From the NCBI RefSeq assembly GCF_027364955.1, contig NZ_DAHXOI010000004.1, forward strand, positions 117,916-174,904: a stretch of DNA of 56,989 bases. The letters are read 5' to 3'. Shown here piece after piece: positions 1 to 56,989 of the stretch (positions are counted from its first letter, which is position 1; every line of letters begins with the position of its first letter). A program made the translations under genes and the position numbers. The stretch is from Ferrimicrobium sp. (GTDB taxonomy: Bacteria; Actinomycetota; Acidimicrobiia; Acidimicrobiales; Acidimicrobiaceae). The notes below the pieces were generated by a model. That model worked only from the letters and a program-made list of their open reading frames with translations. It had not been told where the DNA came from and did not search any database.

Positions 1-117
1 ATTGGTGTCTGGGGGTTTGGGATGGGGTTGTTGGTACTCTCCAACCTATGCCGCGTTGTTGTGAGTTCCCTGGTAACACGGGCAGCGCTTCTTGGGGAAT
101 GATGGATCGGAACTCCT

Positions 118-897
118 TCAGGCGGCATGGTGTATTTTGCTAGCGAGAATTCGGAGAAACTCCTGGCAATCTGCATGAATCTTGATGACTCCTCGGTTGT
201 CATAACGAGTGGGTCCCTGGTTGACTACGACAACTTGGCGTTCTCGCTCAAGCGCAAACGCGACAAGTCGGGCTGCCGGGTTGACAGAGAGGGTGCTACC
301 GAGCACGAGAAGGACTTGGGCGTTGTCGATGAGCTTCTGGGCCGTTTCTAGTCTTGTGGGCGGGACTGGTTCACCGAAGGTTACGGTGTTGGAGGTGAGC
401 AAGCCACCGCTGCGATTGACATCGCGGCAACGGAGGCAGGTTGGGTCGCTATCACCGTTGGCTACGCGAGTGAGCGCTTGGTCCATCGGTTGGATATCTC
501 CACAGCAGAGACAGCGAGTCTCTTGGATGCATCCATGCAGTTCGACCAGTGGGTAGCTGTGGCCGGTGCTCAGCCGATGGAGGCCATCGACGTTTTGGGT
601 AATCACACCGGTAAGCGTGCCGCTGTTGGCGAGTGATTCAAGAAGTTGATGTCCCTGCGTTGGTTGGGCGCAGTAGAGCGGGTTGGTGAGGCGATCCCTC
701 CACAGGCGTCTTCTCAATTCTGGATCGCTGCGATACTGGCTCACGCGCGACAACTTTGCTGCAGAGGGGTCCTTGGTCCAGATGCCATTTGGCCCGCGAT
801 AGTCGGGGATGCCAGCAGCGGTAGAGAGACCAGCACCGGTGAAGGCCACCATGGGTGCCAACTGGAGGCCTCTGATACGCTGTTCGAGGTCGGTCAT
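118..897 (-). CDS. cobB: Sir2-family NAD-dependent protein deacylase
   Basis: A cytoplasmic sirtuin of 259 aa that removes acyl groups from lysines using NAD+, releasing nicotinamide and O-acyl-ADP-ribose. The NAD-binding motif GAGLSTAAGIPDYRG begins at residue 21, TQNVDGLH spans about 100-107, the general-base histidine is in ELHG (about H121), and a zinc ribbon is formed by Cys129/132 and Cys154/157. GSTLSVNP follows near residue 200. Length and motif order are normal for bacterial CobB. Its start overlaps the stop of the upstream PPOX gene by 4 nt (ATGA), so the two are translationally coupled. The likely role is reversing acyl-lysine modification, for example on acyl-CoA synthetases such as the one at 16.6-18.2 kb; that target is inference. 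Confidence 0.93.
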   Translation of the reverse strand: MTDLEQRIRGLQLAPMVAFTGAGLSTAAGIPDYRGPNGIWTKDPSAAKLSRVSQYRSDPELRRRLWRDRLTNPLYCAQPTQGHQLLESLANSGTLTGVITQNVDGLHRLSTGHSYPLVELHGCIQETRCLCCGDIQPMDQALTRVANGDSDPTCLRCRDVNRSGGLLTSNTVTFGEPVPPTRLETAQKLIDNAQVLLVLGSTLSVNPAARLVAFALERERQVVVVNQGPTRYDNRGVIKIHADCQEFLRILASKIHHAA

Positions 898-1304
898 CCG
901 CTGACGGTTGGTCCGATGCGAGTCACGGCGATTTCGATGAGCACTCGGTGCTCTGTCACCATTGCCTCACGATAGCTTGCCCAGTCGTTGTGTTCACCCG
1001 CCGCTAAACGGTAATAGTCAATCAGTCGATCCATCGCTGTTGGCAGTGAATAAATGGTAGCGATCCCGTCGGCCTGTATCCAGCTGCCAAAGAAGGAATC
1101 GGGAAAGGCACAGACGAAAGCGGTGGGGTTCCGACGAAGGTTTCGGGTTTTGATGGCGGTCTCTCGCGACGAGACCCCGATGGTGGTGGGGCTCATTGGT
1201 ACTGCGAGGACCGGAGAGAGCTGGACTCCTCCATCGCTGCGATAGGTGCCAAGAACTGCATGGTGGTTCGTTGCCAAAAACTCTAGTTTGGGCGGAGTTG
1301 CCAT
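894..1304 (-). CDS. PPOX-class (split beta-barrel) F420/FMN-dependent oxidoreductase
   Basis: A 136-aa protein of the pyridoxamine 5'-phosphate oxidase-like split-barrel class. The N-terminal FLATNHHAVLGTYRSDG followed by QLSPV is the usual first beta hairpin of actinobacterial F420-binding PPOX proteins, and the middle segment with RETAIKTRNLRRNP is the phosphate- or cofactor-contacting region of that family. No signal peptide or membrane segment is seen. It is the first gene of a two-gene unit with cobB (ATGA overlap). The substrate cannot be read from the sequence; family members reduce or oxidise small planar compounds using F420H2 or FMN. Family placement is fairly secure, cofactor choice is not. 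Confidence 0.75.
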   Translation of the reverse strand: MATPPKLEFLATNHHAVLGTYRSDGGVQLSPVLAVPMSPTTIGVSSRETAIKTRNLRRNPTAFVCAFPDSFFGSWIQADGIATIYSLPTAMDRLIDYYRLAAGEHNDWASYREAMVTEHRVLIEIAVTRIGPTVSG

Positions 1305-1317
1305 GCAAAGTATCCTA

Positions 1318-2646
1318 TTAGTCCGTTGGTGTCTGTTCCTCGGGGCTTACTTCGAGTACGCCGTCGTTCTCATCAACTCGTCGTGCAACCTCTTCGGGGG
1401 GTGCTGCGTTGCGGAAGAAGAAGTAGTAGGCGAAGGCGGAGATCGTCTGGATGACGCTAGCTATCTCAAAGGGTAAAGAGAGGCTGACGTCATCGAGTAG
1501 ATAACCGGTCAGGGTAGGGGAGATTGCCATCACAATCTGGGACGGAAGATTTGATAGCGCGGCGACGCGGGCCTGTTCTGAAGGGTCCGCCATCGCGAGC
1601 ACGTAGGACTGACGCAAGGGCAGCGCCACCCGTTGGGCAAACATGCGGATCGTGTAGATAACACCAGCGATGACGAAGGTTGGCGAGAGTGCGAGAGGAA
1701 TGAGCAGTAGACCCTGCGCGATGCGTAGCCATGACGTGATACGAATGGTCCCAAAATGTTGTGCGACCCTTGGGGCGATGAGGCCAGAGCCCAGGGTGAT
1801 GATATTGACCAGTAGGTATAGTTCGCCGATGGTCACCTCGTTGGCGTGGTAACGGATATAGAGCCAATAGGTGACAAATGGTCCAAACATTCCAACGGCA
1901 GCCCCATTGAGGGTATTGGTGACCCAGAGCCGGTAGAGGAGCCACCGGGATCGCTCCGGGAAGGCGAAGACCTTCTCCTGTTTGTGCGCGCTCGGATGCT
2001 TGGCTTGCACGGGGTGGCTTGACAGAAACAGTGCGATGACGCTCGCGACCAATGCGGCCAGTGAGGCGATCAGCATGCTCGGACGGAAGACCGCGACCGC
2101 AGCTGCACGCAGCACGTGTTCATGTCCAGAGAGCGCTGCGAGGCCGGTGCCGATGAGTGCCCCTCCAGTCGAGGCGAGTGAGACCAGTGAGAAGGCTCGA
2201 TTGCGATTCGCTGGGCTAATGGAGTTCACGATCAGTTGGGATTCAGCCGGTTGGTAGGGGCCGACCATCCCCGCACCCGCACCCGCACCTCGTCCGAAGC
2301 TTGCGAGCGCCGCAAAGATAAACAGCACTGCGGTGTCGCTGGAGAAGGCATAGACGACGCCGGCGATGGCAACTAACGCTGGCACGATGACCATGAAGGA
2401 TTTCGCGCCAACTTTGTTTGTGGCAAAGCCGATGCCCGAGGACATGCCCGCAGCGACGAGTGCGACGATCAAGTACAGGATCCCGAGTTCGAAGCCGTTG
2501 AAACCCAGGGTCGCAAGGTAGAGAGGCACCGCGATCCCGGCGATCGCCCGCGACACACTCATCGCCACCCGTGCGGTAAAGATCAGCGATAGGTCCTTGG
2601 TCTGGAGTACCTCCAGCCATGAACCTGAACTTGCAGCCTTGGTCAA
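1318..2646 (-). CDS. MFS transporter
   Basis: A 442-aa integral membrane protein with the 12 hydrophobic helices and central cytoplasmic loop (about residues 210-230, rich in Lys, His and Gln) expected of the major facilitator superfamily. The Gly/Ala-rich segment GRGAGAGAGMVGPYQP near residue 120 and a long acidic C-terminal tail are visible. It is 13 nt upstream of the PPOX-cobB pair on the same strand, so all three may share a transcript. Substrate is not identifiable; single-component drug or metabolite efflux is the commonest role for such proteins. Confidence 0.85.
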   Translation of the reverse strand: MTKAASSGSWLEVLQTKDLSLIFTARVAMSVSRAIAGIAVPLYLATLGFNGFELGILYLIVALVAAGMSSGIGFATNKVGAKSFMVIVPALVAIAGVVYAFSSDTAVLFIFAALASFGRGAGAGAGMVGPYQPAESQLIVNSISPANRNRAFSLVSLASTGGALIGTGLAALSGHEHVLRAAAVAVFRPSMLIASLAALVASVIALFLSSHPVQAKHPSAHKQEKVFAFPERSRWLLYRLWVTNTLNGAAVGMFGPFVTYWLYIRYHANEVTIGELYLLVNIITLGSGLIAPRVAQHFGTIRITSWLRIAQGLLLIPLALSPTFVIAGVIYTIRMFAQRVALPLRQSYVLAMADPSEQARVAALSNLPSQIVMAISPTLTGYLLDDVSLSLPFEIASVIQTISAFAYYFFFRNAAPPEEVARRVDENDGVLEVSPEEQTPTD

Positions 2647-2734
2647 CGTCGCGCCCTGCTATACATACTCCCTACAAACTAGTTGTAGGCAACAAGTATT
2701 CCTGTCGCGGGAAGGATGATCCTCGCCCTAGGCG

Positions 2735-5689
2735 CTATTCGCTGATGTCCGGAGAGAAGCCCTGGCGCAAGAGATTTTCTGAGATCACTTGCTGATCGGC
2801 AAATTGGAGGAGGTAGGAGGGTCCTCCCGCCTTGAAACCTACGCCAGAGTTGCCAAAACCTCCGAAGGGATGTCGCCCTGGAATGGCTCCGGTGATTCCA
2901 CGATTGACATAGAAATTTCCGGCCCGGGCTGCATTCGCCACCCGCGCGATCGCTTGCGCAGAGCGCGAGAAGACCCCCTGTGTCAGAGCATAGATCGTAT
3001 CGTTGGCACGCCAGATGGCGTCATCGAGATCGCTTGCGCGCTCCACGGTCAGCACCGGGCCGAAGATCTCCTCTCGATACAGCGGGGATTGGCGATCCGG
3101 ATTGACAAAGATGGTGGGTGGGACAAAATAGCCGTCGAGATCTGGTCGAGCGCCCTGATAGAGCAGTTCAGAACCAGCCTTGCCCGCTTCGATCATGCCG
3201 GTAATTTTGGCCAGTGCTGCGTCATCGATGACTGGACCCATCTGGGTGGCCGGGTTGCGAGGGTCACCGATGATCAAGGTTTTGGTAGCCTGAGTCAGTC
3301 GGTCTACGAAGGCATCAAAGATCTGACGGTGAACGATCACCCTCGAACAGGCGGAGCATTTCTGACCCGCAAAGCCGAAGGCTGAGTAAATAACGCCAGG
3401 TACCGCCTGATCGAGGTCGGCATCAGCATCGACCACAATGGCGTTCTTGCCACCCATCTCGGCGATCACTCGCTTCAAGGAGGTCTGCCCAGGTACGACT
3501 CGACTCGCGGCTTCGATGATGTCAAGCCCGACGGCTCTTGAGCCAGTGAAGGCGATGGTGGAAATGAGCGGGTGACGCACGAGCCTTGCGCCGACCGTCT
3601 CACCTCGGCCAGGGACGAAACAGAGGGCACCTGCAGGTAGCCCCGCGTGTTCAAAGGCACGGGCGATGTAACTCGCCGTGATCGGAGTCTGCTCCGCCGG
3701 TTTGAGAATGACGGAGTTGCCCATCACCAGTGCGGCAGCGGTCATGCCCATAGGGATCGCCAATGGGAAGTTCCAGGGTGGGATCACAAGAGTGAGACCA
3801 CGGCTACGCCACCGTAGCTGGTTGGTTTCGCCAGCGGGGGAGTCCAGACGCTCGGTGGCGAGTCGCTCCGCCCAGATGGCGTAGTATTCGAGGAAGTCGA
3901 TCGCTTCACCGATATCGTTGTCCGCCTCAAGCCAGGGCTTGCCTGCCTCCATCACCTCGACCGCGTTGACCTCGCTGCGACGGCTCCGCAGGTAGGTTGC
4001 TGCTTTCCGGAGTACGGCGGCACGCTCGGGAAGCGTTGTACTGGCCCACTTTGGCTGTGCTGCGAGTGCCGCTGACACCGCTGACTCCACCTGCTCCTCG
4101 CTCGCCTCCTCTACCGTGGCGAGCGTCTGAGTCGGCCTCGTTGGATTGAGAGAGTTCGACCACGTGGCAGTCTCGGGGAGAGGACGTCCAATCGAGAGCC
4201 GAACCTTGTTGGAAGCCCCTAACGTACCGGCGATGCGGTCAATCGCCTCTTGTTGGAGTCGCATCTCGTGCTGATGGTGGAACTCTGTCGTGGGTTCGTG
4301 AGCATAGCCCACTGGGTAGCCAGCGGGAGGCTTGGCACCATGGGTGGGTTTTGGAGGTGCCACCAGCCGGGCTATCGACTGCTTACCGCCGAATCGAGCT
4401 CGCACAAAGGAGGAGTTCGAGGTGTTTTCAAGAAGCCGACGCACGAGGTAGCTCATTCCGGGCAATAGCTCACCCACTGGGGTGTAGATCCGCACGGATT
4501 GGCCCTGGGCGAGCAGCGCCGAGGCCATTGGCTCTGCCATGCCATAGAGCATCTGGATCTCGTAGTCGGTTGGAGTGAGCCCGTGTGCGCGCGCGTAGGC
4601 GATCGCGAAGGACAAGGACCTCAGGTTGTGTGAGGCAAAGGCGGGATGCACCCTTCGATGGTTGTCCAGGAGAAGCTTGACAGACTCCTCGTAGCTGATG
4701 TCGCTCTCTGCCTTGTCGGTAAAGACCGGGGGAGTGTGAGATTCGGCTGATGCCTGCGCAAACTCGGTATCCCAATAGGCCCCCTTGACTAAACGGATCC
4801 AAAGGCGAGGGTGGTCAGACTCTTGGTCATGGAGGAGATTGAGCAGTGTTTTCAGTTCGGTGACGTGGCGACGCAGGTAGGCCTGCATGACCAATCCAAG
4901 TTGGAGGTCGGCAAAGTTCTTGTCCAAGACCAGCCGATTGAAGACCTCAAGTGTGAGCTCGTAGGTGTCATAGTGTTCCATGTCGAGGAAGATCAGCGTG
5001 CCGGCATCCTGGGCTGATTTGAGCAGTGGCGTGATGCGCTCGATGACCTCTTCGATGGCACCCTCGCGCTGGAGTGGGCCATAGTGGGGTGTCAATGCGC
5101 TTGGCTTGACACTGATACTGACCATTGGTCCCGTTAGCTTCTTGTTCACCGCGAGGAACGGTGCCGATGTGGTTAGCCGCTCGTGAATCTCGGTGATCCG
5201 GTTGATGTAGCGGTCACTCTCCGGGTAGGTGATAATCTTCTCGCCGAGGAGGTCGACGGTGGTAAGGTAGCCCTGCTGGGCCATCTGGCCCACTTTCCGA
5301 GCAATCTCATCGAGTTCGGTGCCGAGGATGAATTGGTTCGCCATCTCGATGATGTTGTTGCGGGTCAACGAGGTGAGTACGGAGCGGCCGATCCCAAGCT
5401 TTGAGGCGAGCGATTGGCTCGTCGCCATCCATTTCGGGGCTCGTGGATCGAGGTATTCGCGCACGTGTGCAGTGATCTGTTCGGGTCCCTCGAGGGTCGG
5501 GAAAACGTCGACGAGCCGAAAAAGATCGGCACGAAAGACCGGGTCTTTCAGGGCCTGTTTCATCACAAGCGAGGCGAGTCCCTTGAGCTGGTAGACACCG
5601 CTTGGGCCGTCATAGGTGCTGATGGCCGCTGCGATCTCTTGAATGGTTGACTCCAGCGAAGTAGCGGTGGTGGACTCTGTGCTCATCAC
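2735..5689 (-). CDS. putA: Bifunctional proline dehydrogenase / L-glutamate-gamma-semialdehyde dehydrogenase
   Basis: A 984-aa fusion enzyme converting proline to glutamate: an FAD-dependent proline dehydrogenase (roughly residues 130-450) followed by an NAD-dependent P5C dehydrogenase (roughly 510-975). The first half carries LWIRLVKGAYWDTEFAQA, the PRODH barrel signature. The second half carries the ALDH features PPWNFPLAIPMGM, the catalytic Glu in EMGGKNA (near 743) and the catalytic Cys in AGQKCSACSR (near 776). It lacks the N-terminal ribbon-helix-helix DNA-binding domain of E. coli PutA and has no extra C-terminal domain, so it is a pure enzyme rather than an autorepressor. Two Met codons begin the ORF and either could be the start. 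It diverges from the hydrolase at 5768. Confidence 0.95.
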   Translation of the reverse strand: MMSTESTTATSLESTIQEIAAAISTYDGPSGVYQLKGLASLVMKQALKDPVFRADLFRLVDVFPTLEGPEQITAHVREYLDPRAPKWMATSQSLASKLGIGRSVLTSLTRNNIIEMANQFILGTELDEIARKVGQMAQQGYLTTVDLLGEKIITYPESDRYINRITEIHERLTTSAPFLAVNKKLTGPMVSISVKPSALTPHYGPLQREGAIEEVIERITPLLKSAQDAGTLIFLDMEHYDTYELTLEVFNRLVLDKNFADLQLGLVMQAYLRRHVTELKTLLNLLHDQESDHPRLWIRLVKGAYWDTEFAQASAESHTPPVFTDKAESDISYEESVKLLLDNHRRVHPAFASHNLRSLSFAIAYARAHGLTPTDYEIQMLYGMAEPMASALLAQGQSVRIYTPVGELLPGMSYLVRRLLENTSNSSFVRARFGGKQSIARLVAPPKPTHGAKPPAGYPVGYAHEPTTEFHHQHEMRLQQEAIDRIAGTLGASNKVRLSIGRPLPETATWSNSLNPTRPTQTLATVEEASEEQVESAVSAALAAQPKWASTTLPERAAVLRKAATYLRSRRSEVNAVEVMEAGKPWLEADNDIGEAIDFLEYYAIWAERLATERLDSPAGETNQLRWRSRGLTLVIPPWNFPLAIPMGMTAAALVMGNSVILKPAEQTPITASYIARAFEHAGLPAGALCFVPGRGETVGARLVRHPLISTIAFTGSRAVGLDIIEAASRVVPGQTSLKRVIAEMGGKNAIVVDADADLDQAVPGVIYSAFGFAGQKCSACSRVIVHRQIFDAFVDRLTQATKTLIIGDPRNPATQMGPVIDDAALAKITGMIEAGKAGSELLYQGARPDLDGYFVPPTIFVNPDRQSPLYREEIFGPVLTVERASDLDDAIWRANDTIYALTQGVFSRSAQAIARVANAARAGNFYVNRGITGAIPGRHPFGGFGNSGVGFKAGGPSYLLQFADQQVISENLLRQGFSPDISE

Positions 5690-5767
5690 CGCATACTACC
5701 CTTTAAGCGTTCTGTTGTCAAAGATGTTTCGGTGCGTATTTCTTTGTAGGAATTGGTTTCATAAGAG

Positions 5768-6646
5768 GTGAGGTGGCGGGTTGTGGAGACGCTGAGTGCG
5801 AAGATGCGAGATGGAGTCCGGCTGGTGTTGGATCGATTCGACCCAGTTGGCCCAAGCCTCACCGCTTCGGTAATGCTGCTGCACGGGCTCTCATCAAATG
5901 CGCAATTCTGGTGGCCCGTTGCTCGTCTGCTCTCGGCAATGGGGGTCTGCACCTACACCCTTGACCAACGTGGACACGGCCGATCGGGTGGCGCACACAC
6001 ACCGATGGGGGTGGGTGTGAGCGCGGACGATCTCCTCAGCGTCGTGCAAGATCTCCCCAGTGGGGAGCCTTTCGGGGTCATAGGTCAGTCATGGGGGGCG
6101 TCAGTCGCGTTGCACTACGGTGCGTTGAGTGCTGATCAGCCAGGGGTTCGCCCCTACGTAGTGGGACTCGTCGATGGGGGCTTCCAGGCGATGGCGCGTA
6201 GTTTTTCCTCGCGAGAGGAGGCCGTACGGGTGCTTCGGCCAGCCGATATCGACGGGAGGCCGATAGAGGAGCTCGATGCTTTCTTTGAGCGGCGCTACCG
6301 GGACTGGGATCCGGAGGTACTTCTGGCTGCTCGCGCTGGTTTTCGTATCGACACCAATGGTCTTGCCTATCGACGACTGAGCATCGACGACCACATGATG
6401 ATCCTTAATGACTTGCTTGACTATGAGCCTCACATCGATGCAGGGCGTCTCCGTTCCAAACTGCTTCTGATCCCCGCGTTGTCAGGGCAGCCGGAGGCGG
6501 ATGAAGCCAAGACAGTCGCGGCTGGTCGACTGCTAGCCGAGGCCCCCAACCAGGGTTGGCTCTATCCCATCCAGGGTGATCATGATCTGCATGCACAGTA
6601 TCCAGAGCAGATCGCAGCGATTATCTTTGATTCCCTTTCCGCTTGA
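5768..6646 (+). CDS. Alpha/beta hydrolase
   Basis: A 292-aa soluble alpha/beta-hydrolase. LLHGLSSNAQFW near residue 40 supplies the oxyanion-hole HG motif, YTLDQRGHGRSG the following strand-turn, and GQSWGAS (about residue 100) is the nucleophile elbow with the catalytic Ser. The late GDHDLH supplies the expected catalytic His. Start is GTG at 5768; the next in-frame GTG is five codons later. It stands alone, divergent from putA with under 80 nt between them, and is followed by a repeat-containing intergenic region. Substrate unknown; esterase, lactonase and C-C hydrolase are all possible. Confidence 0.88.
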   Translation: MRWRVVETLSAKMRDGVRLVLDRFDPVGPSLTASVMLLHGLSSNAQFWWPVARLLSAMGVCTYTLDQRGHGRSGGAHTPMGVGVSADDLLSVVQDLPSGEPFGVIGQSWGASVALHYGALSADQPGVRPYVVGLVDGGFQAMARSFSSREEAVRVLRPADIDGRPIEELDAFFERRYRDWDPEVLLAARAGFRIDTNGLAYRRLSIDDHMMILNDLLDYEPHIDAGRLRSKLLLIPALSGQPEADEAKTVAAGRLLAEAPNQGWLYPIQGDHDLHAQYPEQIAAIIFDSLSA

Positions 6647-6707
6647 TGCAACAAGCGCACCATCCTCTGTGCGGTTGAAGATCGTTGGCCCTTGTCGATC
6701 AGGCGCT

Positions 6708-6771
6708 CGGTACTCCGGCAACTCGGTACTCCTGCCACTCGGTACTCCTGCCACTCGGTACTCCGGCCGAT
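6708..6771. repeat. 16-nt tandem repeat, four copies
   Basis: Four consecutive 16-nt units: cggtactccggcaact, two identical cggtactcctgccact, and a last copy ending in cggccgat. The two central units are identical and the outer ones diverge in their last bases. Confidence 0.9.
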
Positions 6772-7070
6772 CTGGGCTGCCATGGGCTGTGGCATCGAGC
6801 ATGTTTGATCATGTGCTCGACGTTGGATCTGGTTCGCGGTTCCACGGACCAGCGGCGAGGAGCTTGCGGACGCCGTTGGGTCTGACAGCGAGGGACGGTG
6901 GGATGTTTTGCATATTCTCCCTGTCCGGCCCATCATGATATCGAGGGTCCACGGAGAGGGCCCCATCACCTGCTGGCACTCACCGAGTAGCAAGGAGGGC
7001 CCACCACAGAGGACCCCGCTGGCTAGACAAAGACTGCTCGGTAAGAGGACTCGACAAACGACCTCGTGAT

Positions 7071-7134
7071 ATTGATGCATGACGCCATTGATGCATGACG
7101 TCATTGATGCATGACGCCATTGATGCATTGCATG
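7071..7134. repeat. Second 16-nt tandem repeat, four copies
   Basis: Units attgatgcatgacgcc, attgatgcatgacgtc, attgatgcatgacgcc and a degenerate attgatgcattgcatg. Each contains the palindrome atgcat. The unit length equals that of the unrelated array 300 nt upstream. Confidence 0.9.
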
Positions 7135-7164
7135 ATCGATGGTGTTCGAGCGGCTGGTGGGCCG

Positions 7165-8214
7165 TTACCCGAGGATGGACAACGAGGAAAAGTCACCCTG
7201 TTGATCAGTAAAGGGTTCGGTGTAGACGGCATCGGGCTCTAGGGCCCGGACGGCTCGCGTGCAATCTTGGACGAAGGCGTCACTGCCGGCGATGAAGACT
7301 GCGGTATCGGCGAGGCGAGGAAAGATATCGCTGAGCATGCCGGGGAGGCGCCCATGATAATGTGGTAGCTCCCCGCAGCTCGGATCGTGAGGGTGCCGCG
7401 TGTAGGTGACCTGGAGTTCAAAGTTGGGGTATCGATGGGTCAGGTAGGCGAGTTGGCCAGGGGGGTAGACATCGCTTGGCGTACGTGCGGAAAATAGCAG
7501 CGTGACGTGATGGGCAAATCCCCGGCGTAGTGCGGCTTCAGTGAGTGAAAGGATAGGTGCCAAGCCCGATCCTCCCGCGATGAGCAGGACCGGTGTCGCG
7601 ATGGCGGGGTCTCCGATAAAGGAGCCGTAGGGCCCGTTGATCATGAGCGTGTCGCCGATGGCGACGTTATTGGTCAGCCAGGTGCTGGTTTGGCCGAATG
7701 GTTCTCGGGTGATCTCGAGGATCAGCTCACCGTCGGGGCGGGGTGCGTTCGCCATTGAATAGTTGCGCAAGGGGTACTCGGGTGGTGATCCAAGCTGTAC
7801 GTGTTGACCTGGCCAAAAGCGCAGCGGGTCACCGAGTGGTCGCAGTCGCAGTTCGACGATGGAAGGGGTGCGTTCTAGCCGTTCTACGACGATATGTGGT
7901 ACCTGCTCTCGAGGGGGGAACAGGGTGGGCTTGGCGTCCTCCGTACCCCATTCGATCTCCAGATAGTCTGAGAGAGGTTTGGCCATGCACATCGCGCCGT
8001 AGCCCTGCTGACGTTCCTCCTGCGAGAGCGCCATATCGAGGACGAATCCCTGATCGAAGGAGCCTGAGCGCACCTTGACTTTGCACTCTCCGCATGTCCC
8101 AGCTCTGCAGTTGTTGGGCAAGGCCCAACCTTCGGCCTCCAAGGCGGCCAAAACCGTCATGCCATCAGGACAGGGTATCTCGTTACCGGATGGGTAAAGT
8201 CGAATGATCGACAT
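7165..8214 (-). CDS. Ferredoxin-domain FAD/NAD(P)H reductase, oxygenase electron-transfer component
   Basis: A 349-aa electron-transfer flavoprotein that would pass electrons from NAD(P)H through FAD and a 2Fe-2S centre to an oxygenase. The N-terminal plant-type ferredoxin domain has Cys36, Cys41, Cys44 and Cys76 (NNCRAGTCGECKVKV ... MCMAKP). The FAD-binding RNYS lies at 150-153 and the NAD-binding GGSGLAP at 214-220. I chose the ATG at 8214 because AAAGGAGG sits four bases upstream; a longer frame to 8274 has no such site. This ferredoxin-first order is that of phenol, toluene and benzoate oxygenase reductases; PaaE has the reverse order. It diverges from the di-iron protein gene across a shared promoter region, making that protein its probable partner (inference). 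Confidence 0.88.
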   Translation of the reverse strand: MSIIRLYPSGNEIPCPDGMTVLAALEAEGWALPNNCRAGTCGECKVKVRSGSFDQGFVLDMALSQEERQQGYGAMCMAKPLSDYLEIEWGTEDAKPTLFPPREQVPHIVVERLERTPSIVELRLRPLGDPLRFWPGQHVQLGSPPEYPLRNYSMANAPRPDGELILEITREPFGQTSTWLTNNVAIGDTLMINGPYGSFIGDPAIATPVLLIAGGSGLAPILSLTEAALRRGFAHHVTLLFSARTPSDVYPPGQLAYLTHRYPNFELQVTYTRHPHDPSCGELPHYHGRLPGMLSDIFPRLADTAVFIAGSDAFVQDCTRAVRALEPDAVYTEPFTDQQGDFSSLSILG

Positions 8215-8312
8215 GGGGCCTCCTTTGAGTTCTCGACACACACGACAGCCTCGGCATGATGCGATGCTACTCACCGGGTCATCGGATCAAACCATAACGA
8301 GCGCGACCGTGC

Positions 8313-8318
8313 TACTAT
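8313..8318 (+). promoter_or_regulatory. Candidate -10 box of the catabolic operon
   Basis: TACTAT lies 49 nt before the GTG start of the di-iron gene and just upstream of the palindrome at 8329. No convincing -35 element is visible at the matching distance, so the site is tentative. Confidence 0.35.
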
Positions 8319-8328
8319 TGTAGTGTCC

Positions 8329-8346
8329 CGACCGAATGGTCGGTCG
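8329..8346. promoter_or_regulatory. Palindromic operator, probable TetR-family binding site
   Basis: CGACCGAATGGTCGGTCG is a perfect inverted repeat with 7-bp arms and a 4-bp centre. It sits downstream of a candidate -10 and 20 nt before the start codon at 8367, the position expected for a repressor block. The operon it heads encodes a TetR protein (12335-12946), the most likely ligand. A-C-C-G...C-G-G-T-type palindromes are typical for TetR regulators of acyl-CoA catabolism (family knowledge). Confidence 0.65.
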
Positions 8347-8366
8347 ATGTGTGAAAGGGGAATAAC

Positions 8367-9392
8367 GTGGCACAGGCACATGACGGACTGGGTGGGTCGA
8401 TGGAGTTTCCTCCGCCAATTGAACAACCCAATGTTTTTCCTCTGTCTTGGGAGTCAAAGACCGCAAAACTCGATGAGATCTGGGCTTCTGCACAGAAGGA
8501 GTATTGGGATCCCGCACGACTTCCATGGGATGGTCTTCGTCTTGATCAGATGTCCGCAGCTGAACGAGAGGCCGTAGCGTACTGGTTTTCGTTGTTATCA
8601 GTCTTTGATGCCTCGGCACCTCCGGTGTTCGCAACTGCGCTGGTACACGCCTATGAGATCCATGAAGAGGACCCCGTACGCAGGGCGTTCTTCTCGATTA
8701 CCCGTGACGAGCAGAACCACGAGATCGTCTGTGGCAAGGCCATCTCGTTGCTGACCCCAGGTGGCCCTCTTGACTACGAACCGCAGTCGGATCTTGGACG
8801 CCGGGCCAAGCGCAATGTCCAATGGCTCTATCACAACGGTGCACGCTATTGGAATGGTTACAAAAAGGCAGTCCCTCGCTACTCCATGGCGGTGCTGTTT
8901 AGCTCCTTCCTCATGGGGGAAGTAGCGTCATCGACACTGTTTCATTATATGTATACACACACGACGATTCCCGTCTTCAAGGAGGCGTTCCGGGCGATCG
9001 GTCGTGATGAGGGGCGACACATGGCCATCTGTTTGTCCTTAATGGAGCGTGATTATCCCAAGATCAGCGATGAGGATCGCTCGATTGTGACAAAGCAGAT
9101 CAGAGCAGGCTATGTCTTCCTCTCCGGTGTACTCTTTGAGCCTCCCTCCGACTTCTGGGATCTTCCTGACGACTTTATCTCCACACAACGCGAGATTGAG
9201 GAGGTTGCCCGTGCAGCGGGACTGGGAGTCGCCACCTACGATGAGAAGTTAGAGAATTGGCGACAGGCGATGCTCAATGTCAAGGGGGTCTTGGAGCGTT
9301 ATGATATTCCGTTCCCAGCCATCCCGGAGGTCGGCATCTCTGGAGAGGAAGTCACGGACGTAAATTGGGACGAGATCATTCCAGTGTTTTAG
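8367..9392 (+). CDS. R2/R2lox-like di-iron ferritin-fold protein, putative oxygenase
   Basis: A 341-aa protein of the ribonucleotide-reductase-R2/ferritin-like class. A full six-ligand di-iron set can be traced in R2 order: Asp81, Glu115-x2-His118 (RDEQNH), Glu185 (LMGEVA) and Glu215-x2-His218 (RDEGRH). Spacing resembles R2lox. The Val and Tyr that form the R2lox ether cross-link correspond here to Ala84 and Ser180, and no NrdA partner is nearby, so neither nucleotide reduction nor classical R2lox chemistry is expected. Start is GTG at 8367 behind AAAGGGG. It is first in an operon of Paa-like enzymes and divergent from a ferredoxin-reductase, so I infer an O2-activating hydroxylase or epoxidase on an aromatic or acyl-CoA substrate. 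It is not PaaA by sequence. Fold is confident, substrate is not. Confidence 0.75.
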   Translation: MAQAHDGLGGSMEFPPPIEQPNVFPLSWESKTAKLDEIWASAQKEYWDPARLPWDGLRLDQMSAAEREAVAYWFSLLSVFDASAPPVFATALVHAYEIHEEDPVRRAFFSITRDEQNHEIVCGKAISLLTPGGPLDYEPQSDLGRRAKRNVQWLYHNGARYWNGYKKAVPRYSMAVLFSSFLMGEVASSTLFHYMYTHTTIPVFKEAFRAIGRDEGRHMAICLSLMERDYPKISDEDRSIVTKQIRAGYVFLSGVLFEPPSDFWDLPDDFISTQREIEEVARAAGLGVATYDEKLENWRQAMLNVKGVLERYDIPFPAIPEVGISGEEVTDVNWDEIIPVF

Positions 9393-10240
9393 GTCGAGAT
9401 CAAGAGGCAACGATTGGGATCGTCGGTGGAGGAACCATGGGCGCCTCGATCGCTTCCCAGTCGTTGTTGTGTGGTCTTCGGACTACCGTCATTGAGGCTA
9501 GGGCAGATGCGGCCGCGCGGGCTAGAGAGCACATCATCGCTACGTTAAGTCGGGCGCGTAGCCGTGGATTCACCGACATCCCAGCGGAGGTCGTCGACCA
9601 AAACTTAGAGGTCGTCGTTGACTACGAGCGGCTTGCGGGTGCGCATGTCGTGATCGAGAGCGTGCCAGAGATCGTCGAACTCAAACGCGATGTTTTGCAA
9701 CGGATCCGTCTCGTGGTTGGAGATGAGGTGCCGATCGGTTCCAACACCTCCGCGATTGCTATTGGCAGTCTGCAACAGGGCGTGGCAGGCGCGGACAATA
9801 TCGGTGGGTTGCACTTTTTTAATCCCGTTCCCGCCTCTTCGTTGGTCGAAATCGTCGTCGGTCCCTCCACCAATGAGGCGACGGTCGCGGTCTTTAGGGC
9901 ATTGGCGGAACGACTCGATAAAGAGGCGATCGTGGTCAAGGATGCGCCCGGCTTTGCGACCTCACGTTTGGGGGTAGCCCTCGGCCTTGAGGCAATCCGC
10001 ATGTTTGAAGAGGGGGTGGCAAGCGCTGCCGATATTGACCAAGCGATGGTGCTTGGCTATAAACATCCGGTTGGTCCATTGCGGCTGACCGATTTGGTCG
10101 GGCTCGATGTCCGTCTGGCGATAGCACGCTACCTCGAACAAACGTTAGGTGATCGCTTTGCGCCCCCCGAGCTACTGATCTCGATGGTTGAGGCTGGCCG
10201 CCTCGGGAAGAAATCTGGGCAGGGATTCTTTGACTGGTGA
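9365..10240 (+). CDS. paaH: 3-hydroxyacyl-CoA dehydrogenase, PaaH/FadB2-like
   Basis: An NAD-dependent 3-hydroxyacyl-CoA dehydrogenase of 291 aa, single-domain type. The Rossmann motif GIVGGGTMGASIA starts at residue 18, SNTSAI near 126, and the catalytic His150 and Glu162 are in GLHFFNPVP and LVEIVVG. VVKDAPGFATSRL marks entry into the C-terminal helical domain. No ATG precedes the Rossmann fold; the only in-frame start is TTG at 9365, overlapping the di-iron gene by 28 nt, so translation is probably coupled. In a Paa-type route it would oxidise 3-hydroxyadipyl-CoA to 3-oxoadipyl-CoA; a general beta-oxidation role cannot be excluded. Confidence 0.85.
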   Translation: MGRDHSSVLGRDQEATIGIVGGGTMGASIASQSLLCGLRTTVIEARADAAARAREHIIATLSRARSRGFTDIPAEVVDQNLEVVVDYERLAGAHVVIESVPEIVELKRDVLQRIRLVVGDEVPIGSNTSAIAIGSLQQGVAGADNIGGLHFFNPVPASSLVEIVVGPSTNEATVAVFRALAERLDKEAIVVKDAPGFATSRLGVALGLEAIRMFEEGVASAADIDQAMVLGYKHPVGPLRLTDLVGLDVRLAIARYLEQTLGDRFAPPELLISMVEAGRLGKKSGQGFFDW

Positions 10241-10262
10241 TCACGGCACGCTAGGTTCAGCG

Positions 10263-11024
10263 ATGCAAGAGCCTTCGGGGCCCACGCACGGTCAATCCTT
10301 GGTGCTGATGAGCCAATCCGAGGGTGTCTTGCAGTTGAGTCTCAATCGACCCGAGAAGCGTAATGCCCTCTCGCTCGCACTGGTCGATCAACTGCGCCAA
10401 ACGCTCGAGCGTCTGCGGCACCAACCGGCCGTACTTGTCGTGACCTCCAGCACACCGGGGATGTTTATTGCTGGAGCTGATATCGCTGAGCTCGGCGAGC
10501 GTGGCGAGGAGGAGGCGTTCCGAGCCTTCAACGTAGAGCTCTTCGATGCGATAGCGCGTTGGCGTTGGCCCTCTATCGCAGCTATCGATGGGCCCGCTTT
10601 TGGCGGCGGATTGGAGTGTGCACTCGCCTGCGACCTTCGGGTGGCATCACCAAGGGCTCGCTTCGCACAGCCGGAGTTGGGTCTTGGTATTCTGGCTGGT
10701 GCTGGAGGAAATTGGCGTCTTCCTGGCCTCGTCGGGGTGGGCGTTGCTCGCAAAATGCTCTACCTTGGTGAGGTGATTGACGCAGCTGGTGCACTCTCGT
10801 CCGGTCTTGTTGACGAGGTCTGTGATGACCCAGTCCTGTGCGCACGCAAGTGGGCAGAGACCATCAGGACCAAACCGTGGCGCGCTCTTGAGATAACAAA
10901 GCTAGCCTTGGGGACAGGTGGACGTTCGTCGACCGGACTCATCGACATCTTAGGTCAGGCGATCCTGTTTGAGTCGGAGGAGAAGCGGGCTCGGATGCAG
11001 ACGTTTCTTGACCGACACCACTAG
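10263..11024 (+). CDS. paaF: Enoyl-CoA hydratase, PaaF-like
   Basis: A crotonase-fold hydratase of 253 aa. The oxyanion-hole segments FIAGADIAEL (about residue 68) and GPAFGGGLECALACD (about 110) are intact, and both glutamates needed for water addition are present, Glu118 (GGGLE) and Glu138 (AQPELGLGI). I start it at ATG 10263, just after the paaH-like stop; a longer frame back to 10188 would overlap that gene by 53 nt. It would hydrate 2,3-dehydroadipyl-CoA or a similar enoyl-CoA. Contrast with the crotonase at 11525, which has Asp in place of the second Glu. Confidence 0.85.
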   Translation: MQEPSGPTHGQSLVLMSQSEGVLQLSLNRPEKRNALSLALVDQLRQTLERLRHQPAVLVVTSSTPGMFIAGADIAELGERGEEEAFRAFNVELFDAIARWRWPSIAAIDGPAFGGGLECALACDLRVASPRARFAQPELGLGILAGAGGNWRLPGLVGVGVARKMLYLGEVIDAAGALSSGLVDEVCDDPVLCARKWAETIRTKPWRALEITKLALGTGGRSSTGLIDILGQAILFESEEKRARMQTFLDRHH

Positions 11025-11049
11025 CGAGTGCGAAAGGCTGCAAAGGGTT

Positions 11050-11535
11050 ATGCGCGAGTTTTCGTTGTCAGAGAGATATCCCATTCTCTACAAGGGGTAT
11101 GGTGAGATCGCGATCGGGGAACGGCAGGCAACAAGGGGTCGCACCATCACCGAAGTCGATATTACCAATTGGTGTGCGCTGACTGGGGATTGGTTCTATC
11201 TCCATACGGACGCCCATGCGGCGCAAGCGTCGATGTTTCAGCGAGTGGTCGCTCCCGGTATTATGGTGTTCGCGATGGCTACCGGTCTCGGAGTCCCAGC
11301 GGATTCTACCGCAATTCTTGCCAACTATGGCTCTGACTCTATTCGCTATCCACACCCGACCTTTGTGGGTGACACCATCCATCTCGAAGCTGAGGTCATT
11401 GCCAAGGAGGACAAGGGCCAAGACCGTGGGGTGGTTGCATTGCGTTGGCAGGTACTCAATCAGGAGACAACGCTCGTCTGTACCAGCGTATTAAAGGTCC
11501 TCGTCGCTCGGGAGGTCCGTCCCTATGGCGTTTGA
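11050..11535 (+). CDS. MaoC-like hydratase resembling the free-standing C-terminal domain of PaaZ
   Basis: A 161-aa single hotdog-domain protein. ALTGDWFYLHTDAHAA carries the MaoC catalytic Asp47 and His52; the Asn-Pro of classical R-hydratases is replaced by Phe-Tyr, as in the PaaZ hydratase domain (TGDxFYxH). ANYGSDSIRYPHPTFVGDTI and the WQVLNQ segment also recall PaaZ. PaaZ normally joins an aldehyde dehydrogenase to this domain and opens the oxepin-CoA ring; here only the hydratase part exists, so a separate aldehyde dehydrogenase would be needed and none is in the cluster. The ATG at 11050 was chosen because the longer frame overlaps the preceding gene by 56 nt. The assignment rests on remembered family sequence. 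Confidence 0.7.
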   Translation: MREFSLSERYPILYKGYGEIAIGERQATRGRTITEVDITNWCALTGDWFYLHTDAHAAQASMFQRVVAPGIMVFAMATGLGVPADSTAILANYGSDSIRYPHPTFVGDTIHLEAEVIAKEDKGQDRGVVALRWQVLNQETTLVCTSVLKVLVAREVRPYGV

Positions 11536-12331
11536 ACGCGCCCTACCAGGGACCCTGTCGAGCCGAGATCCAGTGGTCTTTGCTCGTGGTGATGAGGTCG
11601 CCGAAGTATGGTTGAACCGGCCAGAGCGCCTGAATGCCACCACGGAGGCGATGGTGCACATGTTCAACGATGCGCTCGATGAGGTCGAGAAACGTCCACC
11701 ACGAGCCCTGCTGGTTGCTGGCGTGGGTCGAGCGTTTTGTGCCGGACGCGATCTTAGCGAGGCAAACCCTGAGGAGGAGGATGCTGAGGGGATTCTCGCT
11801 GAGCTCTATAACCCGCTGCTACTGCGGCTGGCCACTCTCGAGACAATCACGGTAGCGGCGGCGCATGGCGCCGTCCTCGGCACTGGACTCGGATTGGCAC
11901 TCTCGTGTGACTTGGTCATCACCTCGACCACGAGTCGCTGGGGGTCTCCGTTTGGTCGCATTGGGGCCGTTCTCGACTCTGGCGGCCATTATTTTTTTTC
12001 AAACCTTGGCATTGCACGGGCTTTTGGTCTCATCCTGCTTGGTGAACTGCTCGATGGACGAGGTGCGTTCGAACAGGGACTTGTCTCAAGAGTCGTCGAT
12101 GATGTCGAGTTTGATGAAGAGGTCTCCCGTTGGGTGAGCCGAGTGGCTCAAGGACCAACCCAGGCATTTCTTGCCTCCAAACGCATCCTGAATGAAGCAC
12201 GCGTGCCTGCCCTCACCAAGATACTCTCCATGGAGGCCAAAGAACAGGGCCTGTGTGCCACGACTGGTGATTACCGATCGGGCATTCGTGCCTTTGTGGC
12301 GCATCAAGACCCCTTGTTTACGGGACGTTGA
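11525..12331 (+). CDS. paaG: Enoyl-CoA isomerase, PaaG-like
   Basis: A 268-aa crotonase-family protein closest in pattern to PaaG, which isomerises ring-1,2-epoxyphenylacetyl-CoA to oxepin-CoA and shifts enoyl-CoA double bonds. AFCAGRDLSEAN at about 70 matches the PaaG oxyanion loop, and the single catalytic acid of PaaG (Asp in PDCGG) is conserved as Asp151 in VLDSGGH. The hydratase Glu pair is absent. The C-terminus with YRSGIRAFVAHQDPLFTG also matches PaaG. It starts 11 nt inside the end of the MaoC-like gene. This is the strongest single pointer to a phenylacetate-type pathway. Confidence 0.82.
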   Translation: MAFERALPGTLSSRDPVVFARGDEVAEVWLNRPERLNATTEAMVHMFNDALDEVEKRPPRALLVAGVGRAFCAGRDLSEANPEEEDAEGILAELYNPLLLRLATLETITVAAAHGAVLGTGLGLALSCDLVITSTTSRWGSPFGRIGAVLDSGGHYFFSNLGIARAFGLILLGELLDGRGAFEQGLVSRVVDDVEFDEEVSRWVSRVAQGPTQAFLASKRILNEARVPALTKILSMEAKEQGLCATTGDYRSGIRAFVAHQDPLFTGR

Positions 12332-12334
12332 GTC

Positions 12335-12946
12335 TTGGTTGACTCTCTCGTGCCAGCGCGCCGCCAAGAGATCGCGCGACTTGCGGTGAATCGATTCGCG
12401 CTACAGGGCTTTGATGGCACATCGATGAACGATCTTGCTCAGCATGTCGGCCTCTCGAAGGCGGGTATCTATCACTACTTTGCTACCAAGGAGGCGATTC
12501 TCTTTGAGGCGTTGCTGGGGTATTCCGAGCGGCTCTTGTCGACCGTGCAGCACGCCCTCGAAGGTGGCAGCACCCCCACAGCGCAGCTATCGCGGGTGAT
12601 CGAAGCGGTGCTGTATCTTTATCGTGATGCCGATGCCTATCACCAAGCCCAGATCAATGACCTTGCACGCCTTGCACCATCCCAGCAGGAGATCATTCGC
12701 GAGAACGAACGCCAGGTTGTCCGAGTGATGGAAGGACTTCTACAGCGGGTAGGACCCGAACTCGATGCATCGACCGTCAAAGCGTTGACGATGTCAACGT
12801 TCGGTATTTTGAACTGGCATGCTCGCTGGTTTCGTGAGGGATCAGGAAGGCTGGGACTGTCCGAGTATGCGAGCCTGGTCACCGAGTTTGTTGTGGGTGG
12901 AGTGGCCAACGTAGTGGTCCAACGGACACGGGAGGGGCAACCATGA
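12335..12946 (+). CDS. TetR/AcrR-family regulator
   Basis: A 203-aa one-component repressor. The N-terminal helix-turn-helix (about residues 29-49) reads MNDLAQHVGLSKAGIYHYF, followed by TKEAILFEAL, the standard TetR DNA-binding block; the rest is a helical ligand-binding domain. Start is TTG at 12335 or GTG at 12350. It lies inside the catabolic operon, 3 nt after paaG-like and overlapping paaI-like by ATGA, so it is probably autoregulatory through the palindrome at 8329-8346. An acyl-CoA or aryl-CoA intermediate is the likely inducer (inference from PaaR-type regulators). Confidence 0.85.
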   Translation: MVDSLVPARRQEIARLAVNRFALQGFDGTSMNDLAQHVGLSKAGIYHYFATKEAILFEALLGYSERLLSTVQHALEGGSTPTAQLSRVIEAVLYLYRDADAYHQAQINDLARLAPSQQEIIRENERQVVRVMEGLLQRVGPELDASTVKALTMSTFGILNWHARWFREGSGRLGLSEYASLVTEFVVGGVANVVVQRTREGQP

Positions 12947-13368
12947 CCGATCAGGAGCTCGCACAAGCGTGCGCGAAGGCGATGTATGCTCGCGATGTCG
13001 CGTCACAAGCGCTTGGAATCGAGGTCACAGAGGTGGGGCCGGGTTTAGCGCATCTCACCATGCAGGTGACGGATGCGATGGTAAACGGGCATGGAATCTG
13101 TCATGGTGGTTATCTCTTTCTCTTCGCTGACACCGCGTTCGCCTTTGCCTGCAATACCTATAACGTGGTGACGGTAGCGCAGAGTGCAGCGGTGGAGTTT
13201 ATTGTGCCGGTCTACCGGGGAGAACGGTTGGATGCGCGAGCGCGAGAGGTGACCCGCTTTGGAAGGAACGGGCTCTATGATATTGCGGTTGAACGAGGGG
13301 GCGAGGTCGTTGCGCTCTTCCATGGTCGATCGCGGTCATTGGGACAACCGGTGTTAGAGGAGGAGTAA
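12943..13368 (+). CDS. paaI: PaaI-family hotdog thioesterase
   Basis: A 141-aa single hotdog-fold thioesterase of the PaaI type. MVNGHGICHGGYLFLFADTAF carries the HGG motif (54-56) and the catalytic Asp63 of PaaI; the strand AQSAAVEFIVPVYRGE follows as in the family. The start overlaps the tetR stop (ATGA). PaaI hydrolyses stalled aryl-CoA intermediates and recycles CoA when the pathway jams, so its presence supports an aerobic CoA-thioester aromatic route rather than simple fatty-acid oxidation. Confidence 0.88.
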   Translation: MTDQELAQACAKAMYARDVASQALGIEVTEVGPGLAHLTMQVTDAMVNGHGICHGGYLFLFADTAFAFACNTYNVVTVAQSAAVEFIVPVYRGERLDARAREVTRFGRNGLYDIAVERGGEVVALFHGRSRSLGQPVLEEE

Positions 13369-13370
13369 TC

Positions 13371-14570
13371 GTGCCAAAGGCCTATATCGTTGGAGGGGTT
13401 CGAACACCGTTTGGTCGTTATGGTGGCGCACTCTCGTCGGTGCGTACCGATGACCTTGCCGCAGATGTCCTACGAGCACTCGTCTCCCGGTATCCGTCGG
13501 TGATCGGGCATATCGATGAGGTGATCCTGGGCTGTGCGAACCAAGCGGGCGAGGACAACCGCAACGTTGCCCGTATGGCGAGTCTGTTGGCGGGGCTTGG
13601 CGTTGAGACCCCAGGCGTCACCGTGAACCGGCTCTGTGGCTCCGGACTCGAGGCCATCTTGACCGCCTCGCGGTTGATTCAGAGCGGCGACGGTGAAGTC
13701 GTGATCGCCGGTGGTGTTGAGGGGATGTCTCGAGCCCCGTTTGTCATGCCGAAGGCCGCTAGTCCCTTCGATCGTTCAATGCAGGTGTTCGATACCACTC
13801 TGGGGTGGCGGTTCATCAATGCACGCATGCGAGAGGAGTACGGCATCGACTCGATGGGTGAGACGGCTGAGAACGTTGCAGAGGAGTTTTCGATCTCTCG
13901 CGATGATCAAGACGCCTTCGCGCAGCGATCACAGGAGCGTGCCGCCAAGGCGCAGGAGAACGGACGGCTCAGCCGCGAGATCGTTCCTGTCGAGGTCCAA
14001 AGTCGGCGCCAGAGCACGATGGTCGACCGCGACGAGCATCCTCGCTTGACCTCCTTGGACAAGTTAGCCCAACTCAAGGCGGCGTTCCGGCCGGGAGGTA
14101 CGGTTACGGCCGGCAACGCGAGTGGGCTCAATGATGGAGCAGGCGCGCTGCTTGTCGTGAGTGATCAGGTGGTTGATCGGTATTCGCTGACTCCCATGGC
14201 AGAGGTGGTGGCGGGGGCAACCGCGGGCGTGCCACCCCGCATCATGGGGATTGGGCCAGTGCCCGCTTCGCGCCGGGTGATGGAGCGGCTGGATCTGCGC
14301 ATTACCGACTTTGGCGTCATTGAGTTGAACGAAGCCTTTGCGGCGCAGTCGCTCGCTTGCCTGCGACAACTCGGTTTGCCCGATGATGCGGATTTTGTCA
14401 ACCCGAATGGTGGCGCGATCGCCTTGGGACACCCACTTGGTGCGAGCGGGGCGCGCCTCGCACTGACGGCGACGACCGAGTTAGCCGAACGTGATCTCGA
14501 TCTCGCGTTGGTGACGATGTGCATTGGAGTTGGGCAAGGGATCGCCGCAGTGCTCCGAAGAGTGCGCTAG
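13371..14570 (+). CDS. paaJ: Thiolase, 3-oxoadipyl-CoA/acetyl-CoA acyltransferase, PaaJ-like
   Basis: A 399-aa degradative-type thiolase. The nucleophile is Cys89 in VNRLCGSGLEA. NEAFAAQS, the His motif NPNGGAIALGHPLGASG and the final CIGVGQGIA carry the other active-site residues. Start is GTG at 13371, two bases after the paaI-like stop. As last gene of the operon it would cleave 3-oxoadipyl-CoA to succinyl-CoA and acetyl-CoA. Ordinary 3-ketoacyl-CoA thiolase activity is equally compatible with the residues; the neighbours decide the call. Confidence 0.85.
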   Translation: MPKAYIVGGVRTPFGRYGGALSSVRTDDLAADVLRALVSRYPSVIGHIDEVILGCANQAGEDNRNVARMASLLAGLGVETPGVTVNRLCGSGLEAILTASRLIQSGDGEVVIAGGVEGMSRAPFVMPKAASPFDRSMQVFDTTLGWRFINARMREEYGIDSMGETAENVAEEFSISRDDQDAFAQRSQERAAKAQENGRLSREIVPVEVQSRRQSTMVDRDEHPRLTSLDKLAQLKAAFRPGGTVTAGNASGLNDGAGALLVVSDQVVDRYSLTPMAEVVAGATAGVPPRIMGIGPVPASRRVMERLDLRITDFGVIELNEAFAAQSLACLRQLGLPDDADFVNPNGGAIALGHPLGASGARLALTATTELAERDLDLALVTMCIGVGQGIAAVLRRVR

Positions 14571-15572
14571 GAGGACTTCTGCCCCCTCGAGGCTTGGTGG
14601 TGGCTATCCCATGCACTTCTTGCGACACAGCTGATGTCTACGAGCTAGCAAACGCTTGGCACCTGGCTAGTCGGTGCGTCGAAGTCGATGACGGCGGCCC
14701 AGGGTAGACCACTCGGCCAGATTCACGTGACTGGCCAATCGCAATCATGAGTGTGACGGGGCGAATTTTCTGGCTCTTCTGACATTCCTGTGGATGGATT
14801 AGCCATCCCGTGTAGCAACGGCAGGTCGAGCACTTCTAGCAGCTTGCTCGCTAGGGCAAGATGGCCTTGGTGGAGTGAAACACCCCGAGGAGCGAGGGTG
14901 ATCGCCTGCACGTGAACGCGTGAGGCATCCTTGGTCACCATGGGGGATCCGTGTAGAGCAAAAGAGGTGCTCGTCGATCCGTACCTGCTGGGACCTGCAA
15001 ATTGTGCCCCTGCCGACGTCGTGGTTGGGTCAATCCCTCCTCCTCCGATCCCTCGTGGGTGTGCTGCCTGGTTGGGGGTTTGTGGTCAATCATGGCCCAT
15101 CGGTGGCGCGTGGAAGAGACGCACACCAATTGTTGGACTGTGACGAACCGCGTACCCTTTGGCGCCTCAGGGCAAGCGTAGATGACCGGGAGAGTGGGGC
15201 TGCTACGGATTTGCAGAAACGATTACCCTAACGGTTCGGTTTAGGTCGAGAACATCTGCGTCGCCTAGGTACCAGGAGGCGTCTCTGTTCTGTCGTTTAG
15301 CGGATCGTCCGTCTAAGCCCCGAGTTTGGTAGCGGCGTGCTCGGTGCCTGGATCCTGGTGCTGGCTGCGATGATTGTACCCTGCTTGTCTGGGTCAATGC
15401 AGATACTTCGTTGCCGAAGCTGGCTGGTGCGCTCATTGCTGCTTAGCCAAGCAGTGTAGGTTCGCACGAGTGAAGGTACGACGATGGCACTACGACGATG
15501 GCGCTATGGCGATGGAGGGTTGCTTGCGAAACGCGCTGATCGGTCTGTTGATCATGGGGATGATGGAGGGTG
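14571..15572. other. 1-kb region without a convincing gene
   Basis: About 1,000 bases separate two convergent operons. Short frames exist, the most protein-like being a 72-codon minus-strand frame at 14723-14941, but none has a Shine-Dalgarno site or a recognisable domain. No tRNA, clear terminator or insertion-sequence end was found. It may be decayed coding sequence or hold an unrecognised RNA. Confidence 0.5.
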
Positions 15573-16598
15573 CTAGTGAGGCGGGGCGGCGGTTTCGCGC
15601 GATACCCGCCAGGACGGGTCCCGATAGGTCGCTTCGATATTGTCGGCTACGCCGAGGATGAGCGCAAAGAGTGCCATGCGGATTGGAATGCCGCGATCAG
15701 TTTGGCGAAAGATGGCGAGACGTGGATCGGTATCAAGATCGGTGCTGAGATCATTTGATGCGGGAGTTGAGTCGCGCGGCAACGGATGCATGATGACGGT
15801 CGATTGGTCTCCAACGTGGTTGACGAAGGCCATGTTGACATGAAAGTCAGAGCTGTAGCCCTCGATCTGTTCTCCCTGGAGGCGTTCGCGCTGGATGCGG
15901 GTGGTATAAATGACGTCGGCGCGTTCGGGTTCAGTTGGCAAGGCGTTTAGTTGATTGACCCTATGTCCACGTGCCTCGACGAGTTCCACGATAGAGGCGG
16001 GCATGGAAAGTAGTTCAGGGGCCAGAAGCGTGAAGGTCATTCTCTCGTAGAGGCTGAGGAGCTTGATGAGCGAGTGAACGGTGCGCCCATATTTGAGATC
16101 ACCGACGAAGAGGATGTGAGAGCCGTCCAAGCGCTTGTTGCGGGTGGCAAACTCTTCCTCGATGGTGTAGATGTCAAGCAGTGCCTGTGTTGGGTGCTCG
16201 GCGGCACCATCACCTGCATTGATTACCGGTACGAGCGAGGCATCGGCGAACTGGGCAACAGACCCTGCCTCCGGGTGCCGGATGGTCATGATATCGGCAT
16301 AACCGCTGATGACCCTCGCGGTGTCGGCGATCGATTCCCCCTTGGCCATGGAGGAGAACGTCAGGCCGACGGTCTCGCGTACGGCACCTCCGAGGCGCGA
16401 AAAGGCGCTTCCAAAGCTGAGGCGTGTTCGCGTGCTTGCCTCAAGGAAGAGGCTCGCCAAGACGGCTCCTTCGAGGGCGCGGGTGATTTTTCTGCGTCGT
16501 GCAACCGGCTCCAGGCGCTGAGCAACCGTGATGACTAGTTCGACATCCTCTCTGGAGAGTTGATCCACCGAGAGGAGGTGGCTACCTAGGAACTCCAA
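15573..16598 (-). CDS. pyrB: Aspartate carbamoyltransferase, catalytic chain
   Basis: A 341-aa ATCase catalytic subunit that condenses aspartate and carbamoyl phosphate in pyrimidine synthesis. The carbamoyl-phosphate loop FLEASTRTRLSF is at about residue 52, the mobile-loop Lys is in SSMAKGES, HPTQALLDIYTI near 135, the aspartate-site motif VGDLKYGRTVHSL near 166 and HPLPR near 270. Wording is closer to the E. coli-type chain than to many actinobacterial PyrB proteins. Start is TTG at 16598 with AAAAAGGAG six bases before it. No pyrR, pyrC, pyrI or carA flanks it. It is followed at a distance by the acyl-CoA ligase on the same strand. Confidence 0.93.
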   Translation of the reverse strand: MEFLGSHLLSVDQLSREDVELVITVAQRLEPVARRRKITRALEGAVLASLFLEASTRTRLSFGSAFSRLGGAVRETVGLTFSSMAKGESIADTARVISGYADIMTIRHPEAGSVAQFADASLVPVINAGDGAAEHPTQALLDIYTIEEEFATRNKRLDGSHILFVGDLKYGRTVHSLIKLLSLYERMTFTLLAPELLSMPASIVELVEARGHRVNQLNALPTEPERADVIYTTRIQRERLQGEQIEGYSSDFHVNMAFVNHVGDQSTVIMHPLPRDSTPASNDLSTDLDTDPRLAIFRQTDRGIPIRMALFALILGVADNIEATYRDPSWRVSRETAAPPH

Positions 16599-16643
16599 AG
16601 CTGACTCCTTTTTCGATGCGGCGGGTGATGATGCTCGGCCACC

Positions 16644-18152
16644 TTAGTTGCCGATCCGAGTGGTGTGACCGACCCAGAAAGGTTCGCGGAGATCACGTTT
16701 TAAGATCTTTCCGGCTCCGGACTTTGGTAATGGTTCTTGACGAAGGTCAATTTTCTTTGGAAGCTTGTGCCCAGCGATCTGCGTGCGTAGGAAGGCCAAG
16801 AGATCCTCGGCGCTGACCTCCTCTCGTGGCACGACGACGGCATGGACAGCCTCTCCCCACTTGGGGTCGGGCACGCCAAAGACAGCAGCCTCTTGCACCT
16901 TGGGATGACGATAGAGCGCATCCTCAACCTCGATGGTGTAGACGTTCTCGCCCCCGGTGACCACCATGTCCTTGAGCCGATCGATGAGGAAGAAGTATCC
17001 AGTTGAGTCTCGAAATCCGAGATCACCAGTGTGGTACCAGCCGGAGCGGAGGGCCTGCTGTGACTCCACCGGTAGGTTCCAGTAACCCTTCATCACGTTG
17101 TTACCTCGGATGGCGATCTCGCCTACTTCACCAGGGCCGAGCGGTTGGTCGTCCGGGTCGAGTACGGTGAGATCGACACCGACGGCAGGTACGCCGATCG
17201 AACCCGCCAGTGCGTCGGTCAGATGTCGCTCCTCGTGGGGGAAGATCGATGCGATCGGAGAGGTCTCGGTAGTCCCGTAGAGGTGGAGCATCTCTGCTTC
17301 AGGAAAATACCGGTGGCTTGCCTTGAGGATCTCAAGGGGGGCTGGGGAGGCGCCGTGGCTCAGCAATCGCAATGAGGAGACATCGCGAGGAGAGGTGGCC
17401 ATCGTGTCGTTCATGGCGAGCATCATGGTTGGTACGGCAAGCGTCCCAGTGGCTCGTTCGCCCTCGATGATGTCGAGTGCCTGGGTGGGTGAGAAGGTGC
17501 TCAGCATGATTTGGGTCGTGGTGAGCCATAATGAGGCAAGGACTAGGCACGTACCGGCAGCGTGGAACATCGGTGCCATGACGAGCCATCGATCGTCCTC
17601 GGTCAGATGTGTCCAGGCAATGGCGGTCCATGCGTTTGCGAGCAGATTGCCATGGGTGAGCATGACCCCCTTGGACCGTCCAGTGGTACCTCCGGTATAG
17701 AACAAGCCTGCCAGCGTCTCCTCGTTAGGCTGGCTGAGGAAGGAGGCAGGGGTGGCCTTGCTCACCAACTCGTCATAGTGCCCGGGGATCGTAATAACCT
17801 GCTCCACGCACGGGGGAAGGGGGCCAAGGTCGCGGTCGGTAACGACGACCTTGACGTCGGCGTCAGAGAGCGCGAAGACCACTTCGGCGTTGGTTGAACG
17901 GGTACTGAGTGGCACCAAGACGAGGCCGTTCGAGGGGACTGCAAGGTAGACCTCAAGATAGCGATGACAGTTATTTGCGATAATGGCGACCCGGTCATCG
18001 GGACGAAGGCCAAAATGCTGGAGCACAGCGCTCAGCTGGTGTACTCGCTGGTCAAGTTGATGGAAGGTGAAGTGTTCGCCACCACAGACGATAGCGTCCT
18101 TCTGTGGCGCTACACTTGCCCCACGCCGTAGCGGATCCTGAAATGAATGCAT
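16644..18152 (-). CDS. AMP-forming acyl-CoA synthetase
   Basis: A 502-aa ANL-superfamily ligase activating a carboxylic acid to its CoA thioester via an acyl-adenylate. The P-loop-like motif YTGGTTGRSKGVMLTH lies near residue 150, YGTTETSP (A5) near 290, the hinge LIDRLKDMVVTGGENV (A8) near 400, and the catalytic Lys motif PKSGAGKILKRDLRE (A10) near the C-terminus. The A8 Gly-Glu-Asn is typical of medium/long-chain or aryl ligases; it is not of the PaaK family. It lies 46 nt upstream of pyrB on the same strand. Its product could feed the CoA-dependent cluster at 8.4-14.6 kb, but that link is only proximity. Confidence 0.9.
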   Translation of the reverse strand: MHSFQDPLRRGASVAPQKDAIVCGGEHFTFHQLDQRVHQLSAVLQHFGLRPDDRVAIIANNCHRYLEVYLAVPSNGLVLVPLSTRSTNAEVVFALSDADVKVVVTDRDLGPLPPCVEQVITIPGHYDELVSKATPASFLSQPNEETLAGLFYTGGTTGRSKGVMLTHGNLLANAWTAIAWTHLTEDDRWLVMAPMFHAAGTCLVLASLWLTTTQIMLSTFSPTQALDIIEGERATGTLAVPTMMLAMNDTMATSPRDVSSLRLLSHGASPAPLEILKASHRYFPEAEMLHLYGTTETSPIASIFPHEERHLTDALAGSIGVPAVGVDLTVLDPDDQPLGPGEVGEIAIRGNNVMKGYWNLPVESQQALRSGWYHTGDLGFRDSTGYFFLIDRLKDMVVTGGENVYTIEVEDALYRHPKVQEAAVFGVPDPKWGEAVHAVVVPREEVSAEDLLAFLRTQIAGHKLPKKIDLRQEPLPKSGAGKILKRDLREPFWVGHTTRIGN

Positions 18153-18269
18153 CTGTTCCCCTCAAGCTCGGCGACCCCTGTCGCTCCTTTTCAACGAAAG
18201 GTTAATCGATTGACCAGTCGACGCTGATAGCCGTTCCTATCTGCGTTCTCCAGTTTCTGCGCCGCTGTT

Positions 18270-18292
18270 CTCCCAGTCAAAGAGGCTGGGAG
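18270..18292 (-). terminator. Hairpin between dGTPase-like and acyl-CoA ligase genes
   Basis: CTCCCAG and CTGGGAG form a perfect 7-bp stem around a 9-nt loop, 43 nt past the minus-strand stop at 18335. No T-run follows on either strand, so this is a weak or factor-assisted terminator candidate at best. Confidence 0.35.
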
Positions 18293-18334
18293 CACCTATG
18301 GATCTCGCGGTGGACCAAGCGAGATCACTGAGCG

Positions 18335-19450
18335 CTAACCACCCAGGTCGATCCCCAATGGCAACCGGTTTGCTGGCCAGTGGAGCAGGTCACGAGCGAG
18401 TCGGAAAGCGTAGCGATCGGTCATGCCAGCGACGTAGGCAACTACCTGGTATTCGACGGGAAGCGACGGATCGCGTTGTGGCAATGCTGTCGGGTGTTCG
18501 AGGAGATAGTCGGTAAGTGACCGCAGTATCGCGATCACGGCCTTGCTCTGGTTTTCGGCGGCCTGGGTGGTGTAGATGTGGGTGTAGTTAAAGGCGCGTA
18601 GCATCGCTAACGCCTCTCCTGCCTCCGCGCTGAGGCCGATCGTGCCACGATGGACTGAGGTCCAGATGACATCGGTGATAAAGTAGTCGAGCTGTTGGGT
18701 GCGGTGGGACCCAATGAGTTGCGTGAGATCATCGGGGACGGCACTTCTTTCGAGGAGGCCAGCATCGATTGCATCTTCGAGGTCGTGAGCGCAATAGGCG
18801 ATGCGATCTGCCAGCGCTACGATCTCAGCCTCTGGGGTCATGGGCTTTGGCCTCGACCAGGAGTGGTTCGCGATTCCATCGGTGGTCTCTTGGCAGAGGT
18901 TCAGTTGGGCTAAGGTGACATACGCACCCCAAGGTGCATGATCGAAACCGTCAGGTAAAAAGGGTTCAAGAGCGACCTCACTGGCGTGTCCACCTGGTCC
19001 GTGTCCACAGTCATGACCGAGAGCAATTGCCTCAGTAAGGTCGGTGTTCAGACGGAGCCGACGTGCGATAGCGACTGCCACCTGCGATACCTCCAAGGCA
19101 TGGGTAAGGCGGGTACGTTGGTGGTCTGCGGGGAAGATGAAGACCTGCGTTTTGCCGGCGAGACGTCGAAATGCACTGGAATGCAGAATGCGGTCTCGAT
19201 CGCGCTCAAAGCAGGTTCGAAGGACGTCTGGCTCCTCACGTTGCGGTCGATTTCCGGCACCATGAGCGAGGGTGGCTCCACTGCTCAGCGTCGCGGCCTG
19301 CTGCTCTTCGGTACTTCGTCGGTCGGCGAGGGTGGTCTCGATCGACATCGGCGTTTCATGCGCGGTGATGATGTTACCTGCAGCACGGTTACCGTGCATA
19401 GTGGCAAGCCATTCGGCCTGATGGTCTCGGTGGGGATTAGTTGTGGTCAT
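18335..19450 (-). CDS. dgt: dGTPase-like HD-domain triphosphohydrolase
   Basis: A 371-aa protein of the deoxyguanosinetriphosphate triphosphohydrolase-like family, splitting dNTPs to nucleoside plus triphosphate. Metal-binding HD residues are visible: His117 (RLTHALEVS), His146-Asp147 (GHDCGHGPGGH) and the late Asp in ALADRIAYCAHDLEDA. RRLAGKTQVFIFPADHQRTR precedes them as in the family. Start is ATG at 19450 with AAGGAGG six bases upstream. The N-terminal 70 residues are low-complexity and not conserved. It may tune dNTP pools or limit phage DNA synthesis; no neighbour helps choose. Confidence 0.9.
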   Translation of the reverse strand: MTTTNPHRDHQAEWLATMHGNRAAGNIITAHETPMSIETTLADRRSTEEQQAATLSSGATLAHGAGNRPQREEPDVLRTCFERDRDRILHSSAFRRLAGKTQVFIFPADHQRTRLTHALEVSQVAVAIARRLRLNTDLTEAIALGHDCGHGPGGHASEVALEPFLPDGFDHAPWGAYVTLAQLNLCQETTDGIANHSWSRPKPMTPEAEIVALADRIAYCAHDLEDAIDAGLLERSAVPDDLTQLIGSHRTQQLDYFITDVIWTSVHRGTIGLSAEAGEALAMLRAFNYTHIYTTQAAENQSKAVIAILRSLTDYLLEHPTALPQRDPSLPVEYQVVAYVAGMTDRYAFRLARDLLHWPANRLPLGIDLGG

Positions 19451-19584
19451 CGGGTCCTCCTTGTCACATCTGCTCTCGCTGCGGTGACCGCTCCTCTCGT
19501 TAAGTGTGGTGCGTGGGTATGACAGGCATGGCCGCAGCCCCTGCGGGCATGACAGAGGAGCGGTGTGTGGAGCATGTGGCTCGG

Positions 19585-20328
19585 TTACGACGAATGTCGG
19601 GTGACGTTGAACGCACCAAATCCTTGGTCAACTGGCATGAGCGAGACGGTATTGATGTTCACGTGTGGTGGAAGGGTGACGATGTAGCGAACCAGATCGG
19701 CGATGTCGGCGGGGGTGAGTGCCTGCATCCCATCGTAGACACTGGAGGCACGCTCGGTGTCGTTGTGGAAGCGGACGAGAGAGAACTCGGTTTCGCCGAC
19801 CATTCCTGGCTCGATGTCGGTGATTCGTACACCGGTGCCGGCGAGGTCGGCTTTGAGGTTGAGGCTGAACTGACGAACGAAGGCCTTCGCAGCGCCATAA
19901 ACGTTCCCGCCCGGGTAGGGATATTCACCGGCGACCGAGCCCAGATTAATAATGATGCCACTACGACGCTCTACCATCGCTGGCAGCAGTGCGTGCGTGA
20001 GCACCGTCAGCCCGGTGACGTTGGTGGCGATCATGGTCAGCCAGTCCGAGAGCTCAGCCTCCTGGGCGCTCGCAAGTCCCAGTGCGCCACCCGCGTTGTT
20101 GACAAGGATGTCGACCGCACCGACCTCCTCGACGAGGGCATGAATGGCGGCGGTGTCGGTGACATCGAGGGTGTGAGCAGCGACTCGATCACCGCCAAGA
20201 CGCGTTGCAAGGTCATCGAGACGCTCCTTTCGGCGACCGGTAATGATGAGCTCGTAGCCGAGATCGTGGAGGTTGGTGGCGATCGCCTCGCCAATGCCAG
20301 AGCTTGCGCCGGTAATCATGGCTTTCAT
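19585..20328 (-). CDS. ydfG: YdfG-like NADP-dependent short-chain dehydrogenase
   Basis: A 247-aa classical SDR. TGASSGIGEAIA near the N-terminus binds NADP, NNAGGALGL and the Ser...Tyr-x3-Lys catalytic set (INLGSVAGEYPYPG, then VYGAAKAF) are complete. AFVRQFSLNLKADLAGTG and VRITDIEPGMVGETEFSLVR match YdfG, which oxidises L-allo-threonine and 3-hydroxy acids and reduces malonic semialdehyde. AAAGGAA precedes the ATG by six bases. It diverges from glcD. A single-strand reading of the same bases on the plus strand is not a gene. Confidence 0.9.
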   Translation of the reverse strand: MKAMITGASSGIGEAIATNLHDLGYELIITGRRKERLDDLATRLGGDRVAAHTLDVTDTAAIHALVEEVGAVDILVNNAGGALGLASAQEAELSDWLTMIATNVTGLTVLTHALLPAMVERRSGIIINLGSVAGEYPYPGGNVYGAAKAFVRQFSLNLKADLAGTGVRITDIEPGMVGETEFSLVRFHNDTERASSVYDGMQALTPADIADLVRYIVTLPPHVNINTVSLMPVDQGFGAFNVTRHSS

Positions 20329-20406
20329 AGAGAATTCCTTTCGTTCTATACTTTCAAGGTGGGCAGTACTCCTCGTGATAATGCCCGGAAAGAGAGAGGG
20401 AACAAC

Positions 20407-21870
20407 GTGGTAGCTTCGCGCATCGATCTCCTTATCGATAGGCTCCGCAGCGTCGTTGACCCGGTTGCGCTCATTCTAGAGGCTGGGGAACGGCAAGCCT
20501 ATAGCTGCGATGGACTCACGAGCCATCGGGCGGTTCCCGCACTTGTCGTCGTACCAGCTGATCGTCGCGAGCTGGTGGCGTGTGTTCGTGAGGTCATTGC
20601 GTTGGGTCTTCCTTGGGTTGCCAGAGGAGCCGGTACGGGCCTCTCTGGTGGCGCCCTCCCTGACGAAGAAGGGGTGTTGGTGGTCACCTCGCGCTTGAAA
20701 GGCATCCTTGAGATCGACCCATTTTCCCGCGTTGCCGTCGTCGAACCAGGAGTGGTCAACCTTGAACTCTCCCGGGCGGTATTGCCCTACGGTCTCTACT
20801 TCGCGCCAGATCCATCCTCCCAGATCGCCTGTAGCATCGGAGGGAATGTTGCCGAAAACTCAGGAGGAGCCCACTGCTTTAAGTATGGTTTTACTACCCA
20901 TCATGTGTTGGCACTGGAATTGCTCTTGCCAACTGGCGAGTTGCTGTGGCTTGGCAATGAGGGAATGGATGGACCCGGACCGGATCTACGGGGTGTAGTG
21001 ATCGGTTCCGAGGGGACGCTCGGGATTGTGACAAGGGTCGTGTGTCGACTGCTCCCCCTCCCCGAGATCCGCCGTACGTTTTTGGCCTATTTTGACTCGG
21101 TGGCTGCAGCGGCGGAGGCGGTGAGCGATGTGGTTTCGCGAGGGATCACTCCTGCTGCCATCGAGATGATGGATCAACTTGCTATCGTTGCCTGTGAGAT
21201 CGCCACAGGTGCCGGGCTCGACACGACGGCCAAGAGTTGCCTGTTGCTCGAACTCGACGGGGAGATTGATGAAGTGGCACAGGAGTTTCTTGCGGTACGC
21301 GCACTGCTGGAGCTCCATGGCTCCTCCCACGTCTGGGAGGCGGCCAATGAGGAGGAACGTGGGTTGATGTGGCTCGCAAGGAAGGCTGCCTTCGCCGCAG
21401 CAGGCCGTGTGGCGCCGGCTTACATTGTCCAAGATGGAGTGGTGCCGAGATCGGCGCTTCCGCGGGTCCTTGAACGCATCGGAGATCTCGGAACCGATTC
21501 GGGCCTTGCGATTTTGAACGTCTTCCACGCTGGTGACGGCAACCTACACCCACTCGTCACGTACGATCCTTCGGTCCAAGGGCAGGAGGTCCTGGCGGAG
21601 GAGGTGGCGGCAAAGATCCTGGCGTTATGCCTTGAGGAGGGCGGTTCTCTCACGGGTGAACATGGGATTGGCGTCGATAAGGTCTGCCACATGCCGGAGA
21701 TGTTCTCAACCGAGGACTTGTCCACCTTTGAACGACTGCGAGCTGCGTTCGATCCGAGCGGGATGTGTAACCGGGGGAAGTTGTTGCCGACCCCACGACT
21801 GTGCGGTGAGCGTCCCGGTCGCTATCAGCCTCATGCACTCGAAGAGGCTGGCTTAGGGGAGCGATGGTGA
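20407..21870 (+). CDS. glcD: Glycolate oxidase subunit GlcD, FAD-binding
   Basis: A 487-aa flavoprotein of the FAD-linked oxidase (VAO) family, oxidising glycolate or D-lactate to the 2-oxo acid. WVARGAGTGLSGGALP near residue 75 is the FAD pyrophosphate motif; PDPSSQIACSIGGNVAENSGG continues the FAD domain; TGEHGIGVDK near the end is the C-terminal signature of GlcD. I start it at GTG 20407, preceded by GAGAGGG; a much longer in-frame extension upstream is only the complement of the ydfG-like gene. TATACT at 20347 is a plausible -10. It overlaps glcE by 7 nt. Confidence 0.92.
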   Translation: MVASRIDLLIDRLRSVVDPVALILEAGERQAYSCDGLTSHRAVPALVVVPADRRELVACVREVIALGLPWVARGAGTGLSGGALPDEEGVLVVTSRLKGILEIDPFSRVAVVEPGVVNLELSRAVLPYGLYFAPDPSSQIACSIGGNVAENSGGAHCFKYGFTTHHVLALELLLPTGELLWLGNEGMDGPGPDLRGVVIGSEGTLGIVTRVVCRLLPLPEIRRTFLAYFDSVAAAAEAVSDVVSRGITPAAIEMMDQLAIVACEIATGAGLDTTAKSCLLLELDGEIDEVAQEFLAVRALLELHGSSHVWEAANEEERGLMWLARKAAFAAAGRVAPAYIVQDGVVPRSALPRVLERIGDLGTDSGLAILNVFHAGDGNLHPLVTYDPSVQGQEVLAEEVAAKILALCLEEGGSLTGEHGIGVDKVCHMPEMFSTEDLSTFERLRAAFDPSGMCNRGKLLPTPRLCGERPGRYQPHALEEAGLGERW

Positions 21871-23027
21871 CAGAACAGATCGCCCCTGCCTCAGTCGAGG
21901 AACTCAGTCAATGGTTGAGGGAGTTGGACCCGGGCCGTCGAGTCGTCGTTCGAGGCCTTGGCTCGAATCTGTCGGGCGATCCTGAAGGGCTGGCCGTGGT
22001 CGAAACGACTTCGCTTGCGGGTATCGGGCACCGGGTTGATGATTTTTCTGTCACGCTGGGGGCTGGTGTCACCTGGGCCAGGCTGCAGGATCAGCTGGCG
22101 CTTGTCGGTCAACGGGTAGCGGTAGACCCTCCAGGGGTCGGTACTGTTGGCGCGATGGTGGCCACAGGTGCGCGAGGTGGCCTCATCCACCGCTACGGCG
22201 GCATCCGCGATCAGATCATCGGGATGACGGTAGTCCTGGCTGACGGGAGCATTGCTCATAGCGGTTCGACGGTCATCAAGAACGTCGCCGGTTATGACCT
22301 GGCAAAACTCTTTGCCGGGGCCCGAGGTCGTTTCGGGATTATCGCTGAGGTGATCTTCCGTACGCGTCCGTTGCCAGAGACGCAACGGACGCTGTTGGTC
22401 ACCATGCGGCCAGATCGGGTCCGCGATGTCGTCATCGCACTCATGGGTGCCCACGTTGAGCTGAGCGCTCTCGACCTTGTAGAGGATACGCTCTCCGGTC
22501 TGGTCGAAGGCGGTCACGAGGTGATCGACCAACGTATCGAGCGGTTGGAGCGTGCGGTTTCGGATGGCTCAACCATGATTCTCGATGAAGCTGAATCGAT
22601 GGCTCATTGGTCTCGCCTTAGGGGGTTCCAGCTCCCGGAGGAGGGGGGGATGGTTTTTGCACTTTCCGCGCGCAGTACGGCGATGCTTGATCTGCTCCCT
22701 ACGATCAGGAAAACGTTGGGACCTGCACTTGTGGCTCTTGTCGCTCATGTCGGTGCGGGCGTGGCGGAGATCTCCGTCCAACCGGAACACCAGGCACACC
22801 GACTAGCCAACCTCCAAGGAGTGCTCAGTGCCGGTGCCGTGGAGGTCCGTGCGTGGCATTCCCACAGGGTGCCCGCTCACGAGACCTGGTCGCGCACGCC
22901 GGCCGCAACTGTGCAGCATGTGACCGATGACGCCGAAGTCGGCACCGCAGAGACCATCTCTGCTCAGCTCTTGATCGATCGTATTGCCATGGCATTCGAT
23001 CCATACGGAAGGTTTGACCGATCATGA
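21864..23027 (+). CDS. glcE: Glycolate oxidase subunit GlcE, FAD-binding
   Basis: A 387-aa second FAD-binding subunit of glycolate oxidase. VVRGLGSNLSGDP near residue 31 and DPPGVGTVGAMVATGARGG near 92 are the GlcE-type FAD segments; STVIKNVAGYDLAKLFAGARG near 135 is characteristic of GlcE. Between GlcD and GlcF with 4-7-nt overlaps at both ends, it clearly belongs to the same complex, which delivers electrons to the membrane quinone pool. Confidence 0.9.
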   Translation: MVTEQIAPASVEELSQWLRELDPGRRVVVRGLGSNLSGDPEGLAVVETTSLAGIGHRVDDFSVTLGAGVTWARLQDQLALVGQRVAVDPPGVGTVGAMVATGARGGLIHRYGGIRDQIIGMTVVLADGSIAHSGSTVIKNVAGYDLAKLFAGARGRFGIIAEVIFRTRPLPETQRTLLVTMRPDRVRDVVIALMGAHVELSALDLVEDTLSGLVEGGHEVIDQRIERLERAVSDGSTMILDEAESMAHWSRLRGFQLPEEGGMVFALSARSTAMLDLLPTIRKTLGPALVALVAHVGAGVAEISVQPEHQAHRLANLQGVLSAGAVEVRAWHSHRVPAHETWSRTPAATVQHVTDDAEVGTAETISAQLLIDRIAMAFDPYGRFDRS

Positions 23028-24271
23028 CGACAAGAACCCCGTCGCTTGCCGAGGAGTTTACAGCGATCGCCAAGCTCAGTGCGACCTGTGTACACTGTGG
23101 CTTCTGCTTAGCTGCTTGCCCTACGTATGCGGTGACGGCAATGGAGAACGACTCCCCTCGTGGAAGGATTTGGCTCCTTGCAGAGGCGGCGCGCACTAAC
23201 AAGGTCACTGACGTTCTCCGACTACACATCGATCGCTGTATTGGATGCGAGGCATGTGTCCCGGCATGTCCCTCTGGGGTTCGTTATGACGAGCTGATCG
23301 ACCGGGCCCGCCGGGTGGTGAATGTCGGCCGGTCTCAGCGCGAACTACTTGGGCGTTCGTTGGTGGTGAGGAGTTTTTCAAAGGCACAACGTTTTGCGGG
23401 ATTGGCCCCGAGCGCTCAGGTGCTTGCCCGTGGGGTGGTGCGAGCGTCCTTCTTGCGGCCTGGACTCGCCCATCTGCCGCGGGTGCAGGCGTTGGTGCAG
23501 CAGGCGGCAACTATCCGTGCGGCGTCGCCAGTGACCACCTTCACCTCGCTGGTTCCCAACGAGCGAGCGCGGGTCGTCATGCTCACAGGGTGCATCGCGT
23601 CGGTACTGTTCAGCGAGGTCAACGCTGCGACAGTGAAGGTTTTAAACGCCGAGGGCATCTCAGTCGTTGTTCCCAGGGGGCAGGGGTGTTGTGGAGCACT
23701 CGCCTCACATGCTGGCCAGCATGACTTAGCACAGCATGAGGCACGGACGCTGATGGAGACATTCGACCTTACCCATATCGATGCGGTGATCACCAACTCC
23801 GCGGGATGCGGCGCCATGATGAAGGACTATGGGGAGCTGCTCGAACATCAGGAGGGATCCGATGCGTTCGCGGAAAAGGTGGTCGATGTGATGGAGTTCC
23901 TGGATCGATTCACGAGTATTGCCCACTATCGACCGCTGTCGAGCAAAATTCTCTACCACGAACCCTGCCATCTCGCCTTCGCGCAGGGGGTTCGTTCGGC
24001 TGGACCATCAGTGCTGAGTCGCATCCCCGAGCTCGAGCTCGCTCTCACTGAGGGGCCTAACTGTTGTGGGGCCGGAGGATTGTACTCCGTGAGCCAGCCG
24101 GCGCTTGCACGCCAAGTCGGCGAGGCGAAACGAGATGCGATCCTGCGTACCCAGGTCGAGCTCCTTGTCTCGGGAAACCCTGGTTGTGCCATCCAGCTCA
24201 ACTCGTTGCTCGGTGATCGCGTGGAGGTGCTCCATCCGATCGTCCTATTGGCCCAGGCGCTTGAAGCATGA
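23024..24271 (+). CDS. glcF: Glycolate oxidase iron-sulfur subunit GlcF
   Basis: A 415-aa iron-sulfur subunit. Two 4Fe-4S clusters are coordinated by CxxCxxCxxxCP sets at Cys22/25/28/32 and Cys72/75/78/82. Two CCG domains follow (GCCGALASHAG near residue 225 and NCCGAGGLYS near 346), which bind a further cluster and mediate electron transfer to quinone. ATGA overlaps join it to glcE upstream and the GNAT gene downstream. With GlcD and GlcE it completes a three-subunit oxidase. Confidence 0.92.
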   Translation: MTTRTPSLAEEFTAIAKLSATCVHCGFCLAACPTYAVTAMENDSPRGRIWLLAEAARTNKVTDVLRLHIDRCIGCEACVPACPSGVRYDELIDRARRVVNVGRSQRELLGRSLVVRSFSKAQRFAGLAPSAQVLARGVVRASFLRPGLAHLPRVQALVQQAATIRAASPVTTFTSLVPNERARVVMLTGCIASVLFSEVNAATVKVLNAEGISVVVPRGQGCCGALASHAGQHDLAQHEARTLMETFDLTHIDAVITNSAGCGAMMKDYGELLEHQEGSDAFAEKVVDVMEFLDRFTSIAHYRPLSSKILYHEPCHLAFAQGVRSAGPSVLSRIPELELALTEGPNCCGAGGLYSVSQPALARQVGEAKRDAILRTQVELLVSGNPGCAIQLNSLLGDRVEVLHPIVLLAQALEA

Positions 24272-24759
24272 CCGGTTCAGAGGAGTTGACCATCGATCTT
24301 GGACGCCTCTCTCCCGAGGTGCTGGACCTGCGGGCACGCATTCTTCGAGCTGGCCTTGATCCATCGACGGCCCACTTCCCGGGAGACGATGATCCGCTCG
24401 CGATACACGCACTTGCCCGTCGCGGCACGAGAGCGGTGGGCGTCGGGAGTCTGTTGCCAGAGCCCCTCGAGGGGGTGCCGGGCTATCGGGTACGTGGGAT
24501 GGCGGTGGAGCAAGACTACCGGGGGCGAGGAGTTGGAGCGCGTATCCTCCAGCACCTGCTTCAAGTCGCTCACGAAGCTACTGGCACCCAGGAAGAGAGC
24601 GTCGTCACCTCGCGGTTTACGTCGGTGACGCCCGTCTGGTGTCATGCCCGTGTTGCAGCGCGTAGCCTCTATGAACGTCATGGTTTCGAGGTCGTTGGAG
24701 AGGTTTTTGTGATTGAGGGGATTGGGCCTCACGTACTGATGGTGCAAAGGCGAGCATGA
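24268..24759 (+). CDS. GNAT-family N-acetyltransferase
   Basis: A 163-aa GNAT protein. VRGMAVEQDYRGRGVGARIL near residue 75 is acetyl-CoA-binding motif A with its Q-x2-R-G-x-G-x-G core, and AARSLYERHGFEVVGE near the C-terminus is motif B. It overlaps glcF and scpA by ATGA on both sides, so it is embedded in one transcript. The acceptor substrate is unknown. Confidence 0.85.
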   Translation: MTGSEELTIDLGRLSPEVLDLRARILRAGLDPSTAHFPGDDDPLAIHALARRGTRAVGVGSLLPEPLEGVPGYRVRGMAVEQDYRGRGVGARILQHLLQVAHEATGTQEESVVTSRFTSVTPVWCHARVAARSLYERHGFEVVGEVFVIEGIGPHVLMVQRRA

Positions 24760-25457
24760 GTCGACTAACCGAGAGTCTTGATCGCGTACGTAATCAGATG
24801 CTTGACCTTGCAGATCTACGGTTAGCGTCGCTCTTTGAGCAGCTCTTCGCTATCGACGATTTCGACGAACTCAGTCTCGAATTGGTAGCTGGTACCTGGT
24901 TGATGAGGATGAAGATGCATTGGCTTCTCGATCGTGACGATGACGAGGTGATCGAGGATGAGGAGCTCGACCGAGCCCTGGAGGGCATCTTGCTTGGCTT
25001 GGTCGAAAAGGCGATCTACGCCTCCGCATCCAAGGCGATGCGTACCCGCCTTGAGAGGACGGCGGAGTCATTGCCGGTCGCACTCGAGGCCGCCGATCTT
25101 GTTGATGATCGAGATGAGGTAGTACTGCCATCCTCGGGGCTCGGTGAGGCGATAGCTCGCGCCTTGGCCCGTGCGAGTATAAACGCGGAGGTTGGTCCTA
25201 CACCATTGATGCGCTCCTCAGTCGATATTGTCGCCATTGGTCTGAAGTTTTTGGACCGGCTTGAACGGATGACATCATTCTCGGCCATGATTGCCGATGG
25301 ATCAGGCGTCGAAATTATAGTGAGCTTTGTGATTTTGCTTGAAGCCCATGCGTTCGGTGCAGTAGCGTTGCGCCAGGTCGATACCGATATCGAGGTCGGT
25401 GTCATCGATGGAGAGCGTCTTGGCTTGGTGGCCGAGATGGTGCGGACCCTTGGTTGA
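24756..25457 (+). CDS. scpA: Segregation and condensation protein A (divergent)
   Basis: A 233-aa ScpA, the kleisin that bridges SMC heads during chromosome condensation. Identity rests on the conserved scpA-scpB-rluB order and on pattern: an N-terminal helix pair with LELVAGTWLMRMKMHWLL, a charged acidic middle (RDDDEVIEDEE) and a winged-helix C-terminus ending VSFVILLEAHAFGAVALRQ. The usual FEGPLDLLL opening is not recognisable, so this is a divergent or N-terminally short member. It overlaps the GNAT gene by ATGA and scpB by up to 59 nt. Confidence 0.75.
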   Translation: MSRLTESLDRVRNQMLDLADLRLASLFEQLFAIDDFDELSLELVAGTWLMRMKMHWLLDRDDDEVIEDEELDRALEGILLGLVEKAIYASASKAMRTRLERTAESLPVALEAADLVDDRDEVVLPSSGLGEAIARALARASINAEVGPTPLMRSSVDIVAIGLKFLDRLERMTSFSAMIADGSGVEIIVSFVILLEAHAFGAVALRQVDTDIEVGVIDGERLGLVAEMVRTLG

Positions 25458-26070
25458 TCATCTGCTCCCCTTAGGGGTCGATTCGGCCGGGGTCGATGCT
25501 GCCGAAGTAGTGTTGCCGGTGGTGGCGAGGACCATCGAGGGTCTGCTCTCGCTTGGCGTTGGTCCGATTACCCTCGCCGAGTTGGCCGATTTCCTGGAAC
25601 TCGAGAAGGGTCAGGTTGAACTCGCCCTCGACTATTTGGCGAGCGATCTGGTAGCGCATGACCGTGCGACCAGGTTAGTGAAGGTTGCCGATGGCTACGT
25701 ACTAAAGACCGCACCTGATTTAGCGGTCGTACTCGGTCGGTTTCTTTCCGAAGAACAGAGTCCAGTGCTGTCAGGTGCTGCAATGGAGGCGCTAGCGGTC
25801 GTCGCGTATCTGCAACCGGTGTCCCGGGCACAGGTTTCAGAGATCCGCGGGGTCAGTTCGGATGGAGTGATTCGGCTGCTTGTCGATCGCGGCTTCATCG
25901 AAGGTGATCGACGGCGTGGGCGTGTCGGCGAACCTATCCTCTTCCAGACCACACAGTTGTTCCTTGAGCGTTTTGGACTCGAGAATCTCGCGAGTCTTCC
26001 TGCGCTTGCCGATTTCGTCCCATCTGCGGAGCTTGTCGAGGTGCTTGAGGAGTCACGACGGAACCGGTAG
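25399..26070 (+). CDS. scpB: Segregation and condensation protein B
   Basis: A ScpB protein of up to 223 aa that dimerises on ScpA in the SMC complex. The first winged helix includes IEGLLSLGVGPITLAELADFL; the second has the diagnostic LSGAAMEALAVVAYLQPVSR then SEIRGVSSDGVIRLLVDRG. The start is uncertain: GTG 25399, ATG 25408, TTG 25420 (with GGAG six bases upstream) and TTG 25450 (overlapping scpA by 8 nt) are all in frame. The TAG stop at 26068 lies inside the open frame of the next gene. Confidence 0.88.
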   Translation: MSSMESVLAWWPRWCGPLVDHLLPLGVDSAGVDAAEVVLPVVARTIEGLLSLGVGPITLAELADFLELEKGQVELALDYLASDLVAHDRATRLVKVADGYVLKTAPDLAVVLGRFLSEEQSPVLSGAAMEALAVVAYLQPVSRAQVSEIRGVSSDGVIRLLVDRGFIEGDRRRGRVGEPILFQTTQLFLERFGLENLASLPALADFVPSAELVEVLEESRRNR

Positions 26071-26774
26071 GGGATCGACTCCAGAAGGTCTTAGCGACGA
26101 GGGGTTATGGTTCTAGGCGTGCCGCGGAGGAGATCATCGAAGCAGGGCGGGTTACTGTCAACGGAGAGGTGGCCAGGCTTGGCTGTCGGGTGGTCACGGC
26201 CGATACCATCTGCGTTGATGGCGCGCCGGTCGGCATCGCGGAGACACTCGAATACAAACTGTTGAATAAGCCACCTGGGGTGGTCTCAACCGCCAAGGAT
26301 CCTCATGGTCGGCCAACCGTGGTGGATCTGGTGCCATGTGAAAGCCGGATCTACCCAGTGGGCCGCCTAGACGCCGAGAGTGAGGGTTTGTTGATCCTCA
26401 CGAATGACGGCCCGCTGGCGGAGTATTTGATGCATCCACGAGGTGGTGTCGAGAAGGAGTATCTTGTTGCGATCGATCGGAAGGCCACCTCACAGTTGCT
26501 CGGAGCATTGCGTCGTGGGATCGAAGTCGATGGTGAGTTGTTGGTCGCTAGGCGGGTCGGTCAGCTCTCAAACACTACCTTAAGGATCGTTCTCAAACAG
26601 GGTAAAAATCGCCAGATACGTCGCATGCTTTCGGCATGCGGATTTGAGGTGACGCGCTTGGTTCGCACCCGCATCGGTACGCTTGTGGACCCCTCTTTGG
26701 CGCCTGGTCAATCACGTGATATCACCACAGACGAGTTGATCGCCCTGCGCACCGGCGGCCGGTTGGCCCGCTAA
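26067..26774 (+). CDS. rluB: RluB-type 23S rRNA pseudouridine synthase without a standard start codon
   Basis: A pseudouridine synthase acting on 23S rRNA. The catalytic domain has the Asp-containing PVGRLDAESEGLLILTNDG, the substrate-clamp KPPGVVST and KQGKNRQIRRML. An intact S4 RNA-binding domain precedes it in the same frame (DRLQKVLATRGYGSRRAAEE from 26073), but the frame, open from 26049, contains no ATG, GTG or TTG until 26169, inside the S4 domain. I set the start at the GTA of 26067, which overlaps the scpB stop and is one base from GTG. Explanations are a sequence error, non-standard initiation or frameshifting from scpB. If 26169 is used the protein lacks half its S4 domain. Confidence 0.75.
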   Translation, partial: VGDRLQKVLATRGYGSRRAAEEIIEAGRVTVNGEVARLGCRVVTADTICVDGAPVGIAETLEYKLLNKPPGVVSTAKDPHGRPTVVDLVPCESRIYPVGRLDAESEGLLILTNDGPLAEYLMHPRGGVEKEYLVAIDRKATSQLLGALRRGIEVDGELLVARRVGQLSNTTLRIVLKQGKNRQIRRMLSACGFEVTRLVRTRIGTLVDPSLAPGQSRDITTDELIALRTGGRLAR

Positions 26775-26784
26775 CCTGTCAGCC

Positions 26785-27147
26785 ATGGGTGTGCGAGCAG
26801 TACGGGGTGCGACGACGGTGGATACCGACACCGCCGAAGCGATAGACAAAAACGTGCGTGAACTTGTGAGTGTCATGCTCGAACGCAATCAGCTGGACAA
26901 GGACCAGTTGATCAGTATCTTCTTCACGGCTACTTCGGATCTGCATTCGATGTTTCCTGCCGCAGCAGCAAGGGCGCTTGGATTTGGTGATGTTCCGCTG
27001 ATGTGTGCGCAGGAGTTGACGATTGAGGGTGCAGTGACTCATTGTGTTCGAGTGATGATGCACGTCGAGGATGATCGTGATCGTCGGCTTTTTCATCATG
27101 TCTATTTGCACGGAGCGATAGGGCTCCGTGACGACCTTCCGGATTAG
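26785..27147 (+). CDS. aroH: Chorismate mutase, AroH class
   Basis: A 120-aa monofunctional chorismate mutase of the trimeric AroH (Bacillus) class, converting chorismate to prephenate. MGVRAVRGATTVDTDTAEAI carries the Arg of the active site, FTATSDLHSMFPAAAAR the middle motif, VPLMCAQEL the Cys, and HCVRVMMHV the second Arg. It sits 10 nt after rluB and 8 nt before aroA, so two aromatic-pathway enzymes are adjacent. Confidence 0.92.
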   Translation: MGVRAVRGATTVDTDTAEAIDKNVRELVSVMLERNQLDKDQLISIFFTATSDLHSMFPAAAARALGFGDVPLMCAQELTIEGAVTHCVRVMMHVEDDRDRRLFHHVYLHGAIGLRDDLPD

Positions 27148-27155
27148 AGCGTACG

Positions 27156-28466
27156 GTGCAGGCGCGGATCTTCTCTGCCGAGCCTCGCCTTGTCGGCAGC
27201 CTCCGGCCACCACCCGATAAGTCGATCAGCCATCGAGCTCTCTTGCTGGCGTTGCTGGCCCGGGGTGTATCGCGCCTTGACCACCTCAGCACCGCCCTTG
27301 ATGTGGCCGCCACCGCCTCAATGATCGAGGGATACGGTGCATCGTTGCGGGTTGATGGGTCGGTGACCTTGGTGGAGAGTTCGGGTCGTGCGGGCCTGAT
27401 CGAGCCCGATCGGATACTCGATTTGGGGAACTCTGGCACCGGTGCACGCCTTGGGATTGGGGTCGCCACGTTGGTGCCGGGCCTCTCTTTCTTTACCGGG
27501 GATGACTCCCTTCGGCAACGACCCATGGGGCGCGTGATTGGTCCGCTTCGCCAGCTTGGAGCTACGATCTCGGCTCGAAATGGTGATACCTATCTGCCAG
27601 CGATGGTGAGTGGTGGGGGACTAGTGTCGGGAACTGTTCATCTAGCAGTGGCCTCTGCGCAGGTGAAGTCGGCGCTACTCTTTGCTGCACTTGGAGTCGA
27701 TGGACCAGTAACGGTAGTTGAGCCAGTGTTGAGCAGGCCACACACGGAGGAGCTCTTTGGGCTGACCGGTATTGATCTTGTCGAGGATTTTGTGGAGGAC
27801 AGCGAAGCACACCGCGTCACCATCGTAGGCCCCGCGCAGCCGTCACCGTTTTCATTCCGCATACCAGGCGATCCATCTGCTGCGGCCTTCTTTGTCGTGG
27901 CGGCAGCCTGCACGCCAGGTGCCGATCTCGAAGTTGAGGAGATGTATCTTGGTCCGACACGGACCGGGTTCCTTGAGGTGCTCGAACGCATGGGTGCCCA
28001 CTTGACCCGCGATCATGGTCGCCTCAGAGTGCAGGGTTCCTCGCTCGAGGGTGTCGAGATCGGTGGTTCGATCATCCCAAGCCTTATCGATGAGATCCCG
28101 ATCCTGTGCGTCGCTGCCGCCTTTGCCGGTGGGCTGACCATCATCCATGATGCGGGCGAACTCCGCATCAAGGAGACGGACCGGATCGAGACAACCGCCG
28201 AGCTGTTGATGTCCTTTGGAGTTACGGTGGAAAAGCTCACTGACGGATTGGTCGTCCATGGAGGACTCCAACCTGGCTCATTAGGCGCTGGGCAGCGTCG
28301 GGTGGGCGCCAACCTCGACCATCGTATCGCGATGGCCGCCGCCATACTGGGTATGTTGGCGGGTGGGATGACAGAGATTGACGGGGTCGAGACGGTGGCG
28401 ACGAGCTATCCTGGCTTCTTTCGCGACCTCGAAGCGCTCTCATCGGTGACGATCGAGTTGGTCTAG
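27156..28466 (+). CDS. aroA: 3-phosphoshikimate 1-carboxyvinyltransferase (EPSP synthase)
   Basis: A 436-aa EPSP synthase joining phosphoenolpyruvate to shikimate-3-phosphate. PPPDKSISHRALLLALLA near the N-terminus binds the phosphate of S3P; LGNSGTGARLGIG near 90 is the PEP-site LGNxGTxxR loop; IKETDRIETTAELL near 335 and LDHRIAMAAAILG near 388 complete the active site. The GTG start at 27156 follows aroH by 8 nt. In related genomes cmk usually comes next; here about 9 kb of other genes intervene. Confidence 0.94.
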   Translation: MQARIFSAEPRLVGSLRPPPDKSISHRALLLALLARGVSRLDHLSTALDVAATASMIEGYGASLRVDGSVTLVESSGRAGLIEPDRILDLGNSGTGARLGIGVATLVPGLSFFTGDDSLRQRPMGRVIGPLRQLGATISARNGDTYLPAMVSGGGLVSGTVHLAVASAQVKSALLFAALGVDGPVTVVEPVLSRPHTEELFGLTGIDLVEDFVEDSEAHRVTIVGPAQPSPFSFRIPGDPSAAAFFVVAAACTPGADLEVEEMYLGPTRTGFLEVLERMGAHLTRDHGRLRVQGSSLEGVEIGGSIIPSLIDEIPILCVAAAFAGGLTIIHDAGELRIKETDRIETTAELLMSFGVTVEKLTDGLVVHGGLQPGSLGAGQRRVGANLDHRIAMAAAILGMLAGGMTEIDGVETVATSYPGFFRDLEALSSVTIELV

Positions 28467-28467
28467 C

Positions 28468-28524
28468 GAGGCTATCGTGATGAAGGGAGGCTATCGTGAG
28501 GGAGCGAGGCTACCCAAATGAGGC
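28468..28524. repeat. 19-nt tandem repeat, three copies, after aroA
   Basis: Three 19-nt units begin gaggctatcgtgatgaagg, gaggctatcgtgagggagc and gaggctacccaaatgaggc. They lie immediately downstream of the aroA stop, at the left edge of the accessory region. Confidence 0.75.
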
Positions 28525-28568
28525 GAGGCCAACGTGGCGTTGTGATCAAGCGGTCAAGATTACAACGG

Positions 28569-29045
28569 TCAACCAGCTCCGACTCGAGAGGTTGATCGTG
28601 AGTCTTTCTCGTTCTCTGGAGTTGATTCGGTGATACCGGTGAGCACCTCGAGCTGGGCGATGACGCGAGTCAGTGCAGCTTGATCGCCAAGGGAGAGTTG
28701 GTCGATGGTCGATGCCATCTGGACGCGAGCCAGTTGTTCGATCTCGTTCGCCAGCTGTTCCCCAGCCGTCGTGAGGGCGAGTGTGGCTTTGATGCCAGCG
28801 TGCTGTGGAGTCTCGACAATGAGAAGATCGCGTTTGGCGAGTCGCTCGATCTCCCGACGCAGGTTCGAGGGATCAGCCCCGATAATTCGGCTGATCTCGC
28901 GGAGCCCTAGGCCCGGGGCTCCCGCCAAGGTTCGCAGAATCGCCGCCTGTGGTTGGTTGAGGGCTATCGTCCCCAGCCGCTCTCCCCACTGCGTTCGCAA
29001 CTGCCGCGCGACCCTAGCGAGTCGGAATCCAAGGTCATCCACCAT
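28569..29045 (-). CDS. MarR-family transcriptional regulator
   Basis: A 158-aa winged-helix regulator. LRTLAGAPGLGLREISRIIG, then the recognition-helix region DPSNLRREIERLAKRDLL and the wing KATLALTTAGEQLA, are the MarR pattern. ATG at 29045 was chosen over an upstream TTG at 29078 because it overlaps the end of the preceding gene in the usual way. It is last in a three-gene minus-strand operon (aldolase, carboxymuconolactone-decarboxylase-like, marR) and probably represses it through the palindrome at 30108-30125. Confidence 0.85.
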   Translation of the reverse strand: MVDDLGFRLARVARQLRTQWGERLGTIALNQPQAAILRTLAGAPGLGLREISRIIGADPSNLRREIERLAKRDLLIVETPQHAGIKATLALTTAGEQLANEIEQLARVQMASTIDQLSLGDQAALTRVIAQLEVLTGITESTPENEKDSRSTSRVGAG

Positions 29046-29430
29046 GTTCGAGCTGATCTCCTGGGAACATGGTTGCAAGGATGGCGATGCCTCTGCTATA
29101 GGCAGGCATCCCAGCGGTGATGAGCGCGAGTTCTACGACCCCGAGGAGATCTTTGAGGGTTGCCCCGGCTTTACGCGCGGCGCCAGCGTGGAGCGTCGCC
29201 GCATCGTGTTCACCAAGGACGAGAAGCTGGGCGAAGTGAACGAGCTGCGCGGTCTTGGAGTCGAGCGGATTATCCATGATCAACTGGGCTCGCAACGCTT
29301 CAATACTCACGATGCTCTCATCCCGATCGGCCAGTCGCGCGATGCGTATCCGGTCTGCAATAGAGGGAGGAACGGTCCCAGTCAACGCACGATAGCTAGC
29401 CTCAATGGCGGCAACATCTGGTGTCGTCAT
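29035..29430 (-). CDS. Carboxymuconolactone decarboxylase-like (CMD/AhpD-fold) protein
   Basis: A 131-aa all-helical protein of the CMD family. The central block SKTAQLVHFAQLLVLGEHDA then HAGAARKAGATLKDLLGVVE follows the family pattern. The AhpD CxxC pair is absent, so thiol peroxidase activity is not expected; a decarboxylase/hydrolase or structural role is more likely. It overlaps the aldolase gene by 4 nt upstream and marR by 11 nt downstream. Confidence 0.75.
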   Translation of the reverse strand: MTTPDVAAIEASYRALTGTVPPSIADRIRIARLADRDESIVSIEALRAQLIMDNPLDSKTAQLVHFAQLLVLGEHDAATLHAGAARKAGATLKDLLGVVELALITAGMPAYSRGIAILATMFPGDQLEHGG

Positions 29431-30074
29431 CGAACTCTCGCCATCGACTCGCGAATAGCAGCCAAAGCAGATTCGGGCAAGGATTGTGCGCCTCCGAGTC
29501 CAATTGCCGCCAGCTCTGCCTCGGCCGCCTCTTCGAGGACAGTGAGGAGTTGTGCGGTGGCAACAGGATCGCTAGCGAACACCAAGACGCCGTGGTTTCC
29601 GAGGATGACCGCCTTCGTCTCAGGGTGAGCCTTGGCTTGGTCGATAATGGCTGAGACCGACTTGTCTGATCCACGTGGTGCCCAGGTGGCGACGGGTACG
29701 TCGACAGACTGGCCCCATCGGAGGAGCGCTTCGTAGCGGCAAGGGAGCGCCTGATTGGCCATCGCGAATGCCAAAAGACTCGGCGAATGCGTATGGATAA
29801 TGCCTCCCACATCGCTTCGTAGTTTATAGATCTCGGAGTGCATCGCGATGATCTCTGCGTTGGTTGGGTCGAGATCGCCTTCGCGGACGACACCGTCAAG
29901 TCCAACGGTCGCTACCCGATCGGCAGTGAGGTTGCGGACCTGTCCATCGATGGTGAGCAACATGCTATCGGCCCCAAGTCGAGCTGACAGGTTTGCGTGG
30001 CCCGTATGGGACATCACTCCGTTCTCAAAGAGAATGTTGGCGGCACGTACGATACTTTCGGCTTGCTGGGTCAT
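29427..30074 (-). CDS. Class II aldolase/adducin-family protein
   Basis: A 215-aa zinc-dependent class II aldolase of the FucA/AraD family. The zinc site is seen in GGIIHTHSPSLLAFA (His-x-His near 94-96) and GNHGVLVFA (His near 160); HANLSARLG near 26 is the phosphate-binding loop and GLDGVVREGDLDPTNAE precedes the metal site. Substrate may be a sugar phosphate or a small hydroxy-carboxylate; with a CMD-like partner a carboxylate-derived substrate is possible. It is first in the MarR-regulated operon and has the palindrome 34 nt upstream of its ATG. Confidence 0.82.
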   Translation of the reverse strand: MTQQAESIVRAANILFENGVMSHTGHANLSARLGADSMLLTIDGQVRNLTADRVATVGLDGVVREGDLDPTNAEIIAMHSEIYKLRSDVGGIIHTHSPSLLAFAMANQALPCRYEALLRWGQSVDVPVATWAPRGSDKSVSAIIDQAKAHPETKAVILGNHGVLVFASDPVATAQLLTVLEEAAEAELAAIGLGGAQSLPESALAAIRESMARVR

Positions 30075-30107
30075 GGGACTCTTCTTTCTGTTCGTTCACA
30101 AGTTATT

Positions 30108-30125
30108 GTGTAGTAAATACTACAC
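30108..30125. promoter_or_regulatory. Palindromic MarR-type operator
   Basis: GTGTAGTAAATACTACAC is a perfect inverted repeat (8-bp arms, 2-bp centre) 34 nt before the start of the aldolase operon that ends with a marR gene. Size and symmetry suit a MarR dimer. Confidence 0.65.
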
Positions 30126-30402
30126 CAGCCGACTCACTTCTCCGGCCTCTCAGCGCAGTTGTCGCTGATCCACCCATGGGGAGTTCGACGGTAGAGGCTT
30201 GGCGTAGCGCTCCATGATTTGGGGTTCGGTTGTCGTTGGTAGGGTAGATGTGCACTTGGGCTCCAGTCGTTCCTAAGCGGTCGTGTGGGGCTAGAATGCG
30301 CCACTGGTTTCACAGGTCGTAGTGGAACTAGGGTGGGATGGGTGATCGTCGTGCAAATGCCCGAGCAGTCCCCAAGGGGACGCGACGATGGGGAGGGGAG
30401 TA

Positions 30403-31155
30403 ATGGATCTTGGTCTAAAGGGGGCGAAGGCGCTGGTAACGGGTGGAACTCGCGGCCTTGGTTTCAGTGTCGCCGCAGCTCTCCTGGAAGAAGGTGCCGA
30501 GGTGGTGATTGCAGCGCGCGACGAGCAGGTTGGTGAGAGGGCGGTTTCACTGCTGGGCCGTGGGGCGCAGTATCTACCCGTGGATTTGGCCGTATCCGGG
30601 AGACCGCAGGAGTTGCTTCGACAGTTTCTCAATCTCCATGGTCATATAGACATCCTCGTGCTAAATGCTGGAGGCCCCAAGAACGCCTCGTTAGGCGCGA
30701 TGCCGGTGGATCAACTCCATGAGGGCGTTGGGTTGGTACTCGCACCGATGATCGAGCTGGTAGAGGCGGTAGCTCCATTGATGAGGGCACGTCGGTTCGG
30801 GAGAGTTGTCTCGATCAGTTCGTATGTCGTTCGCGAGCCAGATCCCGAGATGATGCCCTCCAACGTGGCGCGAGCCGGTCTCCTTGCGTACTTGAAGGCG
30901 GCGGCTTTCGAGTTGGCACATTTTGATGTGACGGTCAATTCAATCCTTCCCGGACTTCATGCAACGCAGCGTCTGGTCGCCCTACAGGAGGCCGGGGTCG
31001 ATCTCGATCGGATGCTCTCGCGGGTACCGATGGGTCGCTTCGGTGATCCAGATGATTGTGGCCACCTCGTTGCGTATCTGTGCTCAAGGTGGGCGGGCTA
31101 TATCACTGGCCAGGCGATCGCGGTTGACGGTGGAGCGACCAGAGGGTTGCTCTAG
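30403..31155 (+). CDS. Atypical short-chain dehydrogenase
   Basis: A 250-aa SDR-fold protein. The cofactor motif TGGTRGLGFSVA (residues 13-24) and VLNAGGP are good, and the C-terminal GQAIAVDGGATRG is that of FabG-like SDRs. The catalytic Tyr-x3-Lys is replaced: after Ser139/140 the expected place reads PSNVARAGL, giving Ser153 and Arg157. This Ser-Asn-x2-Arg variant occurs in a subgroup of FabG-like proteins (family knowledge), so it may use different chemistry or be non-catalytic. Start ATG 30403 follows GGGGAG closely. It stands alone, divergent from the aldolase operon. Confidence 0.78.
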   Translation: MDLGLKGAKALVTGGTRGLGFSVAAALLEEGAEVVIAARDEQVGERAVSLLGRGAQYLPVDLAVSGRPQELLRQFLNLHGHIDILVLNAGGPKNASLGAMPVDQLHEGVGLVLAPMIELVEAVAPLMRARRFGRVVSISSYVVREPDPEMMPSNVARAGLLAYLKAAAFELAHFDVTVNSILPGLHATQRLVALQEAGVDLDRMLSRVPMGRFGDPDDCGHLVAYLCSRWAGYITGQAIAVDGGATRGLL

Positions 31156-31325
31156 TTCGTGGAGTGATCCACCCCAGATGAACCACCTTGAATGTGAGAG
31201 GACGCGCCATGAGGGGCCTTCCGGTTACCCAATATGACGCTGTTCCTACCCATATAACTCATGGAAGAGCGCTGTTGAGAGTTCACCAACCTATTGCAAG
31301 ATGCTGGGATGGAAAAGCTGCCCCG

Positions 31326-32126
31326 TTAGCGTATCGGATCTAATAAATCAACAATGGGTGTTGGAGCGATGTTCAGCTTATCCGGTGTCGTGGAACGCAC
31401 ATCAACGATCAAGCCAACGTTTCGAATAAGGGAAACACCGTGGTCAATAGACATTGGAGATATAGCAGCTTCGATTCCTGTGCCACCGTAGATGATCTCG
31501 TAGATCGTGGGGTCTTTTACCTTGAGGCGTGCGCCCCATTCGCTTATACGACTATAGACGGGGTAACTGGCTGCCGAACCTAAGTATGGCTTTGCCTTTG
31601 CCCCAGGGATCGGCAGAAAGGGGGAATGAAACTTCCATCTCGTCATGCGATACACCTTGCTATCAAGCAATGCGATTAGGCTATCAATTCGATAGTATTG
31701 AGCTAGTTGTGTGATTGCCTGATATAATCCTAGACTCACGAGGCTTGCAGCGAGAGGTGATTGATACTCAACGCCAATGGCTACTGTGCCTATATCCCAG
31801 TGATCAGGTGTCGACAAGAAGAGCTCGTCGAAGCACGAATCATTATACAATTCAGGCCACTGTTTGGCGATATCGTTCAGTGTCTTTAGGCCAATAGCAT
31901 CGTTAGGCAGTATGACTCTCGCCATTCCCGCGATCAAATTGGTCAAGTTGTCCGTCACACACAAAATGATGCTGTAGTTCCTATAGGGACCATATTCCTC
32001 ATCGAGCTCCTTGGGAGTATTGCCAAATTCGCGAAGAAATACTAATCCCTCGAGCTCCAAGGCGGGCTTGGCACGTGGATCATTAGCAGTGTACAGGTTG
32101 ACGCTGAAGGGGGTAGGTGTAATCAT
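31326..32126 (-). CDS. GNAT-fold acyltransferase-like protein, LuxI/FeeM type (tentative)
   Basis: A 266-aa soluble protein that I place tentatively in the acyl-homoserine-lactone/N-acyl-amino-acid synthase branch of GNAT folds. The order of elements fits: N-terminal ELEGLVFLREFG and EEYGPYRNYSIILCVTD, then IAGMARVILPND (compare RLLPT in LuxI), ELFLSTPDHWDIGTVAI (strand 4), then a long helix SLVSLGLYQAITQLAQYYRI and KVYRMTRWKFHSPFLPIPG. LuxI's invariant residues cannot all be matched. No signal peptide is seen. It lies in a lower-GC stretch next to a SpeD-like gene and a GGDEF-EAL gene. An acylated signal or lipid amide would be a possible product (inference). Confidence 0.42.
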   Translation of the reverse strand: MITPTPFSVNLYTANDPRAKPALELEGLVFLREFGNTPKELDEEYGPYRNYSIILCVTDNLTNLIAGMARVILPNDAIGLKTLNDIAKQWPELYNDSCFDELFLSTPDHWDIGTVAIGVEYQSPLAASLVSLGLYQAITQLAQYYRIDSLIALLDSKVYRMTRWKFHSPFLPIPGAKAKPYLGSAASYPVYSRISEWGARLKVKDPTIYEIIYGGTGIEAAISPMSIDHGVSLIRNVGLIVDVRSTTPDKLNIAPTPIVDLLDPIR

Positions 32127-32274
32127 TCATGATTCCGTAGTGGTGTTTGGATCTTCCTACCGTCCACCGCTAAAAGCGCGTTCATAACCCATCGTATGTC
32201 TTGTCAGAAAAGGTGAGATATGCACTCATAGTTCGGTGATTGGATTCAGATAGATGTATTCCTGCATGGTTGTT

Positions 32275-32652
32275 TTAGAATGCTTTCGATGTAATATGGG
32301 TAGCGTCAAAGTAGGACTTTGTAAAGCTGACTGCCGTACTCGGTTCAAATGCTAGGCAGGTATAAATGTCCACGCTAAAGAACACCAGCGGACTCTCCCA
32401 TGCATAGAAATGAGCGCCAGAGGTTTCCCAATGTACCCAGCCAGCCCAGCCAAAACGGTCAGATCTATGAGTTACGGGGTCGATGAGAAGGGTCATCCCA
32501 CACACGTCCGAGAGTTGCGAAAGATACTCCTGGATATCCTTGTCGCCGATTGGTAGCTCTCTGCGACCTTCTATTACTAGTCGCTGTCGGTAAATCGAGG
32601 GGGCCAGATCGACGTGTTTGTTGCCATGGTCCTCATCTTGCGCTAACACCAT
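32275..32652 (-). CDS. Small S-adenosylmethionine-decarboxylase-like protein
   Basis: A 125-aa protein resembling bacterial SpeD, the pyruvoyl AdoMet decarboxylase. After a variable N-terminus, WETSGAHFYAW aligns with ESHLTIHTW, keeping the Ser that becomes pyruvoyl, and FFSVDIYTC aligns with the segment ending in the catalytic Cys. The neighbouring Glu and His are changed and the processing histidine (five after the Ser) is Tyr, so self-cleavage is doubtful. SpeD homologues are known to have been recruited to other amino-acid decarboxylations. No speE or other polyamine gene is nearby. It is transcribed toward the LuxI-like gene with a 148-nt gap. Confidence 0.5.
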   Translation of the reverse strand: MVLAQDEDHGNKHVDLAPSIYRQRLVIEGRRELPIGDKDIQEYLSQLSDVCGMTLLIDPVTHRSDRFGWAGWVHWETSGAHFYAWESPLVFFSVDIYTCLAFEPSTAVSFTKSYFDATHITSKAF

Positions 32653-32658
32653 GTGTTA
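32644..32658. promoter_or_regulatory. Inverted repeat over the SpeD-like start codon
   Basis: TAACAC-CAT-GTGTTA has perfect 6-bp arms and is centred on the start codon of the SpeD-like gene. It could be a regulator site or an RNA structure hiding the start; the short arms make chance possible. Confidence 0.3.
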
Positions 32659-33108
32659 ACCCTAGTGGTTGGTTCATGCGTTCACCCCCAGGGCGCGCCT
32701 CCCTACCTACGGATTTGCAGCAATTGATTAGCGTTCCCGTTAAACGGGAAAAGTTTGTGGCAGGCCTGACGAAATGATTGGTTGTTGGAAGCGGTGTCGA
32801 TCGTGAATAGGGTAGGTTGGGCGGCGGCCTCGTTGTCCAGTTGGCATAGATCATCGGCAAGCGGTGAACTCAATGGATGGATCACAGCACTGTAGCGTGC
32901 CCAAACTCTGTGGGTCAGGTCCATTGTGGGTAGGGACTCGCCGGGCGGGTGGAGGTTGATGTACTGATGGGGGCTGGAACAGCACATGTGCAATAGCAGG
33001 TGCAGAACGACGGGGTCCTTTTCACCACGTGCTTTGGGAGGGCATCTGCAGTGCAAGTACCCTGGAGGATTCCTTAAGCGCCCGACGTAGCCTGCCGATG
33101 GAATACTT
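32653..33108. other. 456-nt divergent intergenic region
   Basis: This region separates the minus-strand SpeD-like gene from the plus-strand GGDEF-EAL gene and must hold both promoters. A 74-codon minus-strand frame (32703-32924) is protein-like but has no ribosome-binding site. No repeat or RNA gene was recognised. Confidence 0.45.
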
Positions 33109-35508
33109 ATGTGCCCCATTGCAAAACAGCATCGAGCTCCTGGCGAAGACCCTCCGGCAAAGCGTCCGCAATGGATCTCCCGCAAGTACCGCCAGTCGCT
33201 GGCTTCTGACGAGACCCGTAATCTCCTGAAGCGGCCCGCTGCACTGGGTTTCATTACCCTATGGGTACTGATCGAAGCTCTCCAATTCCTCCGCATTGAA
33301 ACGACACTTGCCTACGCGCTCTTAGGGGTCGTTACGCTAGCCAGTATCGTCCAGTATGTACTGCGCTACCGACCAAACCAAGTATGGGTCTGGGTGCTCA
33401 TAGCATCATCGCTCGTCTTGTTCATGATCGGATCCGCGTTGAGAGCACTCTTGCACTCCTTCGGTAACCTCACACCGAATCGGCCTTGGTTGCCCAGCGT
33501 GGTCTCTCTCTCAGGATATGTGCTCCTAGTGATCGTGTTGAGCGGGATTCTTAAAATACAAGAGGGACCTAAAGCAAATCGGAATGGCGCTATCATCGAA
33601 ACCCTCATGACCGGAGTGCTAATATTCGGAATCGCCTGGGCCTTTGTTATTAGTCCATTGGCTGATCAGAATATTTCACTTCGGGTAATTATTGTCCTCG
33701 CAATATATCCCACCCTGTCGGCTGTGTTAGTATCCTTGACGGTGCGAATTGAGTTGCTTCTACAGAGGCGGCTGACGACAACGGATGTCTTATTATTACT
33801 TACGATGTGTTCGATGTTCATTGGTGACGCGCTTTATTTGCTAGACGAGGTTCATCGGATCAACCTCTCCTTTGGATTGATGAACCTACCGTATTCGGTT
33901 TCATTATTAACATTCATCCTAATGACAGTCGATCCTACTGTGCATACACTCACAGAACCATCATTTGTAAGCCGCAATCCTCGTCTGATTCCAAGACTAG
34001 TCATAATTGGTGTAAGCTTTCTCGCGATGCCAATTCTCTTGATTGCGCCTAACGAGACTACTTTCAACCGTGACATACTTGGTGGATTGGCTTTCGTGGT
34101 AGCACTCCTTGCGCTCTTCAGATTGTCTTCCGCGCTAGGAAAGTCAGATGATGCCCAGCGGCGCCTCCACTATCAATCTACTCATGACTATTTAACCGGG
34201 CTCGGGAATAGAAAGTACCTCGACGAATATATCAGTGTTCTTGTTGATGAGGCTAGTTGTCACCACCCTGGTATTAAAATTGCTATATTCTTCATTGATC
34301 TCGATCGCTTCAAGATGCTTAATGATACTCTGGGTCACAGCGGTGGTGATGCAGTATTACGAGAAGTGGCGCAGCGTCTAGAAGCCTCCAGCAGCCCATC
34401 GGGTGCGGTGTTCAGAATGGGCGGCGATGAGTTTGTTGTCATTGAAAAAGATATTGCTGATGCAGCAGATGCGATGACGATAGCTGCTAGCATCACCGAA
34501 GCACTTGGGAGGACGATCAATGTCCATCAGTCGGTCTATCGTATCTCGGCTGCCGTAGGGATAGAGATCGCTACCATTGATTCAACATTGGATGTCCAGA
34601 CACTCATAGAGAATGCAGATCTTGCAATGTATGAAGCAAAGGCCAGCAGTCCCAGCTCCATTGCAGTGTTCACTGATAGTATTCGTAAATCGGTAGAGGC
34701 CCATGCCGATCTCGAAGTTGATCTGCATAACGCGGTTCGCCAAGGAGAACTCTTCCTGGTATATCATCCCATTGTCGAGATGAGCTCACAGACTATTGTG
34801 GCTGTTGAAGCCCTTGTGAGATGGCGTCACCCGAAGCACGGGGTTCTGGCCCCGGACCAGTTCATCAAGCTCGCTGAACAGACCGGTGCGATCCTTGATA
34901 TTGGTAGATGGGTTCTTTTCAATGCGGTCAAAGACCTCGTCACTATCAGAGCATCTCGCCCAGCTCTTGCACATGTACGTCTGAACGTCAACCTCTCGGT
35001 TGAACAGTTTCGAAGAGACAGGATCGATATCTTGCTGGTCGCTGCTTTGAGGGAGTCGTGCCTCGACGGTGAGGCAGTTTGTGTCGAAATCACCGAATCG
35101 TCGCTCATGAGTGATCTGACTATTGCTGATGGACAACTGCAGAAGTTGCGAAGTCGAGGGGTGCGTGTGGCCCTTGATGATTTCGGGACTGAATACTCTT
35201 CACTTGCGTACTTGCGGACGTTACCCGTTGATTTGCTAAAAATTGACCGGTCGTTCGTTGAAGCTCTTGGTGGCACGGTATCGGTATCAGATACCCTGGT
35301 GATGGCTATCATCGCTATTGCCAAGGGGCTCAATATGGATATTATTGCGGAGGGCGTTGAGAACATCGAGCAAGCCCGACGGTTGGCTGAGCTCGGCTGC
35401 GAGTACATGCAAGGCTATCTTTATTCTAAACCAGTGCCACTAGAAGAACTCGTTAGACTGGTGGACAAGCGTAGCGTTTTCAATCTGTCTGGTGGATTGT
35501 CTGCATAG
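33109..35508 (+). CDS. Membrane-anchored GGDEF-EAL cyclic-di-GMP protein
   Basis: A 799-aa protein with an N-terminal membrane region of about eight hydrophobic segments (roughly residues 45-345), a GGDEF diguanylate cyclase domain (signature FRMGGDEFVV near 436-445) and a C-terminal EAL phosphodiesterase domain (EALVRWRHP near 566). GGDEF is intact with IDLDRFKMLNDTLGH upstream, and no RxxD inhibitory site is seen. EAL ligands are present: Asn in NVNLSVEQF, Glu in EITES, Asp-Asp in LDDFGTEYSS, Lys in KIDRSF, Glu in AEGVEN and Gln in MQGYLYSKP. Both activities are therefore possible. Codon use and AT content differ from its flanks, suggesting acquisition. The membrane part probably senses a ligand. 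Confidence 0.9.
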   Translation: MCPIAKQHRAPGEDPPAKRPQWISRKYRQSLASDETRNLLKRPAALGFITLWVLIEALQFLRIETTLAYALLGVVTLASIVQYVLRYRPNQVWVWVLIASSLVLFMIGSALRALLHSFGNLTPNRPWLPSVVSLSGYVLLVIVLSGILKIQEGPKANRNGAIIETLMTGVLIFGIAWAFVISPLADQNISLRVIIVLAIYPTLSAVLVSLTVRIELLLQRRLTTTDVLLLLTMCSMFIGDALYLLDEVHRINLSFGLMNLPYSVSLLTFILMTVDPTVHTLTEPSFVSRNPRLIPRLVIIGVSFLAMPILLIAPNETTFNRDILGGLAFVVALLALFRLSSALGKSDDAQRRLHYQSTHDYLTGLGNRKYLDEYISVLVDEASCHHPGIKIAIFFIDLDRFKMLNDTLGHSGGDAVLREVAQRLEASSSPSGAVFRMGGDEFVVIEKDIADAADAMTIAASITEALGRTINVHQSVYRISAAVGIEIATIDSTLDVQTLIENADLAMYEAKASSPSSIAVFTDSIRKSVEAHADLEVDLHNAVRQGELFLVYHPIVEMSSQTIVAVEALVRWRHPKHGVLAPDQFIKLAEQTGAILDIGRWVLFNAVKDLVTIRASRPALAHVRLNVNLSVEQFRRDRIDILLVAALRESCLDGEAVCVEITESSLMSDLTIADGQLQKLRSRGVRVALDDFGTEYSSLAYLRTLPVDLLKIDRSFVEALGGTVSVSDTLVMAIIAIAKGLNMDIIAEGVENIEQARRLAELGCEYMQGYLYSKPVPLEELVRLVDKRSVFNLSGGLSA

Positions 35509-35917
35509 TCTGCACATGTCGGTCGTGCCTGGCTGGTACCAGAGCATGTTGTGTTTTCGATTCTGTTGCTCAAGGAGTGGTGTCTTTGCTGCAGCAACAT
35601 CGGCATTTCTACATCACCATTTACTCGATAGTTCAAGCAGTGGGAAGCCAGGGGCCTGAATGCAAGTTGTGAGTCTGCAATAAAGTGGACCGGCGGTGAG
35701 GGGTCCTCCAAGGAAATTCGTCACTGTTGTTAATTCGAAGCGATCCTTGTGCAAGGGCTCGCTGGGGACGTAGTATCGTTGTTGGCTGTACAGTGATGCG
35801 GTAGGCCGAGGCGGCATCTTGAGTGAATAGTCCCGAGATGCGCTGATGATGTGCCACCGATTCAAAGTGACGGTGGTCCCGGGTGAGCGATAACTTTGGT
35901 GTTGGCTTGATGTGATG
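35509..35917. other. 409-nt intergenic region without a gene
   Basis: This lies between two convergent genes. A perfect 12-bp palindrome TTGCTGCAGCAA is at 35586-35597. A 126-codon minus-strand frame continues past the pspAB end but looks like a shadow: it is rich in Ser, Arg and Thr and has no start site. No T-rich terminator was seen. Confidence 0.4.
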
Positions 35918-36487
35918 CTAGGGGTGAATCGGTATATCCCAAAGAGGAAACCACCGCTGTACGTCGGTCTCCACTGGGAGATCGGTGCCGACAATCGCCT
36001 TTAGGGAGAGCTCTCTTTCGTTGTCGCGACGTTCGTGAGCGAGGGGTACGAAGGGATAAAACGTACCTCGTTTATAGAGATAAACCCAGTAGACCATGCT
36101 CTGATCCTTCGTGTCCTGGAAGGGGTAGAGCGAACAGAGGAGCTGCGGTGAGAAGCCGTGGTCCTCAAGACTGCGGTTCACTGCATGAGAGGCGGTTACG
36201 ACGGTCTCTAGGTCTTGACCGTCGATCACGACCCAACGGTATCCATAGGAATCGGTCGACAGCGAGATCTTCACGTCGGTCATCTCTTTAAGAACGCCCT
36301 GGAACTCAGACTCGGTGTTGGCGAACGCGGCCCCAGAGGCTGGCTTAAAGACCACTGCTGCCTGCATGGTGGGCACAAGGTTCGCTGAAACTTGGAGCGT
36401 GATGGCAGCACTTGACAAGGCAAAGATCGAGTCAAGGTTTGCATTGACCTGCTTGGATTTACCCAAAATAGTATCAAAGAAGCCCAC
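35918..36487 (-). CDS. pspAB: PspA-associated protein PspAB
   Basis: A 189-aa protein of the PspAB family, associated with the phage-shock/envelope-stress system of actinobacteria and chloroflexi. It opens MGFFDTILGKSKQ and has NLDSIFALSSAAITLQ, then DSYGYRWVVIDGQD, YKRGTFYPFVPLAHERRDN and an end reading RWFPLWDIPIHP. GTG at 36487 is the family-consistent start; a longer frame runs into htpX. It begins one base after the htpX stop region, an arrangement conserved with HtpX. No pspA gene is in the window. Confidence 0.85.
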   Translation of the reverse strand: MGFFDTILGKSKQVNANLDSIFALSSAAITLQVSANLVPTMQAAVVFKPASGAAFANTESEFQGVLKEMTDVKISLSTDSYGYRWVVIDGQDLETVVTASHAVNRSLEDHGFSPQLLCSLYPFQDTKDQSMVYWVYLYKRGTFYPFVPLAHERRDNERELSLKAIVGTDLPVETDVQRWFPLWDIPIHP

Positions 36488-36488
36488 G

Positions 36489-37448
36489 CTATTCTGCCTT
36501 CCCGAGTTCCCGATCGAGTTCGTCGAGCTGTGCGATGCGCTTTTCGATACTGGGGTGGGTGGCAAAGAGCCCAGAGGCGAGTGAGGGATTGCGGGGGTTG
36601 ATGGCTGGGGTGAAGAAGAAGGCGTTAAAGGCCTGGGCGGTGCGCAGGTCTCTGGTAGGGATTTGCCCCATTGTTCCAGAGATGCGTAGAAGCGCTGACT
36701 TCAAGGCTGCTGGGCGCCCAATCAATATAGCTCCAGCGCGGTCAGCGGCTAATTCGCGATAGCGAGACAGAGCTCTGATGAGGAAAAAACTGATGGCATA
36801 CACGACTGCCGAGATCAGCATGATCGTCATCTCGATGGCGATTATATTTCCCCCGCCGTTGCCACGACCTCCTCCACGGCCACGTCCGCCACCGTAGCCT
36901 CCTCCCATCATGCCACCAAAGATCTCAGAGTAGAACATCAATCGGGTCAGCAGCCCTGCGAGGACGCCGAGAAAGGAGGCGATCGTCATCACCACAACGT
37001 CCCGATGCGCAATGTGGCTGAGTTCATGCGACAAGACGGCCTCGAGCTCTTGTGGGGGTAGTCGACGCATCAGGCCACGGGTGACACATACCACTGCGTT
37101 CTTAGGGCTCCGTCCGGTTGCGAAGGCATTGGGGACGTCGAGTTCGGAGATGGCGATCTTTGGCATCGGCATGTCGGCCAGAGTGGTGAGCTGGGCAACG
37201 ATCTGGTAGAGCTCGGGTGCCTGTTCCTGGGTGACGATGTGACCATGCATCCCAAAGAGTGCAATGCGGTCAGAGAAGTAGAGCTGTGCCACGAGCAGGG
37301 CGACGGCGATGATCACGACCGTGATGGCGCCAACGCCAACTGCGATCAAGAGCCCAAAGAAGAGAACGTAGACGAGCCCAAGAAGAAAGATCGTGAATGC
37401 CATGCGAGCACTCAACCCTCTATCCTTTACATATCGAGATTCCGCCAT
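36489..37448 (-). CDS. htpX: Membrane zinc metalloprotease HtpX
   Basis: A 319-aa M48-family protease that degrades misfolded membrane proteins. Two N-terminal membrane helices (about 16-58) precede the zinc motif HELSH (141-145), with the third ligand in YRELAADRAGA near 232. Two further hydrophobic segments flank a glycine-rich loop (about 175-200, repeats of Gly with Arg and Tyr) in the middle. The C-terminal LFATHPSIEKRIAQLDEL is standard. It is co-transcribed with pspAB, supporting a joint envelope-stress role. Confidence 0.94.
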   Translation of the reverse strand: MAESRYVKDRGLSARMAFTIFLLGLVYVLFFGLLIAVGVGAITVVIIAVALLVAQLYFSDRIALFGMHGHIVTQEQAPELYQIVAQLTTLADMPMPKIAISELDVPNAFATGRSPKNAVVCVTRGLMRRLPPQELEAVLSHELSHIAHRDVVVMTIASFLGVLAGLLTRLMFYSEIFGGMMGGGYGGGRGRGGGRGNGGGNIIAIEMTIMLISAVVYAISFFLIRALSRYRELAADRAGAILIGRPAALKSALLRISGTMGQIPTRDLRTAQAFNAFFFTPAINPRNPSLASGLFATHPSIEKRIAQLDELDRELGKAE

Positions 37449-37635
37449 TGATCACCTTTCTTGGATCTTTTGCTTTCCGTTCATCTGTACTAGGTTTGCT
37501 CACACAACCAGCGTGGACCTGCGCTTCATCCTTCCCGAAGAGGTGCCCGACCAGCTCTCTGCCTGCTATTCTAGCAGCTGGTAGGCGAAAGGTAGAAGTG
37601 GGTTCTGGCCGACGTATTCAGAAAGTCTGGTCGTA

Positions 37636-38286
37636 GTGACCGTGACAATTGTTGCCATCGATGGACCAGGGGGTTCAGGAAAGTCGACTATCGCTTCGCG
37701 GCTCGCAGAACGTCTTGCTGTGCCGATGTTGTCGACAGGTCTCTTTTTTCGAGTTGCCGCCTGGGGCCTGGCGCCTGTCCTCGGCGAAGATCGGTTGGAG
37801 CCCGGTTTTGTGGAGGATTGGTTTGATCATCACCGGATCACCGTCAAAGGGGATCGCGCTCTGCTTGATGGCGGTTATCTTGGCGAGGAGCTGCGTCTAC
37901 CGATGGTCCAGCAGATCCTTTCGCTGGTCGCGGCGGACTCTACGGTACGACGGCGTATCTTGGAGCTGGAACGGGCGCAGATCAGCAGCGTTGGCTCGTG
38001 TGTCGTGGAGGGTCGTGATATCGGATCGGTGGTATGGCCCCAGGCGATCTGCAAGTTCTATCTTGTCGCGCGCCAACAGATTCGCATCGAGCGGCGGCCG
38101 GAGGAGGGGTTGGAGTTGATCGATCGCGATCGCAAGGACTCGGTACGTCGTGATGCGCCGTTGAGGATGGCTCGTGACGCATTTCTTGTTGACAACTCGG
38201 ATGAACCAGTCGAAGTCCTGGTCGATCGCATGGCTCGTCTCGTGGCTCTCCAGTCAGAGCGCGCCTCCGTTGAGGCCCCAAGCTGA
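37636..38286 (+). CDS. cmk: Cytidylate kinase
   Basis: A 216-aa CMP/dCMP kinase. The P-loop GPGGSGKST is at residues 10-18, LSTGLFFRVAAWG follows, and VEGRDIGSVVWP near 117 is the Cmk signature; RRDAPLRMARDAFLVDNS is the lid region. GTG start at 37636. The insertion domain near residues 60-80 is shorter than in E. coli. It overlaps plsC by one base (TGATG) and resumes the housekeeping gene order broken after aroA. Confidence 0.92.
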   Translation: MTVTIVAIDGPGGSGKSTIASRLAERLAVPMLSTGLFFRVAAWGLAPVLGEDRLEPGFVEDWFDHHRITVKGDRALLDGGYLGEELRLPMVQQILSLVAADSTVRRRILELERAQISSVGSCVVEGRDIGSVVWPQAICKFYLVARQQIRIERRPEEGLELIDRDRKDSVRRDAPLRMARDAFLVDNSDEPVEVLVDRMARLVALQSERASVEAPS

Positions 38287-38984
38287 TGGATCGAACGCGC
38301 TACATCGCACCATCTGCCTTCGAGCGACGCTTCTATCAGGGGGCACAGCGAACTGTGGAGGGCTGGAATCGCCATTTCTGGTTGGTGACGGTACATTATG
38401 AGACTCCCATGCCACAACCTCCCTATATCCTGGCACCCACACATCGTTCGAATATCGATACGCTTTTGGTCGGCTCTATCACCCGTGATCCGATGACGTA
38501 CATGGCTAAATCGGGCGTCTTTGTTAATCCGATCTTTGCAAAACTTTTGCGGCTCCTTGGCGGCTTTCCCGTCGACCGCGACGGTACCGACCGAGATGCG
38601 GTGGAGATTGCCCAGGCAGCGCTGCTCTCAGGATCGAGCCTCGTGGTCTTTCCGGAGGGTACACGCCGCAGAGGTGCCAAGGTGGAGAACCTTGAAGAGG
38701 GGGCATCCTATCTGGCACTCAAGGCTATGGTGCCCATTGTCCCTGTTGGTATTTCCGGTTCTGAACAGGCGATGCCGGTGGGTGCCAGGCTCATCTATCC
38801 TGCACCCATTGCGATCGAAGTGGGTGCCTCCTTGATGCCTCTGTCAGTGCGTTCGGGCAACGTCTCCGCTGCACGGGTGCGCCGCTCGGAGATTACCAGA
38901 CTGACCGAACAGTTGCAGTCGGAGTTGAATCGACTGCGCACGCAGGCTGAGCATGAGCGGGTCCGGCTGCGTTCGACGCTCTAG
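38286..38984 (+). CDS. plsC: 1-acyl-sn-glycerol-3-phosphate acyltransferase
   Basis: A 232-aa PlsC-family enzyme making phosphatidic acid at the membrane. The catalytic HxxxxD motif is APTHRSNIDTLL near residue 50, and the phosphate-binding motif VFPEGTRRRGAK near 120. No strong transmembrane helix is apparent beyond short hydrophobic patches. It is coupled to cmk; cmk-plsC adjacency, often with ispH, is common in actinobacteria. Confidence 0.9.
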   Translation: MDRTRYIAPSAFERRFYQGAQRTVEGWNRHFWLVTVHYETPMPQPPYILAPTHRSNIDTLLVGSITRDPMTYMAKSGVFVNPIFAKLLRLLGGFPVDRDGTDRDAVEIAQAALLSGSSLVVFPEGTRRRGAKVENLEEGASYLALKAMVPIVPVGISGSEQAMPVGARLIYPAPIAIEVGASLMPLSVRSGNVSAARVRRSEITRLTEQLQSELNRLRTQAEHERVRLRSTL

Positions 38985-39120
38985 AGGGCGGATAGAGAGA
39001 GTAGCGAGCAGGTGGCATCATCGCGTGCGGGTTTTTTGCGGATGGGTCATTCGGCGCTTGCTCTGATCGAACAAGGGACCGGTTGGCCGCTGAGGGTTGG
39101 CCGCCTGAGAGGTCTCGATA

Positions 39121-39152
39121 CAGTCCGTCACGTTAGCAGTCCGTCACGTTAG
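39121..39152. repeat. 16-nt perfect tandem duplication upstream of the ispH stop
   Basis: Two identical 16-nt units cagtccgtcacgttag lie between the convergent plsC and ispH genes. The unit length matches the two arrays at 6.7 and 7.1 kb. Confidence 0.8.
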
Positions 39153-39185
39153 TAGTCGTCGTGTCGGTTGCGCGGACTCCACGAC

Positions 39186-40244
39186 CTACGTCAGTGATCG
39201 TTCGGGCGACCAAACGGGCTCGTTGGTAAGGTCCTGAAGCGCATCGCGGGCGGAGTCGTGCTGTCCAACCTCAAGCGGGAGGTCTTTGTCAAGAAGGAGC
39301 GCCGCTGCCGCGGTGAGCCCGCTAAGTAACTCTCGCAACTCGGGTGGAGCTGGGAAGAACTCCTCTTCGATGGTCGAGGTAACGATCTCGCAGCCCTCGA
39401 CTGGTGCAAGCCGTTCGACGACGCGCGTGACGACGTCTTCAGCAGCCGAGGCACCGGCGGTGATGCCAACGATCCCAGTCAGATCGTCAGGTAGTTCCCT
39501 CTCTGAGTTGATCCGCAGCACGTTGGCGACGCCATGACTCCAGGCGACTCGCTCAAGTGCACGTGTGTTTGATGAGTTCTCGGAGCCGATCACGATGAGG
39601 GTATCGACGCGAGGAGCAATGGCGCTGACGGCGGCTTGTCGGTTGGTGGTCGCATAGCACAGATCTGAGCGACCTGGCATCCACACCTCGCCGAGATGCT
39701 CCTTTGCTCGATCGGCCAGTGCGCTCCACTCCGGAACTGCAAGGGTGGTTTGTGCCAATAGGGCGATTGGGCGATCATCTCTGGCGAGTGCGTCGACGTC
39801 GGCCCTTGTTTCAACGAAGTCAACCGATCCGGGTGCCTCAGCGATCGCACCAATCGCCTCTTCATGACCGCGATGGCCGATGTAGACGATGCGATAACCT
39901 TTCTGGGCACGTGTGCGAATCTCGTGGTGGACCTTGGTCACCAGCGGGCAGACTGCGTCGATCACGGTCCCATCCTGCCTGCGGGCTTCCTCAATGACCT
40001 CCGGGGCTGATCCATGCGCGCTAAGCATGATCGGCGAACCTTTGGGGACTTCGGCGATGTCTTGGACGAAGATGACGCCGACTCTCGTGAAGGTCTCGAC
40101 CACCAGCTTGTTGTGAACAATCTCGTGATAACAGTAGATGGGAGGAGGGAAGATGCGCACCATCCAAGCCAGGGCGTTGATCGCCTTCTCGACGCCTGCG
40201 CAGAATCCACGCGGAGATGCCAAAATGACCTTTTCTACCGTCAC
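39186..40244 (-). CDS. ispH: 4-hydroxy-3-methylbut-2-enyl diphosphate reductase
   Basis: A 352-aa IspH/LytB, the last enzyme of the MEP isoprenoid pathway. The three Fe-S cysteines are Cys15 (RGFCAGVEKA), Cys99 (DAVCPLVTKVH) and Cys196 (SDLCYATTNRQ). The substrate His sites are in YHEIVHN and SAHGSAPE, and IGSENSSNT near 216 is the substrate loop. It lies on the opposite strand to its neighbours in an otherwise conserved cluster. Two further genes of the same string, DUF512 and der, follow. Confidence 0.95.
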   Translation of the reverse strand: MTVEKVILASPRGFCAGVEKAINALAWMVRIFPPPIYCYHEIVHNKLVVETFTRVGVIFVQDIAEVPKGSPIMLSAHGSAPEVIEEARRQDGTVIDAVCPLVTKVHHEIRTRAQKGYRIVYIGHRGHEEAIGAIAEAPGSVDFVETRADVDALARDDRPIALLAQTTLAVPEWSALADRAKEHLGEVWMPGRSDLCYATTNRQAAVSAIAPRVDTLIVIGSENSSNTRALERVAWSHGVANVLRINSERELPDDLTGIVGITAGASAAEDVVTRVVERLAPVEGCEIVTSTIEEEFFPAPPELRELLSGLTAAAALLLDKDLPLEVGQHDSARDALQDLTNEPVWSPERSLT

Positions 40245-40320
40245 TCTCCTCAGTCTAGGCGGAATCGAAACACCAGGGATTGCCGTTGAAACCTGCTCGC
40301 ACCCTTTAGGCTGGTCCTGT

Positions 40321-41712
40321 ATGCCTCACCCCTCGATTCTCCGTGTTTCCCCAGGCTCCCCCGCGGAGCGAGGAGGGGTCGTCGCTGGCGACGCCCTCGT
40401 CGCGGTCAATGGCGTCCCTCCGAGGGACATCATCGACTATCAGCAGCTTGTCGATGGTCCGGATCCCATCGTCACCATCGAGCGTTCCGGTCTTGAGCTA
40501 GAGCTTCCGATCGACAAGCCGGCGGGCACGTTAGTTGGTATGGAGATCTCAGATGCTCTGTTCGATAAGGTCCGAACTTGCGACAATCACTGTGAATTTT
40601 GTTTCATCTACCAACTCCCAAAGGGCCTCCGGCGCACGCTCTATGTCAAAGACGATGACTATCGACTGTCCTTCCTCTATGGCAACTTTACGACACTAAC
40701 TCGGTTTACCGAGGCTGATTTTGAACGGGTGATTACCGAGCGATTAAGCCCCCTGTATGTCTCCATCCATACCACCGACCCCTTGTTGCGGGCGGAGATG
40801 TTGCGCAACCGGCGTGGGGCAACCTCGCTTCGATGGTTGGAGCATCTTCTCGATGCAGGTGTCGCTGTCCATGGGCAGATTGTTCTTGCACCGGACATTA
40901 ACGATGGGGACCATCTGCGTGCTACGTTGACCGATATTTTGTTGCAGTTCCCCAAATTGGCCTCGGTCGGTGTCGTGCCGCTCGGGGTTTCGAAGTATAC
41001 CAAGGAACCAAGAATGCGTCCGATGACCAAGACAGAGGCGCAAGAAGCCATTGCGACCGTTGAGGAGTACGCAGCCGTAGCCCGGGAGATGCTTGGTAAG
41101 ACACTGTTTTACTGTTCCGATGAGTTCTATCTCTTGGGTGAAGTGGAGTTTCCGATTCCGTCAACGTATGAGAACTTCGAACAACTGGAGAATGGTGTCG
41201 GGGTCACCAGAGCCTTTGAACGCGAATTCCTTCTTCGCGAACGATCCAAGGCGGTGAGTCATTCGGGGTTTTTTGCCTCGATCGATGGAGCTCCAGCCCT
41301 CGGCTATCGGTCGGTGCGCTTTCGCTCGAAGGGTTTTGGGGAGCGTCGTACAAAGGGTTCGCTGTCGATGGCGATCATCACCTCGGTGTATGGAAAACTC
41401 GCGCTCGAACGGATACTCTCTGATGGCGGACACCCGCCAGTCGAAGTCATAGAGGTGCGCAACGAATTCTTTGGAGGCAATATCGCGGTGACTGGGCTTA
41501 TGAGTGGGGAAGATGTCGCTCAAGCTATCGCGGATGTGGATGTTGATCGACTACTGTTACCGGATATCTGTCTCAGCGAGGGAAGATTTATTGATGGCCT
41601 CGATGCACGTGAGCTGCCCCGCGAGGTTGAGGTGGTACCAACGGACGGTGCTTCGTTGGCGGCGGCGCTTGAGGGACTGGCCTTTCCTTTGATTGGAGGT
41701 TCCCGTGGCTGA
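40321..41712 (+). CDS. DUF512/PDZ-containing radical-SAM-like iron-sulfur protein
   Basis: A 463-aa protein of the DUF512 family. An N-terminal PDZ-like segment (ILRVSPGSPAERGGVVAGDA) is followed by a CxxxCxxC cluster motif at Cys87/91/94 (RTCDNHCEFCF) and FLYGNFTTLTRF, then a radical-SAM-like barrel and the DUF512 C-terminal part. ATG 40321 was chosen over an upstream ATG that overlaps ispH. Its stop overlaps the der start by 8 nt. Function is not established; the constant linkage to der in many bacteria suggests a ribosome-related task. Confidence 0.88.
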   Translation: MPHPSILRVSPGSPAERGGVVAGDALVAVNGVPPRDIIDYQQLVDGPDPIVTIERSGLELELPIDKPAGTLVGMEISDALFDKVRTCDNHCEFCFIYQLPKGLRRTLYVKDDDYRLSFLYGNFTTLTRFTEADFERVITERLSPLYVSIHTTDPLLRAEMLRNRRGATSLRWLEHLLDAGVAVHGQIVLAPDINDGDHLRATLTDILLQFPKLASVGVVPLGVSKYTKEPRMRPMTKTEAQEAIATVEEYAAVAREMLGKTLFYCSDEFYLLGEVEFPIPSTYENFEQLENGVGVTRAFEREFLLRERSKAVSHSGFFASIDGAPALGYRSVRFRSKGFGERRTKGSLSMAIITSVYGKLALERILSDGGHPPVEVIEVRNEFFGGNIAVTGLMSGEDVAQAIADVDVDRLLLPDICLSEGRFIDGLDARELPREVEVVPTDGASLAAALEGLAFPLIGGSRG

Positions 41713-43069
41713 GGTCACCAAGGTAGCGATTGTGGGGCGTCCAAACGTTGGAAAGTCGTCTCTGTTTAACCGTATGGTGGGAAGACGAGTAGCGGTCGTC
41801 GAGGAGCGCGCCAAGGTCACGCGCGACTTGAAGGTTGGTGAAACCAACTGGCGAGGGCGAACCTTTGAGTTTATGGATACCGGCGGCTGGCTTGGCAAGG
41901 GCGATGATCTCGACCAGAAGGTATCGCAGATGGCGGAACGAGCGGTGCGAGAGTCCGACATCGTACTCTTCCTAGTCGATGTCCGCACCGGCGTCACCGA
42001 GGAGGATCTCGATGTTGCCAAGATGCTGCACCGGCGTCCAGGCTCGACCATTCTTGTCGCGAACAAGGTCGACCATGATCATTATCAACCGCAGATCTAT
42101 GAGTTTTTACAGCTAGGGTTCGGGGATCCGCTGGCGATTTCCGCTATGCATGGGCGGAACACGGGCGATCTTCTTGATTTACTCGGTGAGCGCACTGGTG
42201 GATTTGCTAGTAACGATCCTGGTGAGTTGCCGCTCTTGGATGATCTCAATGAGGTCGAGGAGCAAGAGGAGTTGCCACTCACTGATGCAGTGCGACTGGA
42301 GGCACTCGAACTGACGGTGGCGATCGTCGGTCGACCCAATGCTGGTAAATCAACGTTGTTTAACCGTGTGGTGGGACAAGAACGCGCGGTGGTCTACGAT
42401 CGACCGGGAACCACAGTCGACACCATCGACACGGTGATTGAGACAGAGATGGGACCAGTACGGTTTTTTGATACCGCTGGACTGCGCAGACGATCACGAT
42501 ATGCCGAGGCAACGGAGTACTATTCGATGGTCCGCACCCTCCGCGCCATCGATAGTTGTAACGTCGCTATCTTGGTGGTGGACGCCACGACAGGCGTCAC
42601 CGGCTGGGATCAACGTCTTGCGGAGCGTATCGATCTCTCGGGTTCGCCGATCGTGCTTGTGCTCAACAAGTGGGATTTGCTCGACCATGACGCACGACTG
42701 ATGGTCAATGCGCAGGTGAGCGACCGGCTTTCCTTCCTGACTGGGGTGGAGCCGATGCGGATCTCTGCACAGAGCGGCAAGGGAGTGCACCGGCTGCTTC
42801 CGAAGATCTTTGAGGCCCAGACTGCCTATCGATCGCGGGTTCCTACCGGTGAGCTCAATCGATTTTTGCGCTCGCTTCAAGGAGCGAATCCACCGCGGGA
42901 GGGTCGAATACTCTACATTGTGCAAGGGGCGACGGAGCCACCAACGTTTACGTTGTTTGCGAGCAAACCACTGACGGCTTCGTACCTGAAGTTCTTAGAG
43001 AATCGAATTCGTGATCGATACAACCTGGGCTCGACCCCGATCAAGCTGCGGGTTCGACGCAGGGATTAG
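41705..43069 (+). CDS. der: Ribosome-associated GTPase Der (EngA)
   Basis: A 454-aa double-GTPase needed for 50S subunit maturation. Two G domains are seen, with G1 motifs GRPNVGKSSLFNRM (near residue 10) and GRPNAGKSTLFNRV (near 208), matching DTGGW and DTAGLRRRSR switch regions and NKVD/NKWD specificity motifs. The C-terminal KH-like domain ends with IKLRVRRRD. GTG 41705 has GGAGG five bases upstream; a start at 41693 is less likely. The linker between G domains is acidic. Confidence 0.95.
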   Translation: MAEVTKVAIVGRPNVGKSSLFNRMVGRRVAVVEERAKVTRDLKVGETNWRGRTFEFMDTGGWLGKGDDLDQKVSQMAERAVRESDIVLFLVDVRTGVTEEDLDVAKMLHRRPGSTILVANKVDHDHYQPQIYEFLQLGFGDPLAISAMHGRNTGDLLDLLGERTGGFASNDPGELPLLDDLNEVEEQEELPLTDAVRLEALELTVAIVGRPNAGKSTLFNRVVGQERAVVYDRPGTTVDTIDTVIETEMGPVRFFDTAGLRRRSRYAEATEYYSMVRTLRAIDSCNVAILVVDATTGVTGWDQRLAERIDLSGSPIVLVLNKWDLLDHDARLMVNAQVSDRLSFLTGVEPMRISAQSGKGVHRLLPKIFEAQTAYRSRVPTGELNRFLRSLQGANPPREGRILYIVQGATEPPTFTLFASKPLTASYLKFLENRIRDRYNLGSTPIKLRVRRRD

Positions 43070-43105
43070 CCTAGGTCTCGGATTGGTCATACAAATGGGA
43101 GCAAC

Positions 43106-44626
43106 ATGAGTGAACGCATAACGGAGCGGGCGGAACAGATCAAGTATGGCTGGCCGCGCTTGGTCGAGGAGAAGTTGCAAAAGGCAGAAAAATTGCATGC
43201 CCGGGAGCGCATCTCGTTGCTCGTCGATCAGGGTTCGTTTCGAGAGGATGGCCTTTTTGCTAACGAGCGAGATCCTGGGCTGCCAGCTGACGGTGTGATC
43301 ACCGGCACTGGTACGGTCGATGGTCGGCCGGTGGCGATCATGGCCAATGATCAGACGGTTAAGGCTGGCTCTTGGGGTGCTCGCACTGTCGAAAAGATCA
43401 TCCGGATCACCGAGTTGGCCTATGCCGAGATGTTGCCGATCTTCTATCTCGTGGACTCTGCGGGTGCGCGAATTACCGATCAAGTCGACCTCTTCCCTGG
43501 TCGTCGCGGTGCAGGACGCATCTTTGCCAACCAGGTACGACTCTCTGGCAGGGTGCCCCAGATCTGTTGTCTTTTCGGCCCTTCTGCTGCGGGTGGCGCC
43601 TACATCCCTGCCTTCTGCGATGTAGTCTTTATGGTCGAAAAGAACGCCTCGATGTATCTTGGCTCACCGCGAATGGCGGAGGTCGTGATCGGAGAAAGGG
43701 TGACCCTTGAAGAGATGGGCGGAGCACGGATGCATGCTTCGGTCTCGGGGTGTGGTGACAACCTCGTAGCTGACGACGAGAGTGCACTCATAGCGGCTCG
43801 TGCCTATCTTTCCTATCTCCCAACGAGTTATGAGGAGGATCCACCACTCGAGGAGGCCATTGATCCGGTCTCCGAGTTTGATGATGCGATGATCCCGTCT
43901 CAGGCCCAGCAGGGTTACGACATGCATGTGGTGATCAACTCCCTTGTCGATGCAGGGAGTTTCTTCGAAATAAAGCCCTTGTTTGCGACTGAAATTGTGG
44001 TTGGATTTGCCCGTCTTAACGGTGCGGCGATTGGGATTGTGGCGAACAACCCGATGTCGAAAGGAGGAGTCCTCTTTGGAGACTCAGCCGACAAGGCAGC
44101 TCGTTTTATCTGGAACTGTGACGCCTTCAACATCCCCTTGCTTTTTTTGGCGGATGTTCCAGGGTTCATGATCGGATCCCAGGTGGAGCGTCAGGGAATT
44201 ATCCGCCATGGTGCCAAGATGATCACTGCGGTGGCCGAGGCGACGGTGCCCAAGATCTCGGTGATCGTGCGCAAAGCCTACGGGGCTGGACTCTACGCGA
44301 TGTGCGGTCCAGGCTTCTCTCCTGAGGCCACGATTGCATTGCCATCAGCCGCCATCGCCGTGATGGGGCCGGAGCCTGCCGTAAACGCTGTCTACTATAA
44401 CAAGATTGCTAGCATCGAGGATTCTGAAGAGCGCGCTGAGTTCATACGCGTCAAGCGCGAGGAGTATGAGAAGGATGTTGACCTTCTTCGATTGGCGAGT
44501 GACCTGGTAATCGATGCGATTATCGAAGGGCGTTTCTTGCGGCAAGAACTTATCGCACGATTCGAACGAGCCAGTCGACGGGATCGGTTCTTCTCCGGTC
44601 GAAGGCACGGCGTACCTCCGGTCTAG
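43106..44626 (+). CDS. pccB: Acyl-CoA carboxylase beta (carboxyltransferase) subunit
   Basis: A 506-aa biotin-dependent carboxyltransferase of the propionyl/acetyl-CoA carboxylase type. The acyl-CoA-binding Gly-rich segments LVDSAGARITDQVD, GPSAAGGAYIPAFCD and the biotin-side VPGFMIGSQVERQGIIRHG are typical, and AYGAGLYAMCGPGF follows. It would carboxylate acetyl- or propionyl-CoA for malonyl- or methylmalonyl-CoA. No biotin carboxylase alpha subunit is adjacent, so it must pair with one encoded elsewhere. Substrate cannot be decided by eye. Confidence 0.9.
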   Translation: MSERITERAEQIKYGWPRLVEEKLQKAEKLHARERISLLVDQGSFREDGLFANERDPGLPADGVITGTGTVDGRPVAIMANDQTVKAGSWGARTVEKIIRITELAYAEMLPIFYLVDSAGARITDQVDLFPGRRGAGRIFANQVRLSGRVPQICCLFGPSAAGGAYIPAFCDVVFMVEKNASMYLGSPRMAEVVIGERVTLEEMGGARMHASVSGCGDNLVADDESALIAARAYLSYLPTSYEEDPPLEEAIDPVSEFDDAMIPSQAQQGYDMHVVINSLVDAGSFFEIKPLFATEIVVGFARLNGAAIGIVANNPMSKGGVLFGDSADKAARFIWNCDAFNIPLLFLADVPGFMIGSQVERQGIIRHGAKMITAVAEATVPKISVIVRKAYGAGLYAMCGPGFSPEATIALPSAAIAVMGPEPAVNAVYYNKIASIEDSEERAEFIRVKREEYEKDVDLLRLASDLVIDAIIEGRFLRQELIARFERASRRDRFFSGRRHGVPPV

Positions 44627-44659
44627 GGGTTGGTCGGCGGCAGCTGATAGACTCGGAGT

Positions 44660-44857
44660 ATGCCGTGGTGCGAGAATTGTGAGCGATTTCAAGACTCAGA
44701 GGAGATCGACCGCGAGGGACACTGCCCGGGTTGTGGTACCGTTATCGCGGCGCCCAAAAAGAAGCCTTGGCACTTCAAGCTCTTGATTGTTGCTACGGTG
44801 TTGTACTTGACATATCGTCTCATTCAGCTGATTCTTTGGCTTCACCATGTGCTTTAG
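44660..44857 (+). CDS. Small zinc-ribbon membrane protein
   Basis: A 65-aa protein with an N-terminal zinc ribbon (WCENCERF ... HCPGCGT, two CxxC pairs) and one C-terminal transmembrane helix (about residues 43-63, LLIVATVLYLTYRLIQLILW) after a Lys-rich stretch. ATG 44660 follows CGGAG by two bases. Such proteins are common in actinobacterial genomes and have no assigned function; it may be a membrane-tethered metal-binding adaptor. Confidence 0.7.
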   Translation: MPWCENCERFQDSEEIDREGHCPGCGTVIAAPKKKPWHFKLLIVATVLYLTYRLIQLILWLHHVL

Positions 44858-44944
44858 TTGGTTGGCCGACGGGTTGGAGTGTAGCGATGGGCTGCGCAGC
44901 TGTGCGTTGGCGGCGATCAGGGATCTCGTCTCGTAGGCGCCTCG

Positions 44945-45859
44945 ATGATTCACGCATATGACACCCAGACACTTGAGGTTGGCGATGGGATTTTTGCCTA
45001 CATCCAACGTGATGGATCTTGGTACCTCAATAATGCCGGAATCATCCCCGATCACAAGCTTTCTTACTTCATCGATTCTACAGCGACGGTGGCACGCACG
45101 CAGGCGCTCCTTGGTGAAGCTCGTCGTCTTGGGGTTGGCGACCGCACTGGGATGGTGGCCACTCATCACCATGGTGATCACACGAACGGAAATGCCACGA
45201 TCGATCCAAGTTTTTTGGTGAGCCACACGACGGTCCCCGAGGAGATGTCCAATGGTTTTGCCGTTCCTCCACCGGGATTGTTTACGCCAGTAGATTGGGG
45301 AGACATCGAGCTTCGGCTTCCCGATCTTACGTTTTCTTCGGAAATAGTACTGCAGATGGGCGGACACCGGGTCGAACTTCGACACCTTGGACATCCAGCA
45401 CATACGCTCGGTGACTGTGTCGTCTATTTCCCGGATGACCGTGTCTTGTTCGCTGGCGATCTCGCCTTCAACGGCGGCACTCCTTTTGCCCTGATGGGTT
45501 CGGTCCAGGGTTGGCTTTGCTCCCTTGAAGCCTTGCGCTCCTTCGATGTCCAAACGGTCATCCCTGGGCATGGGGAACCATGTGGGATAGATGTGTTTAG
45601 GGATATCGAACGTTACCTCAGATTTGTCGAACAAGTGGCGCGTCAAGCCATTGAGGCTGGTGTGGAGCCGTTGGAGGCCGCCAAGAGTGTCGACTTGGGT
45701 GAGTTTGCTGGCTGGCATGACCCTGAGCGCATCGTCGGTAATCTCTACCGGGCCATGGCTGAGCTGACGGGGACACCACCTGGAGGGCCGGTAGATGTGG
45801 TCGCCGCATTCGGGGCGATGATTTCCTATCACGGCGGCCCGTTAGCCTGTTTCGCCTAA
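44945..45859 (+). CDS. MBL-fold metallo-hydrolase
   Basis: A 304-aa metallo-beta-lactamase-fold hydrolase. THHHGDHTNGN near residue 75 is the HxHxDH metal site; GHPAHTLGD near 145, LFAGDLAFNGG near 172 and VIPGHGEPCG near 214 supply the remaining His/Asp ligands. No signal peptide is seen. Family members hydrolyse lactones, thioesters or phosphodiesters. It is monocistronic here and gives no context clue. Confidence 0.88.
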   Translation: MIHAYDTQTLEVGDGIFAYIQRDGSWYLNNAGIIPDHKLSYFIDSTATVARTQALLGEARRLGVGDRTGMVATHHHGDHTNGNATIDPSFLVSHTTVPEEMSNGFAVPPPGLFTPVDWGDIELRLPDLTFSSEIVLQMGGHRVELRHLGHPAHTLGDCVVYFPDDRVLFAGDLAFNGGTPFALMGSVQGWLCSLEALRSFDVQTVIPGHGEPCGIDVFRDIERYLRFVEQVARQAIEAGVEPLEAAKSVDLGEFAGWHDPERIVGNLYRAMAELTGTPPGGPVDVVAAFGAMISYHGGPLACFA

Positions 45860-45964
45860 CAACGGATAGTCGGTCTGGGTCAAGCTCATCGTAATTGTGC
45901 CGATGAAGCTCACATGGGAAGAGCTTTTGCTGGCCTACGGCGTTCAGGTGTACCAGGAAGGGAG

Positions 45965-47029
45965 GTGCTTGACCATCTTGAGGTGCTCGTTGCGCTCGCG
46001 ACTCCTGATGGCGATGCACACATCACGTATGTCACCCCGTATGCCGAGCGACAGCTGCGACTGAGCTCTGTTGGCGGAGCTGGGGAACTGCATCAACTCT
46101 TTCAAGATCCTGATCGTGCTCGTCGGGAACTGCAGCGTTTGCGCACTACACAGACGCTCGATCTTGCGGAGCTCGATTACAACGTTGAGGGACGACAGTT
46201 CGTGGCCACGATCCGCCTAGTGCGCAACACTGAGAGCGGATCGGAAGAGTATTTTCTCGTGCAGTGGCGCGAAGTAACCACTCATACTCGTGACGATCAA
46301 CGGCGGCGTGAGTCGGATCAACACCGATCCTCGGTAGTCACAGAAGCAGTGAGCCAGATTGCTGCTGCGGTCGAGGAACTCTCGGTGACCGCTGGTGAGG
46401 TCGCTGCAAACACCCGTGTCGTGAAAGAAGCCGCAGATTCGGTGAATGGGAGAGCCGCTGAAAGTCGGGATGTCTTTTTTGCGGCAAAAGGGGCAATCGA
46501 TGAGATCTCGCGGCGCATGACCGAGACCTCCGCCACGTTAGCACGCCTCTCTGAGAAGACAAAGTTGATCGACGCCATGGTGGCTACCATCCAAAGCATT
46601 GCAGATCAGACAAATCTCCTCGCCTTGAATGCGGCAATTGAAGCTGCCCGCGCTGGTACGGCCGGTCGCGGATTCGGGGTAGTCGCCGATGAGGTTCGCC
46701 AGTTGGCGAGTCGAGCACGAGGTGCCGCGTCCGAAATTACTAATCGAGTGGCCGAGGTGCGTTCTGGAACAATCGAGGTCGGTGAAGGTTTCGAGGAGAG
46801 TTTTCAAGAAGCCTTGCGTGGCGCAACCAACGCGGAAGCGGCTGCGATTGCCTTAGAGGATATCCTTACCGCGAATCGCCAAGTGCGCGAGATGCTTCTT
46901 CGCATCAACAGCGCCACTGAACAGCAGGAAGAGGCGACCATGGAGATCTCGAATCGACTGTCTGGTATTCTGGCAGCAACAGAGGATGCTGATCAGGGAC
47001 CAAAGCGACGTTTTGGGGTGCGTGAGTAG
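45965..47029 (+). CDS. Soluble PAS-type methyl-accepting chemotaxis protein
   Basis: A 354-aa cytoplasmic chemoreceptor-like protein without transmembrane segments. An N-terminal PAS-like sensor (about 1-110) is followed by a coiled coil and the MCP signalling hairpin, with [20 protein letters not shown] and [16 protein letters not shown] prefer GTG 45965, with AGGA six bases upstream, over ATG 45914 which has no such site. A different frame from ATG 45903 reads [13 protein letters not shown] and could be a displaced N-terminus. No che genes are in the window, so its CheA partner is elsewhere. The sensed signal is unknown. Confidence 0.82.
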
Positions 47030-47105
47030 CTCTGATCTTGATCGAACTTGGGAAGGATTGCGTTTGATGACCTTCTGGCGAGGTGCGTTCGATAGAATGG
47101 GCGCA

Positions 47106-47183
47106 CGGGCTGTGGCGCAGCTTGGTTAGCGCGCTTGACTGGGGGTCAAGAGGTCGGGAGTTCAAATCTCCCCAGCCCGACCA
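47106..47183 (+). tRNA. tRNA-Pro (anticodon GGG)
   Basis: A complete cloverleaf: acceptor CGGGCTG/CAGCCCG, D arm from GCGCAGCTTGGTTAGCGC, anticodon stem CTTGA/TCAAG around loop CTGGGGG (anticodon GGG, codon CCC), T arm GGGAG-TTCAAAT-CTCCC, discriminator A and encoded CCA. The tyrosine-recombinase remnant 78 nt downstream faces its 3' end, so this is the probable attachment site of the element. Confidence 0.95.
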
Positions 47184-47260
47184 TAAAAGTCCAGTTCATG
47201 GCCTATAAAGTTGGTACTCATTCTATTGACCGTGCTCTTTGAGTGGCTTCAAAAGTGGCT

Positions 47261-48431
47261 TCACTCATCATCAAGCCCCGAAAGGTAGCCACCCAGTGCC
47301 TCGGTGGCTGCTCTTAACCGTTCGGGCTGGAGGTGGCCGTACACGTCTGCTGTGACACGGATCGACGCATGGCCGACGAGTTCACTGACCTCCTCAAGAC
47401 CGACGCCTTGGGCTAAGAGAAGTGATGCTGCCGAATGCCTCAGTTCGTGGAGGTGCCAAGCGCCTAGGCCAGCCTTTTCGGCCAATCGCTTGAATGCCTT
47501 GGAAATGTTGTCAGGATCAAGCCACTGCCCCCAAGCGGTCGTGAACATCGCCGCCGGTTCCCTCCATTGCACTCCGAGACTGGCGAGGTGTTCGCGTTCT
47601 GCGAGTTGGGTGAGACGGTGTGCCTCCAGCTCTTGGACAACGAACTCTGAGAGTGGGAGCGTACGCCGAGAACGCTCGGTCTTGAGATCTCCAACGATAA
47701 CAGCGGATCCGGACTTCTTGCGGTTGCGCTCGATTCGCAAGGTATGCGCCTGGGTGTCATGGTCGCGCCATTCAAGTGCGATGGCCTCGCCGCGTCGGAG
47801 TCCAGTGGCCAGCATCAATACCCATAACCCACGGAGCCGATCACCTTGGGTCGCGCGTAGAAGTGCCTTAGCTTGATCTGGGGTAAGCGATCGCCCTCTG
47901 ACCTGTGATTGTTTGATGGATGCCGGTAGCTTTGCAGGGTTGGATGCAAGGAGCTGCCACCGCACTGCCTGATCCAGGCTCATGCTGAGCACCGTTCGGA
48001 GTACTTCACATATCGTGGGGAGAGTTCGCCGAGCTTCGAGCGAAGGAACTCGTCGATCGCCTGCGGCTGGAGCTTACTCAGCTCAGCGCCGCCGAGCCCA
48101 CCTTTGATATGCCGAAGCGCGTACCGATATTGATCGATCGTCCCGACCGACATTTCGGAGGCTTTGAACTCTATCCATGCATCGAGGAGGCCCCCAAGTG
48201 TCTTGGCTCTTGGCTCTTGGCTCTTGGCTCATCACCAGAGTCTCTTAAACGCTTGAACTCAGTCAGGGCTTTATTCGCTTCCCTGAGACTACGGGTCGTT
48301 TTCGTCCAGCGGCGTTTGGCCCCTGATGCGTCTGTCCAACGAAGCTCTGCGCGGTAGGTGCCAGGTTTGGGTTTCGTGATCGTTCCGTCGCCGGCAGAGC
48401 GAGAACGACGGTACGGACTACTTACGGTCAC
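47261..48431 (-). pseudogene. int: Tyrosine recombinase (integrase), split across three frames
   Basis: Three consecutive pieces of one phage-type integrase are in three frames. The arm-binding N-terminus (from GTG 48431; GTYRAELRWTDASG) ends in the 7-nt repeat at 48202-48229. The core-binding domain (LGGLLDAWIEFKASEMSVG) reads in a second frame to about 48015. The catalytic domain (ATGLRRGEA, HELRHSAAS, GHASIRVTADVYGH: Arg, His-x2-Arg, His, Tyr all present) is in a third and ends at 47261. As sequenced no full-length enzyme is made. The catalytic part alone might be translated from an internal ATG but lacks the domains needed for site recognition. Confidence 0.8.
48202..48229. repeat. 7-nt tandem repeat inside the integrase gene, four copies
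   Basis: Four perfect copies of cttggct. Because the unit is not a multiple of three, a change in copy number changes the frame. Five copies (or two) would join the N-terminal frame to the core-binding frame; four do not. Confidence 0.9.
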
Positions 48432-48560
48432 AACGCTAATGATAACCGATATTTGAACGAGGTGCCCACGGTGGGGAGGCAAGCGGGGGGGCTCATCGTA
48501 CCATCGCACGGCCCTCTGTGCTCGCTCAGTGGTAAAGACCCATACCTCATTACTAAATGG

Positions 48561-49952
48561 TTAGCCGTCAAACAACGAACCTACATACTTGTTGGTTTTT
48601 GCGTTAGCCAAATCGCTCACGTCTGTGGTAAGTGAGTCTCGTGGTTGCCCCACATGAGTTGGCCGGCGCCGAGCCTTTGGCATGATCCGCGCGCCCTCTG
48701 GTGTGCCTCCAAAGCGCATCAGGCGGAGATGATCGTTCACGAACGGTACGAGCCCAGAATCTGCTAACAGAGTCTCAGCACGAGTAGCAGCCACGTACTG
48801 GAGCGCCATCTCCTCGTAATCGGGGAGTGCGTAGGCAGCATCATCGCCGTGTGTCGAAACCGAGGCTTCCCAGACGTTGCGAAACTCTCGAGAGAGCGTA
48901 ACGGATCCCCACTGTGCACCCTTTGCCTTGTGCGCGGTGGCAAGAACTACTTCAGCCTTCTTTGCGTTGCTTTCATTCATGTTGAGTACTCGCAATACAC
49001 CGCCAACCGCTCCGCCCATGCGCTCTACAAGGTTGACAAGTGGGTGATATCCAGACCCGAGCGGCGTCTCGCTGAACTCGGTCAGTTCCTCCCAGTCAGC
49101 AAAGCCGCACAACTCTCCGCTCTTGGCGAGCCTGCCCTCGAAGAGGCCAGCCAGATCGTTCAACATGTAACCGATATCCTTGATGCCACCTACCACATGG
49201 AATTTAACCCCAGGATCAGCCTTTACAAGGGAGAGGATCTCCATGATCAACCGCAGGTTTGAGCGGAAGAGGACCGTCGTCGTGTCCGCATAGCCAACAG
49301 CCTCCCCTGGAGGCCCCATGCCGATGAGGGAGTAGCCAGCCCCCATCGCATTGAGGAAGACATTCCCTGAGTCGGCAATGTCCTGGCCGAACCGATATGA
49401 TCGACAAAGCGGTAGCACCAGTGACTCATTAGGATACTTGGTCGCCAGCTTGTCGATCGCATTCATCGCCCCAGCCCATCCATAGATGTGTTGATACTTG
49501 TCGCCGACGAGCACCAGTCGTCCACCACGGCCAGCATGGGCCTCAAGGATGCGCAACATTGGTGCAGAGGCGTCCTGTGCTTCGTCGAAGAAGACGACCT
49601 CAGCATCGATAGGTTCTGGATCAAGTGATGCCAGTTTGAGATAGACGCTGTGCGAGACCGGCATCGTTGACTGTGGGTCGATCTGGCATTCCCATAAGCG
49701 CTGAGCCTCCTTGATCAACACGTCTAGGTGGCTCGTGGCGTGCATCCGCTTTGCAAGGGTCTGAATCGGTGTAGGGATATGCCTGGTGGAAATCTCCCTA
49801 TCGGGAGATTTAGTAAACTCGTCGATCACCTGTAGTACCGGCGAGATCCCTCCCTGACACCCAGAACCGCCATCCAGCCGCGCAACTCCACCCCCACCAG
49901 ATACCAGCCCATGAAACCAGATACAAACATCATCGCCCCATGCCAGTGTCAC
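48561..49952 (-). CDS. FBH1/UvrD-like superfamily 1 helicase, N-terminally truncated
   Basis: A 463-aa protein with the later SF1 helicase motifs: VVFFDEAQDAS (Walker B, about 123), LVGDKYQHIYGWAGA (III, about 149), LCRSYRFGQDIA (IV), ATAHKAKGAQW (V) and QYVAATRAE (VI). The wording, with HVVGGIKDIGYM, recalls F-box helicase FBH1 relatives. The Walker A loop and motif Ia, normally the first ~150 residues, are absent, and none of the three minus-strand frames upstream to 50087 encodes them. ATP hydrolysis is therefore unlikely. It could be a truncated remnant or a dominant-negative regulator. The start at 49952 (GTG) has no clear ribosome-binding site. Confidence 0.72.
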   Translation of the reverse strand: MTLAWGDDVCIWFHGLVSGGGGVARLDGGSGCQGGISPVLQVIDEFTKSPDREISTRHIPTPIQTLAKRMHATSHLDVLIKEAQRLWECQIDPQSTMPVSHSVYLKLASLDPEPIDAEVVFFDEAQDASAPMLRILEAHAGRGGRLVLVGDKYQHIYGWAGAMNAIDKLATKYPNESLVLPLCRSYRFGQDIADSGNVFLNAMGAGYSLIGMGPPGEAVGYADTTTVLFRSNLRLIMEILSLVKADPGVKFHVVGGIKDIGYMLNDLAGLFEGRLAKSGELCGFADWEELTEFSETPLGSGYHPLVNLVERMGGAVGGVLRVLNMNESNAKKAEVVLATAHKAKGAQWGSVTLSREFRNVWEASVSTHGDDAAYALPDYEEMALQYVAATRAETLLADSGLVPFVNDHLRLMRFGGTPEGARIMPKARRRPTHVGQPRDSLTTDVSDLANAKTNKYVGSLFDG

Positions 49953-50087
49953 CAGACCGGTCCACGATCATGCCTCGATAGCAGTTGCAGACCAACGGCT
50001 ACGCTGATAGTGTCATACCCGAGGCATATATTCAACTTGTTGGCGGGGGGTCGTCCTAACGCAACTAGGTAGTGGAGGCACAGGTCA

Positions 50088-50276
50088 ATGACGCCAGTCC
50101 AAGCAGCTGTAGTAGTCGAATACGCAACTGATGAGGATATTGAGATTGCCGTCCAGCGCGCCCTTGAAATTGCCGGAGTTTCGGCCGAGGAACTTAAGGC
50201 GCAAGCGCGATCAGGACGCTTTAGCTCAGAAAACGCCCGCCTAGCTTGGTTCGCGATCTCCCCCTTCATTGGTTGA
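50088..50276 (+). CDS. Small protein, first of an unknown two-gene unit
   Basis: A 62-aa acidic, helical protein (EEDIEIAV-type heptads: ATDEDIEIAVQRALEIAGVS) ending SGRFSSENARLAWFAISPFIG. ATG 50088 has GGAGG about 11 bases upstream. It overlaps the next gene by 8 nt (TTGGTTGA), as antitoxin or immunity genes often do. No domain recognised. Confidence 0.55.
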   Translation: MTPVQAAVVVEYATDEDIEIAVQRALEIAGVSAEELKAQARSGRFSSENARLAWFAISPFIG

Positions 50277-50943
50277 CCTCGAAGGTCAGGCAAGGGAATT
50301 TGCCGCTGAAGTGACTGACCTTCTCAACCGAACGGTCACTGACGGGATACGGCTTAAATCGGTAAATGCTAACAGGCGAGCTACGACGGTTCATGTCGGT
50401 TACGGAATCAGCTCTAAGGACTTGACAGCGAAGCCCGTCCCGTTGGGAATCAGGAGGACGCCTCCTGCTTGCCACCTCCTGGTCGCCTACATACTAGGGC
50501 TCGATCCTGAACAGGCACACCTTGCCGTTGCAAAGTCGCAGTATGGCCTCTATCTCGATAGTGATCGCCAGAAGATGCTGGTCCATTGGGATTACACGCG
50601 GTACCCGGAGAACGACTATCCTAGCGCGCATGTGCAGGTGAATGGAGATTGCGAACATTTCGATACACTTACCGAGCAGGCTCGTAGTGCAGGTCGCATA
50701 TCGCCCATGCGTCCCCTACGTGACTTTCACTTCCCTGTAGGCGGTCGTCGATTCAGACCAGCCCTGGAAGATGTGATCGAGTTTCTGGTGGTAGAAGGAC
50801 TGGCCGAGAAACGAGATGGATTCGACGTGGCCGTGGCAGAACACAGGGCGAGTTGGGAGGAGCGCCAACTTCGGGCAGCTGTCCGACGGTTTCTTGAGAT
50901 AGCGCTGGCACAGCTTCGCGAAGATCGCCAGATCCAATTGTGA
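50269..50943 (+). CDS. Unknown protein, second of a two-gene unit
   Basis: A 224-aa protein with no domain I recognise. Visible features are an N-terminal charged helix, a segment rich in aromatic and His residues (LVHWDYTRYPENDYPSAHVQ, CEHFDTL), and a C-terminal amphipathic helix (SWEERQLRAAVRRFLEIAL). TTG 50269 overlaps the preceding small gene. The layout, a small acidic protein followed by a larger coupled one inside a mobile element, resembles a toxin-antitoxin or defence pair, but that is inference from arrangement only. Confidence 0.6.
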   Translation: MVDLEGQAREFAAEVTDLLNRTVTDGIRLKSVNANRRATTVHVGYGISSKDLTAKPVPLGIRRTPPACHLLVAYILGLDPEQAHLAVAKSQYGLYLDSDRQKMLVHWDYTRYPENDYPSAHVQVNGDCEHFDTLTEQARSAGRISPMRPLRDFHFPVGGRRFRPALEDVIEFLVVEGLAEKRDGFDVAVAEHRASWEERQLRAAVRRFLEIALAQLREDRQIQL

Positions 50944-50994
50944 TCCTCCCGCCGGTGGTAACGCTCCATCCAACTACCTCTTATGCCTCGCCCA

Positions 50995-51033
50995 CGACCA
51001 GCACTTTCCCCGACTGCTTAAGGTGTGGTCACC
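50995..51033. repeat. 39-nt direct repeat, left copy, flanking mntA-hepT
   Basis: Begins CGACCAGCAC and ends GGTGTGGTCACC; 38 of 39 bases match the copy at 51905-51943. The ends are imperfect inverted complements (GACCAGCAC/GTGTGGTC). Confidence 0.88.
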
Positions 51034-51149
51034 GGTAACAGTTCCCCAACGTGCCAACTCTGTCCGAGCATAACCGGTGTATAGATTTCCACCATGGCAA
51101 CTCCCTTACCGATCCGCGCCCCTACCATCCCAACGAACCAACTTGGAGG

Positions 51150-51527
51150 TCATGGTCTAAAGCCACCAGGATGGCGGGAGATGTTTTTGCGCCATTGGTT
51201 TAACGCCAGAGCCAAGGGCGGGACATCGTGCACCAGCGTCTCCCATATGATCTGGTAATCGATGCGATGATAGATGTGGGCTACGAGAATCCGGTTCGAT
51301 CGGATCTCGTCCCATGGCACCTCCGGTATCGCATTGCGCACCTCTTCGGGAAGCTTATTGGCGGCATCGCCGATCCGATTGATAACTGCCTCACCAGCAA
51401 GACGCAAGAGTCGGTCGCTATTCCATGCATCGATCCCACGGTTCACGATCTCATCAGCAGCACTAGAGGCATCCAACAGGTCGTCGATGGTCTTCTCAAC
51501 GGACCGTTGGTCAGCGGGGTGGGTCAC
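51150..51527 (-). CDS. hepT: HepT-type RNase toxin
   Basis: A 125-aa HEPN-domain toxin. The RNase motif R-x4-H-x-Y is seen as Arg79-His84-Tyr86 (NRILVAHIYHRIDY), and the rest is helical as expected. HepT cleaves RNA and is silenced by its MntA partner, which AMPylates the Tyr-containing region (established for the family). It starts inside the mntA stop (ATGA). Confidence 0.88.
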   Translation of the reverse strand: MTHPADQRSVEKTIDDLLDASSAADEIVNRGIDAWNSDRLLRLAGEAVINRIGDAANKLPEEVRNAIPEVPWDEIRSNRILVAHIYHRIDYQIIWETLVHDVPPLALALNQWRKNISRHPGGFRP

Positions 51528-51847
51528 AATACAAGCGCGTCTCGAAGAATGTCACTGTCGCGCTCAGTCAAGCCACCGGTGCTTACGACATCAACAGATG
51601 CGCCCAGGAGCGCCTCTAAGTCCCGCCAGAGGCCAACATAGTCAACAAGGGTTCGATCACGGTCGAAGTCCACAAGAAAGTCGATGTCACTTTCTTTCCC
51701 AGCAGTGCCCCTGGCTACTGACCCGAATACACGAAGGTTCGAGGCGCCATGTGCGGCTGCGATGCGCATGATCTTATCTCTGTGGATACGCAGGTCATCC
51801 AGCGTGGTTGGTCGCTTGGTGTTAGCGCTGGTTTGATCGGTCGCCAT
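51524..51847 (-). CDS. mntA: MntA-type nucleotidyltransferase antitoxin
   Basis: A 107-aa minimal nucleotidyltransferase. FGSVARGTAGKESDIDFLVD (from about residue 41) is the GSx10DxD motif with Asp54 and Asp56, and Asp86 in ASVDVV is the third carboxylate, so the site is complete. ATG 51847 was chosen from the family start; a longer frame runs through the flanking repeat. It overlaps hepT by 4 nt and modifies it to block toxicity. Confidence 0.88.
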   Translation of the reverse strand: MATDQTSANTKRPTTLDDLRIHRDKIMRIAAAHGASNLRVFGSVARGTAGKESDIDFLVDFDRDRTLVDYVGLWRDLEALLGASVDVVSTGGLTERDSDILRDALVL

Positions 51848-51904
51848 TGTCTCATAGTACCCGCTAGCGGCAACCAGAATCCCTCTATGTCGGGATTCCA
51901 GACC

Positions 51905-51943
51905 CGACCAGCACTTTCCCAGACTGCTTAAGGTGTGGTCACC
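51905..51943. repeat. 39-nt direct repeat, right copy, flanking mntA-hepT
   Basis: Second copy of the 50995 repeat, in the same orientation, 58 nt upstream of the mntA start. One mismatch (C to A) in 39 bases; weaker similarity continues for about 25 nt beyond both. Confidence 0.88.
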
Positions 51944-52030
51944 ACGAACGCCCCAAGCCAACTCCCCCCTTGACCCACCTCAGACCCTCACCACGCGCCC
52001 CTGAGATCCGCACCACGAATATGACCGCGC

Positions 52031-52381
52031 CTAACCCCTACCTACGCACACCGATGCCCGCGCAAACGCCTGGCACCCAATGACCCGTCCTCCAGAGCGC
52101 ACCAACCGTGCAGGTACCAACAGGTCCCCACGGTCCCCCGCGTAGTCCAGTACCAGCCCCGAGACGATGTAGAACGTGCCCGGTTCAGCATCGGGCACCC
52201 CAGTCACCCGTCCAAAGCGAGTCCGCATCACCGGCACAACCGTGCCATCGAGATCGAGCACCTCAGCCTTCTCTTCGAGCACTTCAACCCGTGCGACCAG
52301 GCCACTTGGTGGAACGCTCAACACAACCTTGCCCATGTTCATGAGCCGCGTGGTGTGAGGCACCAGACTAACGATTCTCAT
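52031..52381 (-). CDS. Small element-associated protein (numod4/phage-type, unknown)
   Basis: A 116-aa protein that begins MRIVSLVPHTTRLMNMG and has VVLSVPPSGLVARVEV, GTFYIVSGLVLDYAGDRGDLL and a Cys-containing end (GGRVIGCQAF). This pattern, PGTxYIVS...DRxDLLxP...R...IGC, recurs in small proteins of phages and plasmids without known function. ATG 52381 lies inside the end of the preceding gene (14-nt overlap). Confidence 0.6.
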   Translation of the reverse strand: MRIVSLVPHTTRLMNMGKVVLSVPPSGLVARVEVLEEKAEVLDLDGTVVPVMRTRFGRVTGVPDAEPGTFYIVSGLVLDYAGDRGDLLVPARLVRSGGRVIGCQAFARASVCVGRG

Positions 52382-52601
52382 GCTCTCGTGCCTCCTGCAT
52401 GAACTTATCCAGCAACGCGAAACGATGAAAAGCCCTCGCCTCCTCGTGCTCGGCCTCAAGCCTGCGCGCCTCGACTCGATTCGCCTCAGTCGGGTCCGCG
52501 CGGTATTTGTAGTAGGCCATGCTGTAAGCCTTGCTTGCCTCATGTTGCAGGTCAATTGCCATGCTGAGGATGCAATCGAACATCTCCATCTTGTCGTCCA
52601 T
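52368..52601 (-). CDS. Small charged helical protein
   Basis: A 77-aa, highly charged helical protein (MDDKMEMFDCILSMAID ... RRLEAEHEEARAFHRFALL). It has a good ribosome site (AAGGAG) in a 52-nt leader nearly identical to that of the gene starting at 54548, and overlaps the next gene. No domain recognised. An accessory protein of the element is the only inference possible. Confidence 0.55.
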   Translation of the reverse strand: MDDKMEMFDCILSMAIDLQHEASKAYSMAYYKYRADPTEANRVEARRLEAEHEEARAFHRFALLDKFMQEAREHENR

Positions 52602-52653
52602 CTCGATCTCCTTCACATTCCCCCTGATCACCAGGGTCGAGTGGGATATATGC
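52602..52653 (-). promoter_or_regulatory. Shared 52-nt leader, copy 1
   Basis: Read on the minus strand it has a TATAT-rich box, then CCCTGGTGATCAGGG, a 5-bp hairpin, then AAGGAG and the start codon. 46 of 52 bases match 54549-54600. Confidence 0.6.
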
Positions 52654-52830
52654 GACCGACTTGTTCGTGCGGAATCGCCCGTCAGTGTGACCCGTTAGAG
52701 GCATAGTTTGGCCAGCGGCGCAAAGCAGCAACGAGGATGCCCAATTGATGCTCGGAGCATGGGTTAGCTCGTAACCCCTGGTCCGGACTCAAGACATCAG
52801 TGTTGATGGCCGCAATGCTATCATTAGGGT

Positions 52831-53196
52831 ATGAGAACCAAAAGGAGACCGTATAGACCAGAGGGCGGAATTGTCGCACTCGCGAGGTTGACCGCTAAGC
52901 TCACCCAACGTGAACTTGCCGAGTTGTCTGGTGTTCCCCAGAGCACCATTGCTCGCATTGAAGCTGGCTCCGTAGCTCCGAAATTCGAAACTATCTCTCG
53001 GATTCTTGCCGGGGCCGGACTGGAGATGAGGATCCAGCTCGCACCCCTTGATGATCATGATCAAGTGCTCCAAGCGAGGTACGAAAGCTTGAGCGATGAC
53101 GAGAAAACACAAGTTGACCGGCGTCACTTGAGTAACGTTGAGATGTTCCGCGGAGCAGGTAAGACTACGGAGTCGAACAAGGCATCGATGCCGTGA
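52831..53196 (+). CDS. XRE-family helix-turn-helix protein
   Basis: A 121-aa DNA-binding protein. KLTQRELAELSGVPQSTIAR (about residues 23-42) is a clear XRE helix-turn-helix. It is coupled to a nucleotidyltransferase-fold gene by a 4-nt overlap (GTGA). The pair is arranged like a toxin-antitoxin operon with the regulator as antitoxin. Confidence 0.82.
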   Translation: MRTKRRPYRPEGGIVALARLTAKLTQRELAELSGVPQSTIARIEAGSVAPKFETISRILAGAGLEMRIQLAPLDDHDQVLQARYESLSDDEKTQVDRRHLSNVEMFRGAGKTTESNKASMP

Positions 53197-53777
53197 CACG
53201 AGCTGAGCTCAACGGGGCTGCGATTATTGAGGTGTTGAATCGCCACGGAGTCGAGTATGTTGTGATCGGTGCATTTGCGGCACAGCTTCAGAGTGCACCC
53301 ATTCCTGCCACTATGGACATTGACTTTACACCGTCAAGAACCTCTGACAATTTTGTCCGGTTAGACAGCGCCCTTACGGAACTCAAGGCGAAGATCCGCA
53401 TCGCAGATGCCCCTTACGAGCTGGCGTTCGCTCATAGCGCATCGTCGATCGCTAGCATCGACATTCTCAATCTGACCTGTGAATTCGGAGACTTTGATCT
53501 GTGCTACGTGCCAAGCGGCACCACCGGCTATGACGACTTAATGCGATCCGCGCATGCTGTCGTAGTCGGTGGCATGTCGACCCAAGTGGCCGACCTCTCG
53601 GACGTAATCCGTAGCAAACGAGCTGCTGGTCGTGCTAAAGACCTGGCAGTACTGCCCATCCTTATTGCCCATGCAGAAGCGTTAGGTGTTGATGGCGACA
53701 GCTCTGATAGCCGAGGTCTGGATCAAGGTCGAGGCAGTGGAACCAAGCCAGATCGCGGCCCGCGTCGTAGGCGCTAG
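53193..53777 (+). CDS. Nucleotidyltransferase-fold protein, partner of the XRE regulator
   Basis: A 194-aa protein with a nucleotidyltransferase-like core: VEYVVIGAFAAQL, then PATMDIDFTPS giving Asp42 and Asp44. The later VADLSDVIRSKRAAGRAKDL is the family C-terminal helix seen in AbiEii/MNT-type proteins. GTG 53193 overlaps the XRE gene. The last ~30 residues are low complexity (Gly, Asp, Arg). A toxin role is inference. Confidence 0.7.
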   Translation: MTRAELNGAAIIEVLNRHGVEYVVIGAFAAQLQSAPIPATMDIDFTPSRTSDNFVRLDSALTELKAKIRIADAPYELAFAHSASSIASIDILNLTCEFGDFDLCYVPSGTTGYDDLMRSAHAVVVGGMSTQVADLSDVIRSKRAAGRAKDLAVLPILIAHAEALGVDGDSSDSRGLDQGRGSGTKPDRGPRRRR

Positions 53778-53900
53778 AGCACGGGCACTCAGTACTGGCG
53801 CGTCAGCAAGCGAGACACAATTCCACCCAATCACCACTCTCCGTGGCTCCCTGGCTGCCTGAGAGACGAATCCGAGCACACGAGACCCATCAACCTAGGG

Positions 53901-54128
53901 CTAGCGTTGCCTGTGCTGCTGCGCGGTGGGAGTGAACCCCATGGCGGTCAGGTGGTCCAACAGTTCAGCTCGTTCTTCTTCATCCCTAACCCAAAAGAAC
54001 GCTTCGTAGACATTCACCAGCACAACGTGGGCATCTTGGCATTCGGGACAGACAGACAAGTCCCGATGCCGACAGGCGACACCACCTCCGCTTACAGGTT
54101 TCCACCCCCTTGGTAGACGATTGCTCAC
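53901..54128 (-). CDS. Small Cys-containing hypothetical protein
   Basis: A 75-aa protein with His/Cys residues that may bind zinc (ACRHRDLSVCPECQDAHV) and a helical C-terminus (RDEEERAELLDHLTAMGF). It precedes the gene at 54141 on the opposite side with no overlap; ribosome site GGGAT-type is weak. No family recognised. Confidence 0.45.
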   Translation of the reverse strand: MSNRLPRGWKPVSGGGVACRHRDLSVCPECQDAHVVLVNVYEAFFWVRDEEERAELLDHLTAMGFTPTAQQHRQR

Positions 54129-54140
54129 GATCCCTCCGCT

Positions 54141-54548
54141 CTAGACCCTCGTGTTGACATTTGCTAGCGGTCGCCCGCATGAGGCACAGACTTCGTTAAC
54201 CCCAGGTGCGGGCACCAAAATCGGATCGCTAAGACCCCGTTCGCGCCGCTTGAGTTTCATCACAACGCCCTTGGCTGCGTAGCTCTCGTCCAGCGCGGTT
54301 CTCCAGCAGAATGCGATACTTGGGCACTCGCCATCGGCGCCACGCACAAAGAGTTCACGCGCTCTCGAGTTCACCTGTGCCTGGTCCTCCTTGTTCAGCA
54401 CCCTGAACCGAAGCCGATCATGATCATTGTGGGGTCCAGAACCAAACAGTTCGCATTTCAGGCTCTCTGAAAGGCGATACCATCCGTCACCGTCTGGATC
54501 ACTCGGTAGTTCTATCCATTCCCCCTTGCGACTCCTGAAACCTGCCAT
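54141..54548 (-). CDS. Element-specific protein with a C-terminal CxxC
   Basis: A 135-aa protein opening MAGFRSRKGEWIELPSD and ending with VCASCGRPLANVNTRV, half of a zinc ribbon. It has no recognised domain. ATG 54548 follows the second copy of the 52-nt leader with AAGGAG. The frame stays open far upstream, but that part is leader and untranslated sequence. Confidence 0.55.
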   Translation of the reverse strand: MAGFRSRKGEWIELPSDPDGDGWYRLSESLKCELFGSGPHNDHDRLRFRVLNKEDQAQVNSRARELFVRGADGECPSIAFCWRTALDESYAAKGVVMKLKRRERGLSDPILVPAPGVNEVCASCGRPLANVNTRV

Positions 54549-54600
54549 CTCGTTCTCCTTCACATTCCCCCTGCTCACCAGGGCCACTTGGGATATATGC
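54549..54600 (-). promoter_or_regulatory. Shared 52-nt leader, copy 2
   Basis: Copy of the 52602-52653 leader, with the same box, hairpin and ribosome site. The remaining bases to 54964 hold no gene I can support. Confidence 0.6.
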
Positions 54601-54964
54601 CCACGATTTGTTCCCGTACTCCAGCAGATGCACCCACCGATATACGTGCGTATTCTCACTATCGCTCTGGATGAGAGACACAACTGGTGGTGAAGAACCT
54701 GACACATGCCGAGCCAAGCGGCATTAATCGATTGCCGGCTCGCATGCGTTGCCTTCCCTGCCCGAGGACTCGTTAAGACACCGGTGGTCATCACGTTCGC
54801 AAGGGCCTCAGGTCGTATCGGATGTAAGTCGCATCTAGAAACAGAATGAAATGAGATGCGTGTCCAAGGCACAATTCCTCCTCGTAAAGGCAAATCGCAA
54901 CGGAGCCTCACGATTTGTGTAGAACCGGCCTATATGCAATGGGTAGGGTCAGAAAGGTGGAAGC

Positions 54965-55336
54965 ATGAACACTAAGCAGGCAGATGTGCTTGTACGAGAT
55001 CACTTCGACGAAATCAGCGAGTCCCTGGCACGAGGCGACACATGGCTAGAGATTGCGACTCGTTTTGAAGTTGACTGTAAGCGTCAGAGCGTGGACACAC
55101 TTGTGAGTCGTTACCATGCAGAGCTCAATAGACGCTGCTCTCCTTGGTGCATCGTGGCCATGCGGTGGGTACTCGACAACGTGGACGAGATCGTAAGGCT
55201 ACGCAACCGCGGGTTCGATTGGGCGGCGAGCATCAGCCCCGTGCCACCCGCGTGCCAATTGAAAGCCTTCCTCTCCCTCTTGAAATACTCAACGCCCAAC
55301 ATCTCGAATTCTTCATTGTGGAGTACAACGATATGA
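54965..55336 (+). CDS. TraK-like protein, first tandem paralogue (possibly frameshifted)
   Basis: A 123-aa protein with an N-terminal helical pair like plasmid/ICE TraK-type accessory proteins (VLVRDHFDEISESLARGDTW, compare the gene at 55617: LIRSHFDEIAQWHAQG). The middle repeats AMRWVLDNVDEIVRLRNRGF, nearly identical at DNA level to the second paralogue. After residue 95 the composition weakens (SSLWSTTI at the end), and a different frame from about 55252 looks more protein-like, so a frameshift may have separated the tail. Confidence 0.55.
   Translation: MNTKQADVLVRDHFDEISESLARGDTWLEIATRFEVDCKRQSVDTLVSRYHAELNRRCSPWCIVAMRWVLDNVDEIVRLRNRGFDWAASISPVPPACQLKAFLSLLKYSTPNISNSSLWSTTI
55153..55216. 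repeat. 64-nt near-identical block, copy 1
   Basis: 62 of 64 bases match 55808-55871. It encodes the same stretch in both TraK-like paralogues (VAMRWVLDNVDEI-RLR). Confidence 0.88.
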
Positions 55337-55620
55337 TTGATCGAGGTATTGTTGCCGCACCGGACCGGTATCCGTGCAAAGCACCAGTGAGCGACGAAGA
55401 GCTGCCCACGAGATGGATCGTTCGCAAGCAGGTACGGAAATTCTCGACCGCAGAAACTGCAAGATCCAACGGTCGTCGATTCGCCAGGCTGGGTCGAGTC
55501 GAGGCTGCGTTGGGCAAATTTGTTGAGCACAGTCAGATTCGCCGCTTGCCACCTGCACGGTCGAAATCAGGCCATTTGGGCCCGTCCCAATGGGAAGTGC
55601 TTGGCGAGATGGACGCATGA
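55252..55620 (+). CDS. Hypothetical protein between the TraK-like paralogues
   Basis: A 122-aa frame from GTG 55252 ending in ATGA with the next gene. It reads ILNAQHLEFFIVEYNDMI and WIVRKQVRKFSTAETARSNG. It overlaps the end of the previous gene and may be its displaced C-terminal part. An opposite-strand frame covers the same bases, so confidence is limited. Confidence 0.45.
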   Translation: MPIESLPLPLEILNAQHLEFFIVEYNDMIDRGIVAAPDRYPCKAPVSDEELPTRWIVRKQVRKFSTAETARSNGRRFARLGRVEAALGKFVEHSQIRRLPPARSKSGHLGPSQWEVLGEMDA

Positions 55621-56216
55621 GTGTTACCCCCACGCCTATCCAACTCATACGTTCTCACTTCGACGAGATTGCTCAGTGGCATGCACAGGGCGTCCGCTGG
55701 TCCGAGATAGGCAAACAGCTACAGGTGACCGGAGTCGCGATGAATATCAATACGCTCCGCACCCTGTACCGAAGGGAACTCATCCGACGCAGTTCTCCTG
55801 AGTATGGCGTGGCCATGCGGTGGGTACTCGACAACGTGGACGAGATCGCAAGGCTACGCAGCCGCGGGTTCACCTGGTCATCCATTGTTATCCTCGTACC
55901 CCTTGGTGTCAAGGTGACCACAGCGCTTGCTACTCTTGACATGTTCATTACCGCAGCCGAGTCAATCATTGGCAATCCGTTCATCGTCGACTCGACTCAA
56001 CAGGATTATTCACCAACCCATCAACCTACCGCAATCCCGCTGGACCAGAGCACCCTCGATTCGACCAGCACTATCCCGGTCACCGCGCCACCGTCCGTTC
56101 CTCAACCTCCTCCTACAAACCCGCCGCCCGCGCCCCAGCCCAAGGTACCCGTCCGCGCCCCTAGTCCCGCGCCCTGGCCTGTCACCGCTCAAAGTCAGGA
56201 GAAAGTCAGGAGGTGA
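55617..56216 (+). CDS. TraK-like protein, second tandem paralogue with proline-rich tail
   Basis: A 199-aa protein. Its first ~95 residues resemble the gene at 54965 (LIRSHFDEIAQ ... AMRWVLDNVDEIARLRSRGF). The C-terminal 70 residues are Pro/Ser/Thr-rich, an unstructured linker (PPSVPQPPPTNPPPAP). It starts by ATGA overlap at 55617. The tail and element context fit a conjugation accessory protein; function is inference. Confidence 0.6.
   Translation: MSVTPTPIQLIRSHFDEIAQWHAQGVRWSEIGKQLQVTGVAMNINTLRTLYRRELIRRSSPEYGVAMRWVLDNVDEIARLRSRGFTWSSIVILVPLGVKVTTALATLDMFITAAESIIGNPFIVDSTQQDYSPTHQPTAIPLDQSTLDSTSTIPVTAPPSVPQPPPTNPPPAPQPKVPVRAPSPAPWPVTAQSQEKVRR
55808..55871. repeat. 64-nt near-identical block, copy 2
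   Basis: Second copy of the 55153-55216 block; two mismatches. Confidence 0.88.
56191..56212. repeat. 11-nt duplication carrying the ribosome site
   Basis: AAAGTCAGGAG is repeated exactly twice in tandem immediately before the GTG at 56213. The upstream AGGAG is about 11 nt from the start and is the usable one. Confidence 0.8.
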
Positions 56217-56989
56217 AAGGTCCCTTCACGGGCAGGCTCGCCGAAGTCAACCCTGAGTTCATCGAGATAGAGACGAGGAAGAAGGCAAAGGAGGAGAGAG
56301 TACGGCAAAGGAGGGAGCGCCGAGAGAACAGAAGAAGCGTCTTTGATGTCAAGGAAGACCCCTATGTCAGTGTCGCCGAGCTCAGAGCGGAATATGAAAG
56401 GTGGTTCGCGATACACCGAGAACGTGCCAAACTCTATGACGAGATCCCCGAGTCAGACGACACCCGTGCCGATGAGAAGCTTGAGCGCGAACGACTACGA
56501 GATGAGAGCAATGACATGACCAACGGATACTACAAACTCATCGACGCCCGCGCCAGTCATCGTCTCACAAACCGATCGAAGCTCTGCATACTTGCGACTG
56601 CCGCTCTCGCCTGCGGCGTCTACGTCCGTGCCGCCACGAACACGCCCGCGCCACCCGACGCGATCACCCTCTACGGTTTTGATCGCCCAGAGACGATCCC
56701 AGGAATGTCCGAGATCCCCGACCCCGTGATCATCCGAGCAAATCTCACCCCGGATGAGATCGAGCGCAAAGAAGCCTCCTATCACAACGACGCGATCTCA
56801 GACTACGACATACCCCAGACAACCTCTCCCAAGAGGCTCCTCGCTGAAGCGCTCATCCTCCGCGGGGCCTATGAGTTCCGTTACAACGGCTGGATCCGCT
56901 ATGGCGAGATCGTTGTGCTCTCCGGCATCGATATTCCCTCACCCTCGCTGTGTGGGCACCCTGCGAGCCGCACCGAACTCACCCTCGCG
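56213..56989 (+). CDS. Unknown protein, 3' end outside the window
   Basis: An open frame of 259 codons runs from GTG 56213 (overlapping the preceding stop by GTGA) to the window edge with no stop. The N-terminus is strongly basic and acidic helical (about residues 25-55, Lys/Glu/Arg-rich); a weak hydrophobic stretch (LCILATAALACGVYV, about 125-140) may be a membrane anchor. The later part has GAYEFRYNGWIRYGEIVV. No domain recognised. The opposite-strand frame is a shadow. Confidence 0.7.
   Translation, partial: MKGPFTGRLAEVNPEFIEIETRKKAKEERVRQRRERRENRRSVFDVKEDPYVSVAELRAEYERWFAIHRERAKLYDEIPESDDTRADEKLERERLRDESNDMTNGYYKLIDARASHRLTNRSKLCILATAALACGVYVRAATNTPAPPDAITLYGFDRPETIPGMSEIPDPVIIRANLTPDEIERKEASYHNDAISDYDIPQTTSPKRLLAEALILRGAYEFRYNGWIRYGEIVVLSGIDIPSPSLCGHPASRTELTLA

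Follow-up and report, generated by a model that had tools for sequence, protein, structure and literature searches.

Gene content of the locus

The 56,989-nucleotide stretch of Ferrimicrobium sp. DNA that was analysed (the window) contains a divergently transcribed reductase and di-iron protein, followed by genes resembling those of phenylacetate catabolism. All open reading frames listed in an earlier note on this DNA were found in place, and the features are as follows.

7165..8274, reverse strand: NAD(P)H reductase, ferredoxin [2Fe-2S]-FAD-NAD, proposed electron donor (Pfam Fer2/FAD_binding_6/NAD_binding_1)
8329..8346, no strand: perfect palindrome CGACCGA-ATGG-TCGGTCG, 20 bp before the di-iron gene, proposed operator of a TetR/PaaR-type repressor
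8367..9392, forward strand: di-iron protein of predicted R2/R2lox fold, 341 aa, proposed phenylacetyl-CoA epoxidase component (invariant ligands, structure model, structural matches)
9365..10240, forward strand: 3-hydroxyacyl-CoA dehydrogenase, PaaH-like role (generic HCDH models, below cut-off)
10188..11024, forward strand: enoyl-CoA hydratase, PaaF-like role (generic crotonase models, below cut-off)
10969..11535, forward strand: MaoC hydratase, free-standing counterpart of the PaaZ C-terminal domain (TIGR02278)
11525..12331, forward strand: crotonase, best model PaaG isomerase (TIGR02280, 187 bits, below the cut-off of 345)
12335..12946, forward strand: TetR-family regulator, proposed PaaR-like repressor (TetR_N and TetR_C_24)
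12943..13368, forward strand: PaaI thioesterase (NCBIfam TIGR02286, 145.1 bits against a cut-off of 118.9)
13371..14570, forward strand: PaaJ/PcaF 3-oxoadipyl-CoA thiolase (NF006551 and TIGR02430 over cut-off: 631.9 bits against 605, and 617.1 against 597)
16644..18152, reverse strand: ANL-family acyl-CoA ligase, proposed phenylacetate activator (best model a general acyl-CoA ligase)

The paaF-, paaG-, paaH-, paaI- and paaJ-like genes described previously hold up to differing degrees: PaaI and PaaJ exceed their cut-offs and PaaG is the best model of its crotonase but falls below cut-off, while the PaaF- and PaaH-like roles are assigned by likeness to generic models. The 3-hydroxyacyl-CoA dehydrogenase reading frame overlaps the 3' end of the di-iron gene. 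The free-standing PaaZ-hydratase-like protein was recovered as such, the MaoC protein having PaaZ as its best model, with a match confined to model positions 522-664 of 664, in the C-terminal hydratase region. The reductase is indeed ferredoxin-first, with the domain order Fer2, FAD, NAD, and divergent from the di-iron gene. The TetR gene, the palindrome and the CoA ligase are additions to the features described in the earlier note. No PaaR model was matched by the TetR-family protein in the NCBIfam profile search. An orthologue of the ligase with 64% identity adjoins the same cluster in a genome from the same family as that of the window (G012; one contig, 99% complete).

Relationships of the di-iron protein

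The six putative metal ligands of the di-iron protein (Asp81, Glu115, His118, Glu185, Glu215, His218) are unchanged in each of the 34 relatives that were aligned, in agreement with the complete ligand set first read from the single sequence. Structure prediction and structural search, put forward earlier as a check of di-iron geometry, recovered an R2-type fold (pTM 0.84, with a model confidence of approximately 61 near Asp81) on which several families tie. The best-ranked match listed is the R2lox structure 6f6f (Z 17.7, rmsd 3.5, 245 aligned residues), nearly level with VlmB (Z 17.5) and class I ribonucleotide reductase (RNR) R2 proteins (Z 16-17); PaaA, PaaC and BoxB are absent from the best 50 structural matches listed, which is uninformative as to their folds. 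Searches of PDB sequences found no match either with the single protein (E up to 1) or with a profile of the 34-member family (E up to 10).

R2lox has a similar six-ligand pattern, but is only 11% identical in the structural alignment, and the di-iron protein differs from it in having a paired reductase and a catabolic operon. By spacing from the ligands, the R2lox cross-link positions would correspond to Ala84 (34/34), which counted from the first ligand falls at the place of the R2lox valine, and to a nearly invariant Ser180. Similarity to the N-oxygenases AurF, CmlI and VlmB extends to sequence profiles, the most frequent Pfam match of the family being of the AurF type (33 of 34 members at E 0.01), whereas the pathway context differs. 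Identity as an AurF-type N-oxygenase was rejected, the score against PF11583 being 25.4 bits (cut-off 29.6). Position 211 of the family is Ile or Val, where AurF has an extra His ligand.

Class I R2 proteins are also similar in ligand spacing, and PF00268 (Ribonuc_red_sm) is matched by 14 of the 34 relatives at E 0.01 (best 1.3e-5). Nevertheless, an RNR subunit was rejected, on the basis of a PF00268 score of 16.2 bits against a cut-off of 33.6 and of Cys122, which is invariant in 34/34 relatives and, assuming the E. coli spacing, falls at the place of the radical Tyr; some R2 classes likewise lack this residue. No similarity to PaaA or PaaC could be detected: the protein has no PF05138 (PaaA_PaaC) or NCBIfam match, and hhalign comparisons of its family with PaaA and PaaC, made with shallow alignments, gave probabilities below 1%. 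BoxAB, the benzoyl-CoA epoxidase, also combines a di-iron protein with a reductase and acts on an aromatic CoA ester. The di-iron protein was rejected as a BoxB, since no BoxB model matched it and the hhalign probability was 0.5%.

No PaaA match in the window genome, six same-genus genomes and G012

The genome search suggested in the earlier note, run for PaaA-, PaaC- and PaaK-type genes, gave a result in keeping with its reading. Across the whole draft genome PaaA was not matched, PaaK was matched once, below its cut-off (21.8 bits), and the sole PaaA_PaaC-family match is BoxB (849.6 bits against a cut-off of 499.1), a separate 479-aa gene with BoxA- and BoxC-like neighbours. This absence of PaaA from the draft, alongside an RNR small-chain score below cut-off, does not fit the combination of findings named there as refuting that reading. 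An aldehyde dehydrogenase gene of the PaaZ/BoxD type is present on another contig, and passes a BoxD-type model.

The BoxB gene and its neighbours could mean that BoxAB of this genome epoxidises phenylacetyl-CoA as well, leaving the R2-like protein and its reductase with an accessory or redox role. This is highly improbable: the putative operator and paa-type operon are found at the R2-like gene, with no operator site of fewer than three mismatches in 19 kb around the Box genes, and BoxB is probably specific for benzoyl-CoA. The search for Box genes covered the window genome alone.

The di-iron gene is present in the window genome and in six of six other same-genus genomes, and a PaaA match in none of the seven. 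G012 carries the same cluster without the MaoC gene, together with a full-length PaaZ (897.7 bits). PaaA gave no match in that genome, and neither did PaaK at E 1e-80.

Pairing with the reductase and neighbouring genes

A single scan identified 506 relatives of the di-iron protein. Neighbourhoods were counted for the 80 loci closest to the query (at least 64% identical) and are not representative of all 506, because only the closest were kept; as automatic clustering of neighbours was noisy in GC-rich loci, owing to spurious antisense reading frames, labelled matches and HMM-checked genes were used instead. In 79 of these 80 loci a homologue of the reductase is encoded no more than 400 bp from the di-iron gene, but none was recognised in four more distant loci (L014 and L098-L100, the latter with short flanks); the first of these, from Nonomuraea, also has no recognised pathway gene. 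One or more paa genes, or PaaX, could be recognised in 61/80 loci, with PaaX homologues near the pair in 34/80 (3/3 tested pass TIGR02277); nine loci yielded neither such genes nor an operator, the operator scan having covered eight of the nine. Two Azospirillum loci have a 272-aa protein, 27% identical to PaaA, adjoining the pair.

Some neighbourhoods raise the question of whether the pair might act on a substituted or related arylacetyl-CoA, such as hydroxyphenylacetyl-CoA or indoleacetyl-CoA, feeding the Paa pathway. It adjoins paaABCDE itself in four loci from Marinospirillum and one from Nitrincola, and in Vitreoscilla has a full paa cluster on one side and homoprotocatechuate-type genes on the other. 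The Variovorax loci (55-56% identical) differ in gene set, the pair being adjoined by an indolepyruvate ferredoxin oxidoreductase, an AMP-ligase and amino-acid-type transporters. This explanation is nonetheless unlikely: carriers without PaaA include genomes with a full PaaZ, the window operon has PaaI and PaaJ yet the known phenylacetyl-CoA epoxidase was not found there, and control of the PaaX and PaaR types would indicate phenylacetyl-CoA.

Co-occurrence with PaaA, PaaK and PaaZ

Among 60 distinct carrier genomes, 22 have PaaA over cut-off and six more have weaker PaaA-like matches (20-114 bits). Of the 38 without PaaA over cut-off, 26 have PaaK or PaaZ and 12 have neither over cut-off. In a sample of 121 genomes from the family of G483, PaaK over cut-off is present in all 22 carriers, as against 66/121 genomes overall (hypergeometric 2.4e-7). 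PaaA is missing from 11 of the 22, and PaaK is no more than 7 kb from the di-iron gene in 8/11 carriers without PaaA compared with 2/11 with it. In this sample the pair and PaaA occur together more often than expected by chance (odds ratio 4.8, P 0.004), and 29 genomes encode PaaK but neither of the two.

This frequent carriage of both systems is the main complication for the view that one replaces the other. Together with a hemerythrin domain encoded near the pair in both neighbourhoods tested (n = 2), it would fit a second phenylacetyl-CoA oxygenase for special conditions such as low oxygen, which originally worked alongside PaaABCE and was left behind where PaaA was later lost. We consider such a history very unlikely, and its prediction for the window genome is identical to that of replacement.

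A putative PaaR-type operator

According to PMC9493321, the PaaR operator of Burkholderia cenocepacia lies at PpaaA and PpaaZ and the inducer is phenylacetyl-CoA. By its sequence, the palindrome before the di-iron gene resembles this operator, with two central mismatches to the published core. It is preserved at 0-1 mismatch in three close relatives. In G012, where it is exact, the exact pattern has two copies in the whole genome, one preceding the di-iron gene and one 22 bp upstream of paaZ, and a one-mismatch copy lies 30 bp upstream of the acyl-CoA ligase; all three sites include ACCGACCGGTCGGT, identical at 14/15 bases to the operator given in PMC9493321.

A scan of 84 loci with the published core (L035, with just 56 bases upstream, being omitted) found it within 400 bp upstream at up to one mismatch in eight loci, against 0.05 expected from mononucleotide shuffles, and at up to two in 15 against 0.4; these loci are not independent, because close relatives are included (three Tepidiphilus, four Thauera/Azoarcus-type and two Denitromonas-type). 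The palindrome had been picked out in the window before its likeness to the published operator was noticed, so that the motif was partly chosen after the fact. A PaaR-type operator or a PaaX gene appears to be positioned at the promoter, as would befit a member of a PaaR/PaaX regulon.

Over three whole genomes at up to two mismatches, forward and reversed control patterns gave 30 and 26 matches in G000, 33 and 25 in G003, and 124 and 19 in G012, a search too loose to define a regulon. Among the matches listed, one-mismatch places in G012 number eight, one overlapping the di-iron-gene site and one at the ligase. A 16-base form gave nine matches in the window at up to two mismatches, against an expectation of 4.55, and of these the exact match is the one at the di-iron gene. 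Inspection by eye showed no operator upstream of the window ligase, and none with up to three mismatches occurs within 5 kb of the aldehyde dehydrogenase of the window genome.

Proposed function and implications

The earlier proposal of a two-component CoA-thioester oxygenase in place of PaaABC, its chemistry putative, is supported by four lines of evidence: the absence of PaaA from the draft genome, the pairing with a reductase in nearly all of the 80 closest loci, the co-occurrence with PaaK, PaaZ and PaaX, and the PaaR-type operator. These same lines are likely to narrow the substrate, left broader before, to phenylacetyl-CoA. Hence the pair is probably a non-orthologous two-component phenylacetyl-CoA 1,2-epoxidase, which takes the place of PaaABCE in some lineages and exists beside it in others. 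Both systems comprise a di-iron protein and a ferredoxin-FAD reductase, and they appear to share pathway position and PaaX/PaaR-type control; however, the PaaABCE oxygenase consists of PaaA, PaaB and PaaC whereas that of the pair is a single polypeptide, and only in the reductase of the pair does the ferredoxin domain come first.

In the proposed scheme, the ANL ligase (16644-18152) would convert phenylacetate to phenylacetyl-CoA, and the reductase (7165-8274) would pass electrons from NAD(P)H through FAD and [2Fe-2S] to the predicted di-iron site in the R2-like protein (8367-9392); this protein would use O2 to form the ring-1,2-epoxide. The PaaG-like isomerase, the MaoC protein with an aldehyde dehydrogenase, and the PaaF-, PaaH- and PaaJ-type enzymes may then take the epoxide via oxepin-CoA to acetyl- and succinyl-CoA, PaaI removing excess CoA ester. 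Build-up of phenylacetyl-CoA would release the TetR repressor from 8329-8346.

The phenylacetate pathway is a central aerobic route for aromatic compounds, and its key step, the epoxidation of the phenylacetyl-CoA ring, has been credited to one multi-subunit complex. A 2026 survey puts forward PaaA and PaaC as robust markers by which to recognise the pathway in genomes (PMC13186573). The pair of di-iron protein and reductase, so far unnamed, occurs in many bacteria without detected PaaA; no paper on it was found in the open-licence literature, and it is unmentioned in the available parts of PMC9765128, PMC6515984 and PMC6739347. There is a good chance that this widespread family of single-subunit R2/R2lox-like proteins, with its ferredoxin-first reductase, represents a second, independently evolved phenylacetyl-CoA 1,2-epoxidase, and that surveys based on PaaA and PaaC overlook the pathway in organisms that rely on it. 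If so, the epoxidation step would have arisen twice among di-iron proteins, the R2lox/AurF neighbourhood would gain a member with a well-defined candidate substrate, and a much simpler enzyme would be available for mechanistic and biocatalytic work, while the genus of the window and several Rhodocyclales would join the map of the pathway.

Gene cluster around the di-iron protein

An ORF read-out of the window places the open reading frames of the cluster where the earlier note had put them, beginning with the following pair.

7165-8274, minus strand: ferredoxin-first reductase
8367-9392, plus strand: di-iron protein, 92 bp beyond the reductase

The reading considered here is that this pair would act as a two-component phenylacetyl-CoA 1,2-epoxidase, replacing PaaABCE in some lineages. 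According to the read-out, a closely spaced row of genes follows the di-iron gene as far as 14570. Family scans bear out the paa-like labels of this row only in part: PaaI and 3-oxoadipyl-CoA thiolase lie above curated cut-offs, PaaG is the best model for its gene, below cut-off, and the paaF- and paaH-like genes, while indeed encoding a crotonase and a 3-hydroxyacyl-CoA dehydrogenase, are placed only as generic members of their families. The protein likened to a free-standing PaaZ hydratase is a MaoC hydratase with the hydratase part of PaaZ as its best model, and a TetR regulator is also found in the row. A carbamoyltransferase-like ORF, named by eye, occupies 15573-16598, between the thiolase and an ANL-family acyl-CoA ligase (16644-18152, minus strand).

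Sequence and predicted fold

The six putative ligands previously picked out by eye (D81, E115, H118, E185, E215 and H218) are invariant across 34 aligned sequences, as is Cys122, which, judged by spacing, occupies the usual place of the radical tyrosine in class I R2 proteins. No NCBIfam model matches the di-iron protein, its sole Pfam match is a sub-threshold one to AurF (25.4 vs 29.6 bits), and no PDB sequence is matched with either the single sequence or the 34-sequence profile as query. Scanned singly at E 0.01, the members match AurF (33/34), Rubrerythrin (31/34) and the small chain of ribonucleotide reductase (RNR; 14/34); comparison of the family profile with those of PaaA, PaaC and BoxB, using shallow alignments, found nothing. 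As a whole, the model predicted for the protein is of fair to good quality (pLDDT 80, pTM 0.84), with a weak part near residue 81. Its top structural match is R2lox (Z 17.7, rmsd 3.5, 245 aligned), followed by the azoxy synthase VlmB (Z 17.5), proteins with aldehyde-deformylating activity (Z about 17), RNR R2 (Z 16-17) and the sMMO hydroxylase (Z 15.9). As these scores are close together, the model points to an R2-type ferritin-like fold with no clear nearest family.

Paa and Box genes in the same genome

The draft genome (3.08 Mb, 97.6% complete) contains zero PaaA matches. The lone PaaA_PaaC match is BoxB (849.6 vs 499.1 bits), neighboured by matches to BoxC (684.5 vs 712.3) and BoxA (375.8 vs 459.2, truncated by the locus end); this BoxA/BoxB/BoxC-type benzoyl-CoA cluster lies on contig 1. 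PaaK has no match above cut-off in this draft, and the window ligase is assigned from its position and from the operator at its orthologue in G012, a same-family genome whose related cluster lacks the MaoC gene. One PaaZ-type aldehyde dehydrogenase was found, on contig 9 (496 bits over positions 3-503). It may serve the Box pathway, because it also passes the BoxD-type model NF008868 (616 vs 444), and hence the semialdehyde step is assigned to it only tentatively.

A candidate operator

Located 20 bp upstream of the di-iron gene is a perfect palindrome, CGACCGA-ATGG-TCGGTCG, which three close relatives retain with 0-1 mismatch. For Burkholderia cenocepacia, the review PMC9493321 gives the PaaR operator as ACCGACCGGTCGGTT at PpaaA and PpaaZ and as ACCAACCGGTCGGTT at PpaaH; it names phenylacetyl-CoA as the compound that induces PaaR as well as PaaX. 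Within the whole of G012 (one contig, 2.16 Mb), the exact pattern, with centre ACCGACCGGTCGGT, occurs twice: upstream of the di-iron gene and 22 bp upstream of a full-length paaZ. The Burkholderia operator precedes paaA and paaZ (PMC9493321); its G012 counterpart precedes the di-iron gene and paaZ. A one-mismatch copy stands 30 bp upstream of the ligase orthologue, and G012 has six further one-mismatch places. G012 has zero PaaA matches, and zero PaaK matches at E 1e-80.

Searching for the 14-base core in the 400 bp upstream at 84 loci gave three with no mismatch, five with one and seven with two, against mononucleotide-shuffle expectations of 0.05 at up to one mismatch and 0.4 at up to two. 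The matches include Denitromonas, Tepidiphilus and Thauera/Azoarcus-type loci with no recognised paa gene in the fetched stretch; overall, the site is present at 10 of 19 loci lacking a recognisable paa gene.

Distribution and neighbourhoods

One scan of species genomes yielded 506 relatives of the di-iron protein; record names place the closest 80 among the Actinomycetes, the Alpha-, Beta- and Gammaproteobacteria and Bdellovibrio-type bacteria. A Ferrimicrobium MAG locus encodes a protein 95% identical to that of the window, and a class-wide sample gave matches in 12 of 395 genomes, counting the window's own, three of them weak.

Among the closest 80 relatives, on which all neighbourhood counts rest, the reductase lies within 400 bp of the di-iron gene in 79. 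Genes of PaaK-like (27), PaaA-like (14), PaaZ/PaaN-like (35), PaaI-like (27), thiolase-like (31) and PaaX (34) type are found nearby, with at least one of these at 61 loci; all three PaaX homologues checked exceed the TIGR02277 cut-off. Neither paa gene, PaaX nor operator was found at nine of the 80 (L020, L026, L035, L056, L063, L071, L073, L076 and L078, all except L035 being covered by the operator scan), yet five of these are Bdellovibrio-type genomes with PaaZ over cut-off.

Hemerythrins adjoin the pair at two loci, with a possible link to oxygen: fused to a LivF-type ABC transporter ATPase in a member of the Rhodocyclales (L028:14835-16151) and free-standing in Azospirillum (L023:12432-12998).

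For distant members (52-57% identical), the reductase adjoins the di-iron gene at two Variovorax loci; it was not recognised in Nonomuraea (L014) or at L098-L100, where flanks are short. The Variovorax pairs (L012, L013) are accompanied by an OB-fold protein, a thiolase, an FAD oxidase and a 1166-aa protein of the indolepyruvate ferredoxin oxidoreductase family, a combination that suggests a route for an aromatic amino acid or for indole. Since these clusters deviate in this way, more distant members may act on another arylacetyl-CoA.

Co-occurrence with PaaA

Several loci argue against the proposal, the deviating Variovorax clusters among them, as does the lack of PaaK over cut-off in the window's own genome. 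The pair adjoins paaABCDE at four Marinospirillum loci and one Nitrincola locus, and both systems fall inside about 12 kb in Vitreoscilla. There, on plasmid pVF1 (L011:10972-23108), a complete paa cluster flanks one side of the pair and homoprotocatechuate-type genes the other, with a HipA-like toxin gene adjoining the reductase. Also against it, a 272-aa PaaA-like protein (27% identical to PaaA) is encoded some 1.5 kb away from the di-iron gene at two Azospirillum loci (L023:7600-8418 and L024:7606-8424), both in genomes without PaaA over cut-off.

PaaA, PaaK and PaaZ were considered together in 60 distinct genomes (64 handles). PaaA is above cut-off in 22, with weaker matches of 20-114 bits in six more (G244, G362, G442, G443, G465 and G475); the eight sub-cut-off matches of G244, a genome of the window's class, possibly represent a separate expansion of PaaA/PaaC-like proteins. 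PaaK or PaaZ is above cut-off in 26 of the 38 genomes without PaaA over cut-off, the other 12 being seven of the window's genus plus G362, G259, G267, G441 and G462. Zero PaaA matches were found in the carriers Dechloromonas denitrificans ATCC BAA-841, Azonexus hydrophilus DSM 23864, Azospirillum halopraeferens DSM 3675 and Tepidiphilus strains DSM 15129 and DSM 15512, so MAG incompleteness alone is insufficient to explain the absence.

In a 121-genome sample around D. denitrificans, PaaK is over cut-off in all 22 carriers (one a fragment), compared with 66 genomes in the sample as a whole (hypergeometric P 2.4e-7, too optimistic owing to shared ancestry). PaaA is missing from 11 of these carriers, and PaaK lies less than 7 kb from the di-iron gene in 8/11 without PaaA vs 2/11 with it. 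Presence of the pair correlates positively with that of PaaA (odds ratio 4.8, P 0.004), a pattern to be expected of two systems of one pathway and not of strict replacement. A further 29 genomes have PaaK and neither oxygenase; many of these may use an anaerobic route.

Proposed route

Upon the genetic frame observed, we infer the metal, substrate, product and electron transfer. The ligase would make the CoA ester, on which the reductase and di-iron epoxidase would act; PaaG would follow, then MaoC with the aldehyde dehydrogenase, and finally PaaJ, PaaF, PaaH and PaaJ in turn. The product is read as the 1,2-epoxide because, in the known pathway, PaaG and PaaZ work on the 1,2-epoxide and oxepin-CoA (PMC9493321). 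A search confined to open-licence papers found no account of this enzyme, and PaaA and PaaC are put forward as robust markers in a 2026 survey (PMC13186573). The proposed enzyme would perform a known reaction, but with a simpler di-iron system that belongs to a different family.
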